A stretch of 64,000 nt of DNA from Paucibacter sp. TC2R-5 (GTDB lineage: Bacteria; Pseudomonadota; Gammaproteobacteria; Burkholderiales; Burkholderiaceae_C). The notes beneath the pieces were generated by a model, which was not told the DNA's origin, searched no databases, and was given only the letters and a program-made list of their open reading frames with translations. The translations under genes and the position numbers were made by a program. This document shows, in pieces, positions 1 through 64,000 of the stretch. The stretch lies in contig NZ_JAJIRQ010000001.1 of assembly GCF_025717605.1 (NCBI RefSeq), positions 1 through 64,000 on the forward strand, in the 5' to 3' direction. Each line of letters opens with the position of its first letter. Within the stretch, counting starts at the first letter, position 1.

Positions 1-286
1 TGGTTTTGTAATTCAATCTTTGGGCCATGATGGCCATTGCAATTGCGGCTTCGTCACACCATAGCCAGCCTCCCTTGCGGTGCATCATGTGAACAAATGA
101 ATCTCCTGCCAATACAGGGGAACCTATTGGTGCTTGAACTTTATTTGCTGTCAGATAAAAAAATATATCGCGGGGATTTTTTAAATTATTTTCTGAGATG
201 ATTTTATCGGCGTATGCGTTGTCGCTTAAAATGTAGCCGGGCATCAAGACTGCGATTAAAAGACTGGCTACTAATATTTTTTTCAT
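1..286 (-). CDS. Secreted transglutaminase-like protein (N-terminal part only)
   Basis: Open frame of 95 codons starting at the ATG at 286 (reverse strand) and running off the left edge, so the C-terminus is unseen. The N-terminus is a clear signal peptide: two lysines, a hydrophobic core ILVASLLIAVLMPGYIL and an AYA cleavage site near residue 26. The stretch around residues 74-84 (GWLWCDEAAIAMA) resembles the catalytic-cysteine segment of transglutaminase-like domains; this assignment is inference. The DNA is visibly AT-rich compared with the rest of the window, as is common in polysaccharide loci. It lies downstream of and in the same direction as the chain-length and export genes, after a 149-base gap. 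No convincing ribosome binding site precedes the ATG. Confidence 0.6.
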   Translation of the reverse strand, partial: MKKILVASLLIAVLMPGYILSDNAYADKIISENNLKNPRDIFFYLTANKVQAPIGSPVLAGDSFVHMMHRKGGWLWCDEAAIAMAIMAQRLNYKT

Positions 287-435
287 ATTTAATACAAGCA
301 TGCTGTGTGGATTTTCTCTCGAAGCTCAATACCACCCATCCCACCATAATCAGCAGAATGGCTTTGCCGTTGTACCTTAATCCAATGGTGCGCCCCGGTG
401 CTTCTAGTCTCGCCTAATCTTTAAAGCTGGCCGTG

Positions 436-1668
436 TCAATTTCTTCCACGCACAGCCGCCCGCAGTCGCGAAAGTTTTTCAGCTTTGGCTGGATTATCGG
501 AGATATTACGAAAAAAACTTTTTACCAGCACCAAGACCAGGAGCAGAAAAAATGTGCTGAAGGCGGCCGTCACTGCAGTCGAGACGCGTTGCGGCTTACT
601 TTTCCATTCTGCCGGTGTTGCGATGTCTACCACTTGTATCATTGCTCCCTCACGGCTTTCGTCTAATCGCGCCAATTCAAACTGCTTCGAAAACATCTCA
701 AATAGGGTTTCTTGGTATTTGTATTCCCGGTAGCGACTGATGTAGTCGCTATCTTTTTTCTCACCATTTTCGCTAGAGCTTTCAATCTTGCTAAGTTGGG
801 CGCGTAGCGCGCCTAGTAACGCCGTCTGTTGTTGGAGTTCTGGCGCTGACTCGGCCAAGCCTCGCTGCATAATCTGAAGTCGAACCTCGGCACCGGTGAG
901 TTGAGCCTTCAAGCTGGCATAGCCTTCGGCGGCAGCTTTGGGTTCCGCCTTAAGTGCGCCAGGATTGAAACCGCTGCTTTGCAAGACCTTTTGTGCCTCA
1001 GCAAGTTTGATCTGCGTGCGCTTTACCTCGGCTTCGAAGAAAGCGCGGCGTTGCTGTGCTTCTGTTAGAGCCAGTTCACCAGACAAGCGGCGCAACTCTG
1101 CAACATATTGGTTGGCCAAATCTGCTGCCATGTTGGGTTCTTTTGCATCGGCCTCAACCGTGATCAAACCATCCTTCTTGCCAAGTGAAATTCGGACGTT
1201 CTGCTGCAATGCCGCACGCGCCTGGAACCGGTACTTAGCCTGGTAGATATCCATCAGCTTAAATCGGTCAATGACAGAGTCTTGAACATTGACGCTTTGC
1301 ATCAGTGCTACATACTGGTCGCCCGGGCTCTTGATGCCCGCCCCACCTCCCGCCAAACCGGACAAAGCACCTAGCGAGGCCAGAGCCGACGCGGCCGAGC
1401 TTTGCTGTTGTTGCGGTGGCAAAAAAGTGGATTTGGAGGTAAAGGTAGGGGCGATCGAATAGGTCGCTCCAAATGCTATGGCACCTACGACGATGGGGCC
1501 AAAGGTCAACAAACGCCAGTGCGCTGCGAGTATTGTCAGCAAGTCCAAAAGATCAATGCCGTCATCGTCTTCTTGTTGGGCGTGCGGCGTTTTTCCGTCT
1601 TGAATTGGGTTCACTTGAGTCACAGGTAAAAAGGCTCCGTAGTCGCGGCCAATCGATTCACTGATCAA
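436..1668 (-). CDS. Wzz/GNVR-type polysaccharide chain-length determinant protein
   Basis: Inner-membrane polysaccharide co-polymerase of about 410 aa, expected to set chain length in Wzx/Wzy-dependent export together with the upstream SLBB protein. An acidic cytoplasmic N-terminus (QQEDDDGIDLLDLL) leads into a first membrane segment at about 52-72. A long periplasmic region follows, Ala/Gln-rich and coiled-coil-like around 195-310, then a second membrane segment at about 365-386 and a short basic tail. No Walker kinase domain is fused. The first ATG codon lies well inside the Wzz domain, so a non-ATG start is needed. The TTG at 1668, four bases after the upstream stop, suits translational coupling; a GTG at 1623 is the alternative. 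Confidence 0.85.
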   Translation of the reverse strand: MISESIGRDYGAFLPVTQVNPIQDGKTPHAQQEDDDGIDLLDLLTILAAHWRLLTFGPIVVGAIAFGATYSIAPTFTSKSTFLPPQQQQSSAASALASLGALSGLAGGGAGIKSPGDQYVALMQSVNVQDSVIDRFKLMDIYQAKYRFQARAALQQNVRISLGKKDGLITVEADAKEPNMAADLANQYVAELRRLSGELALTEAQQRRAFFEAEVKRTQIKLAEAQKVLQSSGFNPGALKAEPKAAAEGYASLKAQLTGAEVRLQIMQRGLAESAPELQQQTALLGALRAQLSKIESSSENGEKKDSDYISRYREYKYQETLFEMFSKQFELARLDESREGAMIQVVDIATPAEWKSKPQRVSTAVTAAFSTFFLLLVLVLVKSFFRNISDNPAKAEKLSRLRAAVRGRN

Positions 1669-1672
1669 TTGA

Positions 1673-3574
1673 TTAATTCTTGAGGGTCTTCAACGCCGCA
1701 GCACCCAAGGCGAACTGAGCAAGAATTTGCGTCCAGTCCTTGGCCTCTTGCATGAATGTGGTCTTGTCCATTTCTTCTGGCACAAAGACAGTGTCGCCAG
1801 GTTCGGCGGCGAGGCCGTCGACGCTGCCGGACATCAACCAGCCCCCCACGCTTTGCTTGGCGCTGACGACGCTGCCGTTGGCACGGACCACAAAGGTGCT
1901 GCCTTTGTCTGCACCCTTGGTTGGGCCGCCAGCAAGCTTCATGAAGTCGCCAACCGAGCTGCCCTGAGCATACAGATAGCTGCCGCCGTTGAAGACGCTG
2001 CCAAACACGCCAATGCTGGAAGGGCGGGCTGGGATCTGGATGCGGTCGCCATCCTCGACAATCAATTCAGGCAGGCTGCTTGCAATTGGTGGCAGTTGCA
2101 AAACGATGCGGCCGGTGGGTTTGATGTTTCGCAAAGTGGCCAATAGGCGCTCGTTGCCTTGCATTTTTGCGGCTTGGGTGCCGCTATCTACGCCGGCTGA
2201 GACTTTTTGGCTGGCGCTGGAGCGAGTAAGGTCGGTTTCCAAGTTACGTAAGGCCCGTTCGTAGTTTTCGGTCTGCGAGATACGCACGCTCTCGCGGCTG
2301 AAAACGGTGCCGTAGACGTAGGCCCCTGGGGTCAAGCCACCGGCTGCCTTGATGGCGTCGGCCAAGGTGCTGCTTGCGGGCAAAATGAATTCGCCCGGCC
2401 GTTGCACTTCACCTTCCACCTTGACGCGCTTGCTCTGACGGTGCTGAGGCAAGGCGGCATCAACGCTGCTGAAGGCGCGCAGCACATCCCCATCGCGCGG
2501 CTTGTCCTTGATCAGCAAAGGCAAGGGGACTTCGATGATGCGTGCTTCATTGCGCGCATCGAGTCGCTCTAGTGCAAAGCGGCTGCGATCGGCAACTGCA
2601 CTGAAGCCACCGGCCATTGCGAGAACGTCTGCCAAAGTGTCTTGCGCCTTCAACTCGAAAATGGCAGGCTTGTTGACACTGCCCAGTAGGGCGACCTGAG
2701 GACCCACTGGTCCGATATGAACCACGTCATCGGCCTGGAGCGTTTGATCTGCAGTCTTGTTGCCGTTGATCAATAAATCATAAAAATCGAAGATGCTGAT
2801 GGTCTTGCCGGCACGGCGCAGCTCGATCTGGCGGAAGCTGCCCGCTGCAGAGGGGCCACCTGCCTGCATCAAGCCGTTGACCAAGGTGGTCAGCCCGCTG
2901 ACATGGTAGGCGCCGGGGCGCTGGGTGAAGCCGGTGACGTAGATGCGGATGCTGCGCAGCCGGCCCAGCGAGGCTGAGAGCTGGTAGTTGCGGAAAACTT
3001 GGCTGACGCGCTGGTCAATGGCGGGTGCGAGGTCGATATAGCGCACGCCCGCCACACGCACGGGGCCGACGCGGGGCAGGGTGATGCGGCCGCTGCGATC
3101 GACGGTCAAGCGCAGGTCTGCTTCGACCGAGCCCCAGAGGGTGACCAGGATTTCATCGCCGACGCTGATGATGTAGTCAGACGGGATTTGGCTGGCGCTT
3201 TCTTGCACCAGGTTTTCACGGCCAGCTGGGGTCATCAACTCGGATCCAAAGCGGCGTATCTCTCCACCTACGTAGCGCTCGAATTCGCTGGGAGTTGTCT
3301 GTGCAGACTGGATCGAAACAATTTCAATTGGTGTTACGGTGTTGGCTCGGTTAACTTCGTTAAGCCGAACTGGCCCGCCTGTTTGACTGGAGTCATCTGA
3401 TATCGGGCCGGTAATCGGCTGAGCAGTGGCTTGGCCGATGAGCAGCGGAGCTACGGTCAAGGCGGCAACACGGGTCAACCTCAGAAGGGCTGTCCGAAAC
3501 CCTTGATTAGCTTGTGCAAGCAGACATGAATCTTGTGTGCTGATGGCCGATTGCCCAATTTTGCTGACCTTCAT
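1673..3574 (-). CDS. SLBB-domain polysaccharide export protein (Wza-like)
   Basis: Periplasmic/outer-membrane export channel protein of 633 aa. A signal peptide ending in ATA-Q is predicted near residue 51, with a long N-terminal extension before it. A Poly_export domain follows around 130-205 (YIISVGDEILVTLWGS), then several SLBB beta-grasp repeats (for example IYVTGFTQRPGAYHVSG, VKVEGEVQRPGEFILP, IGVFGSVFNGGSYLY). This is longer than E. coli Wza (about 380 aa) and fits the multi-SLBB class. There is no lipobox cysteine at the cleavage site. The ATG at 3574 has a GAGAG ribosome site 3 bases upstream. It is the first gene of the leftward operon with the Wzz-type gene. Confidence 0.87.
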   Translation of the reverse strand: MKVSKIGQSAISTQDSCLLAQANQGFRTALLRLTRVAALTVAPLLIGQATAQPITGPISDDSSQTGGPVRLNEVNRANTVTPIEIVSIQSAQTTPSEFERYVGGEIRRFGSELMTPAGRENLVQESASQIPSDYIISVGDEILVTLWGSVEADLRLTVDRSGRITLPRVGPVRVAGVRYIDLAPAIDQRVSQVFRNYQLSASLGRLRSIRIYVTGFTQRPGAYHVSGLTTLVNGLMQAGGPSAAGSFRQIELRRAGKTISIFDFYDLLINGNKTADQTLQADDVVHIGPVGPQVALLGSVNKPAIFELKAQDTLADVLAMAGGFSAVADRSRFALERLDARNEARIIEVPLPLLIKDKPRDGDVLRAFSSVDAALPQHRQSKRVKVEGEVQRPGEFILPASSTLADAIKAAGGLTPGAYVYGTVFSRESVRISQTENYERALRNLETDLTRSSASQKVSAGVDSGTQAAKMQGNERLLATLRNIKPTGRIVLQLPPIASSLPELIVEDGDRIQIPARPSSIGVFGSVFNGGSYLYAQGSSVGDFMKLAGGPTKGADKGSTFVVRANGSVVSAKQSVGGWLMSGSVDGLAAEPGDTVFVPEEMDKTTFMQEAKDWTQILAQFALGAAALKTLKN

Positions 3575-3701
3575 TTACTCTCGCTTGGTGTTGTTCTACA
3601 AGTGCCTACCTGCTGGAGGTACTTGATGGCGGAGGGCATTCTAGCTGGCGTTTTCCGGCAACTGCGGGAAAGCCCACGGGCCACTGGCTACACTTGCGCC
3701 C

Positions 3702-4850
3702 ATGCTGCATCTCATTCTTCCGTTTTTTTTTTCCGCCGCCATCACACTTTTCGTGATTCATTCGGCCCGTACACATGGCCATTTGTCGGCAGACACCGAC
3801 TTGTCAGGCCCGCAAAAATTCCATGCAGCGCCCGTGCCGCGAGTGGGTGGGCTGGGCATGTATTTGGCATTGCTGGCCCTGGCCGCTGTTGTCTGGTTCA
3901 GGGGCGGGGCGGACGCCAAGCTCGGGTTTATGTTGCTTTTCTGTGGGCTGCCAGCTTTTGGCGCCGGTTTGGTTGAGGATTTGACCAAGACCGTGTCGCC
4001 GGCCAAACGGCTGTTGGCGACGGCCGTCTCCGGCGCATTGGCTTGGTGGCTCTTGGATGCGCAAATCACGCGTACCGACGTCCCCGGGCTTGACTGGATC
4101 GTAGCGACAACGGCGGGCTCTCTGGTGGCCACTGTGTTCACCGTGGCCGGCGTGGCGAATTCGGTGAACATCATTGACGGTTTCAACGGCTTATCGTCGA
4201 TGTGCGTTAGCTTGATGTTGATGACGTTTGGCTTCGTAGCTTTTCAGGTTGGCGATATCGAGTTGGCCTTGTGGGCGCTGGCCGGCGTTGGGGCGATTCT
4301 GGGCTTTTTCGTTTGGAACTTCCCTGCGGGTTTGATTTTTCTGGGTGATGGCGGCGCTTACTTTTTAGGTTTCTTCACGGCTGAAATCGGGATTTTGCTG
4401 ATCGCCCGCCACACCGAGGTGTCGCCGCTGTTTCCTTTGATGGTGTGCATCTACCCTGTGTTTGAGACCTTGTTCTCGGTTTATCGGCGCCGCTTCATCC
4501 GGGCTGAGCCTTCCGGCCAGCCTGATGGCATTCATTTGCATTCGCTGATCTATCGCCGTTTGATGCGTTGGGCGGTAGGCGCGCGTGATGCGCGCGCCAT
4601 GACGCGGCGCAATTCCATGACCGCACCTTATCTGTGGACGCTGTGTGTTTCTTCTTTGGCGCCGGCTTTGCTGTTCTGGGATTCAACACCGATGTTGCTG
4701 GCCTGCATGCTTTTGTTCGGCGCAACTTACGTGGGCATTTATTGGCGCATTGTTCGTTTCAGAACACCTCGGTGGATGGTGTTTCGGGGCGATGTGATGG
4801 GGGGCAGTGCCCCCTCGGTTCGGGCCAACGCTTCGGACAAACCCGAGTAA
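3702..4850 (+). CDS. WecA/TagO-type polyprenyl-phosphate glycosyl-1-phosphate transferase
   Basis: Polytopic membrane enzyme of 382 aa that starts lipid-linked glycan synthesis by transferring a sugar-1-phosphate (usually HexNAc-1-P) to undecaprenyl phosphate. Family signatures are visible: SGPQKFHAAPVPRVGG near residue 34 (substrate loop), NIIDGFNGLSS near 155 with the catalytic aspartate, and FLGDGGAYFLGF near 213. About ten hydrophobic segments span the protein. It is divergent from the polysaccharide export operon across a 127-base gap, so it probably primes the polymer that the left-hand genes extend and export. Exact sugar specificity cannot be read. The start ATG at 3702 begins directly with a hydrophobic membrane segment. 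Confidence 0.85.
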   Translation: MLHLILPFFFSAAITLFVIHSARTHGHLSADTDLSGPQKFHAAPVPRVGGLGMYLALLALAAVVWFRGGADAKLGFMLLFCGLPAFGAGLVEDLTKTVSPAKRLLATAVSGALAWWLLDAQITRTDVPGLDWIVATTAGSLVATVFTVAGVANSVNIIDGFNGLSSMCVSLMLMTFGFVAFQVGDIELALWALAGVGAILGFFVWNFPAGLIFLGDGGAYFLGFFTAEIGILLIARHTEVSPLFPLMVCIYPVFETLFSVYRRRFIRAEPSGQPDGIHLHSLIYRRLMRWAVGARDARAMTRRNSMTAPYLWTLCVSSLAPALLFWDSTPMLLACMLLFGATYVGIYWRIVRFRTPRWMVFRGDVMGGSAPSVRANASDKPE

Positions 4851-4877
4851 GCGGCGCTTATAGCGGATAATCTGTGG

Positions 4878-6368
4878 ATGACCGACACTCAAATCACGCA
4901 AGCTGCTCCTGAACCTACTCCGGCGCGTTTCGATACGCTGCCCCTCGACGCCAAGCTTTTGCGCGCCGTGGCCGACTCGGGTTACGCCCTGATGACGCCT
5001 ATTCAGGCCAAGGCGATCCCTATCGTTTTGGAAGGGCGCGATGTGATGGGTGCGGCCCAGACCGGCACCGGCAAGACGGCTGCATTTTCGATTCCACTCT
5101 TGCAGCGCATGCTCAAGCATGAAAACGCCAGTGCTTCGCCGGCGCGGCACCCGGTGCGTGCGCTGGTGCTGGCGCCAACGCGTGAGTTGGCCGACCAGGT
5201 TGCCAACAATATCAAGGCCTACGCGAAGCACACCAATCTGCGGGTGACCGTGGTGTTTGGCGGTATCGATATGAAGCCGCAGACGGCCATCCTGAAGGGC
5301 GGCGTTGAGGTTTTGATCGCCACGCCTGGCCGCTTGCTTGACCATATCGAGGCCAAGAATTGCGTGCTGAATCAGGTTGAGTACGTGGTGCTGGACGAGG
5401 CTGACCGCATGTTGGACATCGGCTTCCTGCCCGATCTACAGCGTATCTTGAGTTTTCTGCCGAAAGCTCGCCAGACCCTCCTTTTCTCGGCGACGTTCTC
5501 GCCCGAGATCAAGCGCCTGGCGCAAAGTTATTTGCAAGATCCCTTGTTGGTCGAAGTGGCGCGCCCGAACGCGACGGCCACGAATGTCGAGCAGGTGTTC
5601 TACAGCGTCACAGACGACGAAAAGCGCTTGGCCGTGACCCAGACCTTGCGTCAGCGCGGCATCAAGCAGGCAATTGTGTTTGTCAATTCAAAGCTCGGTG
5701 CGGCTCGCTTGGCGCGCTCCTTCGAGCGCGATGGCTTGCGCACTTCGGCGCTGCACGGCGACAAATCTCAGGACGAGCGCTTGAAGTCACTCGAAGCCTT
5801 CAAGGCCGGCGAGGTCGACATTTTGGTGGCGACGGATGTTGCGGCGCGTGGCTTGGACATCGCCGACCTGCCGGCAGTATTCAATTTTGATGTGCCCTTC
5901 AATGCGGAGGACTATGTTCACCGCATCGGGCGAACCGGTCGCGCCGGTGCTTCGGGTGTGGCGGTGACCTTGGTGACGCGTTCGGACGCGCGCTTGATGG
6001 CGGACCTTGAGAAGCTGCTCAAGCGAACGATCGAGTTGTCACCGATCGAGTTGGAAGACACGCGGCCGGGTGCTCGGCCCGAGCGGTCGGAGCGGCCCCA
6101 GCGTGCGCCACGCGAGTGGGATGCCCGCCCGGCCGGGGATGCGACTGCCCCTGTTGCCGCTCAGCGCTCAAGCTATCGGGCCCCGACCCCTCCGCGCGAC
6201 GCCTTCTTTGACAAGCCTTACGAGGCCAGCGCCAGCGCAGAGTTGCCGTCTTGGGACAAAGGTGCCGCCACCGTGGCGCCGCGCGGCTTGTCTGCGAATA
6301 TCAGGCCTAAGCGCAAGGTCGCTGCTCTGTTTGGTGCCAAGCCTGCTGAGAGCGCGGTCGAGTCCTGA
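4878..6368 (+). CDS. rhlE: DEAD-box RNA helicase RhlE
   Basis: ATP-dependent RNA helicase of 496 aa. All core motifs are seen in order: Q motif (MTPIQAKAIP), Walker A AQTGTGKTA, PTRELA, TPGRLLD, DEAD within VVLDEADRMLDIGF, SAT, ARGLDI and HRIGRTGRAG. The helicase core ends near residue 380. The tail is basic and Arg/Pro/Ala-rich, ending in a KRKVAALFG-type patch, as in RhlE proteins that act in RNA turnover and ribosome assembly. It sits alone, 27 bases after the glycosyltransferase, and converges on the methyltransferase gene. A perfect 8-bp hairpin overlaps its stop codon. Confidence 0.93.
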   Translation: MTDTQITQAAPEPTPARFDTLPLDAKLLRAVADSGYALMTPIQAKAIPIVLEGRDVMGAAQTGTGKTAAFSIPLLQRMLKHENASASPARHPVRALVLAPTRELADQVANNIKAYAKHTNLRVTVVFGGIDMKPQTAILKGGVEVLIATPGRLLDHIEAKNCVLNQVEYVVLDEADRMLDIGFLPDLQRILSFLPKARQTLLFSATFSPEIKRLAQSYLQDPLLVEVARPNATATNVEQVFYSVTDDEKRLAVTQTLRQRGIKQAIVFVNSKLGAARLARSFERDGLRTSALHGDKSQDERLKSLEAFKAGEVDILVATDVAARGLDIADLPAVFNFDVPFNAEDYVHRIGRTGRAGASGVAVTLVTRSDARLMADLEKLLKRTIELSPIELEDTRPGARPERSERPQRAPREWDARPAGDATAPVAAQRSSYRAPTPPRDAFFDKPYEASASAELPSWDKGAATVAPRGLSANIRPKRKVAALFGAKPAESAVES

Positions 6369-6383
6369 GCCGGGACTCAGGAC
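6362..6383. terminator. Hairpin between convergent rhlE and methyltransferase genes
   Basis: GTCCTGAG (6362-6369), six-base loop, CTCAGGAC (6376-6383): a perfect 8-bp stem that includes the rhlE stop codon. No T-run follows on either strand, so it is a weak intrinsic terminator or an mRNA 3'-end stabiliser rather than a classical one. Confidence 0.4.
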
Positions 6384-6398
6384 AGCACTGAACTCGCT

Positions 6399-7166
6399 TT
6401 AGCCGAGCAGCGCAAATACCGCCGGAATCTTGTCCGGCAATGACTCGCCCGAACTGCGCCATTGCTCCACCGTCGCGCTGCGCGTCCAGCCCTGCTCTAG
6501 GCTGAGGCCGCAGCTGATTGACAATTTGGTGTGCGATTTCAGCGTACTCAGCAAAGCCAGGAGTAGGGCCGAGTTTCGGTAGGGCGTTTCAATCATCAGC
6601 TGTGTCTGTTGCTGGCGGGCGGACAAGGCCTCGAGCTCGCGGATTCGCGCAGCGCGTGCAGGCGCTTCGACCGGCAAATAGCCGACGAAGGCGAAGCTCT
6701 GCCCGTTCAGGCCGCTGGCCGACAAGGCCATCATCAAAGCGCTGGGCCCACTCAAGGGGGTGACCTCGATATCCGCCTCATGGGCGGCTGCGACCAACAA
6801 GGCGCCGGGGTCAGCCACGGCAGGCAGGCCAGCTTCAGAGATCAGGCCCAGGTCGTGGCCCGCCAAGGCTGGCGCGAGCAGGGCGTACCAAGCCTGGTTT
6901 TGCTGTGCGGCGTCGGCCATGCGGCCCTTGGGTGGGCGCGGCAACTCGGTGATCTGCAGGTTTTGCAGAGGCTGAGTCAGCGGCACCAAGGCGTCCACGC
7001 GTTTCAGGAAGGCGCGCGTCGTCTTTGCGCTCTCGGCAGCCCAATATTCCAGCCGCGCGGCGGTCTGGATGATGTGCATCGGCAACACTTGTTGCAGATC
7101 GACGGCAGCGGCTTCGACGCCGAAGTCCAAGGTATTCGGGACCAGATAGAGGCGGCCTTTTATCAT
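6399..7166 (-). CDS. SAM-dependent methyltransferase, tetrapyrrole-methylase fold (RsmI-like)
   Basis: Protein of 255 aa in the corrin/porphyrin methylase superfamily that includes RsmI (16S rRNA C1402 2'-O-methyltransferase). It begins GRLYLVPNTLDFG and has the SEAGLPAVADPG motif near residue 110, followed by PLSGPSALMMALSASGLNGQ (substrate/SAM pocket) and a YLPVEAPARAARI stretch. The N-terminus differs from true RsmI, which reads PIGNL, so it looks like a paralogous subfamily whose target is unknown. Its ATG overlaps the yceF stop (ATGA), so the two are translationally coupled. Confidence 0.8.
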   Translation of the reverse strand: MIKGRLYLVPNTLDFGVEAAAVDLQQVLPMHIIQTAARLEYWAAESAKTTRAFLKRVDALVPLTQPLQNLQITELPRPPKGRMADAAQQNQAWYALLAPALAGHDLGLISEAGLPAVADPGALLVAAAHEADIEVTPLSGPSALMMALSASGLNGQSFAFVGYLPVEAPARAARIRELEALSARQQQTQLMIETPYRNSALLLALLSTLKSHTKLSISCGLSLEQGWTRSATVEQWRSSGESLPDKIPAVFALLG

Positions 7167-7786
7167 GCGTTTGCTCCGTTCTTGAGCGCAAGCAAGGGGT
7201 CCAACCCGGCCTGGCGTAGCAGTTGTGTGGTGCGAATCAAGGGCAGGCCTATCAAGGCCGTTGGGTCATCCGACTCAATCGCGGCGAGCAAAGCAATGCC
7301 CAGGCCCTCGGACTTGGCGCTGCCGGCGCAGTCATAGGGTTGTTCGGCGTGCAGATAATTTTCTATTTCTGCGGTGCTCAAATTTCTGAACTTGACGCGC
7401 ACTGGCGCGACATCGCCGGCGTGGAAGCCTGTCTCGGCGCAAACCACGGCCACAGCCGTGTGGAACACCACCTCCTGGCCGCTCATTGCCCTGAGCTGCT
7501 CGACTGCGCGCTGATGATCGCCTGGCTTGCCCATGGCGCGGCCATGGAGGTCGGCGACTTGGTCGGACCCGATGACGATGGCGTGAGGGTAAAGCTTGGC
7601 CACCGCCTGCGCTTTGGCCATGGCCAGTCGGGTCGCCAACTGCAGCGGGGTTTCGGCCGGCATCGGGGACTCATCCAGGTCGGGGGCAAAGACTTCAAAG
7701 GGCAAACGCAGGCGCTCCAGCAGTTCGCGTCGATAGCGTGAGCTGGAGCCGAGGATCAGGCTTCGGTGGGGGAGGGTGTCATTCAT
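7163..7786 (-). CDS. yceF: Maf-family nucleotide pyrophosphatase YceF (7-methyl-GTP type)
   Basis: Maf/HAM1-like house-cleaning pyrophosphatase of 207 aa. It contains ILGSSSRYRRELLERL at the N-terminus, the GSDQVADLHG core near residue 73 and CAGSAKSEGLGIALL near 150, which match the YceF subfamily (reported to hydrolyse m7GTP) better than the dTTP-type YhdE. It is divergent from yceD, the arrangement also seen in E. coli, and overlaps the downstream methyltransferase by 4 bases. The ATG at 7786 precedes MNDTLPHRSLILGSSS. Confidence 0.88.
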   Translation of the reverse strand: MNDTLPHRSLILGSSSRYRRELLERLRLPFEVFAPDLDESPMPAETPLQLATRLAMAKAQAVAKLYPHAIVIGSDQVADLHGRAMGKPGDHQRAVEQLRAMSGQEVVFHTAVAVVCAETGFHAGDVAPVRVKFRNLSTAEIENYLHAEQPYDCAGSAKSEGLGIALLAAIESDDPTALIGLPLIRTTQLLRQAGLDPLLALKNGANA

Positions 7787-7854
7787 GGCGTGATTTTCGC
7801 ATTGCCGTTGATCAGTGCGCGCAGCTTGATCGCGTCGGCCTCTACACTTCAGGG

Positions 7855-8421
7855 ATGAAAGAGCATTTGTTTTTCCCTGAACGATTGGATGTTGCGGCGT
7901 TTGCCCGCGACGCTGGGCAATTGAGTGGCGAGTTGCCTGCGGGTGGCTTGACGCGATTGGCCGACGCGGCGGCTGCAGAGGCGCCCGCTACGGCGTGGCC
8001 GGCGGTCAAATGGTCGGCCACCGGCGAGCGGCGTGAGCCGCGCGGTGCGCAGGCACAGGTCTGGCTGCATCTTGAGGCCTCGGCCGAAACTCAGATGACT
8101 TGCCAGCGCTGCTTGCGGCCAGTGAAGGAGCATGTCGAGTTTGATCGCTGGTTCCACTTTGTTCACGACGAGGCGGCTGCGGCGGCCATTGACGCTGAAA
8201 CGGAAGAGGATGTCTTGGTCTTGTCGCGCAGTTTCGATTTGTTCGAGCTGATTGAGGACGAGCTGCTCTTGTCGCTCCCCTTAGTGCCGCGCCATGAGCA
8301 ATGCCCCGAACCGCTCACCCTGCCGCTTGATCAGCCGCTGACCGAGGCCGAGCAGGGTGCGGAGCGCCCTCATCCCTTTGCCGCGCTTGCGGCGCTGAAG
8401 AAGCAGGGGCCGGCCCAGTAG
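7855..8421 (+). CDS. yceD: YceD family protein (DUF177)
   Basis: Conserved 188-aa DUF177 protein; in other bacteria YceD is linked to 23S rRNA accumulation and its gene precedes rpmF, as here. The sequence has a CQRCLRPV pair of cysteines near residue 83 and an acidic middle (ETEEDVLVLSRSFDLFELIEDELLLSLPLVPRH), both typical. I start it at the ATG at 7855, preceded by AGGG, because residues encoded upstream lie in the divergent yceF promoter region and do not look like the family. The C-terminus ends HPFAALAALK, the usual YceD ending. Confidence 0.87.
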   Translation: MKEHLFFPERLDVAAFARDAGQLSGELPAGGLTRLADAAAAEAPATAWPAVKWSATGERREPRGAQAQVWLHLEASAETQMTCQRCLRPVKEHVEFDRWFHFVHDEAAAAAIDAETEEDVLVLSRSFDLFELIEDELLLSLPLVPRHEQCPEPLTLPLDQPLTEAEQGAERPHPFAALAALKKQGPAQ

Positions 8422-8793
8422 CTCCTTGGCGTTCGGCTTTGCCTGCAGTGCGACTGGAGTCAATAGTGCAAGCGGTTTCCTTGCGCAGGCGCTTTGAAAA
8501 AGCGTCTGCGCATGCTACAATCGCGGGCTTTCCCCGGTTCGAGAATCAAGATGGCATGTCGCAGGGATTGGCGGATGGCAAAAAGCTCAGCAAAAATGCG
8601 AGCCCAAAGCCAGCGTCAGTATTTGCAGGCAGCTGGCGCATGGTGCGCAGAAGCTCGTGACGCTTGAGTACATAGCAAAACTACTTAGCAAAACAACGCG
8701 GCTCCCGGGGAGTCAGGGCCGCAAGATCAGTGATGAACATCAGCCGTTCATTGCCGGGCGTGCTCTCAATCACCGGAGCCTTAGGAGAATTTC
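8422..8793 (+). other. 372-base gap holding the rpmF promoter and a long structured leader
   Basis: No convincing gene. A sigma-70 type promoter lies at 8494-8521, so rpmF mRNA would carry a leader of about 265 bases. The leader has a GCGGC/GCCGC stem enclosing a CTCC/GGAG hairpin (8698-8722) that could form in the RNA. The leader ends in a strong AGGAG ribosome site at 8783. Confidence 0.55.
8494..8521 (+). promoter_or_regulatory. Sigma-70 promoter for the rpmF-plsX-fab operon
   Basis: TTGAAA at 8494-8499, 16-base spacer, TACAAT at 8516-8521. Both boxes match the consensus at five of six positions. Predicted start is near 8528, upstream of rpmF. Confidence 0.65.
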
Positions 8794-8979
8794 ATGGCAG
8801 TTCAGCAAAACAAAAAGTCCCCATCCAAGCGCGGCATGCACAACTCGCATACTGCCCTGGCCACCCCAGGTACAGGCATTGAGCCTACAACGGGTGAAGT
8901 GCATCTGCGTCACCACATCAGCCCAACCGGCTTCTATCGTGGCCGCAAGGTCCTGAAGACCAAGGCTGACGCCTCCTAA
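8794..8979 (+). CDS. rpmF: 50S ribosomal protein L32
   Basis: Ribosomal protein of 61 aa. [19 protein letters not shown] at the N-terminus and [14 protein letters not shown] towards the C-terminus are diagnostic of L32. It lacks the CxxC zinc-binding pairs, so it is the zinc-independent form. An AGGAG ribosome site sits 6 bases before the ATG. The rpmF-plsX pairing is conserved widely and ties ribosome supply to membrane lipid synthesis. Confidence 0.97.
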
Positions 8980-9137
8980 GATTTCTGCTTGCGCACGGCT
9001 CTCGAGCGGTGCGTTGCTTTGATCTGCTATGGCTCACAAATCCCCGGCCTGTGCCTTGTTGCAGTGCCGGGTTTTTGTGTTTTTGTAGCGCAATTTGATT
9101 TGCATATATTGCCGAACTCACTCCTCGGCCCGTTTTG

Positions 9138-10298
9138 ATGTCAACACTCGACCCAAGTCTGCCAAGCAAGCCTGTCGCTCAGTCGGCCGCGCCACTCGAT
9201 GTTGTGCGCTTGGCGATCGACTGCATGGGTGGCGATCACGGCCCCTCGGTCACCTTGCCGGCGGCCAAGGCCTTCTTGGCCCTTCACCCGCATGCCGAAT
9301 TGCTCTTGGTGGGCTTGCCCGAGGCCTTGAAGGAGGCCGCCAGCTGGCCGCGCTGCCGCATCGTGGCGGCGTCCGAGGTTGTGCAAATGGATGACACCGT
9401 CGAGGTGGCCTTGCGGCGCAAGAAGGATTCGTCGATGCGCGTGGCCATCAATCAGCTGAAGTCGGTTGATGGTGCGCCGCCACTGGCCGATGCCTGTGTG
9501 TCGGCCGGCAATACGGGTGCGCTGATGGCGGTCTCACGCTATTTGTTGAAGACGCTGGACGGCATCGACCGGCCGGCGATCGCCTCGGTGATGCCGACTC
9601 AAACCGGCGGCTACACCACCATGTTGGACTTGGGGGCGAATGTCGATTGCACGGCCGAGCATCTGCTGCAGTTTGCATTGATGGGCAGCGCCCTGGTGTC
9701 GGCGGTGGATGGCAAGGAAGAGCCCAAGGTTGGTTTGCTGAATATTGGTGAAGAAGTCATCAAGGGCAGTGAGACGATCAAGCGTGCGGGTGAATTGCTG
9801 CGGCAGGCCGGGGCCAGCGGTCAGCTGAACTTCATCGGTAATGTCGAAGGCAAAGATATTTTTACCGGCGAGGTGGACTTGGTGGTCTGCGATGGCTTTG
9901 TCGGCAATGTGGCCTTGAAGACTGCCGAGGGCTTGGCGACGATGATCATCTCCATCATTCGGCAGGAATTTGGGCGCAGTTGGCTGACGAAGGCCGCAGC
10001 TGTGCTGGCGATGCCGGTGCTGAAGCGCTTCAAGTCGCGGGTTGATCATCGCCGCTTCAACGGTGCAGCACTCTTGGGGCTGCGCGGCCTGGTGTTCAAG
10101 AGCCATGGCGCGGCCGACCAGCTGGCCTTTGGGACGGCTTTGAACCGGGCGTATGATGCCGCCCGCAATCGCCTACTCGACCGGGTGCACGATCGCATCA
10201 TCGCAGCCTTGCAGGCTGCGCCTTCAGCGACCGAAGGTGTAACCGTCGGCACTGTAGATTCCGAAGACAAGGCGACCCAAGTCGTACAAGCTGCATGA
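9138..10298 (+). CDS. plsX: Phosphate acyltransferase PlsX
   Basis: Converts acyl-ACP and phosphate to acyl-phosphate, the acyl donor for PlsY in phosphatidic acid synthesis. The protein is about 386 aa with the family opening [13 protein letters not shown] at about residue 27, then [13 protein letters not shown] and DLGANVDC, and [13 protein letters not shown] near 250. An N-terminal extension of about 25 residues and a tail beyond the usual end (about 340-350 aa in relatives) are present. The ATG at 9138 is chosen over an adjacent TTG at 9135. The stop overlaps the fabH start (ATGA), so lipid and fatty acid steps are co-translated. Confidence 0.95.
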
Positions 10299-11326
10299 CA
10301 TCAAGTACTCAGACCGTCCAACCATCTGCTTCCCGCCCTGATGCTGGTATTCCTCGTTATGCACGCATCCTAGGCACCGGCAGCTACCTGCCGCCAAAAC
10401 GCCTGAGCAATGCCGACTTGGTCGAGCAACTGGCCAAAGACGGCATCGAGACTTCAGATGAGTGGATTGTTGAGCGCACCGGCATCCGCGCGCGTCACTT
10501 CGCTGAAGCCGGTGTCACGGCCAGCGACCTGGCGCTGCCTGCGGCCCAAGCGGCCTTGGCTGCTGCCGGCGTGGACGCCAGTGAGATTGACCTGATCATC
10601 GTCGCGACTTCTACGCCCGACATGATTTTTCCGTCCACCGCCTGCTTGCTGCAGGCCAAATTGGGCGTGGCAGGTGCGGCGGCGTTTGACGTGCAAGCGG
10701 TGTGCTCCGGTTTTGTCTATGCGCTGACGGTGGCCGACTCAATGATCCGTACCGGTGCGGCATCCAAGGCCTTAGTGATCGGCGCCGAAGTGTTTTCGCG
10801 CATTCTTGATTTCAAGGACCGCACCACCTGTGTCTTGTTTGGCGATGGCGCCGGTGCCGTGGTGTTGGGAGCCAGCGAAGTGCCTGGCATCTTGGCCTGT
10901 GAGCTGCATGCCGACGGCAGTCATGCCGGCATCCTATGTGTGCCGGGTACGGTTGTCGGCGGCAAGGTTTTGGGCGATCCGCTGCTGAAGATGGACGGCC
11001 AAGCGGTGTTCAAGCTGGCGGTCGGTGTGCTGGAGAAAGTCGCGCGCGGCGTGCTTGAGAAAGCCGGCCGCGAGGCGTCCGATGTGGATTGGCTGATTCC
11101 GCATCAAGCCAATATCCGCATCATGCACAGCACCACCAAGAAGTTGAAATTGCCCTTGGACAAGCTGATCGTGACCGTTGATCAGCATGGCAATACCTCG
11201 GCCGCGTCCATCCCCTTGGCACTTGATGCGGCGGTACGTGCGGGCAAGATCAAGGCCGGTGAGACGGTCATGCTGGAAGGTGTGGGCGGCGGCTTCACCT
11301 GGGGCGCCGTGCTGCTTGATTTTTAA
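10295..11326 (+). CDS. fabH: 3-oxoacyl-ACP synthase III (FabH)
   Basis: Starts fatty acid synthesis by condensing acetyl-CoA with malonyl-ACP. The protein is 343 aa, with the catalytic triad visible as Cys137 (AVCSGF), His269 (PHQANIRI) and Asn299 (HGNTSAAS). The N-terminal region [12 protein letters not shown] and the [10 protein letters not shown] motif are standard for FabH. It carries about 20 extra N-terminal residues before the conserved start. Its ATG overlaps the plsX stop. Confidence 0.96.
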
Positions 11327-11358
11327 GCGCTCGATCTGACTCCTTTTGATTAAAAAAT

Positions 11359-12300
11359 ATGACTGCTAAATTTGCATTTGTCTTTCCCGGCCAGGGCTCG
11401 CAAGCCGTCGGCATGTTGGATGCCTGGGGTGATCATCCCGAAGTGGTGCGTACGCTGGCCGAGGCCTCTTCGGCGCTCGACCAAGATATGGCGGCGCTGA
11501 TTCATGCTGGCCCGAAAGAGCAGCTTGATCTGACCACCAACACGCAACCGGTGATGTTGACCGCAGCGATTGCTTGCTACCGCGCTTGGATTGCCGAAAC
11601 GGGTTTGCAGCCGGCTTTTGCCGCAGGCCATTCATTGGGCGAGTACAGCGCCTTGGTGGCAGCCGGTGCGCTGAGCCTGAGCGAGGCCTTGCCGCTGGTG
11701 CGTTTTCGTGCGCAGGCCATGCAAGAGGCGGTGCCAGTCGGCGTCGGTGCGATGGCCGCTATTTTGGGGCTGGATGCGCAGGCGGTACGTGACGGTTGCG
11801 CGGCAGCTGCCCTGGCGACAGGCGAGGCGGTAGAGGCAGCCAACTTCAATGACCCTAAGCAGACCGTGATTGCTGGCACCAAGGCCGGCGTGGACAAGGC
11901 TTGTGAGCTGCTCAAAGCAGCCGGAGCCAAGCGCGCCTTGCTCTTGGCCGTGTCGGCCCCGTTCCATTCCAGCCTGATGCGGCCAGCGGCCGAGGCTTTG
12001 AAGGCCAAGCTGGCCACCACCCAATTCGCGCCTCTGCAGTTCCCTGTCATCAACAACGTGGACGTGGCCATGGTGGCTGATGCCGACGGCCTGCGTGATG
12101 CGCTGTACCGCCAGGCTTTTGGTGCAGTGCGCTGGGTCGAACTGGTGCAGGCCTTGAAGGCTCAGGGTTTGACGCACATCATCGAATGTGGCCCAGGCAA
12201 GGTTTTGGCCGGCATGGTCAAGCGAATTGACAGTGAACTCATCGGCGCTTCGGTGCTGGACGCGGCCACGCTGGCCGAAGCGCGCGCCTTGCTGGGCTGA
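11359..12300 (+). CDS. fabD: Malonyl-CoA:ACP transacylase (FabD)
   Basis: Loads malonate onto acyl carrier protein. The protein is 313 aa, with FVFPGQGSQ at the N-terminus, nucleophile Ser92 in AGHSLGEYSAL, an arginine in VRFRAQAMQ and the histidine in VSAPFHSSLM. It lies 32 bases after fabH in the operon. The ribosome site before the ATG is weak, an AT-rich stretch rather than a clear GGAG. Confidence 0.96.
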   Translation: MTAKFAFVFPGQGSQAVGMLDAWGDHPEVVRTLAEASSALDQDMAALIHAGPKEQLDLTTNTQPVMLTAAIACYRAWIAETGLQPAFAAGHSLGEYSALVAAGALSLSEALPLVRFRAQAMQEAVPVGVGAMAAILGLDAQAVRDGCAAAALATGEAVEAANFNDPKQTVIAGTKAGVDKACELLKAAGAKRALLLAVSAPFHSSLMRPAAEALKAKLATTQFAPLQFPVINNVDVAMVADADGLRDALYRQAFGAVRWVELVQALKAQGLTHIIECGPGKVLAGMVKRIDSELIGASVLDAATLAEARALLG

Positions 12301-12309
12301 AAGAAAGAC

Positions 12310-13059
12310 ATGACTGAAATCACCTCTGAAAAAGGCCAGGTCGCCCTGGTGACTGGCGCGAGCCGCGGCATTGGCCGCTCGATTGCGATGACTCTGGCCG
12401 AGCAGGGCTTTGTGGTCATCGGCACGGCCACCAGCGAAGCCGGCGCTGCAGCGATTGGCGAGGCGCTGGCGCCTCTTGGTGGTCGCGGCTTGGTCTTGGA
12501 TGTCAATGACGCGGCGGCGGTGGAAGCAGCTGTTGACGGCATTGTCAAAGCCCATGGCGGCCTTCAGGTCTTGGTCAATAACGCTGGAATTACGCGGGAC
12601 ACCTTGTCCATGCGCATGAAGGACGAGGACTGGGACGCGGTGCTCGATACCAATCTGAAGGCCGTTTTCCGCATGAGCCGTGCGGTGATGCGTACCATGA
12701 TGAAGCAGCGTTTCGGCCGCATCATCAGCATCACCTCGGTGGTCGGTGCATCGGGCAATGCGGGCCAAGCCAACTACGCGGCCGCCAAGGCCGGCGTGGC
12801 CGGCATGACGCGCGCGCTGGCGCGCGAACTGGGAAGCCGCGGCATCACCGTCAATTGCGTAGCGCCTGGCTTCATCGCGACCGATATGACCGAAGTCTTG
12901 CCCGAGGCACAAAAAGCCGCCTTGCTGGCGCAAATCCCGGTCGGCCGCTTGGGTGAACCCCGGGAAATCGCCGAGGCGGTTGCCTTCCTGGCGTCACCCA
13001 AGGCAGCCTACATTACGGGTACCGAATTGCATGTCAACGGTGGCATGTACATGAGTTGA
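12310..13059 (+). CDS. fabG: 3-oxoacyl-ACP reductase (FabG)
   Basis: NADPH-dependent short-chain dehydrogenase that reduces 3-oxoacyl-ACP in each elongation cycle. The protein is 249 aa, with the TGASRGIG dinucleotide-binding motif, NNAG near residue 90, catalytic Ser143, Tyr156 and Lys160 (YAAAK), and the C-terminal ITGTELHVNGGMYM. It lies 9 bases after fabD with AAAGA upstream. Confidence 0.96.
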   Translation: MTEITSEKGQVALVTGASRGIGRSIAMTLAEQGFVVIGTATSEAGAAAIGEALAPLGGRGLVLDVNDAAAVEAAVDGIVKAHGGLQVLVNNAGITRDTLSMRMKDEDWDAVLDTNLKAVFRMSRAVMRTMMKQRFGRIISITSVVGASGNAGQANYAAAKAGVAGMTRALARELGSRGITVNCVAPGFIATDMTEVLPEAQKAALLAQIPVGRLGEPREIAEAVAFLASPKAAYITGTELHVNGGMYMS

Positions 13060-13090
13060 TTTGAATTGAGGCGAGAGCATCCCGCTTTCG

Positions 13091-13117
13091 CCCACCGGAT
13101 TTGCCCGGCCGGTGAGG
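13091..13117 (+). terminator. Hairpin between fabG and acpP (attenuator-like)
   Basis: CACCGG (13093-13098), ten-base loop, CCGGTG (13109-13114), extended by a CC/GG pair around a bulged A. There is no T-run after it. It could reduce read-through or set the 5' end of the acpP message, which in many bacteria is transcribed more strongly than its neighbours. Confidence 0.3.
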
Positions 13118-13126
13118 GTTCTCTAG

Positions 13127-13453
<327 letters not shown>

Positions 13454-13501
13454 ACAAGCCCTTGAGCTTGTCTGGCAGTCACTAACTAATCCCCTAATCG
13501 C

Positions 13502-14746
13502 ATGAGCCGTCGTCGCGTTGTCATTACTGGACTTGGTCTGATCAGCCCCGTGGGTAACACGGTAGCTGAGGCCTGGAGCAACATCCTGGCCGGTCAGTCC
13601 GGTATTGACCGCATCACACATTTCGATGCCTCGGGCTTCTCCTGCCATATCGCAGGCGAGGTCAAGGGCTTCGATGTGACCGAATACATTTCGGCCAAAG
13701 ATGCGCGCGCGATGGATACCTTCATCCACTACGGTATGGCTGCGTCCATCCAAGCGGTGCAGGATGCCGGCTTGCCGACCGGGGATCAGTTGACCGAAGA
13801 GCAGGCCGAGCGCATCGGCGTGCTGGTGGGTTCGGGTATCGGCGGCTTGCCGATGATCGAAGCCACCCACGGCGAACTGATGACGCGCGGCCCGCGTCGG
13901 GTCTCACCGTTTTTTGTGCCGGCCTCGATCATCAATATGATCTCGGGCCATGTCTCGATCAAGTACGGCTTTACCGGCCCCAACTTGGCCATCGTGACAG
14001 CCTGCACCACTGGGTTGCACGCCATTGGCGAGGCAGGCCGGATGATTGAATACGGTGACGTGGATGTGATGGTGGCCGGTGGTTCCGAGGCCACCATTTC
14101 GCCTTTGGGCCTCGGAGGCTTTGCCTCGGCGCGCGCTCTGTCGACGCGCAACGAGGATCCAAAGACCGCTTCCCGCCCATGGGACAAAGACCGCGACGGC
14201 TTTGTGCTGGGTGAGGGTGCCGGCGTGCTGGTGCTCGAAGAGTACGAACATGCCAAAAAGCGCGGGGCCAAGATTTACGCCGAACTGGTTGGTTTCGGCA
14301 TGGGCTCTGACGCCTATCACATGACCGCCCCAAGTGTTGACGGTCCCAAGCGCTCGATGCGCGCGGCGCTGCGCAATGCCGGTTTGAATACCGATCAAAT
14401 CCAATACATGAATGCTCACGGCACCTCGACGCCGCTGGGTGACTTGAACGAAACCAATGCCATCAAGCTGGCATTCGGTGCTGACGCCAGCAATCTGGTG
14501 ATCAGCTCAACCAAATCGATGACCGGGCATCTGCTCGGCGGTGCCGGTGGCATCGAGTCGGTCTTCACGGTGCTGGCCTTGAAGAACCAGGTGGCACCTC
14601 CGACCATCAATATCTTCAATCAAGATCCCGCATGCGATCTTGATTACTGTGCGAACGAAGCGCGGCCGATGAATATGGAATACGCAGCCAAGAATAATTT
14701 TGGCTTTGGCGGTACCAACGGCACCTTGATCTTCAAGCGCATCTGA
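13502..14746 (+). CDS. fabF: 3-oxoacyl-ACP synthase II (FabF)
   Basis: Elongating ketosynthase of 414 aa. Nucleophile Cys168 lies in [14 protein letters not shown]. The two catalytic histidines lie in [11 protein letters not shown] and in [12 protein letters not shown], and [10 protein letters not shown] is the usual C-terminal motif. It is the last recognised fatty acid gene of the cluster, 48 bases after acpP. Confidence 0.96.
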
Positions 14747-14824
14747 CGTTTGCTTGACGGGCTGCAGCAACTGCTGTTGCCCGCGCTGAGAGTCTGGGTT
14801 GCTCGAAGCCAGGAGGGCTTGGCC

Positions 14825-15286
14825 TTGAAACGCTCCGCTGCGCCCTTCCAACTGCAAACGCAGCCGCTGCCAGCGCTGCAGAGTCTGATGGCGGTGAGTG
14901 GCTCGCTTACCGTCTTGTCGCTGACCCTGGCCTTGGCGGCGCATTTCCCGGCGTTTTCGCCTTTGCTGGTGCTGTCGCCCTTGGGTGCTTTGCTTGCTTG
15001 GCGCTGTTCAGCAATTGCGCCGCGGATGCTGCGCTGGGATGGGCAGGAGTGGCACCTGTACGATCGATCGCGCGGCTCGGCGTCCTTCAGCCCAAGCCCT
15101 GATGAGCCGGCACCGGTGCATCTGACGGTGGTATTCGATCTAGGCTTTGCCTTGCTTCTGCGCGCCGACCGCCGCTCCAAGGGGTGGTCCGAGCCCACCT
15201 ATCTGCCTTTGTCTCGATCGACCCAGGGCCCGCAATGGGGGACGCTGCGAGCCGTGCTTTACAGCGCTCGCCAAAGCCCAGGCTAA
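14825..15286 (+). CDS. Hypothetical membrane-associated protein following fabF
   Basis: I do not recognise a named family. The protein is about 153 aa with two closely spaced hydrophobic segments at about 22-60, then a soluble part with WDGQEWHLY and a Ser/Pro-rich stretch. I choose the TTG at 14825 because a perfect AGGAGG lies 8 bases upstream; a TTG at 14750 would add 25 residues. Small proteins of this layout often sit between fabF and the sigma-E gene rpoE in Burkholderiales (recollection, not a search), but here mucD follows directly. Confidence 0.6.
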   Translation: MKRSAAPFQLQTQPLPALQSLMAVSGSLTVLSLTLALAAHFPAFSPLLVLSPLGALLAWRCSAIAPRMLRWDGQEWHLYDRSRGSASFSPSPDEPAPVHLTVVFDLGFALLLRADRRSKGWSEPTYLPLSRSTQGPQWGTLRAVLYSARQSPG

Positions 15287-15381
15287 CTTGGAGCCGCCCA
15301 TGACTTTCGCTATGCTGCGTCTGCGCTGCCATCATGGTTGGTGCATTCATCAATTCAACAGTTAGCACTTTGAGTCAAGTC

Positions 15382-16869
15382 ATGAAATTTCAGTCTGCTT
15401 ATCGTCCACTGCGCCTCTCGCGTCTGATTCTGTCTGCTGCCGCGCTGTCACTGAGTTTGAGTCTGCTTCCCGGGCAGAGTCATGCGCAGGCAAGGGACTT
15501 GCCGGACTTCACCGAGTTGGTTGAACGTGTGGGCCCGGCGGTAGTCAATATCCGTACTTCGGAGCGTGCGCGTGCTGCTGGGAATGCCGCTAACGGCATG
15601 CCCGAGATCGATGAACAAATGCAGGAATTTTTGCGCCGCTTCGGCATCCCGGTGCCGGGGCAGCGCCGGGCGCCGCCGCGTGGCGACAGGGGCAGCGACG
15701 GCAATGCCGATGAAGATCAGGCGCCTCAGCGCCGCGGTGTCGGCTCCGGCTTCGTCCTCAGTGCCGACGGCTATGTGATGACCAACGCCCATGTGGTGAA
15801 TGGCGCCGATGAAGTCTGGGTCACGCTCACAGATAAGCGTGAATTCAAGGCCAAAGTGGTGGGCGCCGATCGCCGCTCCGATGTGGCGGTTTTGAAGATT
15901 GAGGCGAGCGGTTTGCCAGCAGTGAAGATCGGAGATGTGGGGCGCTTGAAGGTCGGCGAATGGGTGATGGCGATCGGCTCACCCTTTGGCTTCGATAACA
16001 CCGTCACCGCAGGCATCGTCAGTGCCAAGGCGCGCGATACCGGTGACTTTTTGCCCTTGATCCAGACCGATGTGGCCATCAACCCGGGCAACTCGGGCGG
16101 CCCATTGCTGAATATGCGCGGCGAGGTGGTTGGGATCAACTCGCAGATTTACAGCCAGTCCGGCGGTTTCATGGGCATCTCTTTCGCCATCCCGATCGAT
16201 GAGGCGGTTCGAGTGTCCGATCAGCTGCGCGGCAGCGGCCGGGTGGTGCGCGGCTATATCGGCGTGGCACCCGATGATTTGAGCAAGGAAGTGGCCGAGT
16301 CAATTGGCCTGGGCAAGGCCTCCGGTGCCTTGATTCGCAGCGTTACGGCGGGCGGCGCGGCGGACAAGGCCGGCATTGAAGGCGGCGACGTGATCACCAA
16401 GTTCGACGGCAAGGTGGTTGAAAAAGCAAGCGATCTGCGCCGCATCGTGGGTGGCTTGAAGCCGGGTAGCAAGGCGGTGGTGCAGGTATTCAGGCGCGGT
16501 GCAATGAAGGAGCTGAACCTCACCGTGGGTGAGATGCCCGACGACTCCAAGGCCCGCGCCGGTGAGGTCGAGCCCAAGCCGGCTGTGGGTGCGGTGGCGG
16601 CGCTTGGCTTGCAGGTCTCTGACTTGAGTGACGCCCAAAAGCGGGACTTGAAGCTGCGTGCCGGCGTGCGGGTTGATGCGGCCAGCGGCGTTGCTGCTCG
16701 CGCCGGTTTGCGGGAAGGCGACTTGATTTTGGCCGTGGACAACACCGAAGTGAGCAGCGTCAAGCAATTTCAGACCCTGATGAGCAAGGCGGAAAAGGCC
16801 AAGCTGATCAATCTGCTGGTGCGCCGCGATGACGTGGTCAGCTTTGTTTTGCTGCGCCCTGCGCGCTGA
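15382..16869 (+). CDS. mucD: Periplasmic serine protease MucD/DegP (Do family)
   Basis: Protease/chaperone of about 495 aa acting on misfolded envelope proteins. It has a signal peptide ending SHAQA near residue 36 and a trypsin-like domain with catalytic His137 (TNAHVV), Asp167 (RRSDVAVLKI) and Ser238 (GNSGGPLL). Two PDZ domains follow (GYIGVAP... and ALGLQVSDLSD...). An Arg/Gly/Asp-rich loop around 95-115 replaces the LA loop. The ATG at 15382 is chosen because the signal peptide starts there; an upstream ATG at 15334 adds 16 residues. In relatives mucD follows rpoE-rseA-rseB, which are missing here. Confidence 0.93.
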   Translation: MKFQSAYRPLRLSRLILSAAALSLSLSLLPGQSHAQARDLPDFTELVERVGPAVVNIRTSERARAAGNAANGMPEIDEQMQEFLRRFGIPVPGQRRAPPRGDRGSDGNADEDQAPQRRGVGSGFVLSADGYVMTNAHVVNGADEVWVTLTDKREFKAKVVGADRRSDVAVLKIEASGLPAVKIGDVGRLKVGEWVMAIGSPFGFDNTVTAGIVSAKARDTGDFLPLIQTDVAINPGNSGGPLLNMRGEVVGINSQIYSQSGGFMGISFAIPIDEAVRVSDQLRGSGRVVRGYIGVAPDDLSKEVAESIGLGKASGALIRSVTAGGAADKAGIEGGDVITKFDGKVVEKASDLRRIVGGLKPGSKAVVQVFRRGAMKELNLTVGEMPDDSKARAGEVEPKPAVGAVAALGLQVSDLSDAQKRDLKLRAGVRVDAASGVAARAGLREGDLILAVDNTEVSSVKQFQTLMSKAEKAKLINLLVRRDDVVSFVLLRPAR

Positions 16870-16994
16870 TCGCTAGCTCAAAGGCCTAGGCGCCTTGGTG
16901 CAACGCGCCGGCTATGGCTGACTAGCCTTGCGGGTCTTTCCGCATCGTGAAGTCTTTTGCCTTGGCTGGAGCTCATTGATCAACTCGCAGATGC

Positions 16995-17019
16995 CGCCAG
17001 AATTGAGTAAATTCTGGCG
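16995..17019. terminator. Perfect 9-bp inverted repeat downstream of mucD
   Basis: CGCCAGAAT, seven-base loop, ATTCTGGCG. It lies 126 bases past the mucD stop, with only a weakly T-rich stretch after it. It could end the mucD transcript or be a protein-binding dyad. Confidence 0.45.
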
Positions 17020-17146
17020 CTTCGCTTGTTTGACTGGCCTTGGCTTGGTGTCATTGTTGACGCGGTCGGATAGAATGCGCGATTGCGAGGCATTATTTGC
17101 CTTGCTGGCGTTAGGCAACGCCGGATAGGTGTTTGAGATGCGAAAG

Positions 17147-17192
17147 TTATCCACAAGATCGCAGGATTTTCTTGTGATCATTCTGTGCATAA
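17147..17192. promoter_or_regulatory. Two inverted DnaA-box sequences
   Basis: TTATCCACA at 17147-17155 on the + strand and TTATGCACA on the - strand at 17184-17192; both match TTATNCACA exactly. Between them CACAAGA/TCTTGTG (17151-17157 and 17169-17175) forms another dyad overlapping the first box. The pair could be a DnaA-controlled promoter element or a chance occurrence. Confidence 0.45.
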
Positions 17193-17284
17193 CATGTTGG
17201 TAACTCATTGTTGGTGAGCCGCAACGACCCCCTATCTGGCCTTAGCCGGGTGTCCAATTCGAGCCTTTTCGCTACAATGGATGC

Positions 17285-17348
17285 CCAGCATGCAGTTGCC
17301 AAACGTTTTGTTGGAAGGCGCGTCACCATTTCGACGTGCCTTTTTTTT
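17285..17348 (+). ncRNA. Candidate short RNA or attenuated leader before lepA
   Basis: TACAAT (17273-17278), with a weak upstream TGTCCA, would start transcription near 17285. About 30 bases on, a terminator hairpin begins and ends in eight T residues, giving an RNA of about 64 bases with no ORF. Either a small RNA or premature termination ahead of lepA would explain it. The weak -35 keeps confidence low. Confidence 0.35.
17315..17348 (+). terminator. Intrinsic terminator 107 bases before lepA
   Basis: AAGGCGCGTC (17315-17324), eight-base loop, GACGTGCCTT (17333-17342) with one G-U pair, then a run of T to 17348. It is directed on the + strand; the opposite strand has no T-run after the stem. 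Confidence 0.75.
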
Positions 17349-17455
17349 ATGTCCGGCACGCCGCTGACGCGGCTTCACATCGCTGCGCGATATGAGCCTT
17401 CCATGCAGGGGCTAAGCCCTTGTAGCCTCAGCGAGCTCTGCTTCCGATTAAAGCA

Positions 17456-19264
17456 ATGAATCACATCCGCAATTTCTCCATCATCGCCCACATCGACCAC
17501 GGCAAGAGCACGCTGGCGGATCGCATCATTCAGCGCTGCGGAGGGCTCGCCGATCGTGAGATGGAGGCGCAAGTGCTGGACTCGATGGACATCGAGCGCG
17601 AGCGCGGCATCACCATCAAGGCGCAGACTGCCGCGCTGCAATACAAGGCCAAGGACGGCAAGGTCTACAACCTGAATTTGATCGACACACCCGGCCATGT
17701 GGACTTCTCTTACGAGGTGAGTCGCTCGCTGTCGGCCTGCGAAGGCGCGCTCTTGGTGGTCGATGCCAGCCAGGGTGTTGAGGCTCAGACGGTGGCGAAT
17801 TGCTACACCGCGCTGGAGCTCGGCGTCGAGGTGGTGCCGGTGCTCAACAAGATGGATCTGCCGAATGCGGATCCGGAAAACGCCAAGGAAGAAATCGAAG
17901 ACGTCATCGGCATTGATGCCACCGATGCGATTCCTTGCAGCGCCAAAACAGGCATGGGCATTGATGAAATCATCGAAGCCGTGATCGCCCGTATGCCGCC
18001 GCCCAAGGGTGTGGTGGATGCGCCGCTGCGCGCGATGATCATCGATTCTTGGTACGACGCCTATGTCGGTGTGGTGATGTTGGTGCGCGTCGTTGACGGC
18101 ACGCTCAAGAAGGGCGAGCGCATCCGCATGATGGCCTCGAATGCGGTCTACCCGGCTGACAACCTGGGCGTGTTCTCGCCCAAGTCCGAGCCGCGTGAGC
18201 AGTTGAATGCGGGCGAAGTGGGTTTCGTCATCGCCGGCATCAAAGAGTTGCAAGCGGCCAAGGTGGGTGACACCATCACGGTCGACAAGAAGTTGCCGAA
18301 CAATCTGGGCCCGGCCGAACAGGCCTTGCCGGGTTTTAAGGAAATTCAACCGCAGGTGTTTGCCGGTCTGTACCCGACCGAGGCGAGCGAGTACGACCAG
18401 TTGCGTGATGCGCTGGAGAAGCTCAAGCTCAATGACTCCTCGCTGCGCTATGAGCCCGAGGTGTCGCAGGCGCTGGGCTTTGGCTTCCGCTGCGGCTTCT
18501 TGGGCCTGCTGCATATGGAAATCGTGCAGGAGCGCCTGGAGCGTGAATTCGATCAAGACCTGATCACCACGGCACCCAGCGTTGTGTACGAAGTGATGCT
18601 GAATGACGGGACGGTGATCTCGGTCGAAAACCCATCAAAGATGCCCGAGCTGGGCCAGATCCAGGAGATCCGCGAGCCCATCGTGACCGTGCATCTCTAC
18701 ATGCCGCAAGACTATGTCGGCCCGGTGATGACACTGGCCAATCAAAAGCGCGGCAATCAGCTGAATATGGCCTATCACGGCCGTCAGGTGATGCTGACTT
18801 ATGAGATGCCGCTGGCTGAAATCGTGCTGGATTTCTTCGATAAATTGAAGAGCGTGTCACGCGGCTATGCCTCGATGGACTATGAGTTCAAAGAGTACCG
18901 CGCGTCCGATGTGGTCAAGGTGGACATCTTGATCAACGGCGACCGGGTTGATGCCTTGTCCATCATCGTGCACCGGGTGCAGAGCCAGTTCCGTGGCCGC
19001 GGTGTGGCGGCCAAGATGCGTGAGCATATTCCGCGCCAGATGTATGACGTGATCATTCAGGCGGCGATCGGCTCCAACATCATTGCGCGCGAGAACATCA
19101 AGGCGATGCGCAAGAACGTGCTGGCAAAATGCTATGGCGGTGACGTGTCGCGTAAGCGCAAGCTGCTCGAGAAGCAAAAGGCCGGCAAGAAGCGCATGAA
19201 GCAAATCGGCTCCGTCGAGGTGCCGCAGGAAGCGTTCCTGGCGATTTTGCAAGTTGACGATTAA
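17456..19264 (+). CDS. lepA: Elongation factor 4 (LepA), ribosomal back-translocase GTPase
   Basis: Translational GTPase of 602 aa. G1 is AHIDHGKST, followed by RERGITIK (switch I), [12 protein letters not shown] (G3) and NKMDLP (G4). The C-terminal LepA-specific region includes [21 protein letters not shown] and ends with [16 protein letters not shown]. It opens the lepA-lepB-DUF4845-rnc-era-recO-pdxJ block; lepB follows closely, as in many proteobacteria. No strong ribosome site is seen before the ATG. Confidence 0.97.
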
Positions 19265-19289
19265 TCGAACGAACCCAAGTAGACCATTG

Positions 19290-20264
19290 ATGAGTGCTCT
19301 GACCGGAATTCTTTACGCCTTGCTCGCCGCCTATCTGGGAGGCTGGTACACCGGCTTCTGGAGCGGTAACTTTTCCTTCTTGCTGTTCGTGCTGACGATG
19401 GTCACGCTGTGCTTTTGGCTGGCCGAGCGTTTTCACTTCGAGCCCAAGCGGGCCCGCGCGGCGGCGCAATTGCTGGAAGCCGACGCTCAGCGCCGCCAGA
19501 CCCTGGCCGCCCAAGGCATCAAACGGGTTGACGGTGACGTCGAAGTAGCCCGTCAGGAAATTCTGCGGCAGCCCTGGTGGTTGGACTGGACGGCGGGCTT
19601 GTTCCCGGTGATCTTGGTGGTCTTTTTGCTGCGCTCCTTCTTGTTTGAGCCCTTCAAGATCCCGTCCGGCTCGATGGTGCCTACGCTGCTGGTGGGTGAT
19701 TTGATTCTGGTCAACAAGTTCCATTACGGCATTCGTTTGCCGGTGATCAATAAAAAGATCATCGCTAACAATGACGTCAAGCGGGGTGACGTGATGGTAT
19801 TCCGCTGGCCCGGTGACACCAGCATCGACTACATCAAGCGCGTGGTTGGACTGCCCGGTGATCAGGTCAGTTATTTGAATCAACGCCTGTATGTGAACGG
19901 CGAGTTGGTGCCGGTGCAGGCGCAAGGCGACTTTTATGACGAAAGTTCGATGACCTATCGGCCGCGTTTTACCGAGAAGCTGGGCGAGAAAGAGCATCAG
20001 TTGCTGGTGGACCCGCAGCGCTCGCCGCTGTTCAGCCCCAACCGAGCCGGCGGCCCCTTCCCCTTCCAGGAAAATTGCAAGTACAGCCCGGAAGGTGTGA
20101 GCTGCAAGATCCCGGCCGGCCACTACTACTTGGTCGGTGATAACCGTGACAATTCCGGCGATTCACGTTTCTGGGGTTTTGTGCCCGACGAAAACATTGT
20201 CGGCAAGGCCTTTTTTGTTTGGATGAATTTCGGTAACCTCAAGCGCATTGGCGCCTTCAATTGA
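19290..20264 (+). CDS. lepB: Signal peptidase I
   Basis: Inner-membrane leader peptidase of 324 aa that removes signal peptides from exported proteins such as MucD here. The N-terminal hydrophobic segments lie at about 5-22 and 28-45, with another at about 102-118. Catalytic Ser128 lies in PSGSMVPTL and Lys183 in DYIKRVVGLPGD; GDNRDNSGDSRFWG near the end is box E. The ATG at 19290 is chosen because the upstream TTG at 19254 overlaps lepA and lacks a ribosome site. Confidence 0.95.
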   Translation: MSALTGILYALLAAYLGGWYTGFWSGNFSFLLFVLTMVTLCFWLAERFHFEPKRARAAAQLLEADAQRRQTLAAQGIKRVDGDVEVARQEILRQPWWLDWTAGLFPVILVVFLLRSFLFEPFKIPSGSMVPTLLVGDLILVNKFHYGIRLPVINKKIIANNDVKRGDVMVFRWPGDTSIDYIKRVVGLPGDQVSYLNQRLYVNGELVPVQAQGDFYDESSMTYRPRFTEKLGEKEHQLLVDPQRSPLFSPNRAGGPFPFQENCKYSPEGVSCKIPAGHYYLVGDNRDNSGDSRFWGFVPDENIVGKAFFVWMNFGNLKRIGAFN

Positions 20265-20302
20265 ACTTGAATTGCCAACACCATCATCTGAGGAAGCAAG
20301 CC

Positions 20303-20716
20303 ATGCGTCAGACCGGATTTGTCAGGGCCCGGCATAACTTGAAGCTGAGTGGGCAAATGCGTGGGCAAGGCCATGGACAGCGCGGCGTCAGCCTGCTGGG
20401 CCTCTTGTTCTGGGGCGTGCTGCTGGCCTTTGTCGGTGTGGTGGGCGCACGCGTGTTTCCGACCGTGCTGGAGTTCTACACCATTCAAAGAACGGTGGAC
20501 CGCATCGCGGCCTCCAACCCGGCCACGGTGCCGGCGGTACGGGCCGACTTTGATAGGGCGCAGCAAGTCGAGTATTCGATCACCAGCATCAACTCCAAAG
20601 ATCTGGTGATCAGCAAAGAAAACGACAAATTGCAAATCAGCTTTGCTTACGACAAGCAGATCGAGCTGGGCGGCCCGGTGTACTTGTTGATCAAGTACGA
20701 AGGGCGCTCGCGCTAA
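20303..20716 (+). CDS. DUF4845 domain membrane protein
   Basis: About 137 aa. A basic N-terminus is followed by RGVSLLGLLFWGVLLAFVGVVGARVFP, a single membrane segment with a pilin-like flavour, at about 26-52, then a short soluble domain ending in YDKQIELGGPVYLLIKYEG. DUF4845 proteins are found between lepB and rnc in many beta- and gammaproteobacteria; their function is unknown. An AGGAAG ribosome site precedes the ATG at 20303. Confidence 0.82.
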   Translation: MRQTGFVRARHNLKLSGQMRGQGHGQRGVSLLGLLFWGVLLAFVGVVGARVFPTVLEFYTIQRTVDRIAASNPATVPAVRADFDRAQQVEYSITSINSKDLVISKENDKLQISFAYDKQIELGGPVYLLIKYEGRSR

Positions 20717-20733
20717 ATGCGAGGCTTGTTTTC

Positions 20734-21438
20734 ATGAGTCCGCAGCTTGCTTCCCTGCAGCAAAGGCTCGGCTACAGTTTCAAGCAGCCCGAGCTTCTGA
20801 CTCGGGCAGTCACGCACCGCAGTTTCAGTGCCGATCACAACGAGCGTCTCGAATTCTTGGGCGACGCTGTGCTCAGCCTGGCGGTGTCCGCCTTGCTGTA
20901 TGAGCGCTTTGGCGCCTCAGACGAAGGCGATTTGACCCGCGTGCGCGCCCACTTGGTTCGCGAGGAGAGCTTGCATCGTTTGGCACTCAGCTTGGAGTTG
21001 CCCAAGGTGCTGCGCATCAGTGAAGGCGAAGCCAAGGGCGGCGGCGCGCAGCGGCCCTCTATCTTGGCTGACGCCACCGAGGCCTTGATCGGCGCGGTGT
21101 TCCTGGATGCAGGCTACGCACCAGCGCATGAGTTGGTGCGCCGCCTGTTGGGCGAGTTGATTGATGGTTCGGTGATGGATAACTGGGCCAAAGATGCAAA
21201 AACAGCCTTGCAAGAATGGTTGCAAGCGCGCCGAATGGCAGTGCCGAGCTATACCATTACCGAAACCCGCGGCCAAGCTCATGCGCAGACCTTCGAGATC
21301 GAATGCGCGGTGCCTGCCCTGAAGATTTCCAAGCGCGGCGAGGGTCGTTCGCGGCGCATTGCCGAACAGAACGCCGCCCGTCGCTTACTCGACGAATTGA
21401 TTGCCCGCGACAAACCAAACGCTGGCTTGCGCGACTGA
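20734..21438 (+). CDS. rnc: Ribonuclease III
   Basis: Double-strand-specific endoribonuclease of 234 aa that processes rRNA and many mRNAs. The signature [17 protein letters not shown] lies near residue 36, and [13 protein letters not shown] near 110 holds the other metal-binding acidic residues. A dsRNA-binding domain fills about 155-225. It shares the lepB-rnc-era order common in bacteria. Confidence 0.96.
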
Positions 21439-21466
21439 AGGAGCCGGTCTCACCACCGCCCACACC

Positions 21467-22435
21467 ATGAACGAAAACACCCGCCCACCGACCGCTGCTT
21501 CCCCGGTGGCTGAGCTGACCGCTAGCCCTGATGTTTCAACGTTGGACCCGGCTATCCCAAAGCGATGCGGTCTGATCGCCATCGTCGGCCGGCCCAATGT
21601 CGGCAAGTCGACGCTGCTGAATGCCTTGGTGGGCCAAAAAGTCAGCATCACGTCTGACAAGGCTCAAACCACGCGCCATCGCATCACCGGCGTGCGCACC
21701 ATTGAAGAAGCCCAGTTTGTCTTTGTCGACACGCCTGGCTTCCAGATGAAACATAACGCAGCGCTCAATCGCACGCTGAACCGCACTGTGCACAGCGTGC
21801 TGGGTGACGTCGATCTGGTGCTATATGTGCTGGAAGCAGGGCGCTTTGGCCTCGATGACGCCAAGGTGCTGTCGCTCTTGCCCGAAGACAAGCCGGTCGT
21901 GATGATCGCCAACAAACTCGACGCGGTGCAGCGCCGGGCCGAGCTGGCGCCGTGGCTCAAGAGCATGGCCGAGCGCCGCAACTTTGCCGAGTTCGTACCT
22001 CTGTCGGCCAAGAAAGAGTCCGACGTCACACGGCTGTTCAAGATCCTCAAACCTTATCTGCCCGAGCAGGGCTGGTTCTATGAGGAAGATGCACTGACCG
22101 ACCGCTCGGAGAAGTTCCTGGCCAGCGAAATCATCCGCGAAAAGCTGTTCCGCCTGACCGGCGATGAGCTGCCCTATACGTCCACTGTTGTCATCGACAA
22201 ATGGGAAGACGAGGGCGAGCTGCGTCGTATTTCGGCCTCCATCGTGGTCGAGCGCGACGCGCACAAGGGCATGATCATTGGCTCGGGCGGCGAGCGCCTC
22301 AAGCGCATCGGCTCCGAAGCACGTCAAGAGCTTGAGCATTTGATGCAGGGCCGCGTGTTCCTGGAGTTATGGGTCAAGGTCCGTTCGGGCTGGGCCGACA
22401 CCGAAGAGCGCGTGCGCACCTACGGCTACGAGTAA
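21467..22435 (+). CDS. era: GTPase Era
   Basis: Essential 30S-maturation GTPase of about 322 aa. An N-terminal extension of about 35 residues precedes [13 protein letters not shown] (G1); DTPGFQ (G3) and NKLDAV (G4) follow. A C-terminal KH domain includes [17 protein letters not shown] and binds the 16S rRNA 3' end. The ATG at 21467 is the first ATG of the frame. An AAGGAG lies about 24 bases upstream, further than ideal, and a TTG inside rnc is the only earlier option. Confidence 0.95.
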
Positions 22436-22464
22436 GTTCTAAGCTTCGATCGAGATTCAAGGTT

Positions 22465-23259
22465 ATGGCAATTCGCGGCGCGCGCGCACCCGCGATCCAG
22501 CAGGCTTTTGTGCTGCACCATTACGACTGGAGCGAGTCCAGCCTGATCCTCGATCTGTTTACGCGCGAGCAGGGCCGCATTGCCGTGGTCGCTAAGGGGG
22601 CCAAGCGGCCTTATTCGCAAATGCGTGCGGTGCTGCTGCCGTTTCAGCGCATCCAGGTCAGCCTATCCAAACCGGTCAAATCGGCAGATGGCGTCGGTGA
22701 CGCGCCAGGGCCTGAGGTGGTCACGCTGCGCGGCGCCGAATGGGCGGGTGGCTCCACCATGCCGGCCGGCGCGGCGCTGTTTTCCGGCTACTACCTGAAT
22801 GAGTTGCTGCTCAAGTTGCTGGCGCGCCAGGATCCGCATACCGCGTTGTTTGATGCTTATGCCGCCACGCTGCCGGCTTTGCACGCCAATGAAGACGCTC
22901 AGTCGCAGGCGGCGCTGCGAGCGTTTGAGCTGCGACTATTGCGGGAAATTGGGCTGCTGCCTGATCTGAGTTTGTCGACCCTGACACAGCAGCCGCTGGA
23001 CTTGGACCGGCAATATATGTTGAATGCCGAAGCCGGGGTGCTGCCGCCGCAGGCTGATGCGCCGGCTTTCAGTGGTTTGGCCTTGGTGCAGCTGCAAGCA
23101 GCCCTCTTGCATGGCAGCATGGTGGCCTTGCAGCAGGCCTGTAGCCCTGTGCTGCCGGCCCTGCGATCGACTTTGCGTGGCCTGCTTCACTATCATCTCG
23201 GGCAGCGGCCGCTGCGCACCCGCCAGGTCATGCAGGACTTGCAAAAACTTCTTGATTGA
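22465..23259 (+). CDS. recO: DNA repair protein RecO
   Basis: Recombination mediator of about 264 aa that loads RecA with RecR. The N-terminal OB fold holds [37 protein letters not shown], whose core pattern is typical of RecO. The helical middle has [21 protein letters not shown], and the C-terminus ends [14 protein letters not shown]. No zinc-finger cysteines are present, as in other proteobacteria. The ATG at 22465 follows era by 29 bases. Confidence 0.94.
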
Positions 23260-23275
23260 TAAATAGATAAGCCCC

Positions 23276-24067
23276 ATGAACCCACTTGTCGCTCCCGAGT
23301 CTTCCCGCACGCACAGCGCGCGCTGCGCCCTGTCGGTCAATGTCAACAAGGTCGCGCTGCTGCGCAATACCCGGCATCTGGGCATCCCCAGCGTTCTGCG
23401 TGCGGCCGAGGCTTGCCTGTTGGCCGGTGCGCAAGGCATCACCGTGCACCCGCGCCCCGATGCGCGCCATATTCGTACGCAGGATGTGCATGAGTTGGCG
23501 GCGCTGATGAAGGCCTGGCCTCAAGCCGAGTTCAATATCGAGGGCAACCCGACCCAGAATCTGATGGACTTTGTCCGTGAGCTGCGGCCCCATCAAGTGA
23601 CTTTTGTGCCCGATAGCGAGGACCAATTTACGTCCGACCATGGCTGGCAATTTCCGGCAGACATGGATCGTCTGCGCCCCTTGGTCGCGGAGGCTAGTGC
23701 CTGCGGTGTGCGGGTCAGCTTGTTCATGGACCCATTGCCCGAGGCCATGGCCTATGTAGCCGAACTTGGCGCCGAGCGGGTCGAGCTGTACACGGAGACC
23801 TACGCCAGCGCTTTTGGCAGCGAGCGTCAGGCCGAGGTATTGGCCGGCTTCACGCGCACCGCTGAAGCCGCGCTCGCACTCGGCCTGGGGCTGAACGCCG
23901 GACATGATTTGAATCGCGACAACCTGACGGCCTTTCTGCGCGCCGTGCCCGGTGTGCAAGAGGTCTCGATCGGCCATGCGCTGGTGGCTGATGCCTTGGA
24001 GCTTGGCTATACGGAGACGGTGCGCGACTATCAGCGCTGCATCCAGCGCGCCTATGCGGCGCTGTGA
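23276..24067 (+). CDS. pdxJ: Pyridoxine 5'-phosphate synthase
   Basis: Closes the ring in DXP-dependent vitamin B6 synthesis, from 1-deoxyxylulose-5-phosphate and 3-amino-2-oxopropyl phosphate. The protein is 263 aa, a TIM barrel with [14 protein letters not shown] near residue 22, [25 protein letters not shown], and [15 protein letters not shown] plus [14 protein letters not shown] at the C-terminus. It carries about 15 extra residues before the conserved start. It is followed by acpS, an order kept in E. coli. Confidence 0.96.
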
Positions 24068-24107
24068 GCAGCGCTTTTGTGCGGAACATTGAGCGGAGCA
24101 TTGGGCG

Positions 24108-24632
24108 GTGACGACTGCTGAAGTTTTGATGCGCCGCGCCCGGCCCGAAGATGCCTTGCGCATCGCCGCGCTGGCGCGCTGGGTCTGGCTGGACCGCTAT
24201 GCCATTGACGGTGTCAACGGCGATGTGGCGGACTATCTGAGGCGGGAATTCGACGAGCAAGCATTGCGCCAAGCCTTGGACCTTGGCCGCCATTGGCTGG
24301 TGGAGCGGGGCGATACCTTGTTGGCCTGGGCGCAGCTCGATGATGCCTCGCCTTGCCCGGTTGATGTGGGTGGCCCGGCGGTTGAATTGAAGCGGCTTTA
24401 TGTCTCGCCGCGCAGCCAGGGCCAGGGCTTGGGTGCTCGCGTGCTGCGTCAATGCCGGCAAGAGTGGCCCGAGCAGCCCTTGTGGCTGAGCGCCTGGGTC
24501 GGCAATGAAGATGCGCTGCGTTTTTATCGCCGCGAAGGTGCCGCCTATTGGGGCGAAACCTGGTTCGAGTTGGGTGGCGAGCAGCACCGCAACGAGGTGC
24601 TGGGCTGGCCCGCCCTGGAGCGTTTGGAATGA
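24108..24632 (+). CDS. GNAT-family N-acetyltransferase
   Basis: About 174 aa. The acetyl-CoA binding segment is visible as [22 protein letters not shown]-type motif A, followed by [20 protein letters not shown] (motif B). The substrate is unknown. It is inserted between pdxJ and acpS, which are usually adjacent, and its stop overlaps the acpS start (ATGA), so it is part of the operon. The start is a GTG at 24108; an ATG at 24129 is possible. Confidence 0.82.
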
Positions 24633-25024
24633 TTTACGGCATTGGTACCGACATCTGCGACGTCCGCCGCATCCGCGACACTTTGGCGCGGCGCGGCGAG
24701 CGCTTCGCGGAGAAAGTGTTGGGTCCGCAGGAGTTGGCGGTGTTCCGCGCTCGCAGTGCCAAGGTGGCCGCCCGCGGTGTCAGCTATCTGGCCACCCGTT
24801 TCTCGGCCAAGGAGGCCTTCTCCAAGGCGATCGGTACAGGCATGCGCATGCCGATGACCTGGCGCGACTGCGAGATTGTCAACACAGCCAGCGGCAAGCC
24901 CGAGATCCGTTTGCATGGCGAGTTAGCGCGCTGGTTTGAGAGCAAGGGGTTCAAAGCCCATGTTTCGGTCAGCGACGAGACCGACTACGCCAGCACTTTT
25001 GTAATCGTTGAAAGCAAGGACTAA
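24629..25024 (+). CDS. acpS: Holo-[acyl-carrier-protein] synthase
   Basis: Transfers 4'-phosphopantetheine from CoA to the serine of acyl carrier protein encoded at 13214-13453. The protein is 131 aa, with [14 protein letters not shown] at the N-terminus (magnesium-binding Asp8) and [18 protein letters not shown] with the conserved Glu and Lys. The ATG at 24629 overlaps the preceding GNAT stop. Confidence 0.96.
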
Positions 25025-25027
25025 AAA

Positions 25028-26110
25028 ATGACGACAGCCGACAAGGCCTCATCCATCCACGCACCGCTGGTGCTCGATATTGCTGGGCTGGCGCTGGACA
25101 GCGACGACAGGCGCCGGCTCAAGCATCCGTTGGTCGGCGGCCTGATCCTGTTTGCGCACAACTTCGAAAGTCGCGCCCAGCTGACATCGTTGACGGCGCA
25201 GATCAAGGCGATCCGCCCCGACGTCTTGATTGCCGTTGACCATGAAGGTGGCCGCGTCCAGCGTTTCCAGACCGACGGCTTCACCCATCTACCGTCGATG
25301 CGTTCCTTGGGCGAGTTGTGGATGGAAGACGCGATGCGCGCCACCGCTGCCGCAACTGCAGCCGGTTATGTGCTGGCCAGCGAACTGCGCGCCTGCGGCG
25401 TGGATTTCTCGTTTGCGCCGGTACTTGACCTCGACTATGGCGCCAGTTCGGTGATCGGTGACCGCAGCTTCCACCGCGACCCGCGCGTGGTCGCGCTGCT
25501 GGCCAAGAGCTTGATGCATGGCCTCTTGCTGGCCGGTATGCAGGCCTGCGCCAAGCATTTCCCCGGCCATGGTTTCGTCAAGGCCGACTCCCATGTGGAC
25601 GTGCCGGTCGACAAGCGCAGCCTCAAGGCCATCATGGCCGAGGATGTGAAACCGTTTGAATGGCTGGTCATGAGCATGGGCGCGGTGATGCCGGCGCATG
25701 TGATCTACCCCAAGGTCGATGCCAGGCCGGCCGGCTTCAGCGAGCGCTGGTTGCAGGAGATTCTGCGTGAGCGATTGGGTTTTGGCGGCGCGATCTTCAG
25801 CGACGATCTCGGCATGGCCGGCGCCCGCGTGCTGGACGGGCAGGCCATCGGCTTCACGCAAGCCGCGCTGGCCGCCTTGCAGGCTGGCTGTGACATGGTC
25901 TTGCTGTGCAACCAATCCGGCGTCGACGAGGGCAGTGCCTTGGATGAAGTGCTGGCCGATCTGAGCCAGGCACAGGCTTCAGGAAGCTGGTTGCCGAGCG
26001 CTGAGAGCGAAGCCCGGCGCGCAGGCCTGCTGCCACAAACTGCGCCGCTGACCTGGGACGAATTGATGCATGAGCCGGCCTATCACCAGGCCTTGGTGAG
26101 CCTCAGCTAA
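25028..26110 (+). CDS. nagZ: Beta-N-acetylhexosaminidase NagZ
   Basis: Cytoplasmic family 3 glycosidase of 360 aa that removes GlcNAc from recycled muropeptides. The signature [18 protein letters not shown], with the catalytic His-Asp dyad, lies near 178-195; the nucleophile Asp is in [11 protein letters not shown] near 260. [10 protein letters not shown] near 73 binds the sugar. It is three bases after acpS and ends the operon, converging on dctR with an 11-base gap and no visible terminator. Confidence 0.95.
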
Positions 26111-26121
26111 AGCTGCAAACC

Positions 26122-26733
26122 TCAGCCCTGCGCCAGCAGGGTCGCCACCTCGGCCGCCGAGCGCACGCCTAACTTGGCAAACACGCGGGCGCGGTGGACC
26201 TCGATGGTGCGCACCGAGACATTCAGCTCATCGGCGATCACCTTGTTGAGTCTGCCGGCTGCGACCCGGCCCATCACCTCGCGTTCGCGCTCGGTCAGGC
26301 TGGCCAGGCGGGCATGGCGCTCGCCGGCATGCGCGCCTTCGACGCGCATTGCCGCATCGACCGCGAGGGCCTGCTCCAGGCGGTCAGCCAGCGCGTTGTC
26401 GCTATAGGGCTTTTCGAGGAAGTCGAAAGCACCTTTTTTGAGCGCCTCCACCACCATGGGGATGTCGCCATGGCCGGTCAAAAACAGCACCGGGTTGCGC
26501 AGGCCCCGCGCGAGCAATTCGTCATGCAGCTTGGTGCCGGACATAGGCTCCATCCGTACGTCCAGCAAAAAGACCCCATATGGTGCGGCAGGGCTCTTGG
26601 CATCCAAGCTCGCCAACAAGGCCGGGCCACCATCGAAGCTGAGCACCTGCAGGCCGCGTGAGGCGAGCAAGAAGGCCAAGGCGTCGCGTACCGCTGGGTC
26701 GTCATCAACCAGATAGATATGGGGCTTAGTCAT
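26122..26733 (-). CDS. dctR: FixJ/LuxR-type response regulator (DctR-like)
   Basis: About 203 aa. Receiver domain 1-120 with acidic pocket LVDDDPAVRDAL, phospho-acceptor Asp58 (FLLDVRMEPM) and the lysine in FLEKPYS; LuxR-type helix-turn-helix 140-200 (LTEREREVMGRVAAGRLNK...). It overlaps the sensor gene by 8 bases, so it is its partner. A FixJ-class regulator with a PAS-containing kinase next to dctPQM matches the DctS/DctR system of Rhodobacter capsulatus, which induces C4-dicarboxylate uptake. The ATG at 26733 is chosen because the conserved receiver starts at once. Confidence 0.85.
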   Translation of the reverse strand: MTKPHIYLVDDDPAVRDALAFLLASRGLQVLSFDGGPALLASLDAKSPAAPYGVFLLDVRMEPMSGTKLHDELLARGLRNPVLFLTGHGDIPMVVEALKKGAFDFLEKPYSDNALADRLEQALAVDAAMRVEGAHAGERHARLASLTEREREVMGRVAAGRLNKVIADELNVSVRTIEVHRARVFAKLGVRSAAEVATLLAQG

Positions 26734-28735
26734 GGTTGGATTCTCCGCTGTTGAGGGCGTCACGGGCCTGTTCATGCAAGGGGAGGCTGAATGAGAAGCG
26801 CGCGCCTCCACTGCTTGATTCGCCGGCTTCGAGCAGGCCTTGGTGGGCCTCGATGATGGAGCGGCAAATCGCCAGGCCCATGCCCATGCCCTCGCGCTTG
26901 GTCGAGTAAAAAGGCGCGAACAAGGTCTGGGCGTCGCGCCCGGCGAGGCCTGGGCCGTTGTCGCTCACATCAACACGCAAGTATTCGGTCTGCGGAGCCG
27001 AAGAAGAAACGTCCGAACGACCGCAGCAAACGATGATGCGCCGGTCTTGCGCCTTGGCCTGCAGCGCGTCGGCTGCGTTGCGCACCAGGTTGATGACGAC
27101 CTGCTCGATCAACACGGCGTCGGCAAACAGGGGCGGCAAGCTTTCAGCTAACTGCAGTTCCACCTGTACCTGGGTGCGCCTGAGCTCGCGGCCCAGCAGG
27201 GCCACCGCGTCGGTGATCACCTGCTGCAGGTCGCAAGCCTCGCGTTGCGGTTCGCGCCGGGTCAAGAATTGTCTGATCCGCTGCACGATGCGACCGGCCT
27301 GGGCCGCTTGTTGTCCGAGACGTTGCAGCGCACCCAGTACCGCCGCGTCGTCGATGCCGAGCTTGGCGAGCGAGTTGGTGATGCCTGCGTTGTAGCTGGC
27401 AATCGCCGTCAGGGGCTGATTCAACTCATGCGCCAGCGTGGACGCTACTTCACCCAGCATGGTGAGCCGGGCGTTGTGGCTCATGGCTTCGACCTGGCGG
27501 CGCTCGCCTTCTTCAAGCCGCTTGGCATTGGTGATGTCGATGATGGAGCCCATCCAGCCGATCTGCTTTCCCGCCGCATCGACCAGCGGTGACTCGAACA
27601 CCTTGACCTCCAGCGTGCGCCCATCGGCATGCCGCCAGCGCGCCTCGAAGCCTTCGCGGGGGGCATGGCCTGCCAGATTCAGTCTGTTGCGGGCCGTCAG
27701 TTCTTCCAGGGCATCGGGGGGCCAATAAGGCATGGGCGGGCGCAGGCCCAAGAGGCTCTCCGCGCTGAATCCCACCATGTCGCAAAAGGTCCGGTTGACA
27801 TAGAGCAGTCGGCCATCCGCATCACGCGCACGCAGGCCGACCAGGGCCGAGTCCTCCATGGCTCGGCGCCAAGCGGCTTCGGTACGCCAGGCGGCTTCGG
27901 TCCTGGTGATCTGCCGCACTTGGCGGCGCAGCAGCCAGCTGGCCCCTGCAATCAGCGGCAAGAAGCCGGCGGTCAAGACCAAGGCCAGCGGCCGCGTCGA
28001 GATGCTTGGCGGATCACGCAGCGTCAGCTCCAAGGCGGCGTCACTGAGCGTTGTCTCGCTCAGCGGGCTGGCGCGCAAGGGGCCCGGGAAGCTGACGCGG
28101 TAGCTGGGGCGCGGCCCTTGGGCCAAGCGCACGCTGCCCTCGGTACTGGAGGCAATCACTTGGTCGGCACTGTCCACCATCTGAATATCGTATTTGTGGC
28201 TCAGCCACCAAGGCACGCCGCGCTTGAGCAGCAGGGCCGGTGAATAACGCACCACCAGCATGCCTTCGGCACCATCTTTGCCCACCGGGGCCGTCAGGTG
28301 CAATGACAGCCCATCCTCCTCAATCGGCCGCTGGCCTTCGGCAGCTGCCGGCAGCTGCGCCTGGACGCGGTTGCGCAGGTCCAACCAGGTCACCGATAGC
28401 CAGAGCCGGCGCAGACCCGCATTCAGCTCGGGCTGGGCCGCCAGGCTCTCTGCGCTGGGCTTGTGACCCTGCAGCCTAGCGGCCAATTCGCGCAGATGGC
28501 CGAGCTCGTCATCGAGCTTGGCTCGCAACTGGGCCTCGGTGCTGAGCGCATCTGAGATCATGGTCTGGCGCTGCAAGGCCCGCTCTTCTGCTTCGTTATT
28601 GCGCGCCCAAACCAGCACGCCCAGCACAAAGCCCAGCGATAGCAGCAAGGGCAGCGCCCATAGCCAGGCGCGCATCAGCGAGCGTTTGCTGATATCTGAT
28701 GGGCTAGCGGCGGCAGGGGCTTGTTGGCTGGGCAT
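26726..28735 (-). CDS. dctS: PAS-containing sensor histidine kinase (DctS-like)
   Basis: Membrane sensor of 669 aa. The first membrane segment is at about 24-43. A periplasmic sensing region spans 44-245, and the second segment lies at about 247-268. A PAS domain occupies about 295-410, and the dimerisation domain has phospho-acceptor His436 (TLAHELNQPLTA). The ATPase domain shows N box (NLVRNAADAL), G1 (VSDNGPGL) and G2 (GMGMGLAICRSI). Just before the PAS domain the segment TEAAWR is repeated twice in tandem. The layout fits DctS; the ligand is inferred from the neighbouring TRAP transporter to be a C4-dicarboxylate or similar organic acid. Confidence 0.85.
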   Translation of the reverse strand: MPSQQAPAAASPSDISKRSLMRAWLWALPLLLSLGFVLGVLVWARNNEAEERALQRQTMISDALSTEAQLRAKLDDELGHLRELAARLQGHKPSAESLAAQPELNAGLRRLWLSVTWLDLRNRVQAQLPAAAEGQRPIEEDGLSLHLTAPVGKDGAEGMLVVRYSPALLLKRGVPWWLSHKYDIQMVDSADQVIASSTEGSVRLAQGPRPSYRVSFPGPLRASPLSETTLSDAALELTLRDPPSISTRPLALVLTAGFLPLIAGASWLLRRQVRQITRTEAAWRTEAAWRRAMEDSALVGLRARDADGRLLYVNRTFCDMVGFSAESLLGLRPPMPYWPPDALEELTARNRLNLAGHAPREGFEARWRHADGRTLEVKVFESPLVDAAGKQIGWMGSIIDITNAKRLEEGERRQVEAMSHNARLTMLGEVASTLAHELNQPLTAIASYNAGITNSLAKLGIDDAAVLGALQRLGQQAAQAGRIVQRIRQFLTRREPQREACDLQQVITDAVALLGRELRRTQVQVELQLAESLPPLFADAVLIEQVVINLVRNAADALQAKAQDRRIIVCCGRSDVSSSAPQTEYLRVDVSDNGPGLAGRDAQTLFAPFYSTKREGMGMGLAICRSIIEAHQGLLEAGESSSGGARFSFSLPLHEQARDALNSGESNHD

Positions 28736-28788
28736 GATGCAAAGTCTAAGTGCCAGCTCTGTGCTGCGGGCTGAGCGAGGCGCTTAAA

Positions 28789-28802
28789 TGTGGAACTCCA
28801 CA
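28789..28802. promoter_or_regulatory. Palindrome in the dctS-dctP divergent promoter region
   Basis: TGTGGA-AC-TCCACA, a perfect 6+6 dyad, 85 bases before dctP and 54 before dctS. It is a candidate operator for DctR, whose FixJ-type domain binds inverted repeats. No clear -35/-10 pair can be placed beside it. Confidence 0.4.
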
Positions 28803-28886
28803 ACTACCCGGCCGGCGTCCGAGCTTTCACAATCTGCGCACAGTGGCCAATCCCAATTTCATCAGTGCCATGCTTTGGAGACCGAA

Positions 28887-29924
28887 ATGAATAAGCCTCA
28901 AGTTCAAACCCCCTTCTTCGCCCGCCGCTTGCTGCTGAGCACGCTGACCGCCTTGACCGTGGCTCTGCCCGTTTGGGCGCAGGCGCAGACTCCCATCGTG
29001 ATTAAGTTCAGCCATGTGGTCGCCCCCGACACCCCCAAGGGCAAGGGCGCGCAGCGCTTCAAGGAGCTGGTCGAGCAGCGCAGCGCCGGCAAGGTCAAGG
29101 TCGAGTTGTATCCAAACAGCCAGCTCTACAAGGACAAGGAAGAGCTCGAAGCCTTGCAACTGGGCTCGGTGCAGATGCTTGCACCTTCGCTGGCCAAGTT
29201 CGGTCCGCTGGGCGTGAAGGACTTCGAGGTCTTCGATCTGCCCTTCATCTTCAAGGACACGGCCGCCTTCCGCGCCGTCACCGATGGCCCAGTGGGAGCT
29301 GATTTGTTCAGCAAGCTGGAGCCTAAAGGCATCAAGGGCTTGGCCTATTGGGACAACGGCTTCCACATCATGAGCGCCAACAAGCCGCTGCATGCGGTGG
29401 CCGATTTCAAAGGCTTGAAGATGCGTATCCAGTCCAGCAAGGTGCTGGACGCGCAGATGCGCGCGCTCGGCGCGATCCCGCAAGTGATGGCCTTCAGCGA
29501 GTTGTATCAGGCGCTGCAGTCGGGCGTGGTGGATGGCACCGAAGGCGTACCGTCTAACTTCTATACCCAGCGTATTTTCGAAGTGCAAAAGCACATCTCC
29601 ATATCCAACCATGGCCATCTGGCCTATGCGGTGATCGTCAACAAGAAGTTCTGGGACGGTCTGCCGGCTGATGTGCGCGGCATGCTTGAGGTGGCGATGA
29701 AGGACGCCTCCATCTACGCGAATGCAATCGCCCAGACCGAGAACGCTGTGGCGCTCGACAAGATCAAGGCCAGTGGCAAGACCACGATCTACACCCTGAC
29801 CGATGCCGAATCGAATGAGTGGAAGAAGGCCTTGATGCCGGTGCACAAGGAGATGGAATCGCGTGTCGGCAAGGCCACGATTGCAGCGGTTTACAAGGCG
29901 GCAGGTTTCGTCGCACCGAAGTAA
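28887..29924 (+). CDS. dctP: TRAP transporter substrate-binding protein DctP
   Basis: Periplasmic solute receptor of about 345 aa. Signal peptide ends WAQAQ near residue 32. Family features include IKFSHVVAPDTPKGKGA, then FKGLKMRIQSSKVLDAQMRALGA with the arginine that binds the substrate carboxylate, and DGTEGVPSNFYTQR. It should deliver C4-dicarboxylates or related acids to DctQM. The ATG at 28887 has GGAG 6 bases upstream; a longer frame upstream lacks a signal peptide start. Confidence 0.93.
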   Translation: MNKPQVQTPFFARRLLLSTLTALTVALPVWAQAQTPIVIKFSHVVAPDTPKGKGAQRFKELVEQRSAGKVKVELYPNSQLYKDKEELEALQLGSVQMLAPSLAKFGPLGVKDFEVFDLPFIFKDTAAFRAVTDGPVGADLFSKLEPKGIKGLAYWDNGFHIMSANKPLHAVADFKGLKMRIQSSKVLDAQMRALGAIPQVMAFSELYQALQSGVVDGTEGVPSNFYTQRIFEVQKHISISNHGHLAYAVIVNKKFWDGLPADVRGMLEVAMKDASIYANAIAQTENAVALDKIKASGKTTIYTLTDAESNEWKKALMPVHKEMESRVGKATIAAVYKAAGFVAPK

Positions 29925-29957
29925 GCATAGAAAAAAGAGAACAAGAGGCATGCAACG

Positions 29958-30527
29958 ATGATCAATCGCCTGCTCAATCATTTGGAGGAGTGGCTGATTG
30001 CCTTCCTCATCGGCGCGGCCACTTTGGTCATCTTTGTCGCCGTCGTACACCGTTATGTCTCCGGTATCCCGGTGATCCAGGACTACACGGTGCAGATCAA
30101 CCTCAGCTGGGCGCAAGAGCTCTGCATCTTCATGTTTGTGTGGATGGCCAAGTTCGGCGCCGCTTACGGGGTGCGCACCGGCATCCACGTAGGCGTGGAC
30201 GTGGTGCTGCGCAAGTTGAGCGGCAAGCCGCAGCAATATCTGGTCTTGTTCGGCTTGCTGGCCGGCGCCTTGTTCACCGGCACGGTGGCGGCGTTGGGCG
30301 GCAATTTTGTCTGGCATATCGCGCAGACCGATCAGACCTCCGCCGATCTGGAGATCCCGATGTGGTGGGTGTATCTGTGTGTGCCGCTGGGCTCATCGCT
30401 GATGTGCTATCGCTTCTTGCAAGTGGCCTGGAGCTATAGCAAAACAGGTGAATTGCCGCACCATGACCACGGCCACGTTGAAGGTCTGGAAGCCGATACC
30501 GAAACAGAAGTGGGTGCAAAAGCATGA
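29958..30527 (+). CDS. dctQ: TRAP transporter small permease DctQ
   Basis: Four-helix membrane protein of 189 aa that pairs with DctM. LSWAQELCIFMFVWMAKFGAA and RTGIHVGVDVV are typical of the family. The C-terminus carries a short His-rich tail (PHHDHGHVEGLE) not usual for DctQ. Its stop overlaps the dctM start (ATGA). Confidence 0.92.
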   Translation: MINRLLNHLEEWLIAFLIGAATLVIFVAVVHRYVSGIPVIQDYTVQINLSWAQELCIFMFVWMAKFGAAYGVRTGIHVGVDVVLRKLSGKPQQYLVLFGLLAGALFTGTVAALGGNFVWHIAQTDQTSADLEIPMWWVYLCVPLGSSLMCYRFLQVAWSYSKTGELPHHDHGHVEGLEADTETEVGAKA

Positions 30528-31804
30528 ACGCCGCCATCATCTTTGTCCTCTTGATCGTGCTGATGCTGACCGGCATGCCGATCAGCATTTCGCTCGGCCT
30601 GACGGTGCTGACCTTTTTGTTCACACTCACCGATGTGCCGATCCAGTCGGTCGCCTTGAAGCTGTTCACCGGCATCGAGAAGTTCGAGATCATGGCGATC
30701 CCGTTCTTCATCCTGGCCGGCAACTTCCTCACCCACGGCGGCGTGGCGCGGCGGATGATCCGCTTCGCCTCGTCCATGATCGGCCATTGGCATGGCGGGC
30801 TTGGTCTTGCTGGTGTGGCGGCCTGCGCGCTGTTCGCGGCGGTGTCGGGCTCATCACCTGCCACCGTGGTCGCGATCGGCTCGGTGATTCTGCCGGCCAT
30901 GGTCAAGCAGGGCTTCCCCAAGCGCTTTGGCGCCGGCATCATCACCACTTCGGGTTCGCTGGGTATCTTGATTCCGCCCTCGATCGCGATGGTGATGTAT
31001 TCGGTCTCAACCAGCACCTCGGTGGGCGCGATGTTCATCGCCGGTGTGGTGCCGGGCCTGATGCTGGCCACGGCCTTGGGTGCGACGACCTGGTTCATCG
31101 CGCGCAAGAACAATTACCCGCGCTTGGACAAAGCAACTTGGGGTGAGCGCTGGGCGGCCTTCCGTGAAAGCGTCTGGGGCCTGCTGCTGATCGTCGTCGT
31201 GATGGGCGGCATCTACAGCGGCATCTTCACGCCGACCGAAGCGGCGGCGATGGCGGCGGTCTATGCCTTCATCGTGGCCGTGTTCATCTACAAGGACTTG
31301 CCGCTCAAGCGTGTTGCCAAGGTCTTGCTCGACTCGGCCAGCATGAGCGCGATGCTGCTCTACATCATCACCAATGCAGTGCTGTTCAGCTTCTTGATGA
31401 CCAGCGAAAACATCCCGCAGGCGATGGCCGACTGGTTGATCGGCCAGGGCTTTGGTCCGGTTGCCTTCTTGCTGGTCGTCAATATCTTGCTGCTCTTGGC
31501 CGGCAATGTGATGGAGCCCAGCTCGATCATCCTGATCCTGGCGCCTATCTTGTTCCCGGTGGCCATCAAGTTAGGTATTGACCCGGTGCACTTCGGTATC
31601 CTGATCATCGTCAATATGGAGGTCGGCATGTGCCATCCGCCGGTGGGGCTGAACCTGTATGTGGCCTCGGGCATCACCAAGATGGGCATCTCGGAGCTGA
31701 CGGTGGCGGTGTGGCCATGGCTGTTGACGATGCTGATCTTCCTCGGCGTGGTCACCTATGTGCCGGCCATCTCGCTGTGGCTGCCGCATCTGTTGATGAA
31801 GTAA
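30524..31804 (+). CDS. dctM: TRAP transporter large permease DctM
   Basis: Sodium-coupled permease of 426 aa with about 12 hydrophobic segments. Recognisable parts include LTGMPISISLGL at the start, ATVVAIGSVILPAM, TSGSLGILIPPSIAMVMYS and GMCHPPVGLNLYVASGI near the end. It completes the dctPQM operon. A hairpin lies 17 bases past its stop. Confidence 0.95.
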   Translation: MNAAIIFVLLIVLMLTGMPISISLGLTVLTFLFTLTDVPIQSVALKLFTGIEKFEIMAIPFFILAGNFLTHGGVARRMIRFASSMIGHWHGGLGLAGVAACALFAAVSGSSPATVVAIGSVILPAMVKQGFPKRFGAGIITTSGSLGILIPPSIAMVMYSVSTSTSVGAMFIAGVVPGLMLATALGATTWFIARKNNYPRLDKATWGERWAAFRESVWGLLLIVVVMGGIYSGIFTPTEAAAMAAVYAFIVAVFIYKDLPLKRVAKVLLDSASMSAMLLYIITNAVLFSFLMTSENIPQAMADWLIGQGFGPVAFLLVVNILLLLAGNVMEPSSIILILAPILFPVAIKLGIDPVHFGILIIVNMEVGMCHPPVGLNLYVASGITKMGISELTVAVWPWLLTMLIFLGVVTYVPAISLWLPHLLMK

Positions 31805-31811
31805 GGGCACG

Positions 31812-33224
31812 TCAGTAGTCTTCCCAGCCCGTCTTCCGGCGGGTTTGGGAGGATCTCATCAATTCATGCAGATCCTTGCGGGCCCAGACCGCCTGGGCCC
31901 AGCGCAGCAGCAAGGCGGCGACGGCCAGTTCCAGCAGCGAGCTGACCCAGCCCCGGCTTAGCCAGCCTGTCGAGCCTTGCCAAAACGAGGCACCCAGCAA
32001 AACCCACAGCAAGCCGCCCAGGCCGAAGGCCACTCCGAACAGGCCGCCGGCGATCCAGCCCTGCGTCAATCTGCCCCGCAGCAGCAAGGCCAGCATCAGT
32101 GCCAGGCTGAGGTCGCACAACCAGGGTAGCGCGAGCGTCAGGTTGCTGAACAAGGCCGAGTCCAGGCTGCGTTTGAAGATCAGCACCTGGCCGGCCACGC
32201 CCAGCAGCGACAACAGCATCACCGGGACGACTATGGGCAGCCAGTTGTCCGCCGCCAGACGTAGGGCCAGCCCGCTGCGGAAGTGGCCCGGCGGGGCCAG
32301 CAGCCGGCGCCAATGCAGATCACGCGAGCGCAGTGAGCTAGACAGCCACGCGGTCATGAAGAGCAAGCGGGCAAGATGTGCAAAGCCCAAAGGCTGGCCC
32401 CAGTCAGCCAGCAGCAAGTTGCCCGCGCCGGACCCGGCCAGCAATGGGGTCATGGTTGTCATCATCAGCACCAACAGCATCAACCAGTAGCTGCTTGCCC
32501 CGTCCAGCTGGCGCCCGCGCCGCAGCGTTTGGCTTAACCAAGCGCCGAGCCGCTGGGCCGGCGACCTGGTGTGTTTGTGGCTCTGTGCTAACTGACATTT
32601 CAAGCGCCACAGGCTCAAGGGCAGCAGCAGGCAGCCGGCCAGATGGGCACCCCAGCCCAGCTCACGCCAGGCCTGCCATTGGCTGGCTTGGCCGAACAGG
32701 CTCAGCACCAGCAGCGGGGCCAGCGGGGCCAGCGGCATCAGCCAGCCGGCTGCGATCCAGCCATGCCAGGCGGCGAAAGTCCAGAGGCTGCACAGCAAGG
32801 TCAACGCGAGCCAGGCCGGCCCGGCCAACAGGGTGGGCGCGCTCAGATCGGTCAGCAGTGCCGCTTCAATCGCCAAGGGCAGGCTTAGCAGCAGCCAGCC
32901 CGTCAGCAGCCGCCGCAGGGCTTGCCGCAAGCAGCGCTCAAAGCTGTCGTCGGGCGCGATGCGTTGGCGCAACACGCGTTCCAGCGTCGGCAAGCGCGAC
33001 AAAAAGGCCGGCACCAGCGCCAGGCTCAGCAGCGCCATCATCAAAAGCAGGCCGCGATGTTGGCCGGCAGCGTAGTTGGCCGGATGGCGCTGCGCGTCGC
33101 CGATGGTCTGGCTGATGACCATGCCGCTGAGTGCGAGGCAGAGGAGCTCGATCATCAACCAGACCTGCCCCAGCGGTGGGGTGGCAAGCAGGGCCGGGGG
33201 CTTTGCGACTCGCCAGGGGCTCAT
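31812..33224 (-). CDS. Large ABC-type membrane protein, partner of the adjacent ATPase
   Basis: I do not recognise a specific family. The protein is about 470 aa and very hydrophobic, with roughly 11-13 predicted membrane segments separated by short Arg-rich loops; it ends in a basic tail. Its ATG at 33224 overlaps the ATPase stop (ATGA), so it is probably the permease of a GntR-ATPase-permease cassette like the ytr genes of Bacillus. Upstream residues in the same frame are Arg/Ala-rich antisense-like sequence and are excluded. Confidence 0.65.
   Translation of the reverse strand: MSPWRVAKPPALLATPPLGQVWLMIELLCLALSGMVISQTIGDAQRHPANYAAGQHRGLLLMMALLSLALVPAFLSRLPTLERVLRQRIAPDDSFERCLRQALRRLLTGWLLLSLPLAIEAALLTDLSAPTLLAGPAWLALTLLCSLWTFAAWHGWIAAGWLMPLAPLAPLLVLSLFGQASQWQAWRELGWGAHLAGCLLLPLSLWRLKCQLAQSHKHTRSPAQRLGAWLSQTLRRGRQLDGASSYWLMLLVLMMTTMTPLLAGSGAGNLLLADWGQPLGFAHLARLLFMTAWLSSSLRSRDLHWRRLLAPPGHFRSGLALRLAADNWLPIVVPVMLLSLLGVAGQVLIFKRSLDSALFSNLTLALPWLCDLSLALMLALLLRGRLTQGWIAGGLFGVAFGLGGLLWVLLGASFWQGSTGWLSRGWVSSLLELAVAALLLRWAQAVWARKDLHELMRSSQTRRKTGWEDY
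31822..31850. terminator. Hairpin after dctM, inside the 3' end of the convergent permease gene
   Basis: TCCCA-G-CCCG, eight-base loop, CGGG-TT-TGGGA. No T-run follows, so termination would be inefficient or factor-assisted. Confidence 0.3.
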
Positions 33225-34087
33225 TGGTTGAGCTCCAAAAACAACTCGTCCAAACTCAGCGGCCGGCCCTGTTCGGCTTGCGCCGAGACGCGCCCATCCA
33301 GCAGCAGATGCAGGCGCCCGTCGGTCCAGCGTTGGTGCAGCGCCTGCGCGCTCAGCTCGGCGCTGACTTGCGCGGGCGCGCATTCAAGCAATCGCAGATG
33401 CTCGCTCAGCGCATCGCGCTCGCCGAACAGCTGGATGCGGCCGTCGCGCATGAAGGCGAGATGGCTGGCCAGCCGTTCCACATCGGCCAGCAAGTGGCTG
33501 GAGATCAGCACCGTGCGCGGCGCGGCGCCGGCCGGATCGTCGAACAAGGCGTTCATGAAGGCGCGCCGGGCGATTGGGTCCAGGCTGGCGGCGGGCTCAT
33601 CCAGGATCAGCAGCTCGGGCCGGTGGCCCAGCGCCAGCACCAGACTGAGTTTTTGCTGGTCGCCAAGCGACAAGTTCTTGGCCTTGACGCCCAAGGGCAA
33701 TTGCAGCAGGGCGGCCAGGCATAGGGCATGGCTGTTGTCCCAGCCGGCATAGAGGCCGCCGAGTTGCTCTAGATGCTCATAGCCGTTCAGCCAGTCCAGC
33801 AGATCCGGCGTTTGCGACACATAGCCCAGGCCCTGGCGCACCGCCTCGCTCAAGGCCATGGACGGGCAACCGGCCAGACTGCAGGCGCCGACATCGGGCA
33901 CGCTCAGGCCCACCAGGCAGCGGATCAAGGTGCTTTTGCCTGCGCCGTTGCGGCCCAAGAGGGCGACCACCGCGCCGGCCGGCACGGCTAGATCGAGGCC
34001 GCGCAGCACCGTATTGGCGCCCAGGCTTAGATGCAGGCCGGCGGCGCTGATCGGTGTGATATGGGCGCTATCAGGTCTCGAATTCAT
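33221..34087 (-). CDS. ABC transporter ATP-binding protein (YtrB-like)
   Basis: ATPase of 288 aa. Walker A GRNGAGKST, Q-loop in YVSQTPDLLDW, signature LSLGDQQKLSL (an LSxGD variant of LSGGQ), Walker B ELLILDEPAASLDP, and switch histidine in LISSHLLADVERL. The fold and its GntR-family upstream gene match YtrA/YtrB-type exporters, often induced by cell-wall stress or antibiotics in other bacteria. The signature LSLGD departs from LSGGQ, as in several of these ATPases. Confidence 0.88.
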   Translation of the reverse strand: MNSRPDSAHITPISAAGLHLSLGANTVLRGLDLAVPAGAVVALLGRNGAGKSTLIRCLVGLSVPDVGACSLAGCPSMALSEAVRQGLGYVSQTPDLLDWLNGYEHLEQLGGLYAGWDNSHALCLAALLQLPLGVKAKNLSLGDQQKLSLVLALGHRPELLILDEPAASLDPIARRAFMNALFDDPAGAAPRTVLISSHLLADVERLASHLAFMRDGRIQLFGERDALSEHLRLLECAPAQVSAELSAQALHQRWTDGRLHLLLDGRVSAQAEQGRPLSLDELFLELNQ

Positions 34088-34479
34088 TCCGGCTTCCTTG
34101 ATTGAATTTCAGCAAAACATTGACGCAGCAGGGCGATCGCCGCATCGGCGTCGACGCCCAACTGCAGCGCCTGCGCGGCGGCCGCTTCGGTCGCCGGCTT
34201 GAGCAAACTCAGGCATTGCGCGCGGTCACGCTTGGGCCTCACTTGGGCCGCGACCAGCATGCCGACGCCGCGCCGGCGCTCCAGCAGGCCCTCCGCCTCA
34301 AGCAGGCTATAGGCCTTGCTGACCGTCATCGGATTGATCGCGTGGGCTTGCGCCAGCGCGCGTACGCTGGGCAGCTCGTCGCCGGGCCGGCAGGCGCCGC
34401 CGGCGATCATGCGCTGCACCTGCTCGACGATCTGCCGGTAGATCGGCAAGGTGTCGCTGGGTTTGATGTCGAAGTGCAT
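34084..34479 (-). CDS. GntR-family transcriptional regulator, YtrA subfamily
   Basis: Compact 131-aa regulator. The winged helix covers about 10-75 (PIYRQIVEQVQRMIAGG, PGDELPSVRALAQ, NPMTVSKAYSLLEAEG). Only a short C-terminal dimerisation tail of about 50 residues follows, which is diagnostic of the YtrA subfamily and has no ligand-binding domain. It is the first gene of the three-gene operon and overlaps the ATPase start (ATGA). A palindromic site lies 30-51 bases upstream. Confidence 0.9.
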   Translation of the reverse strand: MHFDIKPSDTLPIYRQIVEQVQRMIAGGACRPGDELPSVRALAQAHAINPMTVSKAYSLLEAEGLLERRRGVGMLVAAQVRPKRDRAQCLSLLKPATEAAAAQALQLGVDADAAIALLRQCFAEIQSRKPE

Positions 34480-34508
34480 GGGCGGTTACGGGATCGATAT
34501 GTGCATTG

Positions 34509-34530
34509 GTGTATTGATTCAATAATACAC
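34509..34530. promoter_or_regulatory. Candidate GntR/YtrA operator
   Basis: GTGTATT (34509-34515), eight-base centre, AATACAC (34524-34530); the centre also contains the dyad TATTGA-T-TCAATA. On the - strand TTGAAT followed 17 bases on by TATCGA could be the promoter, which would make the site overlap the -35 box, as in autorepression. Confidence 0.55.
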
Positions 34531-34547
34531 GTAGAAAAGGGTTTGGG

Positions 34548-34588
34548 CAAAAGAAAACGCCACCGAGGTTTTCACCCCGGCGGCGTTT
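34548..34588 (-). terminator. Intrinsic terminator of rne
   Basis: On the - strand AAACGCC (34588-34582) and GGCGTTT (34561-34555) form a stem, with a CCGGGG/CCTCGG inner stem and a short loop, followed by TTCTTTT. It begins 35 bases after the rne stop. Confidence 0.7.
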
Positions 34589-34622
34589 CTGTTAAGTGCT
34601 GCGAGTTAGGCAGCGACCCGCA

Positions 34623-37600
34623 TCAATGCTCGAACGGCAGCTTGATCTGAGCCAGATCCTTCTTGGTCTCGACCAAGACCAGCGGGCCTTCTTCGATGCT
34701 GACGACGGCAGCGCGTTCGCGCGGCACATGGACCGGCTTTACCTCGGCAGCGATGGCTTCCTGGGCGGCACGGATCTTTTCTGCATCCGAGTTGACCCAC
34801 TGCAAGCCGCTGGACTGAGCGACAGCCTGCAAGGCGTCGATTTCCAGCACGAACGGCGCTGCGACAGCTGCTACGGCTGCGACGGCAGGCGCTGGCTCTG
34901 GAGTCGGCGCCGCCACAACAGCAGGCGGAGCAACTGCAGGTGCAGCAGGAGTAGCAGCTGCGATTTCGGCAGCTGCTGCAGGCGCCGCAGCGACCACAGC
35001 CTCTACGACTGCTTCGGCTGCGCCGGCCTCGAACTTGGCGGCCTCAGCGACCACAGCGACCACTGCGGTCGCATCGGCGCCAACTTCGGCGGCCGGTGCA
35101 TCGTCGCGGCGCTCACGGCGCACGCGGTCGCGTCCACCACGGCGGCGGCGGCCGTCATTGGCCTGGCCGTCGGTATTGCCTTCGCTTTCGCTGCCTTGAG
35201 CGGTCTCGCTGCTGGCTTCGGCTTCGGCGTCGGCGCCAGCGGCTTGTGCCGCGTTGCCTTCGCTGTTCTCACGCGCTTCGCCGGCTTCTGTTGGCCGACC
35301 GTCTTCACGGTCGCGACCACCGCGCCGACGACGGCGACCACCACGGGCGCCACGGTCTTCGCTCTGGCCTGTGGCCTCGGCGATGGCAGCGTTATTGATC
35401 TCGGCCTGGCTTTGATCCAAGGCCGCCGCGTCATAGTCACTCAGTGTTGCTGAGCTGGCGACATTGGCTGCAGCGCCTGTGGCGGCCAGAGGCGCGGCAT
35501 TCCGGCCTTCCTCATTGCGCTCGGTGCGTTCGCCGCGTGGGCGGCGTCCGCCTTCTGGGCGCTCGCTACGGTCTGGACGTTCGCTGCGTTCACCACGCTC
35601 GGCGCGAACCTCATTGCCGCCTTCGGCCGGCTTGTCGGCCCGGTCTGGGCGACGATTGCTGCCACGCTCACCACGCTCACCACGTTCACTGCGCTCGGGG
35701 CGCTGACCCTGAGCTTGGCTCTGTCCCTCCGGACGGGCTTCTTGCGGACGTTCGCTGCGGGCGCCGTCGCGCTTGGCATTGCGCTCGCCACGGTCTGAAC
35801 CGCTGCGCTCGCCACCACGCTCGCCGTTGCGACCACGGCCACCGCGGCCGCCGTCGCGACCACCTTCTCGGCCACCATCGCGTCCACCTTCACGCTTGCG
35901 CTCGCCGCCGGCGGCTGACTTGGCCGGTGCAGCCGGCGCTTCCACCGGAGCTGGGCTGCTGACGCCGAACAGGCTCTTGATCCAGCCAAAGAAACCACCG
36001 CTGGCTTCGGCTGGCGCCGCCGCAGGCGCTGCGACCGGCGCAGCGGCCTTGGCAACCGGTGCCACCGGCGTCGGAGGCGGCATCTCGGGCAAGACGCCCT
36101 TGATGACAGGCTCTTGCTTGTTCTTGATCTTGTCCGCATCGTTGCGGCGGGTAATGCCCACCTCATCCTGCGGCTCTTCGATCATGGTGTAGCTGGCCTG
36201 CAAGTTCTCCAGACGCGGGTCGTCGTGGCGCAGGCGCTCGAGCTTGTAGTTAGGCGTGTCGAGGTGCTTGTTCGGCACCAGCAGCACGGTGACGCGCTGC
36301 TTGAGTTCGATCTTGGTGATTTCGGTGCGCTTCTCGTTGAGCAAGAAGCTGGTCACTTCGACCGGCACCTGCACATGCACGGCCGCCGTGTTGTCCTTCA
36401 TCGACTCTTCTTGCACCATGCGCAGGATTTGCAGCGCGCTGGATTCGGTGTCGCGGATGTGGCCGGTGCCGTTGCAGCGTGGGCAGGTGATGTGGTTGCC
36501 GTCGCTCAGGCTTGGGCGCAGGCGCTGGCGGCTCATTTCCAGCAGGCCGAACTTGCTGATCGAAGCGAACTGCACGCGGGCGCGGTCGGGGCGCAGCGCG
36601 TCGCGCAGGCGTTGCTCGACCTCGCGGCGGTTCTTCGACTCTTCCATGTCGATGAAGTCGACCACGATCAGGCCGCCCAGGTCACGCAAGCGCATCTGGC
36701 GGGCGATTTCGTCGGCCGCTTCCAGATTGGTGCGGGTGGCGGTTTCTTCGATGTCGCTGCCGCGCGTCGAGCGGGCCGAGTTGACGTCGACCGAAACCAG
36801 CGCCTCGGTGTGGTCAATCACGATCGCGCCGCCGGAAGGCAGGTTGACGGTACGGCTGAACGCTGTTTCGATCTGATGCTCGATCTGGAAACGGCTGAAC
36901 AGCGGCGCGTCATCACGGTAGCGCTTCACGCGGTGGCCCTGATCGGGCATCACGTGGTTCATGAACTGATGCGCCTGTTCGAACAGGTCATCGGTATCGA
37001 TCAGGATTTCACCGACATCGGCGGTGAAGTAGTCGCGGATCGCGCGGATCACAAGCGAGGATTCCTGATAAATCAGGTAGGCACCCTTGCCACCCTTGGC
37101 CGCATCGTCGATGGCGGTCCAGAGCTTGAGCATGTAGTTCAAGTCCCACTGCAGCTCGGCGGCTGAGCGGCCAATGCCGGCGGTGCGGGCGATCAGCGAC
37201 ATGCCTTTCGGGTACTCGAGCTGGTCGAGGTTTTCTTTCAGCTCTTCGCGGTCTTCGCCTTCGATGCGACGGCTCACGCCACCGCCGCGTGGGTTGTTAG
37301 GCATCAAAACCAGATACCGGCCTGCCAGCGAGACAAAAGTCGTCAGAGCCGCGCCCTTGTTGCCGCGCTCTTCTTTTTCGACCTGAACCAGCAGTTCCTG
37401 GCCTTCGCGGATGCAGTCCTGGATGCGTGCGGTGCGCACGTCCACGCCTTCGCGGAAGTATTGGCGAGCGATTTCCTTGAAGGGAAGGAAACCGTGGCGG
37501 TCTTCGCCGTAGTCGACAAAGCAAGCTTCGAGCGAGGGCTCGACGCGGGTCACAACGGCTTTGTAGATATTGCCCTTGCGCTGCTCACGGCCTTCGATTT

Positions 37601-37688
37601 CGGTCTCGAAGTCCATCAGCTTTTGGCCATCAACAATGGCCAAGCGACGTTCTTCAGCCTGCGTCGCGTTGATCAACATGCGTTTCAT
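34623..37688 (-). CDS. rne: Ribonuclease E
   Basis: Essential endoribonuclease and degradosome scaffold of 1021 aa. [21 protein letters not shown] opens it; the S1 domain is at about 35-85, and the DNase-I-like catalytic region holds the magnesium-binding aspartates in [13 protein letters not shown] and [11 protein letters not shown]. The Zn-link [10 protein letters not shown] is near 405. The C-terminal half, from about 515, is low-complexity: Pro/Ala stretches, an Arg/Gly/Glu/Ser-rich block at about 620-740 and a final Ala-rich part, ending in a conserved-looking WVNSD segment and [10 protein letters not shown]. The ATG at 37688 has CAGGAG upstream. It is divergent from rluC, as in E. coli. 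Confidence 0.95.
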
Positions 37689-37926
37689 GTCTTACTCCTG
37701 TTGCGCCCGGGGCATCAAGCCCGCGAACGCGCTACAACACGTTGCAGCAGCAGCCCCGCTCAGGCGGCCGCTACGGCAACACATTGATGCACGAGCAATA
37801 GTCGATGAACCGAGGAAGGAATCGCCCTGGACTGAATTGAGACGCTACCGGGTTCGGCGTGCGATCAGCAATTCAGCGTTGGCGCGTGCGACGCAGCAGG
37901 CGGCGCGGATGGCCCGTCCCATGAAC

Positions 37927-37960
37927 GCGCAGCCCGGGCCGAGGCCCGGTGGTGCTGCGC
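37927..37960 (-). promoter_or_regulatory. GC-rich compound hairpin in the rne leader
   Basis: GCGCAGC (37927-37933), CCGGGC (37934-37939), loop CGAG, GCCCGG (37944-37949), a four-base bulge, GCTGCGC (37954-37960). It is placed about 240 bases before the rne start codon. Confidence 0.45.
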
Positions 37961-38217
37961 GGCCCGGCCACGGCCAATCCCAACAGCCTCGCCGGCGCTG
38001 GGCCGGGGCTGTGTTCGAGATGAGCGGTGGGGGGTGAGGGGATTGGCGATCATCCGCGAGGACTGTTGGACGCTAAACCGAGGCGCTTAGGCTCTTGACC
38101 CGAACTGCCTCATGTCTTTAAAAAACCTTGTCTATACCGAGGCGGCTCTTGTTCTTATTCGAACTGCAAGTCGCATCAGCGTGGCTCTATCTTTATTGCT
38201 CTGCCGCGCTACACCCG

Positions 38218-38251
38218 AAGCCGCCTTGTCACATGGGGACAAGGCCCGCTT
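38218..38251. promoter_or_regulatory. Second hairpin in the rne-rluC region
   Basis: CCTTGTC (38224-38230), seven-base loop, GACAAGG (38238-38244) with a further AAGC/GCTT pairing outside a small internal loop. Confidence 0.4.
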
Positions 38252-38378
38252 ACAGCCGATGCGCGTTGCATCACCTATTTGTTCCATACGAGGCGCGACT
38301 TTAGCGCTTTGTATGCCACCTGTTCGCCACTGATCTATCTAGGTTTCAGCTTTGATTTCAGCAAAACTGCCTGTGGCC

Positions 38379-39602
38379 ATGGCCCAGGTAAAATCAGATA
38401 AATCAAATACTTACGGCTATAACGTGGTGAGCAACATTATAAGGGCTAAAGCCAAAGCGCCGGCCGCCACACAAACCCGCAGAAAAGCGGCTGCGCGGCC
38501 CGGCAGCGGGCTGCCTGCGCGCGGGACTAACAGCCCTGCACGAGGCCAGGTGCGAAGTGAGCGAGTGCCAACTGTGCCCAGGCCGGCAGCACGCCCGGTG
38601 GCGCCGGCGCCCGCACAGGTGGTCGCCGCGCCTTCCCCTGCAGTGGCGCCGGCCGTGCGCCGCGTCACAGTGGATGAAAACTCCGCCGGCCAGCGCCTCG
38701 ACAACTTTCTATTGCGCGAGCTCAAAGGCGTGCCCAAGACGCATATCTACCGCGTCATCCGGGCTGGCGAGGTGCGCGTCAACAAGGGCAGGGCGCACGC
38801 CGACACCCGGCTGGAACTGGGCGACGAGGTGCGCGTGCCGCCGGTGCGCCTGCCCGAGCGCGTGTTGGAGCGGCCCGACTATGTGCCGGCGCGCGAATTC
38901 GAGGTCGTGTTTGAGGACGAACACCTGCTCGCCATCAACAAACCGGCCGGCGTGGCCGTACATGGTGGCTCCGGCGTCAGCTTTGGCGTCATCGAGCAGC
39001 TGCGCCAAGCTCGGCCGTTGGCCAAGTTCCTGGAATTGGTGCACCGGCTGGACAAGGAAACCTCGGGCCTGCTCTTGATCGCCAAGAAGCGCAGCGCCTT
39101 GGTCGCCTTGCAGGAACAGTTCCGCGAGCGCGAGACCGGCAAGACCTACGCGGCTCTGGTGGCAGGCGACTGGGCCGACAATAAAAAAGTCATCGACGTG
39201 CCCTTGCTGAAGTTCATCGGCAGTGACGGCGAGCGCTGGGTCAGGGCGCTGCCCAATCCGAACGATCCGTCCGCAGACCAAGCCAAGCGCTCAATCAGCT
39301 TGGTCAAGGTGGCGCAGCGCTTGAACGGTTACAGCTTGCTGGACGTGACCATCAAGACCGGCCGCACCCACCAGATTCGAGTCCATCTGGCTTATGGCGG
39401 CCATGCCATCGTCGGTGACCCCAAATATGGCGATTTCGAGGCCAACCGGGCCTTGGCGCGCGGGGCACTCCGCTTTGAGCGGATGTTTTTGCACGCCAAG
39501 CGCCTGCGCTTCATGCACCCGGCCGGCACGGGCGAGCTGGAGTTGACCGCGCCGCTGCCGCTCGAATGTGAGCAATTGATTCTGGCCTTGAAGAAAAAAT
39601 GA
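38379..39602 (+). CDS. rluC: 23S rRNA pseudouridine synthase RluC (955/2504/2580)
   Basis: About 407 aa. The first ~95 residues are Ala/Pro/Arg-rich and probably disordered. An S4 RNA-binding domain follows at about 98-155 (GQRLDNFLLRELK... HIYRVIRAGEVRVN), then the synthase domain with catalytic Asp225 (HRLDKETSGLLLIAKK) and KTGRTHQIRVHLAYGGHAIVGDPKYG. rne-rluC divergence is conserved in proteobacteria. The ATG at 38379 is preferred; TTG at 38352 and GTG at 38424 are in frame, and none has a clear ribosome site. Confidence 0.92.
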   Translation: MAQVKSDKSNTYGYNVVSNIIRAKAKAPAATQTRRKAAARPGSGLPARGTNSPARGQVRSERVPTVPRPAARPVAPAPAQVVAAPSPAVAPAVRRVTVDENSAGQRLDNFLLRELKGVPKTHIYRVIRAGEVRVNKGRAHADTRLELGDEVRVPPVRLPERVLERPDYVPAREFEVVFEDEHLLAINKPAGVAVHGGSGVSFGVIEQLRQARPLAKFLELVHRLDKETSGLLLIAKKRSALVALQEQFRERETGKTYAALVAGDWADNKKVIDVPLLKFIGSDGERWVRALPNPNDPSADQAKRSISLVKVAQRLNGYSLLDVTIKTGRTHQIRVHLAYGGHAIVGDPKYGDFEANRALARGALRFERMFLHAKRLRFMHPAGTGELELTAPLPLECEQLILALKKK

Positions 39603-40258
39603 GACCTCAACAGTTTGACCTGATCGTTTTCGACTGGGACGGCACGCTGTTCGACTCGACCGCCGTGATCACCCGCAGCATCCAGGCCGCCGCTGTAGAC
39701 CTGGGCTTGGCCCAGCCCAGTCACGCGCAGGCCAGCTATGTGATCGGTTTGGGGCTGCAGGAAGCCTTGGCCTATGCGGTGCCGGAATTGAGCCCGGACC
39801 GCTACCCCGAGCTGGGCCAGCGCTATCGCCACCATTACCTCGCCGCCCAACATCAGGTGACGCTGTTCGACGGCGTGCTGGACTTGTTGGCTGCCTTGAA
39901 GGCTCGCCACCATTGGCTTGCGGTGGCGACCGGCAAAAGCCGGCGCGGCTTGGACGAGGTGCTGGATGTGGACAGTTTGCGCGGGTTGTTCGACGGCACG
40001 CGCACGGCCGACGAGACCGCCGGCAAGCCCAATCCGCAGATGTTGAACGAGCTGATGCGTGAATTTGCTGTCGCGCCGGAGCGGACTTTGATGATTGGCG
40101 ACACGACGCACGACCTGCAACTGGCCCGCAATGCCGGCACGGCCAGCGTCGGCGTTTCTTATGGCGCCCATGACCATGGCAGCTTTGGCGAGTTTGCCCC
40201 TTTGCATGTGGCGCATTCGGTGCGTGAACTGCACGATTGGCTGATCAAGAATGCCTGA
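39599..40258 (+). CDS. HAD-IA family phosphatase (phosphoglycolate-phosphatase-like)
   Basis: About 219 aa. HAD motif I is DWDGTLFDS (nucleophile Asp11), motif II is the threonine in AVATGKSRRG, and motif III/IV is KPNPQMLNEL with MIGDTTHDLQLARNAG. Its substrate is not evident; related proteins are annotated as phosphoglycolate phosphatase. The ATG overlaps the rluC stop, and this rluC-HAD pairing is common in Burkholderiales. Confidence 0.87.
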   Translation: MRPQQFDLIVFDWDGTLFDSTAVITRSIQAAAVDLGLAQPSHAQASYVIGLGLQEALAYAVPELSPDRYPELGQRYRHHYLAAQHQVTLFDGVLDLLAALKARHHWLAVATGKSRRGLDEVLDVDSLRGLFDGTRTADETAGKPNPQMLNELMREFAVAPERTLMIGDTTHDLQLARNAGTASVGVSYGAHDHGSFGEFAPLHVAHSVRELHDWLIKNA

Positions 40259-40649
40259 TATGAATCCCACCGAAGAATCCACACCCGCGCTGCCGCTTTG
40301 CTCTTCTGACGACTTGGTCGAGCGCGGCAAGGCACACAGCTTCGACGTGCTGCAGTACCGCCAACCGGCGCGCGCCTTTGCCTTGCGTTTCGAGGGTCAG
40401 GTGGTCGCCTACTTGAACCGCTGCGCCCATGTGCCGACCGAGATGGACTGGCAAGAAGGCGAATTCCTCGACGGCGACAAGCAATTCATCATGTGCTCCA
40501 TCCATGGTGCGGTCTATGACCCGCTGACCGGGCGCTGCGTGACGGGCATGTGCGGGCGCATAGGGCTGACGAAAATCGAGGTGCAGGAACGTGAAGGTCA
40601 GGTCTATTGGTACCCTTCACGCGACACCAAACCGGCTTTCGAAGACTGA
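40251..40649 (+). CDS. Rieske [2Fe-2S] domain protein
   Basis: Small 132-aa soluble ferredoxin-like protein. The iron-sulphur ligands are visible as NRCAHVPTEMDW (Cys-x-His) and IMCSIHGAVYDP (Cys-x2-His). There is no membrane anchor or signal peptide, so it is not a bc1 subunit. Its electron partner is unknown. It overlaps the HAD gene by 8 bases and precedes sppA. Confidence 0.87.
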   Translation: MPDMNPTEESTPALPLCSSDDLVERGKAHSFDVLQYRQPARAFALRFEGQVVAYLNRCAHVPTEMDWQEGEFLDGDKQFIMCSIHGAVYDPLTGRCVTGMCGRIGLTKIEVQEREGQVYWYPSRDTKPAFED

Positions 40650-40678
40650 ACCCAGCGAACGACCTCACAATTACAACA

Positions 40679-41695
40679 ATGAACTCATCCGACGATTTGC
40701 CCAAGCCCATCCATGACCCGCAGGCGGGCATCACGGCACAAACAGCCTCCCCTGAATCACCCCGGCCCAGCGCCGCGAGCTACGAGCCTTTGCTGGCCCA
40801 GTTCGCTCGCGAGTACCTGCTGGACAAGCGCAACGAGCGGCGCTGGAAGCTGTTTTTCAGGCTGCTCTGGCTGGCGCTGATCGCGGTGGTGGTTTGGTCG
40901 CTGTTCTTGCAGCGTCACCATATGCAAAACCCGAATGCCCCTCACACCGCCTTGGTTGAGGTGCGTGGCGAGATCGCAGCCGATACCGAGGCCAGCGCCG
41001 AATTGCTGCTGTCCGCCTTGAAGAGCGCGTTTGAAGACAGCGGCTCGCAGGCTGTGGTCTTGCGCATCAATTCACCCGGCGGCAGCCCGGTTCAGGCCGG
41101 CATCGTCTATGACGAGATCAAGCGCCTCAAAGTGAAGCATGGCAAAAAGGTCTATGCGGTGGTGGAGGAAATGTGCGCGTCGGGCGCTTACTACATCGCG
41201 GCTGCGGCGGACGAAATCTATGTGGACAAGGCCTCGGTGGTCGGCTCGATCGGTGTTTTGATGGACGGCTTTGGCTTCACCGACCTGATGGGCAAGCTCG
41301 GTGTCGAGCGTCGCCTGCTGACGGCCGGCGCCAACAAGGGCATGCTGGACCCGTTCTCGCCGGTCAGCCCTAAGCAACAAGCCTTTGCGCAGGCGATGCT
41401 GGACCAAATTCACCAGCAGTTCATCGCGGTCGTGCGTGAAGGGCGCGGCAAGCGCTTGAAGGAAACACCGGAGACCTTCTCTGGCCTGTTCTGGAACGGC
41501 GAGCAGGCGGTCACGCTGGGCTTGGCCGACCATTTTGGCAATCTCGACTATGTGGCCCGCGAGGTCGTCAAGGCCGAAGAGGTGATCGACTACACCCCGC
41601 GCGACAACGTCGCCGAACGGCTGGCCAAGCGCTTTGGTGCGGCCATGGGCGAGGGCGCTATTCATGCGGTGCGCAATTTGGCACCGATTCGCTGA
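40679..41695 (+). CDS. sppA: Signal peptide peptidase SppA, S49 family (short form)
   Basis: Membrane-anchored serine protease of about 338 aa that degrades released signal peptides. A single membrane segment lies at about 62-78 (FFRLLWLALIAVVVWSLFL). RINSPGGSPVQAGIVYDEI holds the oxyanion region, CASGAYYIA the catalytic serine, and KASVVGSIGVLMDGF follows. It is half the size of E. coli SppA, the single-domain form. The ATG at 40679 is chosen; the upstream frame overlaps the Rieske gene. Confidence 0.9.
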   Translation: MNSSDDLPKPIHDPQAGITAQTASPESPRPSAASYEPLLAQFAREYLLDKRNERRWKLFFRLLWLALIAVVVWSLFLQRHHMQNPNAPHTALVEVRGEIAADTEASAELLLSALKSAFEDSGSQAVVLRINSPGGSPVQAGIVYDEIKRLKVKHGKKVYAVVEEMCASGAYYIAAAADEIYVDKASVVGSIGVLMDGFGFTDLMGKLGVERRLLTAGANKGMLDPFSPVSPKQQAFAQAMLDQIHQQFIAVVREGRGKRLKETPETFSGLFWNGEQAVTLGLADHFGNLDYVAREVVKAEEVIDYTPRDNVAERLAKRFGAAMGEGAIHAVRNLAPIR

Positions 41696-41744
41696 AGCCT
41701 GGACGCAGTCATTTTTTGTATTTTTTTGAATAGAGTTTTTCACC

Positions 41745-42974
41745 ATGCCCGTCAATCTCCACGCACCCGATCCCGCCTCCTTGCATGCCGTGCCCGGCGT
41801 CCGTTTAGGTGTCACGATGGCCGGCATACGCAAGGCTGACCGGCGTGACCTCAGCGTGATCGAGTTGGTCGAGGGCAGCAGCGTCGCCGGTGTCTTCACC
41901 AGTAACCGCTTTTGCGCAGCACCGGTACAACTCTGCCGCCAGCATTTGGCTGCCGGCCATGCCATCCGCGCGATCCTGGTCAATACCGGCAATGCCAACG
42001 CCGGCACCGGTGCCGATGGCCTGGCTCGCGCCCAGCAGAGCTGCGAAGCGCTGGCCGGCTTGATGGGCGTGCGGTCTGAGCAGATCCTGCCCTTCTCGAC
42101 CGGCGTGATCATGGAAACCTTGCCGGTCGATCGCATCATTGCCGGCTTGCCTGCGGCCATTGCCGCCTTGAGCGCGGATGCTTGGGGGCAGGCGGCCTTG
42201 GGCATCATGACCACCGACACGATCCCCAAGGCCGCGTCGCGCCAGATTCAGATCCAGGGCCAAACGGTCACACTCACCGGCATCAGCAAGGGTGCCGGCA
42301 TGATCCGCCCGAATATGGCCACCATGTTGGGCTATGTCGCGACCGACGCCAACATCAACCCTTCGCTGATGCAGGCGCTGGTGACCGAAGCCGCTGACGC
42401 CTCATTCAACCGCATCACGATTGACGGCGACACCTCCACCAATGACTCCTTTGTACTGATCGCCACGCACCAAGCCAAGCATGCGCGCATCGAGTCCCTG
42501 GACTCGGCCGAGGGACAGGCCTTGCGCGCGGCGCTGATTGAGCTGTCGCAGCAGCTGGCGCAAGCCATCGTGCGCGATGGTGAGGGCGCGACCAAGTTCA
42601 TCACCATCGTCGTCGAGGGCGGGCGCAGTGAGGCCGAGTGCAAACAGGCGGCCTATTGCATTGCGCATTCACCACTGGTCAAGACGGCCTTTTTCGCCAG
42701 CGACCCGAATCTGGGCCGTATTCTGGCGGCGGTCGGCTATGCCGGCATCGATGATCTGGACCAGACCCTGATCGATATGCACCTGGACGAGGTCTTGGTC
42801 GTGCAGGCGGGCGGGCGTCACCCAGCCTACCGCGAAGAAGACGGCTCCCGCGTGATGAAGCAGGCCGAGATCACGGTGCGCGTCAGCCTCCATCGCGGCG
42901 CGGCCTCGGCCACCGTGTGGACCTGCGACTTGAGCCACGATTACGTCAGCATCAACGCCGACTACCGGTCTTGA
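41745..42974 (+). CDS. argJ: Bifunctional ornithine acetyltransferase / N-acetylglutamate synthase
   Basis: Arginine biosynthesis enzyme of 409 aa that recycles the acetyl group between ornithine and glutamate. [17 protein letters not shown] and [17 protein letters not shown] are in the N-terminal half. [20 protein letters not shown] contains the autocleavage threonine that splits the protein into two subunits, and the C-terminus ends [16 protein letters not shown]. It is preceded by a T-rich gap and stands as its own unit. Confidence 0.95.
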
Positions 42975-42985
42975 CCGTTAGTTGA

Positions 42986-44659
42986 TCAGAAGTCCACCGC
43001 CCGCGTGCGCATGCCGCGCGCGATCAAGGTGGCGTTGATCAGCTGAGCCTCCTCGCGGCTGGCAAAAGGCCAGACCGCCGGGCGCCAGCCTTCGGGTGTT
43101 TGAAACACCTGCGCCTGCAAGGCCGCACCGCCGGCCCCGCCTTGTTGCGGGGACAGCATCGCCCGCATGCGAGCCAGGGTGGCTTCTGCATCGGCCTTGT
43201 TGGCGCTGATGGGTCCGACCAGGGCAACCACGGGTTTGTTGGCCAGGGCGGCCGCCTTGGCGATGGCCTTGCCGCTGGGAGGCGCAGTCGTCGCTGTCTC
43301 TGTTTTGCCAGCTGGCGTGGTCGCGGCGGGCGTCGCTGCCGAACCATTCTGCGCGGCTGTTTCGCTGCCTTCCGAGCTCAGTTTGGGCTTGTGGACATGA
43401 GCCAGCGCAGACTTGGCCTTGGGTTTTGGCGGCTCCTCTTGAGGCGGCTCGGGCTGGGCTTTCAGGTCGGCAGCGGCCTTCTTGTCCTCCGGCTTCTTAT
43501 CTTCTTTTTTGGCCTCATCGGGCTCGGCCAGTTGCGCCTGCTTGGGCGGCGCGCCCAGCGGCGGCGCTGTGCGGCCCGGAATAGGTTTGACGAACATCGG
43601 CCGGATGTCCGGTTTCAGCATGCTGGGCTCTTCCGGCGATGCTGCTTCTTGGGGTGCGGCAGCAGTGCCCGTTACTGCTGCAGATGCCGCTGCTGAGGCC
43701 ACGGCCCCGCTGCCATCGACGCTGGTGGCGTTCAGCGGTGTCAGTGGCAAGCCTGCCGGCGCAGTGCTTGAGGCCGCTTCTGAAGCGGCTTGCGGTGGCG
43801 CAGAAGCCTCTTGAGGGGCGGGCAGCGGGGCAGGCGGGGAGGCCGCAGCCGAGGCGGACGTTGCCGCAGCCGAAGCAGCGGGGTCCGGGCCCAAGGCCGG
43901 ATCCGCTTTCTTCGCGCTGGGCAGCAGCAGCCCAGCGCCTGCGCCCAGCAAAGCCAGCAGCAGCAAGGCGACCAAGGCCAAACGGCGCGGGCTCAAACAG
44001 CGGCGCCCGGTGATGGCCGGCTGGCGGCCTCGGCCCAGCAAGATGCGGCTGCGCGAGCGGCCGGCGTCTATCGCAGCGCTCATCACATAGAGCTCGAAGG
44101 GCCAAGCGCCGCCACCTTTTGAACCGGCTTTCCCGTCGCTGTCCATCAGTGTCTCGTCGATCGGAATGATGCGCTGCGGCCAGGATGCATCGCCGGGTTG
44201 GCTGGTGTAGCCATGCGCTTGTGCGAACGCGGCAATCCGTTTGGGCGACAAATGGCTGACAAAGCGTTCGCTGAACACCGGCCAAGACTTGGCCTCTGTA
44301 GCGCTTGGCTTGCGCCAAAAAGCGAATCGGCTCAACCGTTCGCGCCAAGCTGGCTGGCCTTGCTTGGGCGGCGGCTCTTGGTCAGCGAGCGCGTCGAGGT
44401 GGGCGGCGTTGGGGTCTACCGCTATCGTCAGGCCTTCCTCATCCCAGGCGGCCGCCAAGCTCTCGGGCGAGATCTCATCGGTCAATACCGGCTCGACCTT
44501 GCCCTTGGCGCCGCGGCCGCGGGCGGCCGCATCGGCTTGCGCGTTGCGCATGAACGGCAAAGCCACGACGCCAATCGTGTGGACGTCGTAAATGGTGATC
44601 CGTTTTGCAAGGGGGTGGCGGTTATGCCATGCCACCACCTGCTCGGCCAGTCGATCCAT
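42986..44659 (-). CDS. Single-pass membrane protein with C-terminal SPOR-like domain
   Basis: About 557 aa, not a named family to me. A cytoplasmic N-terminal part with FAFWRKP and a YVMSAAIDAGRSRSR segment precedes one membrane helix at about 230-250 (LALVALLLLALLGAGAGLLL). A long Ala/Pro/Ser-rich, then Lys/Glu-rich linker follows. The last ~85 residues (VVALVGPISANKADAEATLARM, then WRPAVWPFASREEAQLINATL) have the paired pattern of a SPOR peptidoglycan-binding domain; this is inference. A TTG at 44713 would extend it by 18 residues. It converges on argJ with an 11-base gap. Confidence 0.65.
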   Translation of the reverse strand: MDRLAEQVVAWHNRHPLAKRITIYDVHTIGVVALPFMRNAQADAAARGRGAKGKVEPVLTDEISPESLAAAWDEEGLTIAVDPNAAHLDALADQEPPPKQGQPAWRERLSRFAFWRKPSATEAKSWPVFSERFVSHLSPKRIAAFAQAHGYTSQPGDASWPQRIIPIDETLMDSDGKAGSKGGGAWPFELYVMSAAIDAGRSRSRILLGRGRQPAITGRRCLSPRRLALVALLLLALLGAGAGLLLPSAKKADPALGPDPAASAAATSASAAASPPAPLPAPQEASAPPQAASEAASSTAPAGLPLTPLNATSVDGSGAVASAAASAAVTGTAAAPQEAASPEEPSMLKPDIRPMFVKPIPGRTAPPLGAPPKQAQLAEPDEAKKEDKKPEDKKAAADLKAQPEPPQEEPPKPKAKSALAHVHKPKLSSEGSETAAQNGSAATPAATTPAGKTETATTAPPSGKAIAKAAALANKPVVALVGPISANKADAEATLARMRAMLSPQQGGAGGAALQAQVFQTPEGWRPAVWPFASREEAQLINATLIARGMRTRAVDF

Positions 44660-44708
44660 GGATGCGGTTGTTTTGGGGATTGAGATAAAAGGGCCGCTTG
44701 AAAGCCTG

Positions 44709-44749
44709 TGCAACGATCATTGGCAGTGCGCTGCACGATCAATCGGCAG
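44709..44749 (+). repeat. Two 18-base imperfect direct repeats upstream of the sigma-54 promoter
   Basis: 44709-44726 and 44732-44749 share TGCA..CGATCA..T..GGCAG with a 23-base offset, roughly two helical turns. They lie about 150-190 bases before the predicted start, where enhancer sites of sigma-54 activators usually are. The divergent gene at 44659 could instead be the target. Confidence 0.45.
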
Positions 44750-44871
44750 ACCCCGTCATGGTGCCTGAACTCTAAGCCCTGCGGCAGCGCTGAGGTCAGA
44801 GTTGATAGCAGGAAAAGAAGGGGAAAAGCAAATGCCAGCGTGCCTGACCTTCAATTCGAGCGTCACAAGCC

Positions 44872-44888
44872 TTGGCACGCGGCTTGCA
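44872..44888 (+). promoter_or_regulatory. Sigma-54 promoter (-24/-12)
   Basis: TTGGCACG-CGGC-TTGCA: exact match to TGGCACG-N4-TTGCW with GG and GC ten bases apart. Predicted transcription start is near 44899. Confidence 0.75.
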
Positions 44889-44902
44889 TAGCTTGCTCAT
44901 CT

Positions 44903-45337
44903 ATGAACGCAGTGCATGCCCACTTCCCAGACAGTGACCCCGCCATCGACGCGCCACGCGCCGCCTTGGATGCTTTTGGCTATGCCTGCTTGACCGTCGC
45001 GCAGGCCGACGGACGCTGCCTGTGGCGCAGCCCTTTGGCGCGCCGTTTAATGGCGGAGTACTTTATTGGCGGGCACTTCGAGAGGGGTTTTTTGCCGCCG
45101 GAGTTGCTGCTGTGGCTGCACCGGGAGGCGCTGCGGCGGCGTGCGGGCGCGCCGGCTCAGGACTTGACGGTCTTGGCGCAAACCCCCAGCACCTACAACC
45201 CCACCATGTCTGCCGCCCATGTGCCCAGCAATGCGCGCAAGCGGAGCCTGAGCAAGCGCCTGAGTTTCAGGCTGCACGAGGCGGATGCCGCCACGATGGG
45301 CGAAGGGCAATGGTTGATCGTGATGAGCGATATTTGA
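44903..45337 (+). CDS. PAS-like domain protein resembling the N-terminus of a LuxR regulator
   Basis: About 144 aa, no firm family. DAFGYACLTVAQADGRCLWRSPLARRL, LPPELLLWLHREAL and a final LSFRLHEADAATMGEGQWLIVM resemble the sensory half of single-protein LuxR regulators, which normally continue into a DNA-binding helix-turn-helix. Here the frame ends after IVMSDI and no HTH is found in any frame before the next gene. It may be a stand-alone sensor or a decayed regulator. The ATG at 44903 lies only about 4 bases after the predicted sigma-54 start and has no ribosome site. Confidence 0.5.
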   Translation: MNAVHAHFPDSDPAIDAPRAALDAFGYACLTVAQADGRCLWRSPLARRLMAEYFIGGHFERGFLPPELLLWLHREALRRRAGAPAQDLTVLAQTPSTYNPTMSAAHVPSNARKRSLSKRLSFRLHEADAATMGEGQWLIVMSDI

Positions 45338-45467
45338 CGGACCTTGGTGTGTAGCTGTGGCCGCGCCTTCTTGGTGCGTGCCGCCGCACCTTGGTGCGCG
45401 GTGCTTGCAGTGGAGGCGGTCGCACTTGCGACAGCGCTTCCTCCCTCTTGCCCTCATGATGTGAGGC

Positions 45468-46142
45468 ATGGGAACTCTCTATCTCGTCCGCCATGGTCAG
45501 GCCTCCTTGGGGGCGTCCGATTACGACCAACTCAGCCCGCTCGGTGAGCAGCAATGCCGCCTATTGGGCGAGTATTGGCGCAGCCGCGGCCTGCGCTTTG
45601 ATGCGGTCTTGTGCGGCGGTATGAAGCGCCATGCGCAGTCGCTGGCCGCCATAGCCGAGGGCTTGGGGCAAGCCGAGTTGCCGGCAGTGCAGCGTCGCCC
45701 CGGTTTGAACGAATATGACAGTGAGGCCTTGATCCGCAGCGTGTTCAGCGGGCCGTTGGACAGGCCGCGCGACGCGGAATCAGCGCGCCAGTATTTCCGC
45801 CTGCTGCGGGCAGGCCTGCGGGCTTGGATGTCGGGCCAGACCGAGCCCGAGGGTATGCCAAGTTACGCCGAGTTCTCGGCCGGCATCGCCGCCGTGCTGA
45901 CCGAGGTGCGTGAGCAATGCGAGGGTCAGGTCTTGCTGGTGTCCAGCGGCGGGCCCATTTCCAGCGCTATCGGTCAGCTCTTGCAAGCGTCCTGCGAGGC
46001 CGTCATTGACCTGAATCTGCGCATCCGCAATAGCGCGGTCAGTGAATTCAGCTTCGGGCCTAAGCGCCACGCCATGCTGACCTTCAACACTGTGCCCCAT
46101 CTTGATTCGCCTCAGGGTCAGGCCTTGATCACTTCTGCCTAG
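45468..46142 (+). CDS. Histidine phosphatase superfamily protein, second catalytic His replaced
   Basis: About 224 aa. The RHG motif LVRHGQAS with nucleophile His9 is intact, and CGGMKRHAQSL follows. The position normally occupied by the second catalytic histidine (VSHGG) reads VSSGGPIS, as in a subset of related proteins. Activity is therefore uncertain. Substrate unknown. GAGG precedes the ATG. Confidence 0.82.
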   Translation: MGTLYLVRHGQASLGASDYDQLSPLGEQQCRLLGEYWRSRGLRFDAVLCGGMKRHAQSLAAIAEGLGQAELPAVQRRPGLNEYDSEALIRSVFSGPLDRPRDAESARQYFRLLRAGLRAWMSGQTEPEGMPSYAEFSAGIAAVLTEVREQCEGQVLLVSSGGPISSAIGQLLQASCEAVIDLNLRIRNSAVSEFSFGPKRHAMLTFNTVPHLDSPQGQALITSA

Positions 46143-46156
46143 GGCTGGCGAGGCGT

Positions 46157-47170
46157 TCAGGGTGTGCCAGAGCTGCTAATTTCGCGCACCACTCTGAAGC
46201 CCAGCAAGGTGTAGCGGGAACTGGGCTCGTTGTAGTTGCGGTAGCTGGCACGGGCGTAAAACGGCCAGGTGTGCCAGGAGCCGCCGCGCCGCACCCGCGC
46301 GTCCCCGGTGGCCGGGCCTTGTGGGTCGACTTCGGGTGACTTGGCGTAATAGTCGTCGTCATGCCAGTCCGACACCCATTCCCAGGCATTGCCATGCATG
46401 TCAAACAGCCCCCAAGCATTGGGCGCGAAGCTGCCGACCGGCGCGGTGAAGGCGTAGCCGTCATGGCCGCTCAAGGCCATGTCTGTCCAGCGGGGCCAAT
46501 TGACCGCGCTGTCGGCGTCGAACACATTGGCGACCTTGAGCAGGGAAGCCGGGTCGTCGCCGGAGTGGTAGCGCGTGCGCGTACCGGCACGGGCCGCATA
46601 CTCCCACTCCGCCTCGGTCGGCAGACGATAGTGTTGGCCCTCAATCCGGCTCAACCAAGCGGCGAAGCTCTGGGCATCGGCATAGCTGATGTTGACGACC
46701 GGGTGCGCGTCGGTCTGCGCGAAGCCCGGGTTCAACCAGGAGTAGCGTGGGTTTCGACCCTCGAAGGCGTCGCCGCGCACGGTTAGGCTGGGGTCGTAGT
46801 CTTTGCGATAGCCATATGCGCCAGTGCCATCCTGGATGGACTCGGGCACAAAGCCGCTCGCCTCGACAAAGCGTCGAAACTGGCCCACCGTCACCTCATG
46901 GGCACCTAACCAAAAGTCACGGCTGATGCGCACAGGGTGGGCGGGCGCCTCATCCTGCAAGTTCTCGAAACGCTTGCGCGGCAAATGCGGGAAGGCCTTG
47001 GCCAAGCTGTCGGCAGATTCCTCGCTACCCATGATGAAGTTGCCCGCCGGAATGCGCACCAACTGCATGCCAATGCTGTTGAGGGTCTGTGCTTGGCCGG
47101 GCTCAGCAGCGTCGGACGCCAAAGGGATCAGGAGTTGCGCGCCTGCCAAAACAAAAGGAATTGCGTTCAT
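46157..47170 (-). CDS. Secreted formylglycine-generating-enzyme-fold protein without active-site cysteines
   Basis: Exported protein of 337 aa. It has a signal peptide of about 22 residues. The SUMF1/FGE-sulfatase fold is evident: VRIPAGNFIMGSEE, FWLGAHEVTVGQF, HPVVNISYADAQSFAAWLS, YRLPTEAEWEYAARAG, GLFDMHGNAWEWVSD and RRGGSW near the end. True sulfatase-activating enzymes have a pair of catalytic cysteines shortly after RGGSW; this protein reads HTWPFYARASY there, so it is unlikely to make formylglycine. PvdO/EgtB-like or binding roles are possible. Confidence 0.85.
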   Translation of the reverse strand: MNAIPFVLAGAQLLIPLASDAAEPGQAQTLNSIGMQLVRIPAGNFIMGSEESADSLAKAFPHLPRKRFENLQDEAPAHPVRISRDFWLGAHEVTVGQFRRFVEASGFVPESIQDGTGAYGYRKDYDPSLTVRGDAFEGRNPRYSWLNPGFAQTDAHPVVNISYADAQSFAAWLSRIEGQHYRLPTEAEWEYAARAGTRTRYHSGDDPASLLKVANVFDADSAVNWPRWTDMALSGHDGYAFTAPVGSFAPNAWGLFDMHGNAWEWVSDWHDDDYYAKSPEVDPQGPATGDARVRRGGSWHTWPFYARASYRNYNEPSSRYTLLGFRVVREISSSGTP

Positions 47171-47338
47171 GACAGCATCCTGGCTACTTGGGGCCTCGTT
47201 TTTTCAAGTGTTACTCGCGCTTGTCAGCTGAGCAAAACTGTTAGCCCAAGTGTACAGCGGTAACAGTCGGTGACCGATGGGCCTGAGTCGGCTTTGCTGC
47301 CCACACAATCGCGGCGTCTGCCCATGGAAGGAGTCGAA

Positions 47339-47476
47339 ATGAAGAAGGCGAGCCGCACTGTGCCCTGGTCGATTTTGCTGGCCCTGAGCTTGGCGGCCCA
47401 AGCGTTTGCGCAGGGCTATATCGGCCTGCCGGAGTCTGAGGCGCCGCCGCATGCGGTGACCGCTCTAGCGGCCTGA
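47339..47476 (+). CDS. Small secreted peptide (45 aa precursor)
   Basis: Unrecognised. A strong AAGGAG lies 5 bases before the ATG. The signal peptide is MKKASRTVPWSILLALSLAA with a QAFAQ cleavage site, leaving about 20 residues (GYIGLPESEAPPHAVTALAA). It might be a small exported peptide or the remnant of a longer gene. Confidence 0.5.
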   Translation: MKKASRTVPWSILLALSLAAQAFAQGYIGLPESEAPPHAVTALAA

Positions 47477-47568
47477 ACCGCCCAAACGCCGCTTGGTCGC
47501 AAAGTTGCCTCCCTGTGGTGGCAGCTGTTTCTATGATGGGGCCATCCAAGGAACCGGTGCGTGCCCTC

Positions 47569-47763
47569 ATGAACTTACTGCTCTGGCTGATTTTGCTGGT
47601 CCTGTGCTGGCCGCTGGCCTTGTTGGCGCTGCTGCTTTGGCCGCTGTTGTGGCTCTTGAGCCTGCCCTTCAGATTGATCGGCATCAGCGTGGACGCCTTG
47701 TTTGACTTGCTGCGCACGCTCTTGCACTTGCCCGCGCGTTTGCTCGGCAGCAGCAAGCATTGA
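47569..47763 (+). CDS. Small hydrophobic membrane protein
   Basis: About 64 aa, almost entirely hydrophobic: two membrane segments (LLLWLILLVLCWPLALLALL and WPLLWLLSLPF) and a short tail LPARLLGSSKH. Similar short proteins are annotated as hypothetical in related bacteria; function unknown. The ATG at 47569 is preferred over an upstream GTG. Confidence 0.6.
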   Translation: MNLLLWLILLVLCWPLALLALLLWPLLWLLSLPFRLIGISVDALFDLLRTLLHLPARLLGSSKH

Positions 47764-50061
47764 TCAGATTTTGATTTCCAGCCGCAACGCCCATTGGGTA
47801 TAGCTGGCGCCGCTCGACTTGCTCGTCACTTGGCTGTCGGGCGTCAGCGTAACGCTGCCATTGCTGTAGTCCAGTGGCGCCAAGTTGCTGGCTGACAGTC
47901 GCAAGGAGGTTTGCTGATTGACGGTCCACAGGGCGAACGCATCGGCCACCAATTTGCGGCTGGTGCTGGCCTCGGTGATCAGGGTTTGTTGCACTGTGTT
48001 GGCGGGCGTCCAATTGATGCTGGCGCCCATGCTCAGTGGCAGGCTGCGCAGGCGGTAGTCGGCGCCCAGATTGGCTGTGGCTTTGGGTTGCTGATCAAGC
48101 TTGTTGTTCGGGCCGGGGATGCCGTCCACCGAAGAGCGGAACAGGCTTAGATTGCTGCGCACCTGCACGGGCCAAGCCTCGCTGAAGAATTCGTCAAGGC
48201 GGAATTTGGCCTCGAGTTCCAGCCCATAGGTCGTGGCCCGGCCGATATTCATGGGCTGCGACACCCAGCGCGGCACGTCCGCCCAGGCGACGTTTTGCAG
48301 CGAGGTCACATTGCGCATCAGGTCGTTGATGCGGCGCACAAAGGCGCTGGCGCTGAGAATGCCGCCCTTGCTCAGATAGTTCTCGTAGGCTACATCAATC
48401 CCAGTGGCTAACTCAGGCTTTAGGTTCGGGTTACCCGAACGGTCGGCGTGGTCAACGGTATTGGGGCCACAAGGCTGATTGGCCGGGCAGGGGTATTGTG
48501 AGTTGATGGCCGGTTGGGCGATCAGGTCTTGCAAATTGGGAGACCGATAGCTGCGCGTCAGGCTGGCGCGCAATTGGTCGCGGCTTTTTTCATCAAACTT
48601 CCAAACGCCATGTAAGAGCGGTGTCCAGACGCTGGAGCGGTTGCTGACCGCATAGGCGATGGAGCTGCTCTTGGTGGCAATCGTCTCGCCGCGCAAGCCG
48701 ACGTAGAACGACCACTGCTTGCCCACGCTCCATTCGTCTTGGGCGTAAGCGGCGATTCGTTGGGTGCTGGCCAAGAGCTCATCGCCGAATTCCAGCTGGC
48801 TGCGGCAGCTCAGACCGTCTTGCAGGCAGGTCTTGGTTTGCTCGCGCTGTGTGCCTTCACCTTCCAGGCCGCCGACCAGACTGTGCTCGTTTTCCAATTG
48901 GTGCGAGTATTTGCCGTTGAGGCTCCAGCTGCGGTCGCGGCTGTCGTTGTGATCGACCTGTTCTCGCACTTGCTTGTGGGCGTCGCCCAGATACTGCCGC
49001 AGCGTGCTGCTGCCATTGGCCTGCGCGGCCCCCAAGCCGGCGCGCAGATCGATCTTGCTGCTTTCGTCGAGTTGTTTTTGCCACTGCGTGTTCAAGCGCA
49101 GCATTTCATTGCGGCTGTCGCCATGGCTTTGCGAGTGGTCGTAGTAATAGCTGCCGTCAGTCGGCAAGGGCTGGTGCGTCAGTTGCGAGTTGTTGTCGCT
49201 GCTATTGCGTGAGGCGATCGCAAAGGGCTGCAGATTGAAAGTCTCGCCCTCGCCCAAACGCCATTGCAATCGGGCGCTCAGGTTTACCGCCTGGCGCTGT
49301 GCCTTGGTTTGCGCCTGTGTTTGCAGGCTGCTGACTTCTTGGCTGTGCAGGTCGCGCGTGAGGTTGACGGTGTTCAGGTCATCCAGTGTGTCGGCCTGTT
49401 GCAAATTGACGCTCAGGTTGTAGGCGCCGCCATGCTCATCCAGCTTGTCGCTGCGGGTCCAGCCGGCGTTAGGGCGCAACTGGCCGCGCTCCGAGGCCAG
49501 GCCCAGGCGCAGATCATTGAGGCGCTTGGCCAAGGCTTCGCGCAGCACCACATTGATAGTGCCGGCCACCGCGCGTGCGCCGTATTCGGCCGTCGGTGCG
49601 CGCATCACCTCGATGCGCTCGACCTGTTCGGGCGGCAACTGATCGAGCGAGAAGCCCGGCGACATGCGCTCGCCGTTGACGAGAATTTGCGTGTAGCCAT
49701 TGCCCATGCCGCGCATGCGGATGTCGCCGCCGCGCCCGGGGCGCCCGCCCGTCGTCACGCCGGGCAGGCGCTTGAGCACCTCGCCGACGGTGGCGTCACC
49801 AAAACGCTCGATCTCGTCGCGGCCGATGATGATCTTGGATGCACTGGAGGCTCGTCTGGCGGCGTCATCGCTGGCGTTACCGCTGACTTCGACGCGCTCA
49901 AGTTGAGCTGCTTTCGGCTCGGCCTTGGTCGGTGTTGATGGCTTGGCTGCGCTGGCTGCCGGCGCGGGCTCGACGCTGGCTTCGGTTTTGGTTTGGGCTT
50001 GCGCGGCACTCGTCAGCAGCAAGACCGCCAGTGGAGTGGCGAGAATTTTTGAGGAAAACAT
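47764..50061 (-). CDS. TonB-dependent outer membrane receptor
   Basis: Ligand-gated beta-barrel of about 765 aa. Signal peptide to SAAQAQ near residue 22, Ala/Pro/Lys-rich linker, then a plug domain with ERVEVSG, VGEVLKRLPGVTTGGRPGRGGDIRMRGMGNGYTQILVNGERM. The barrel follows with an extracellular-loop cysteine pair (PCPANQPC) and ends LRLEIKI. The ligand is unknown; no Fur-box-like sequence is seen upstream, so iron control is not supported. The ATG at 50061 is used; an upstream frame extends without a signal. Confidence 0.9.
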   Translation of the reverse strand: MFSSKILATPLAVLLLTSAAQAQTKTEASVEPAPAASAAKPSTPTKAEPKAAQLERVEVSGNASDDAARRASSASKIIIGRDEIERFGDATVGEVLKRLPGVTTGGRPGRGGDIRMRGMGNGYTQILVNGERMSPGFSLDQLPPEQVERIEVMRAPTAEYGARAVAGTINVVLREALAKRLNDLRLGLASERGQLRPNAGWTRSDKLDEHGGAYNLSVNLQQADTLDDLNTVNLTRDLHSQEVSSLQTQAQTKAQRQAVNLSARLQWRLGEGETFNLQPFAIASRNSSDNNSQLTHQPLPTDGSYYYDHSQSHGDSRNEMLRLNTQWQKQLDESSKIDLRAGLGAAQANGSSTLRQYLGDAHKQVREQVDHNDSRDRSWSLNGKYSHQLENEHSLVGGLEGEGTQREQTKTCLQDGLSCRSQLEFGDELLASTQRIAAYAQDEWSVGKQWSFYVGLRGETIATKSSSIAYAVSNRSSVWTPLLHGVWKFDEKSRDQLRASLTRSYRSPNLQDLIAQPAINSQYPCPANQPCGPNTVDHADRSGNPNLKPELATGIDVAYENYLSKGGILSASAFVRRINDLMRNVTSLQNVAWADVPRWVSQPMNIGRATTYGLELEAKFRLDEFFSEAWPVQVRSNLSLFRSSVDGIPGPNNKLDQQPKATANLGADYRLRSLPLSMGASINWTPANTVQQTLITEASTSRKLVADAFALWTVNQQTSLRLSASNLAPLDYSNGSVTLTPDSQVTSKSSGASYTQWALRLEIKI

Positions 50062-50230
50062 CTGGAGTAAAAGGCGAATTCGTGTCGACAGGAGGGGCAG
50101 AGCCTGCGGCGGCGAAAACTCAAAGTACCCTGAGGGCGCAAGCATCTCATACCAGTGCAACTATTCGGGTTTGGTGGCCTCTGGTTTTAACTTCTTTACC
50201 AAGATGGACCCATGAGTGCGAACTTCGCCC

Positions 50231-50575
50231 TCAGTCGGCGCCGAAAAAATAGACCTCGGCAATCAGCCCGTCGCGGCAGCGGTAGACCACGCCGACCTGC
50301 TGGGCCGAGTCGCCGCGACCATGCACCAGTTCATGGTCGATGACGGTATTGCCCATCACCATGCGCTGGGCGACTTCGGCCTGCACCTGTGGCTGAGCAA
50401 ACGGCCCGGCTTGGTAACTGGCCCGAAAAGCGGCGCGTCCGAGCAGATTCGGCACCTCCGCCGGCATGCGCCAAACCTTCACATCCTCGCTGTAGCAGGC
50501 GACGAAGGCGTCGAGGTCTTTGGCGTTATAGGCCAGCAACTGGTCCTGAGCGAGTTCGGTCGGTGTGCGGTTCAT
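50231..50575 (-). CDS. NTF2-like/SnoaL-like domain protein
   Basis: Compact 114-aa protein. LLAYNAKDLDAFVACYSEDV and the final VYRCRDGLIAEVYFFGAD give the usual helix and sheet pattern of the nuclear-transport-factor-2 fold. Such proteins are isomerases, hydrolases or ligand-binding partners; no active-site pair is certain. It stands alone. Confidence 0.82.
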   Translation of the reverse strand: MNRTPTELAQDQLLAYNAKDLDAFVACYSEDVKVWRMPAEVPNLLGRAAFRASYQAGPFAQPQVQAEVAQRMVMGNTVIDHELVHGRGDSAQQVGVVYRCRDGLIAEVYFFGAD

Positions 50576-50691
50576 GGTGGTGCGTTCCTGTCTGCTTTTG
50601 GGCCTCGATTGAGAGGCGGGCGCAGTTTCGCATGCGCCCGCCCTGGCTGCCGTAGCAGCTTAGCCGCTGCTTTGCTTAGCCGCCGCCTTGC

Positions 50692-51786
50692 TTAGCTGCC
50701 GCGCTTTGCCCGCACCGCGGCGTTGCCAATGCGGCCCCAGATTTTGCGAACGGCCAGTTGCTCGCGCTTGTCCAGATAGCTCATCTGATCGCGCGCCGCC
50801 TCGCGTTGCAGTTTTTGAAAGCTCTTCAGCCTAGCCGGGCTGAGCGTGCCCTGAACCGCACACCCGGGCTCGCCTTGATGCGCGCAATTGCGGAACTTGC
50901 AGCCGCTGGCCAGTTCGCTAACGTCATCAAAAGCCAGCTTCAAGCTGGCAACATCGCCGTCCAAAGCCAGGCTGCGCAGACCCGGTGTATCGATGATGCA
51001 GGCGCCGCCCAGGCAACGCTTTAGGCTGCGCCCGGTGGTGGTGTGACGGCCTCGGCTGTCATCCGCGCGCACGCTGCCGACGGCCTGCAAGGGCGCTTGG
51101 CACAGCGTATTGGTCAGCGTCGACTTACCCGCGCCGCTGGAACCCAAAAGCACCAGGGTTTGGCCCAACCCCAGCCAGGGTTGCAGCATTGAGCGGGTGC
51201 TGGCGGCGCTGCCGTCCACGGCCAGAATGTCCAGCACGCCGCCGTGGCTGCGGCTCAGGTGCGCGCGCACCTCGGCGACTCGAGCGGCCACATCAGGGCA
51301 TAAATCGGCCTTGCTCAAGACGATCAGGGCGGGCACGCCGGCCGAATGCGTGAGCACCAGATAGCGGTCGAGGCGGGCGAGTTTGAAGTCACGGTCCAAA
51401 CCCATCACCAGCACTGCCAAGTCGACATTGCTGACCAAGGCTTGGCGTCGCCCTTCGGGGTCGCGTCTGCTCAAGCTATTGACCGGCGCGGCGCGAGCGT
51501 GAATCCAGCTTTCGCCGAAGTCGTTTTGCCTGACCAACACCCAATCGCCGACGCTCAAGTTCTCGCCTGCTGCGTGCAGCGACTGAGTCAAAGCGGGTAG
51601 CGCACGCGCTTGCTGCGGCGGCGCGTCGGCGGACTGCAGGCCGAATGAATCCCGGTGCACCTCGGTCAGGCGGCAGAGCCGGGCGCCGCCGCTCCAGTCG
51701 AGGGCCGCAAGGGCAGGGCGAAGTTGAGTGAAATTGAGTCCGAGTGTGCGTAGGTTTTCGAAATTATGGGCTTCTAAATTGAACAT
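50692..51786 (-). CDS. rsgA: Small ribosomal subunit biogenesis GTPase RsgA
   Basis: Circularly permuted GTPase of about 364 aa that helps 30S maturation. The order is OB domain, G4 (LSKADL), G1 (GSSGAGKST), switch (RGRHTTTGR), G3 (DTPGLRSL), then the zinc site CKFRNCAHQGEPGC. It ends with a helical region. The ATG at 51786 is chosen; a GTG at 51843 would extend it by 19 residues. Promoter elements were not identified. Confidence 0.94.
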   Translation of the reverse strand: MFNLEAHNFENLRTLGLNFTQLRPALAALDWSGGARLCRLTEVHRDSFGLQSADAPPQQARALPALTQSLHAAGENLSVGDWVLVRQNDFGESWIHARAAPVNSLSRRDPEGRRQALVSNVDLAVLVMGLDRDFKLARLDRYLVLTHSAGVPALIVLSKADLCPDVAARVAEVRAHLSRSHGGVLDILAVDGSAASTRSMLQPWLGLGQTLVLLGSSGAGKSTLTNTLCQAPLQAVGSVRADDSRGRHTTTGRSLKRCLGGACIIDTPGLRSLALDGDVASLKLAFDDVSELASGCKFRNCAHQGEPGCAVQGTLSPARLKSFQKLQREAARDQMSYLDKREQLAVRKIWGRIGNAAVRAKRGS

Positions 51787-52019
51787 GAGGGTGTTGACGG
51801 TGAACGTATCCAGCCCGTGGCGGTCCCAAAAATTGGGCGGCACAGGGCATGACCGCAGATCCGGGCCAAATCAAGGCCAGGCTCAAACGGAGCGGGGATG
51901 CGAAACGTCGGCCGCGAGCGAACTTGCGAGTTCGGGCGGTAGCTCAGGCCTGCTTGATCACGAGCCAGTGAAGCAGTTGGGTCGCCATCAAGGCGGCGCT
52001 GCTTCAAGCATTCAAACAA

Positions 52020-52121
52020 TCATGCAGTGGCGAGAGCCTGCTCAATAAATCGCGCAGCGGGAAGAGCCCGGTGCTGGAGCAAGGCGGCCGACGACGAGAA
52101 GGCAATATCAATTGTGGCCAT
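52020..52121 (-). CDS. Possible small protein (33 aa)
   Basis: ATG at 52121 has AAGGAG 6 bases upstream, better than many real genes here. The product is mostly Ala/Leu/Ser with FSSSAALLQHRALP and one short hydrophobic stretch. A TTGACC about 70 bases upstream on the same strand could be a -35 box, with no good -10. It lies downstream of a terminator, so it would need its own promoter. Confidence 0.35.
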   Translation of the reverse strand: MATIDIAFSSSAALLQHRALPAARFIEQALATA

Positions 52122-52244
52122 GCTGTGCTCCTTGATGAGTTGAGGGGTGGAAGCGGCGCAGTGTGCCTGCGCGGCCGGGCCTGGGTCAAGTGCCGTAAGC
52201 AAGAGCGTGAGGGGCAAGCAACATGGGCTGCAAGGAAATTGCCA

Positions 52245-52286
52245 GCACAAAAGCAAAGGGCCACCACCTTTCGGTTTGTGGCCCTT
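52245..52286 (-). terminator. Intrinsic terminator on the - strand
   Basis: AAGGGCCAC (52256-52264) pairs with GTGGCCCTT (52278-52286), with an ACC/GGT pair inside the loop; on the - strand TTTGCTTTT follows. It is about 225 bases after the stop of the gene at 52511 and may end that transcript. Confidence 0.6.
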
Positions 52287-52510
52287 CTGACTTCCGGACA
52301 CCATCAAGGATGGCGACGGTTTTCTTGGCACTGGTGACGGGTTCCAGAACTCTGCCCAATCTGCAGCCGGTTCTTGCCTTGAATGAACGCTATTGTGCGG
52401 GGCTTTTGTGACAGCGTTTTGACGAAAAGCAAAGAAAAAGCATCGCTGATCGAAATTCTGTCGCGCCGGCCCTAACGCTTCATTGCAAGGTCAGAAACCC
52501 TTGTGTCAAT

Positions 52511-52966
52511 TCAAGACTTGGCAGGCGCCTCGGCCTTCTTCAGCTCAGCACTTTTGCTGGCGCTTGTCGCTTCCGTCTTCACGGGCAAGGTGCCAGCGCT
52601 GGCGCTGCTGGGTGTCGCGTCGGTGGGCTTGCTGAGGGCCTTGTGCTTGTGACCATGTTTGGCCGAATGCTTGGCCTCCGGGGCAGTCGCTGGCGCAGTG
52701 GTCGTTGCCGCTGTTGTTGCCGTCTTTGTCGCCGTTATAGCTGCCGGTGCTGCCGTAGTCGTGGGGGGCGTGCTGGTCGTGCTGAGGGTGGACTTTTGCG
52801 CGGCTGCGGCTGGGTCGGTCGCTGCTTTGATCGCAACTTTTGTCGCTGTAGAAGTGGCGGTAGCTGTCACTGCAGGGCTAGCGTTAGCGCCCGTTTGTGC
52901 CATTGCGGCGCCCACTGTGAAAGCCAGCAGAGCGGGGATCATTGCATTTTTCATGGTGGTCTTCAT
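52511..52966 (-). CDS. Secreted Ala/Thr-rich low-complexity protein
   Basis: About 151 aa, no recognised domain. The signal peptide is MKTTMKNAMIPALLAFTVGA with cleavage after MAQ. The mature part is nearly all Ala, Thr, Ser, Pro and Lys, with a HSAKHGHKHK patch. GGAGAA lies 7 bases before the ATG. Such sequences behave as flexible exported linkers or metal-binding tails, but this is inference. Confidence 0.6.
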   Translation of the reverse strand: MKTTMKNAMIPALLAFTVGAAMAQTGANASPAVTATATSTATKVAIKAATDPAAAAQKSTLSTTSTPPTTTAAPAAITATKTATTAATTTAPATAPEAKHSAKHGHKHKALSKPTDATPSSASAGTLPVKTEATSASKSAELKKAEAPAKS

Positions 52967-53007
52967 CAGGATTTCTCCAAGGGTTGCGAAAGGTAGTGGT
53001 TCAACGA

Positions 53008-53044
53008 CGCTGCGGATGCAAGGGTTGACCCTGTTGCCGCAGCG
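53008..53044. promoter_or_regulatory. Nested hairpin in the divergent region before the gamma-glutamyltransferase gene
   Basis: CGCTGCGG (53008-53015) pairs with CCGCAGCG (53037-53044), and inside it AGGG and CCCT (53021-53024 and 53029-53032) close a TTGA loop. It lies 143 bases before the downstream gene. Its role is unknown. Confidence 0.4.
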
Positions 53045-53186
53045 TTGCAAAGCGTTACAAACAGCCCAGCAGAGAATCGAGATCGGGCCAAGTAGGGGTC
53101 TTGTGCGTTGTTCGCGCCGAACGCTTCAGCCACCGCGCCGGCCCCCTCACAATGCACAGTCCGGCCAATCACTGGGAGAGCCAAGC

Positions 53187-54812
53187 ATGACGAGTCCTTT
53201 CAACTGGAACAAGAGTTACGCCAGCGTGCGCAGCCCTGTGTTTGCGCGCAATATCGTGTCGACCTCGCACCCCTTGGCGGCGCAAGCGGGCTTGCGCATC
53301 CTGGCGCAAGGCGGCAACGCGGTTGACGCTGCTATCGCCACCGCAGCTTGCATGACCCTGGTCGAGCCCTGCAGCAATGGCCTGGGATCGGACGCTTTTT
53401 GCATCTTGTGGGATGGCACCCAGTTGCATGGCCTGAATGCCTCGGGCACGGCGCCTGCCGCCTGGACGCCTGAGCATTTTTTCAAGAACTATGGGCGCGA
53501 TCTCAAGGCGCCTCCCAAGCGCGGGTGGGGCGGCGTGACGGTGCCAGGCGCGGTGGCCGGATGGGTCGCTTTGAGCGAGCGTTTCGGCAAGCTGGATTTT
53601 GCTGATTTGATGGCGCCGGCGATAGAGATTGCCGATCGTGGGTATGCGGTGCCGGTGATCGTGCAGAGCAAATGGGCGCTGGCCGCAGCCCTTGCCGAGT
53701 TGACCGAGCAGCCCGGTTTCGCCCAGGCCTTTTTGCCGCGAGGCCGGGCACCCGCAGTGGGCGAGTTGTTCAAGTTCCCCGATGCCGCTCGAACTTTGCG
53801 TTTGATTGCGCAGACCAAGGGCGAGGCCTTTTACCGAGGCGAGGTGGCCGAGGCGGTGCAGAAATTTTCCCGCGAGACCGGTGGCGCGATGACGGCGGCC
53901 GACTTTGCGGACTACAAGCCCGAGTGGGTGGAGACGATCTCGCAAAGCTATGCAGGTCATGAGCTGCATGAGATACCGCCCAACGGGCAGGGCATTGCGG
54001 CCTTGATTGCGCTGGGCATCCTCAAGCATCTGGATCTGCCTTCGCAAGAGGTGGATGGCGTGGCTGCACAACATATGCAGATTGAGGCGATGAAGCTGGC
54101 ATTCGCCGATGTATACCGTTATGTCAGCGACCCCCGCAGCATGAAAGTGACGGCGGCCGAAATGCTGGAGCCCAGCTATCTGGCGCAGCGCGCCAAGCTG
54201 GTGGACATGGGCCGGGCTCAGGACTTCAAATGCGGAAACCCGGTCAAGGGCGGCACCATCTACCTCACGACCGCCGACGAGAGCGGCATGATGGTCAGCT
54301 TTATTCAAAGCAACTACATGGGCTTTGGCTCGGGCTTGGTGGTGCCGGGTTACGGCGTGTCTTTGCAAAACCGGGGGCACTGCTTCAACTTAGAAGCCGG
54401 CCATCCGAACGTCGTGGCGCCGGGCAAGCGGCCCTTCCATACGATCATCCCGGCATTCCTGATGCGAGATGGTCGGCCGGTGATGAGCTACGGCGTGATG
54501 GGCGGCAATATGCAGCCGCAAGGCCATATGCAGACCTTGGTGCGTATGCTGGACTTTGGCCAGAATCCGCAAGCTGCCTGTGATGCGCCGCGCTGGCGCT
54601 TCAACGAGGGGCTGTCGCTCAATATTGAGCCACATATGCCAGCGGCCACCATTGACGGTCTGCGCGCTTTAGGCCATCAAATCGGCGATATCCACGACAG
54701 CTATCAAGATTTTGGCGCCGGCCAGTTCATCTGGCGAATGGGCGACCCTGCTGCGCAAGGCTATGTGGCGGCCAGTGATCCGCGCCGGGACGGTGCCGCC
54801 GTGGGGTTTTAA
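53187..54812 (+). CDS. Gamma-glutamyltransferase family protein
   Basis: Ntn-hydrolase of 541 aa. The predicted autocleavage nucleophile is Thr357 in KGGTIYLTTADESG, followed by VSFIQSNYMGFGSG. AAQAGLRILAQGGNAVDAAIA is the N-terminal signature. No signal peptide is seen, so it resembles cytoplasmic YwrD-type members rather than the periplasmic glutathione-processing enzyme. The segment IYLTTAD differs from the classical TTHxSVVD. A GGGAGAG ribosome site precedes the ATG at 53187; the frame upstream lies over the divergent gene and is ignored. Confidence 0.87.
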   Translation: MTSPFNWNKSYASVRSPVFARNIVSTSHPLAAQAGLRILAQGGNAVDAAIATAACMTLVEPCSNGLGSDAFCILWDGTQLHGLNASGTAPAAWTPEHFFKNYGRDLKAPPKRGWGGVTVPGAVAGWVALSERFGKLDFADLMAPAIEIADRGYAVPVIVQSKWALAAALAELTEQPGFAQAFLPRGRAPAVGELFKFPDAARTLRLIAQTKGEAFYRGEVAEAVQKFSRETGGAMTAADFADYKPEWVETISQSYAGHELHEIPPNGQGIAALIALGILKHLDLPSQEVDGVAAQHMQIEAMKLAFADVYRYVSDPRSMKVTAAEMLEPSYLAQRAKLVDMGRAQDFKCGNPVKGGTIYLTTADESGMMVSFIQSNYMGFGSGLVVPGYGVSLQNRGHCFNLEAGHPNVVAPGKRPFHTIIPAFLMRDGRPVMSYGVMGGNMQPQGHMQTLVRMLDFGQNPQAACDAPRWRFNEGLSLNIEPHMPAATIDGLRALGHQIGDIHDSYQDFGAGQFIWRMGDPAAQGYVAASDPRRDGAAVGF

Positions 54813-55218
54813 GCGCGGGCCGAAGGTTCTGTATGGTGTGCTGAGTCCGCTGCAGATCGCCCGGCACATGTCTTTTTTCACTTGTTCAGGCAGGACTGGG
54901 GCTGCTACGATTGTGTTCAAAGTTGACGGAAGTCAATCCAAAATACCGCCAAGCCATGACCAAACTCCTCGACCGCACCCGACGCAGCACGCCCCGTGCC
55001 GCTGGCGTGCGCGCTCGCGCGGGCAAGGCTGGTCGGCCCGCGCCGGTGCTTGCGCATTGACGGTGCTCGGCCAGCCCGGCGCGTGATTTTTATCCGCGCT
55101 GTTTTCCGCGCTACCCAGCGAAACTTGTACCCGCCCGAGTTTCGCAACAAATACAGCAGATTTATGCCCGGCCCTCGCTGTACCCCAGCGTTGTGGCCCG
55201 CAATTTGGAGACATTCCC
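54813..55218. other. 406-base region before the MFS gene
   Basis: A 34-codon Arg-rich ORF (54956-55060) has no ribosome site and I do not support it. TTGAC-GGAA-GTCAA (54923-54936) is a short dyad. Towards the MFS gene are two direct repeats and an inverted repeat, listed separately. Confidence 0.5.
55093..55145. promoter_or_regulatory. Repeat cluster upstream of the MFS gene
   Basis: TCCGCGCT occurs at 55093-55100 and 55105-55112 (12-base offset). It is followed by GCGAAACT (55118-55125) and its exact inverse AGTTTCGC (55138-55145) with a 12-base spacer. The inverted repeat ends 73 bases before the start codon and is a plausible repressor site or leader hairpin. Confidence 0.4.
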
Positions 55219-56574
55219 ATGCAGCAAACCCTGCTCAGTTCTTGGTTTGAACGAATACGGCGTGCGCTGACACTGCCGGCTACCGACTTGTTGCGCGACG
55301 CCGTTTACCGGCGCCTGTGGTCGTCCATCCTGATCAGCTCCTTGGGTGGGCAGATCACGATGCTGGCGCTGCCCCTGACCGCCGCTGTGTTACTCAATGC
55401 CAGCCCGACCCAGATGGGCTTGTTGACGACGATGGAGATCTTGCCCTTCGTGCTGTTCTCCCTGCCCTCGGGCGTGTGGTTGGACCGCGTCCGCAAGCTG
55501 CCTGTGTACATCTGGGGCGAGACGCTGCTGGCCTTGGCCGTGGCCACCGTGCCCTTGGCCGCGCTGATGGGTTGGCTGACCATGACCTGGCTTTATGTGG
55601 TGGGCTTTGTGCTGGGCACCGTCTACACCACGGCAGGCAGCGCCGCGCAAATCGTCTTGACCCAAGTCGTTAGCCGTGACCGCTTGGTTGAGGCCCATGC
55701 CAAGAATGCGCTGGCCTCCAGCGGCGCCGAGGTGGCGGGGCCAGGTCTTGCCGGCATGTTGATCAAGCTGATGGGCGCGCCGATGACTTTGGCGGTGGAT
55801 GCGATCTTGGTCTTGATTTCGGCGCTGATTCTGCGCGGCATCAAGGTCGATGAAGTCTTGCACAAGGGCGATGGCGCGGCCTTTTGGCGCGACTTGAAAG
55901 CGGGCGTGCGCTTTGTGCGCGAGCGCGCTTTGTTGATCGGCCTGGCCTGTGCGGTGGGCAGCTGGCAGCTGTTCAACAACGCCGCCCAGGTGGTGCAGAT
56001 TCTGTTCGCCACCCGCACGCTGGGCCTGAGTGCGCAGCAGGTCGGTTTGAGCTATGTCGCGCTGGGCGCTGGCACGGTCTTGACCAGTATCTTGGGCCAC
56101 CGGATTAGCCGCCGGCTCGGCCCCGGCCCTTGCTTGGTACTCGGTATTGCGGTCACTGGCCTGGGTTGGCTGCTGCTGGCCTTGGTGCCGTCCAATACAT
56201 TCGGCATCGCGGCCTTTGCCTTCATGCTGTTTGCTTTTGGTGTCGGCGCGGTGCTGATTTTCATCAACTTTTTGTCGCTGCGCCAAGCAGTAACGCCGGC
56301 GCCAATGCTGGGCCGTATGACCAGCACCATGCGTTGGCTGATCCTGATTCCGGCTGGCCCAGGCGCGCTCGCCGGTGGCTGGCTGGGTGAGCATATGGGG
56401 CTGCGTTCGGCCTTGCTGTTTGCGGGTGTCGGCACCTTGGTGCTGAGCCTGATCGCCTGGCGCCATCCCGTGTTGCGCGCGGTGCGCGAGTTGCCCACGC
56501 CGGACGAAGACGAGCCGGCTCTCGGTGCCGAGGCCACGCCGGGTGGGCCTGCCGAGCTGATGCCCAGCAAGTGA
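55219..56574 (+). CDS. MFS transporter
   Basis: Polytopic membrane protein of 451 aa with about 12 hydrophobic segments. SLGGQITMLALPLTAAVLL and LPSGVWLDRVRKLPVYIWGE (cytoplasmic loop 2-3, the MFS signature region) are visible. The layout is like the drug/siderophore-efflux MFS group, but no substrate can be named. TTGGAG precedes the ATG at 55219. It is followed by a GNAT gene after 6 bases, so they are probably co-transcribed. Confidence 0.86.
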   Translation: MQQTLLSSWFERIRRALTLPATDLLRDAVYRRLWSSILISSLGGQITMLALPLTAAVLLNASPTQMGLLTTMEILPFVLFSLPSGVWLDRVRKLPVYIWGETLLALAVATVPLAALMGWLTMTWLYVVGFVLGTVYTTAGSAAQIVLTQVVSRDRLVEAHAKNALASSGAEVAGPGLAGMLIKLMGAPMTLAVDAILVLISALILRGIKVDEVLHKGDGAAFWRDLKAGVRFVRERALLIGLACAVGSWQLFNNAAQVVQILFATRTLGLSAQQVGLSYVALGAGTVLTSILGHRISRRLGPGPCLVLGIAVTGLGWLLLALVPSNTFGIAAFAFMLFAFGVGAVLIFINFLSLRQAVTPAPMLGRMTSTMRWLILIPAGPGALAGGWLGEHMGLRSALLFAGVGTLVLSLIAWRHPVLRAVRELPTPDEDEPALGAEATPGGPAELMPSK

Positions 56575-56580
56575 GTGGCC

Positions 56581-57159
56581 ATGAGCGCAAGACCTGACCC
56601 CATTCTGATCGAGGTGCCCGAGGTTCTTGAAACCGAACGGCTGATTTTGTGTGCGCCGCGCCCCGGCATAGGCCCGGCTCTTGCCGTGGCGATCGCTGAA
56701 TCGCTGGTGCAGCTGAGCCCTTGGATGTCTTGGGCTCAGCAAGTGCCCAGCTTTGAGGACAGCGAGGCGGTGGCGCGCCGCCTCTGCGCGGATTTCATGG
56801 CCCGCCGTGATTTGACCTATCAAATCTATGACCGCGTCGCCGAAGGTAGGCGCCTGCTGGGCGGCTGCGGCCTGCACCGTCTGGATTGGGAGGTGCGGCG
56901 CTTTGAGATTGGCTACTGGATTCGCAGCAGCGCGCAGGGTCAAGGCTTTGTCAGTGAAGCGGTGATGGCGCTCACAAGGCTGGCGTTTGAGCAGTTGCAG
57001 GCGCGCCGGATCGAGATCCGCATGGACGATGTCAATCTGCGCAGCCGTGCGGTGGCCGAACGCTGTGGCTTCGAACTCGAAGGCATCTTGCGGCGCGACA
57101 GCCTGACGCCGGCCGGTGAAGTCAGAAATACCTGCGTCTATGCGCGCTTGGGGCTTTGA
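56581..57159 (+). CDS. RimJ/RimL-type GNAT acetyltransferase
   Basis: About 192 aa. LETERLILCAPRPG opens the domain, then RFEIGYWIRSSAQGQGFVSEAV (acetyl-CoA site) and RIEIRMDDVNLRSRAVAERCGFELEG, which is typical of ribosomal-protein or alanine N-acetyltransferase relatives. A GTG at 56575 is an alternative start. It sits in an operon with the MFS gene. Confidence 0.86.
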   Translation: MSARPDPILIEVPEVLETERLILCAPRPGIGPALAVAIAESLVQLSPWMSWAQQVPSFEDSEAVARRLCADFMARRDLTYQIYDRVAEGRRLLGGCGLHRLDWEVRRFEIGYWIRSSAQGQGFVSEAVMALTRLAFEQLQARRIEIRMDDVNLRSRAVAERCGFELEGILRRDSLTPAGEVRNTCVYARLGL

Positions 57160-57304
57160 CAGGGCGCCAGCTTGGGTTTCGTTCCAATTCGGCCGCGAAC
57201 GTGAGATCCGCCGCGCAAAGCCAAAGCTTTGAAGCGCGCGGCATCGGCTTGCTCCCTATCATCGAGACACCAGCATCTGCTGGCATCCCCCCGGAGCACC
57301 CGCC

Positions 57305-57910
57305 ATGAGCGCACAGCAACTGAGTCAGACCCCATCCGCGTCGCGAGCTTTGGCGGCGCCCGCAAAAGATGTTGCTCAAACGGCGATGGCGAAGCTGCGC
57401 GTCGAGGTCCTGTCTTTTCACCTCGGCAAAGAGGAGTACGGCATACCGCTGAGTTGCGTGCAGGAGATTCGATCCTTCCAGGCTCCGACGCGTTTGGCCG
57501 GTGCCAGCGCCGAGTTGCTGGGCGTGCTGGACCTGCGCGGGGAAGTTCTGCCGGTGGTCGATCTGCGTCAGTGCTTTCACATGCCCACGGCCGAGGTCAC
57601 GGCAGCGACGGTGGCCATCGTCGTCAATCTGGCTCAGCGCAGCGTGGGCATCGTTGTAGACAACGTCAATGAAGTCGTTGACCTCGGCCCTGAGCAGCAG
57701 CGCAGCATGCCGGCGATGACGGGCATGGCCAATGATGGCCACATCATGGGCATTGGCTCCATCGGGCCGCGCATGTTGCTGCTCTTGGATTTGAATCGCC
57801 TGCTGGGCGGACGCAACTTGGGGGACGCGGGGGACTCCGAGGCAAGGAATGCAAGGGATGAGGGCAAGGAAGAAGATGTGGCGCAAGAGCTGGACGCCTG
57901 CTTGGCCTGA
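57305..57910 (+). CDS. cheW: CheW-domain chemotaxis coupling protein
   Basis: About 201 aa. The CheW fold begins near residue 35 (LSFHLGKEEYGIPLSCVQEIRS) and includes GVLDLRGEVLPVVDLRQCF and SVGIVVDNVNEVVDL. It should couple chemoreceptors to CheA. It has a 30-residue N-terminal extension and an acidic tail of about 28 residues. No cheA, receptor or other chemotaxis gene is next to it, so it is an orphan. Confidence 0.88.
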   Translation: MSAQQLSQTPSASRALAAPAKDVAQTAMAKLRVEVLSFHLGKEEYGIPLSCVQEIRSFQAPTRLAGASAELLGVLDLRGEVLPVVDLRQCFHMPTAEVTAATVAIVVNLAQRSVGIVVDNVNEVVDLGPEQQRSMPAMTGMANDGHIMGIGSIGPRMLLLLDLNRLLGGRNLGDAGDSEARNARDEGKEEDVAQELDACLA

Positions 57911-57951
57911 GTCTGCCGCGATACTGGCGGCAATCCGATTTTTGCCCGCCC

Positions 57952-58497
57952 ATGAAGCTGATTCTTTTCAACAAGCCCTTCCAAGTCATGAGCCAGTTCT
58001 CGCCGCAAGCCGGCCGCGAGACCTTGGCCAACTATTTGCAGATTCCCGACATCTACCCCGCCGGCCGTCTCGACGCCGACAGTGAGGGCCTGATGCTGCT
58101 GACCGATGACGGGCGCCTGCAGCACCAGATCAGCCATCCCAAGCACAAGGAAGCGAAGACCTACACGGTGCAGGTCGAAGGCGTGCCCGACGAGCAGGCG
58201 CTGCTGCGCCTGAGCCAGCCCTTGGATCTGCGTGACTTTGTCACCCAGCCCTGCCGGGTCGAACAGATAGCCGAGCCGGATTGGCTGTGGCCGCGCGACC
58301 CGCCGGTGCGCAAGCGCCTGAGCATCCCGACCAGCTGGCTCAGCATCACGCTCAAGGAAGGTAAAAACCGCCAGGTCCGGCGCATGACGGCGGCGGTGGG
58401 CTACCCGACCTTGCGCCTGATTCGCAGCGCGATCGGACCTTGCTCCTTGCTCAGCCACCCCTTGCGGCCGGGCGAATGGCTGCAGTTGCCGACCTAA
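57952..58497 (+). CDS. rluE: 23S rRNA pseudouridine synthase RluE
   Basis: About 181 aa. The catalytic aspartate is in PAGRLDADSEGLMLLTDDG and KEGKNRQVRRMTAAVGYPTLRLIRSAIG is the C-terminal motif. It lacks an S4 domain, as expected for RluE (modifies U2457). The start begins MKLILFNKPFQVMSQFS, a typical opening. Confidence 0.9.
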   Translation: MKLILFNKPFQVMSQFSPQAGRETLANYLQIPDIYPAGRLDADSEGLMLLTDDGRLQHQISHPKHKEAKTYTVQVEGVPDEQALLRLSQPLDLRDFVTQPCRVEQIAEPDWLWPRDPPVRKRLSIPTSWLSITLKEGKNRQVRRMTAAVGYPTLRLIRSAIGPCSLLSHPLRPGEWLQLPT

Positions 58498-58605
58498 AGC
58501 GTCTGGACAGGCTTGCAAAAGAGCGGCCTTTGCAAGAAAGCAGCAAGCCGGCGAGCCTAGTATGCAGAGCTGATATCCAGCAACGCACTGAGAGGAAGGC
58601 AGCCC

Positions 58606-59901
58606 ATGTCTCATCAAGACCTGTACCGCAAAAAGTTGGCCACTTGTGAGGACGCGCTGGGGCTGCTGCGCGACGGCGACTTCATCATCATCCCCACCGG
58701 TGTGGGCGAGCCGCCGACGCTGTTGACGGCCTTGTCCGACGCGCGCCGGCGTTTCCACGACATCAAGCTGGGGCAGATTCTGGCCGTGCGCAAATACGGC
58801 TACTTCGACCCCGAGACCGTCGAACATGTGCGTCATGTGTCGTTTTTCTACGGCGCCGCCTCGCGCGCCGGCGGGCAGGCCGGCTGGGTAGACTTCATCC
58901 CCAGCTATTTCTCCGAGATGCCTGGCTTGATCGAGCGCAAGCTGATTCCCGCCGATGTGGTTTTGAGCATGGCCTCGCCCATGGATCAGCATGGCTATTT
59001 CTCGCTCAGCCTTGGGGCGGACTACACGATGGCCGCATTGAAGCAGGCGCGTGCCATCGTGCTGGAGGTCAATCCGAATGTGCCCTTTGCCAATGGCAAT
59101 TGCCAAATCCATATCTCACAGGTGACGGCCTTGATCGAGAGCAACGAGCCGGTGACTGAGGTGGGCCTGCCCAAGATTGGGCCGGTGCAGGAGGCCATTG
59201 GCAAATACGTGGCCGATATGATCGATGACGGCTCGACCTTGCAGATCGGTTATGGCGGCATCCCCGATGCGGTGGTGATGCAGCTGAGCGCCAAGCATGA
59301 TCTGGGTGTGCATACCGAGATGATTGGTGACGGTATTTTGAGTCTGGTGGAATGCGGCGCTGTCACCAACCGGCGCAAGAACTATCTCCCCGGCAAGATG
59401 GTGGCGACCTTTGCCTTGGGTTCACAAAAGCTCTACCGCTTTATGGACCGCAATCCTGGTCTGGAGATGCACCCGGTCGATTTCACTAACGACCCCTATC
59501 TGGCCGGCCAGAACGACAAGCTGGTTGCCATCAACGCGACCTTGCAGATTGACTTGCTGGGCCAATGCGGGTCGGAGTCCTTGGGGCCGACGCCTTACTC
59601 TGGCACCGGCGGGCAAAGCGACTTTGTGCGCGCCGCCAACCGCTCCAAGGGCGGCAAGGCCTTTATCGTGCTGCCGTCCACGGCCAAGGGCGACAGCATC
59701 AGCCGCATCGTGCCGACGCTGGCGCCGGGTACCCATATGAGCACCAGCAAGAACGACATCAACTATGTGGTCAGCGAGTTCGGTGTCGCTCGGCTGCGTG
59801 GCAAATCAGCCAAACAGCGGGCGCAGGAGTTGATCGCCGTTGCCCACCCGGACTTCCGCGCCGAGTTGCGTCAGGCGGCCAAGGCGATCAATCTGTTGTA
59901 G
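58606..59901 (+). CDS. Acetyl-CoA hydrolase/transferase family CoA-transferase
   Basis: About 431 aa. The catalytic glutamate is likely in HTEMIGDGILSLVECGAVT; IGYGGIPDAV and GTGGQSDFVRAA are family motifs. The sequence suits 4-hydroxybutyrate/butyrate or propionate CoA-transferases; the exact acyl substrate is unknown. An AGAGGAAGG ribosome site precedes the ATG. Confidence 0.87.
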   Translation: MSHQDLYRKKLATCEDALGLLRDGDFIIIPTGVGEPPTLLTALSDARRRFHDIKLGQILAVRKYGYFDPETVEHVRHVSFFYGAASRAGGQAGWVDFIPSYFSEMPGLIERKLIPADVVLSMASPMDQHGYFSLSLGADYTMAALKQARAIVLEVNPNVPFANGNCQIHISQVTALIESNEPVTEVGLPKIGPVQEAIGKYVADMIDDGSTLQIGYGGIPDAVVMQLSAKHDLGVHTEMIGDGILSLVECGAVTNRRKNYLPGKMVATFALGSQKLYRFMDRNPGLEMHPVDFTNDPYLAGQNDKLVAINATLQIDLLGQCGSESLGPTPYSGTGGQSDFVRAANRSKGGKAFIVLPSTAKGDSISRIVPTLAPGTHMSTSKNDINYVVSEFGVARLRGKSAKQRAQELIAVAHPDFRAELRQAAKAINLL

Positions 59902-59912
59902 TGGCGTAACGT

Positions 59913-60347
59913 TTAGGCTAGGCGGTAGTTCAGCTCGTAGAAATGCACACCGGCCTCGATGCGCAGCATCAACTCGCCGCTGATGCCGGCCAGCTCACCC
60001 AGGCCAGAGCCGGGCACGATGTGGATGCGCAAGTCCTGCTTGCCGCCACTCATCAGCCCCAGATGAGCGAGTGCAAAGCTGCCCTTGCGGCCCTGCAACT
60101 CGCCGACAAAAGACTCAAGCGCTGTGTAGGCGGCCTCGCCCAGCTGGGGTTGGCCGGCCATTTGCATTTCGCCGACCGCGCTGCCCACCAAGTCGCCGCT
60201 GTACTGCTTGCTGAGGCTGCGTTTGAACAGCGGCGTGCCGTCGGCCGGGCTTCCGAGCGGCTCGGGTGGGCCGATCTTGACTTCGAAGGCGCCCTTGGCG
60301 CTGAGGGCGGTTGCTGCGGGCTTGGCCGTGCTGGCTGTTGCGTTCAT
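59913..60347 (-). CDS. DUF3224 family protein
   Basis: About 144 aa. SKQYSGDLVGSAVGEMQMA, LESFVGELQGRKGSFALAHLG and IHIVPGSGLGELAGISGEL are the DUF3224 pattern. The ATG at 60347 has GGAG 8 bases upstream. An alternative start at 60422 would add a signal-peptide-like sequence (VLRRSLLASMGGLITLW), so the site of action is uncertain. It is divergent from an AraC-family gene. Confidence 0.78.
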   Translation of the reverse strand: MNATASTAKPAATALSAKGAFEVKIGPPEPLGSPADGTPLFKRSLSKQYSGDLVGSAVGEMQMAGQPQLGEAAYTALESFVGELQGRKGSFALAHLGLMSGGKQDLRIHIVPGSGLGELAGISGELMLRIEAGVHFYELNYRLA

Positions 60348-60380
60348 TGATTGACTCCACAATGTGATGAGGCCGCCCAT

Positions 60381-60394
60381 GCTTGCCAGCAAGC
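60381..60394. promoter_or_regulatory. Palindrome between the DUF3224 and AraC-type genes
   Basis: GCTTGC-CA-GCAAGC, a perfect 6+6 dyad. It is a candidate regulator binding site if DUF3224 starts at 60347; with the longer start it lies within that gene. Confidence 0.35.
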
Positions 60395-60429
60395 TGCGGC
60401 GTAGGACTTTGTTTTGACTCATTTTTTGC

Positions 60430-61380
60430 ATGAACGCATCATCGACGCTTGTTGGTTCTCCGGCTTGTACAAATCCGACAAGCGAACTCGGCGCGGCGCA
60501 AAATTTGCGCTTGAATGAGCGTGCGCTGTTGGCGCCGGCAGCCGGTGCGTTAGGGGGAATGACAGCGGGAATGACTGCGCCGCCGTTTCAATTGCATCGC
60601 TATCCGGTCAGCGTGGCGCTGTCTCCTTGGCTGGACTTTCATTGGTTGATCGAATGGGATCTGCCGGGCGGGCTGCATCATAGCCAGCGCGTGCTGCCCT
60701 TTCCTAATACGCATCTGGTTTTCGAGGCCGGGGCCAGCGCGCTGCATGGTGTGGCGAGCGGTGTCTTTGTGCGGCGCCTGCAGGGGCGAGGCCGAGTGCA
60801 TGGCCTGCGCTTCAAATGCGGCGGTCTGCGTGCCTGGTTGAATGGCTCGGTGCAGACCTTGAGCGGGCGCCAAGTGCCGCTTGACGAAGCGTTTGCTTGG
60901 GCTGAACCGGCGCATGTCTTGAGCACGGAGCAAGCGGTGCTCGGCGCCGGCTCGCATCACCTGTCCATTGCGGCCGCCGAAGCCTTTTTGCTGGCGCATC
61001 TGCCCGCTGTGGACCCCTGGGTGGCAAGGCTCGACACGGCTGTGCAGCAGGTGATGCAAGACAGCAGCCTCACAAGGGTCGCTGATTTGCAAGCCTTGCT
61101 GGGTTTGGATGCAGGCAGCGAGCGCAGCTTGCAACGCCGCTTCTCCGACAGCGTCGGTGTCTCGCCCAAATGGGTGATTCAGCGCGCCCGACTGCAAGAC
61201 GCGCTGCAGGCCTTGGCGCAACAGCAGGCGCCGAGCTTGGCAGAGTTGGCGCTACGTCTGGGGTTTTGCGATCAAGCGCATTTCAGCCGCTGTTTTCGGC
61301 AAACCACCGGGCATACGCCGGCTCAGTACCGTGAAACGCTAAACCGCAGCATGGAGAATGGCCCGCATCCGAATGCATGA
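60430..61380 (+). CDS. AraC-family transcriptional regulator
   Basis: About 316 aa. The N-terminal part, from about residue 50, resembles the ligand-binding half of DUF6597-type regulators (LHRYPVSVALSPWLDFHWLIEW). The C-terminal AraC HTH is seen as LAELALRLGFCDQAHFSRCFRQTTGHTPAQYR. The first ~45 residues are weakly conserved, so the start could be at 60559 or 60571. It is probably a regulator of the divergent DUF3224 gene. Its stop overlaps an upstream in-frame ATG of the next gene. Confidence 0.86.
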   Translation: MNASSTLVGSPACTNPTSELGAAQNLRLNERALLAPAAGALGGMTAGMTAPPFQLHRYPVSVALSPWLDFHWLIEWDLPGGLHHSQRVLPFPNTHLVFEAGASALHGVASGVFVRRLQGRGRVHGLRFKCGGLRAWLNGSVQTLSGRQVPLDEAFAWAEPAHVLSTEQAVLGAGSHHLSIAAAEAFLLAHLPAVDPWVARLDTAVQQVMQDSSLTRVADLQALLGLDAGSERSLQRRFSDSVGVSPKWVIQRARLQDALQALAQQQAPSLAELALRLGFCDQAHFSRCFRQTTGHTPAQYRETLNRSMENGPHPNA

Positions 61381-61394
61381 GTTGGGGCCTAACG

Positions 61395-62402
61395 ATGAAA
61401 ATACTGATACTCGGCGGCACACAATTCCTGGGCCGGCATATGGCAGCGCTGGCGCTGGCTGCCGGCCATGAAGTGACGCTGTTCAACCGTGGCAATCATG
61501 GCCACGATCTGTTCCCGGCGGCCGAACAGATCCGCGGCGATCGTTTGCTGGATCTCTCAGCCCTGCGCGGGCGGCGTTGGGATGCGGTGTTCGACGCCAG
61601 TTGCTATTTGCCCAGCGCCGCCCGACGCAGCGCCGAGCTGCTGGCCGATGCGGTTGAGCACTATTGTCTGATCAGTTCGATTTCGGTCTTCCCGCAAATC
61701 AATGCCGATACCGTCGAGACATCAAGTTTGGCGCAATTGTCGGCCGAACAATTGGCGGCGGCTGAAGCGCAGGCCACAGGCCTAGGCTCTCAGTCGGGCG
61801 GCGGCTATGGCGCGGCCTATGGTGGGCTAAAGGCCTTGTGCGAGCGTGAACTCAGCCGTGTGATGGGCTCGCGCGCGCTGATTGTGCGGCCCGGCTTCAT
61901 CATTGGCCCCTATGACTACAGCCCACGCCTGCGTTATTGGCTGGAGCGCATGAGCGAGGGCGGGCGCGTGCTCGCGCCGGGCCGGCCAGGGCGGCCAGTG
62001 CGTTTGATTGATGCACGCGATATTGCTGCTTGGTGCTTGGCGCTGGCGCAGGCTCGCACGGGAGGCATCTTCAATGCCACCGGCCCGGACGGGCAGACGA
62101 TGGGGGACTTGCTGCTGGCTTGCAGAGCCGCTACCGGGCTGAAGTCCGAGCTGGTCTGGTGCAGCGAGGCCGAGCTTGAGGCCGCCGGCGCTGTGCCTTT
62201 TCAAGATTTGCCCTATTGGTTGCTTGACGCCGACAACGCGATGATGGAGGCGCGCAGCGTTGCGGCTGTCGCAGCGGGCCTGTGCTTGAGGCCGCTGTTG
62301 AACTCGCTGCTCGATACGGCCGACTGCTTGCGGGGCCAGCCACCCCTATTGGCCAGCACCCTGAGCCGGATGCGTGAACAGGAACTTTTGCTTGGCCGCT
62401 GA
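61395..62402 (+). CDS. NAD-dependent epimerase/dehydratase family protein
   Basis: About 335 aa extended SDR. The nucleotide-binding motif is ILGGTQFLGRHMA near residue 6. The usual YxxxK pair appears as a YGGLK-like site, and IVRPGFIIGPYDYSPRLRYW follows. The substrate is unknown. The ATG at 61395 gives the family start MKILILGGTQ; an ATG at 61377 overlaps the AraC stop, which suggests coupling. Confidence 0.84.
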   Translation: MKILILGGTQFLGRHMAALALAAGHEVTLFNRGNHGHDLFPAAEQIRGDRLLDLSALRGRRWDAVFDASCYLPSAARRSAELLADAVEHYCLISSISVFPQINADTVETSSLAQLSAEQLAAAEAQATGLGSQSGGGYGAAYGGLKALCERELSRVMGSRALIVRPGFIIGPYDYSPRLRYWLERMSEGGRVLAPGRPGRPVRLIDARDIAAWCLALAQARTGGIFNATGPDGQTMGDLLLACRAATGLKSELVWCSEAELEAAGAVPFQDLPYWLLDADNAMMEARSVAAVAAGLCLRPLLNSLLDTADCLRGQPPLLASTLSRMREQELLLGR

Positions 62403-62465
62403 TCTGGGCTAGCATGAAGGTGGTACCGGCGCAGCTGGGCTTGCCAGTCCAAAGGGAGTCATGAT

Positions 62466-64000
62466 TTGCCCAAATTGATGCCTATGAACGCCTTGCTGCG
62501 ATTGTGTCTCGCGGCCCTGCTTGCCCTGCTGTGCTCGCTGGGGTGGGCGCAAAAGTCACCAGCCGGCAACGGCGCAGTAGCGCTTGACGCTGCCCAGCGC
62601 GCCTGGATCAACGAAAACAAGGACCGGGTCTTCAGCGTCGGCTTTGACCCCGAGGCAGGCTTCGACAGTTTCGAGTTCCAGGGCCGCCGTATCGGTCTCT
62701 TGCCGGCCTTGCTGGAGGACATGCAGACCCAGCTGGGTTTGCGCTTGCTGCCGGCAGAAGTTAAGAATTGGGATGATGCCTACGGCCGTTTTCTGGCCGG
62801 CAAGATTGATTTGCTGTACGGCGCCAACCCGACGGCCGAGCGCGAGAAGGTCATGCGCTTCACGCAGGCCGCGCAAAAATATCCCTATGTGGTGTTCGCC
62901 CGTAAGGATTCGCTGGTGCAAACCTTGGGCGACTTGGATGGCAAGCCGGTTGGTTTTTTAGCCAATGACTTTGTGATCGAGCGGCTGCCCGCCGAATTCC
63001 CCAATGTGCAGGTGCGGGCGGCGAGCTTTGAGGATCAGCGCGAAGGCTTGAGGGCCTTGGTGGCCGGTGATGTAGACGGCTTTGTAACGGCCGGGGGCGG
63101 CGTTGAGTACGAGTTTCTGAATGATTTCCCCGATTTGATTTTGATCGCCGAAATCAAGGCCATCACCTCGGACATGACCTTCGCTGTGGCCAAGGACCGG
63201 GCTATCTTGGCCCAGATCATTGACCGCTATCTGGACCATCGTCAGCTCATCATCCAAAACCTCGCCCGTGAAGCCCGGCGCAATTACAACCGCAAGGTGC
63301 TGCGCCTCAACGAGGCCGAACTCGCCTGGTTGGCGAAAAACGGCGAGGCTGTCGTGGGGGTGGCGGAAGACTATCTGCCCTTTGATCATTTTGACAAAGG
63401 CGAATACAAAGGCATTGCCGGCGCCACGTTGGACCGCATTGCCGATTTGATCGGCATCCGCTTCAAGGTCGTCAGCGGCACGTTTGCAAAAATGCTGGAG
63501 CGCGCTCAAGCGGGCGAAGTCCAGGTGCTGAACCTGGCCAAGACCGATGAGCGGCAGCAACATTTTCTCTTTCCGCGTGCCATCAGCACCGAGCGCGACA
63601 TCATCGTCGGGCTCAAGAGCAGCCCGCCGGTGCAAGATGTTTATGGCCTTGACGGCAAGCGGGTGGCCGTTATCGATGGTTTTTGGCATGAAGAATATCT
63701 GCGCAAAAACCTGAAAAGCCCCCACATCGTTAAGACCGCCGACATCATGGCTTCGCTTCGCCTGTTGCGCGCCGGCGAGGTGGACTATGTGATCGAAAAC
63801 CCCACCGTGCTTGAGTTCTACATCAACGGCCTGGGCTATACCGATCTGGTCAAGCGCGGTAACACGTCCAAGGATTCTTTCATCTATTTTGGTGTCACGC
63901 GCCAGCAGCCGGAGCTGGCTTCGATTCTGGACAAGGTCATTCCCTTGATTCAGTTTGAGGAGATGAAGTATTTAGGTATGCAGACGGTGCCGACCTTGCG
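62466..64000 (+). CDS. Tandem substrate-binding (SBP_bac_3) sensor protein, C-terminus outside window
   Basis: Open to the right edge, 511 codons seen. The signal peptide covers about residues 7-27 (LLRLCLAALLALLCSLGWAQ). First periplasmic domain about 45-275 (RVFSVGFDPEAGFDSFEFQG...). A second begins at about residue 285 (VVGVAEDYLPFDHFD...) and continues to the edge. This BvgS/EvgS-type layout usually leads into a membrane helix with a kinase or GGDEF domain, which cannot be seen. The TTG at 62466 has AGGGAG 7 bases upstream; ATGs at 62478 and 62484 are in frame. Confidence 0.8.
   Translation, partial: MPKLMPMNALLRLCLAALLALLCSLGWAQKSPAGNGAVALDAAQRAWINENKDRVFSVGFDPEAGFDSFEFQGRRIGLLPALLEDMQTQLGLRLLPAEVKNWDDAYGRFLAGKIDLLYGANPTAEREKVMRFTQAAQKYPYVVFARKDSLVQTLGDLDGKPVGFLANDFVIERLPAEFPNVQVRAASFEDQREGLRALVAGDVDGFVTAGGGVEYEFLNDFPDLILIAEIKAITSDMTFAVAKDRAILAQIIDRYLDHRQLIIQNLAREARRNYNRKVLRLNEAELAWLAKNGEAVVGVAEDYLPFDHFDKGEYKGIAGATLDRIADLIGIRFKVVSGTFAKMLERAQAGEVQVLNLAKTDERQQHFLFPRAISTERDIIVGLKSSPPVQDVYGLDGKRVAVIDGFWHEEYLRKNLKSPHIVKTADIMASLRLLRAGEVDYVIENPTVLEFYINGLGYTDLVKRGNTSKDSFIYFGVTRQQPELASILDKVIPLIQFEEMKYLGMQTVPTL

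Follow-up and report, generated by a model that had tools for sequence, protein, structure and literature searches.

Within the window analysed here (64,000 nt, positions 1-64,000 of contig NZ_JAJIRQ010000001.1 of Paucibacter sp. TC2R-5), an open reading frame (ORF) of 144 aa at 44903-45337 on the + strand starts directly behind a sequence resembling a sigma-54 promoter. This arrangement raises the question whether the promoter is genuine, how it came to lie so close to a start codon and which role a small stand-alone protein may have under such control.

A pattern scan of the window revealed an exact match to TGGCACGNNNNTTGCW at 44873-44888 on the + strand. In this -24/-12 element, TGGCACGCGGCTTGCA, the GG and GC dinucleotides lie 10 nt apart in a TGGCACG-N4-TTGCW context; the exactness claimed in the earlier note was confirmed, and the position given there (44872) was corrected. 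The window contains no other match with 0 or 1 mismatch and 18 with 2. As the total of 19 matches at up to 2 mismatches is the number expected by chance (mean 21.8), only the exactness of the site at 44873-44888 is unusual. The whole genome (G000; 5.13 Mb) holds four exact matches versus none for a reversed-pattern control. Two of the other three copies (L100 and L102) precede an AAGGAG-type ribosome site followed by an ATG; behind the third (L101) an ORF starts, by reading of the sequence, 82 nt after the first base of the element. The genome encodes RpoN (TIGR02395 match over cut-off) and, also above cut-off, NtrC.

The transcription start (+1) was set by a rule of position only, 12 nt downstream of the C in TTGC, which predicts a start at 44899 on the + strand. 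From the end of the element to the ATG at 44903 the distance is 14 nt, and the predicted leader is 4 nt, so that the message would strictly be near-leaderless rather than leaderless. No Shine-Dalgarno-like match was found in the 20 nt before 44903, the putative start codon. An upstream in-frame start, GTG at 44708, was rejected because the ORF would then cross the promoter; in L032, a stop codon abuts the ATG.

A homologue search matched 154 of 299 genomes. We distinguished B-type genes, the close homologues of the window ORF, from A-type genes, a paralogous kinase-regulator copy. B-type homologues were detected in 14 of the 18 genomes of the genus group; outside the genus, 14 genomes were fetched for the B set (12 with E ≤1.3e-37, plus G257 and G326). 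Among the relatives compared are a Roseateles MAG and Paucibacter sp. B2R-40. In the set of 28 B-type loci, 11 have a kinase gene, 15 have none, and two, L098 and L099, were excluded from all counts of 26; the seven A-type loci comprise one from outside the genus (G018) and six from within it. The element of each locus was taken as its best-scoring upstream place. At L093 the choice was restricted to a stated string, and the site has 0 mismatches.

Of the 28 B-type loci, 26 have GGCAYG-N4-TTGC upstream of the B-type gene; in L098 and L099 the element is degenerate. Conservation of the -24/-12 element in close relatives had been named beforehand as one observation on which the promoter would stand or fall, and the element was kept. 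It is present at all 26 regulators counted, with 2 copies elsewhere in the 693,190 strand-bases of these loci. GG, C, A, G and TTGC are invariant across the 26 loci, the G being preceded by C or T, and the first T of the element is replaced by C in two. On the regulator's strand, GGCAYGN4TTGC was absent from all seven A-type loci. The gap between element and start codon (start codons chosen by hand) measures 13-15 nt in 15 of the 26 loci, 21-26 nt in six and 50-66 nt in five. A predicted leader of 3-5 nt in 15 of the 26 loci supports the near-leaderless ORF start that had been proposed for the window; the gaps of 50-66 nt in the other five show that near-leaderlessness is not universal.

Eleven of the 28 B-type loci, those of G016 and G017 and of nine genomes from other genera, carry an intact gene for a hybrid histidine kinase (about 1140 aa) ahead of the regulator gene. 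The N-terminal part of the kinase is long and hydrophobic by hydropathy, with no Pfam match at E 5 and no PDB sequence match at E 1. In all 11 loci the -24/-12 element falls within the last kinase codons, encoding VARALQ as GTG GCA CGS GCC TTG CAR. The codon alignment of the 11 kinases has 93 invariant Ala columns and 120 invariant Leu columns; GCA is used throughout at one of the former and TTG at one of the latter, both inside the element. GCA makes up 1-9% of the Ala codons and TTG 2-20% of the Leu codons (counted in 10 of the 11 kinases, without L088). The remaining columns of the same kinase genes served as the control for codon fixation, and shared ancestry was handled to that extent. 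As GCA and TTG are fixed only in the element, protein constraint is insufficient, and selection on the DNA as a promoter explains the pattern. This position also accounts for the short gap, since the kinase gene of the complete operon ends near the regulator start or overlaps it, with the promoter in the last kinase codons.

The element is kept in 15 loci (12 Paucibacter, 3 other genera) whose fetched flanks contain no such kinase; outside the genus, these flanks are the basis for calling the kinase absent. Here the sigma-54 consensus positions are invariant while spacer and flanks vary, and in some of these loci the frame relation of the element to the start codon has changed. Conservation of the element as a peptide was rejected as an explanation because the loci differ in the frame that the element has with respect to the start codon. 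G011 and G002 have kept the flanking genes and lost the regulator, and GGCAYGN4TTGC was absent from the 12.0 kb (G011) and 5.1 kb (G002) fetched at these loci. They provide the empty-locus evidence; G008 (no histidine-phosphatase match) and G013 (contig end near) were uninformative. The proposal of a sigma-54 promoter upstream of the ORF is borne out by conserved position and codon-level constraint. Judged from these sequence comparisons, the window element is likely a genuine sigma-54 promoter with ancestry in a kinase-regulator operon, and it would be expected to be active in vivo.

The earlier note had further described two 18-base direct repeats 23 bases apart as enhancer-like sites. TGCAACGATCATTGGCAG (44709-44726) and TGCACGATCAATCGGCAG (44732-44749) do start 23 nt apart, but they are imperfect, with 11 of 18 positions identical ungapped, and need gaps to be aligned as repeats. 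They are missing from the automatic repeat listing of the window; aligned with gaps, they outscore the best repeat of any of 30 shuffled versions of the region. Upstream of the gene in all four relatives tested, the repeats were unrecognisable (p 0.09-0.41). A role as enhancers was rejected on this lack of conservation.

An upstream block, ATGGTGCCTGAACTCTAAG (44758-44776), is partly conserved and represents either a candidate enhancer or part of the promoter of the divergent gene. TGCCTNAANT occurs in 7 and GAASTMT in 10 of the 12 kinase-less Paucibacter loci, with at least one of the two in all 12, and neither was found upstream in G011 or G002. A second block, TTGAT..GAAAAG-like (44801-44835), was seen by eye in the alignment. 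Both blocks lie in the stretch that separates the B gene from the divergent gene and are absent in G011 and G002; they may be activator sites and may equally belong to the divergent gene. The latter is a long ORF on the - strand (42986-44713) that probably starts with the ATG at 44659 and matched no Pfam or NCBIfam family. Short imperfect repeats, CTTGGTGCG, lie at 45338-45398, just past the end of the window ORF. NtrC as activator would be a natural guess from the urea link described below; in the window, NtrC-like sites did not rise above the locus background (fraction 0.73), nor did they in the 11 kinase-bearing loci (fraction 0.23-1.0). They exceeded the background in L039, L040, L042 and L043 (fraction 0.02-0.04) and weakly in L086 (0.07).

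Searches with the window ORF revealed no Pfam or NCBIfam family at E 0.1, including no PAS profile. The AlphaFold2 model of the protein (mean pLDDT 77.3) displayed a PAS-like order of elements, and the best 50 of 286 Foldseek matches in the PDB were mostly PAS, LOV or PYP (best E 0.013, no match at E ≤0.001); the PAS-like domain covers residues 27-143 (44981-45331, + strand). In a PDB search with alignment A1, the best 60 of 336 matches were of response-regulator or other receiver type, with one designed protein, and none of these matched on the middle domain alone. The full-length B-type protein (L037) consists of a receiver, a middle domain and a LuxR-type HTH. Both the receiver domain with its phospho-acceptor Asp and the GerE-type HTH, which is present in L037, are absent from the window ORF. 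By homology, the ORF corresponds to the PAS-like middle part of a response regulator with receiver/middle/LuxR-HTH architecture, the PAS assignment itself being weak. The description as the sensory half of a LuxR regulator without its DNA-binding part was accurate for the missing HTH, but the domain is the middle of a response regulator and not a one-component sensor.

The middle domain alone is encoded by the window ORF and its relatives in G004, G005 and G001. These four stripped copies, all with intact promoter, form one clade with a support of 100/99 (middle-domain tree, 35 rows, 123 columns), on which parsimony gave one change for receiver loss, three for HTH loss and three for kinase loss. 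The proteins of G006 and G012 have no receiver and end in an HTH-like part; L034 (G012), the one of the two that was searched, gave no Pfam match for it. All six receiver-bearing kinase-less Paucibacter proteins have A or E in place of the phospho-acceptor Asp, and L097 has G; the Asp is kept in L086 and L095. The HTH was lost separately in other lineages, with the middle domain kept. Outside Paucibacter, HTH-less regulators with the middle domain were seen in L086 and L095 (genus g135) and in L099 (genus g151). Between the stripped copies, dN/dS was 0.063-0.163 for the six pairs compared (L041, L042 and L043 left out), at a dS of 0.85-1.36, which is near saturation, and no stop codons were found within them. 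By this estimate, with dS near saturation, purifying selection acts on the stripped core.

A- and B-type kinase-regulator operons are divergent from ureA (urease gamma). By peptide pattern, ureA was found beside all 7 A-type loci, all 11 kinase-bearing B-type loci and the kinase-less L095 (as part of a longer frame in L088 and L096), and it was confirmed by NCBIfam at L045, L037 and L095. In L095, ureA directly adjoins the kinase-less regulator gene. A homologue of urtA (urea uptake) lies downstream in the fetched flank of G017, G156, G000, G004 and G010, with NCBIfam support for L037. In all 7 A-type loci (L044-L050), GGCAYGN4TTGC is located 11-73 nt upstream of ureA on the ureA strand (minus), 73 nt in the window's genome (L045), and the urease of these loci is probably sigma-54-controlled. 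The kinase genes are preceded by related elements with 2-3 mismatches to the consensus, for which our claims are weaker: GGCAC[GA]N4CTGCW occurs 11-16 nt before the ATG of the A-type kinase in 7/7 loci (L044-L050; 9 matches in 180,014 strand-bases), and a TTGAT-ending variant (GGCAYG..TTGAT) 11-13 nt before that of the B-type kinase in 11/11 loci (L037, L038, L087-L094 and L096; 12 matches in 228,304 strand-bases). The TTGAT form is odd as a -12 element.

In the window's genome, ureA lies beside the A copy (contig C12) and not within 15 kb around the B copy. Ten of the 12 Paucibacter genomes with a kinase-less B gene encode an A-type regulator and an A-type kinase that shares 75% identity or more with the G000 kinase; the A-type kinase of G001 is split over two contigs. 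G009 and G014 (the latter 79% complete) have the B gene and only a more distant kinase, 51 and 56% identical to HK-A. A further, more distant kinase of this type, 51% to HK-A, was seen in two Paucibacter genomes (G003:C28:7359-10688 and G009:C2:311737-315087). G016 and G017 have an intact B system and no A match. With the A system in 10 of the 12 genomes with a kinase-less B gene, and an intact B system in G016 and G017, B decayed mainly where A is present.

These data suggest the following history. In the complete operon, the promoter in the 3' end of the kinase gene would give the downstream regulator gene a transcript of its own, beginning a few nucleotides before the regulator start codon. 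In the Paucibacter/Roseateles B copy the kinase has been lost, with promoter and regulator retained. The regulator has been stripped, losing the phospho-acceptor Asp, then in some lineages the receiver, and then the HTH, an order that we infer. The window probably shows the last stage of this reduction, a PAS-like protein standing alone, whose message would be RpoN-dependent and nearly leaderless. Activator-dependent transcription would begin at about 44899, with induction through RpoN, perhaps upon nitrogen limitation. The protein could pair with the PAS-like domain of the paralogous A-type regulator RR-A, or compete for its ligand, and so tune the urea response. This RpoN-induced tuning through the paralogue, modelled on TrlR and CerN, is a tentative proposal for the job of the protein.

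Two readings would deny the locus a present function of this kind. The -24/-12 match could be a fossil of the coding sequence for the kinase C-terminus (VARALQ), the ORF being transcribed from elsewhere or not at all. The element does code for a conserved peptide in 11 loci, and the stripped copies descend from such a kinase-bearing locus; the peptide, however, leaves the fixed rare codons GCA and TTG unexplained, and the consensus positions stayed invariant amid varying spacer and flanks in the 15 loci without the kinase. Nor did a simple scan for sigma-70-like promoters, from which the ORF might otherwise be transcribed, give any within 44600-45500. We regard the fossil as very improbable. 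That the gene is in decay, with the PAS-like core as the last part to go, would fit the stepwise loss of domains and the disappearance of the whole regulator from G011 and G002, but the stop-free stripped copies with dN/dS of 0.06-0.16, their four intact promoters and the separate loss of the HTH in lineages that kept the middle make decay unlikely.

Less easily set apart is the reading that the protein is a sensor or partner with a target outside the paralogous urea system, for instance another regulator or a second-messenger enzyme. The window ORF is 41% identical to RR-A over the alignment, G009 and G014 retain the B gene with only a distant kinase, and the window gene no longer adjoins urease genes, all of which would suit such a target. 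Against it stand the intact A-type kinase and regulator retained in 10 of the 12 genomes with a kinase-less B gene, and stripped regulators such as TrlR and CerN, described in PMC11655674 as acting on full-length kin. A target outside the urea system is about as probable as the tuning of the urea response, and neither is more likely than not.

The reading preferred here, an RpoN-controlled modulator derived from a response regulator, joins features of which intragenic sigma-54 promoters and HTH-less regulators are each known separately. The majority of E. coli sigma-54 sites are intragenic, according to passages of PMC4591121, which describe conserved intragenic promoters in nagB, rlmD and yqeC with 5' UTRs of 360-760 nt. 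The promoter described here resembles these in being a conserved sigma-54 promoter within one gene that would drive the next. It differs in the predicted leader of 3-5 nt in 15 of the 26 loci and in having outlived its host gene. TrlR and CerN are described in part of PMC11655674 as HTH-less LuxR-family regulators that antagonise full-length kin, and the likeness lies in a regulator without a DNA-binding domain alongside such kin. Unlike these proteins with their autoinducer-binding domains, the protein of the window is PAS-like, of two-component origin and has also lost the receiver; antagonism here would be by analogy. The kinase, with its long hydrophobic N-terminal part and paired response regulator, recalls the transporter-like histidine kinases with paired regulators CrbS/R, CbrA/B and RpuS/R (PMC9100948); it differs from them in an N-terminus without Pfam or PDB sequence match and in the urease-linked locus. 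In Sinorhizobium, start sites of sigma-54 and leaderless mRNAs have both been mapped (PMC3616915). The combination of a promoter outliving its host gene, a stripped two-component regulator and a short leader did not turn up in a few searches of open-licence PMC papers, judged by title and the opening of the abstract.

The locus offers a comparative case, at codon resolution, of a gene-embedded sigma-54 promoter selected for itself: rare codons were fixed while the element lay inside the kinase gene, and key positions stayed fixed after the kinase was lost. Living intermediates suggest a path by which a response regulator may turn into a protein of one domain, and the locus lends itself to a compact test of the ability of sigma-54 promoters to drive near-leaderless messages. 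For Paucibacter, it is a rather doubtful suggestion that a regulator without kinase, receiver and HTH persists as a PAS-like modulator of the paralogous urea system, whose surviving promoter and near-leaderless message would link nitrogen status to urea sensing.
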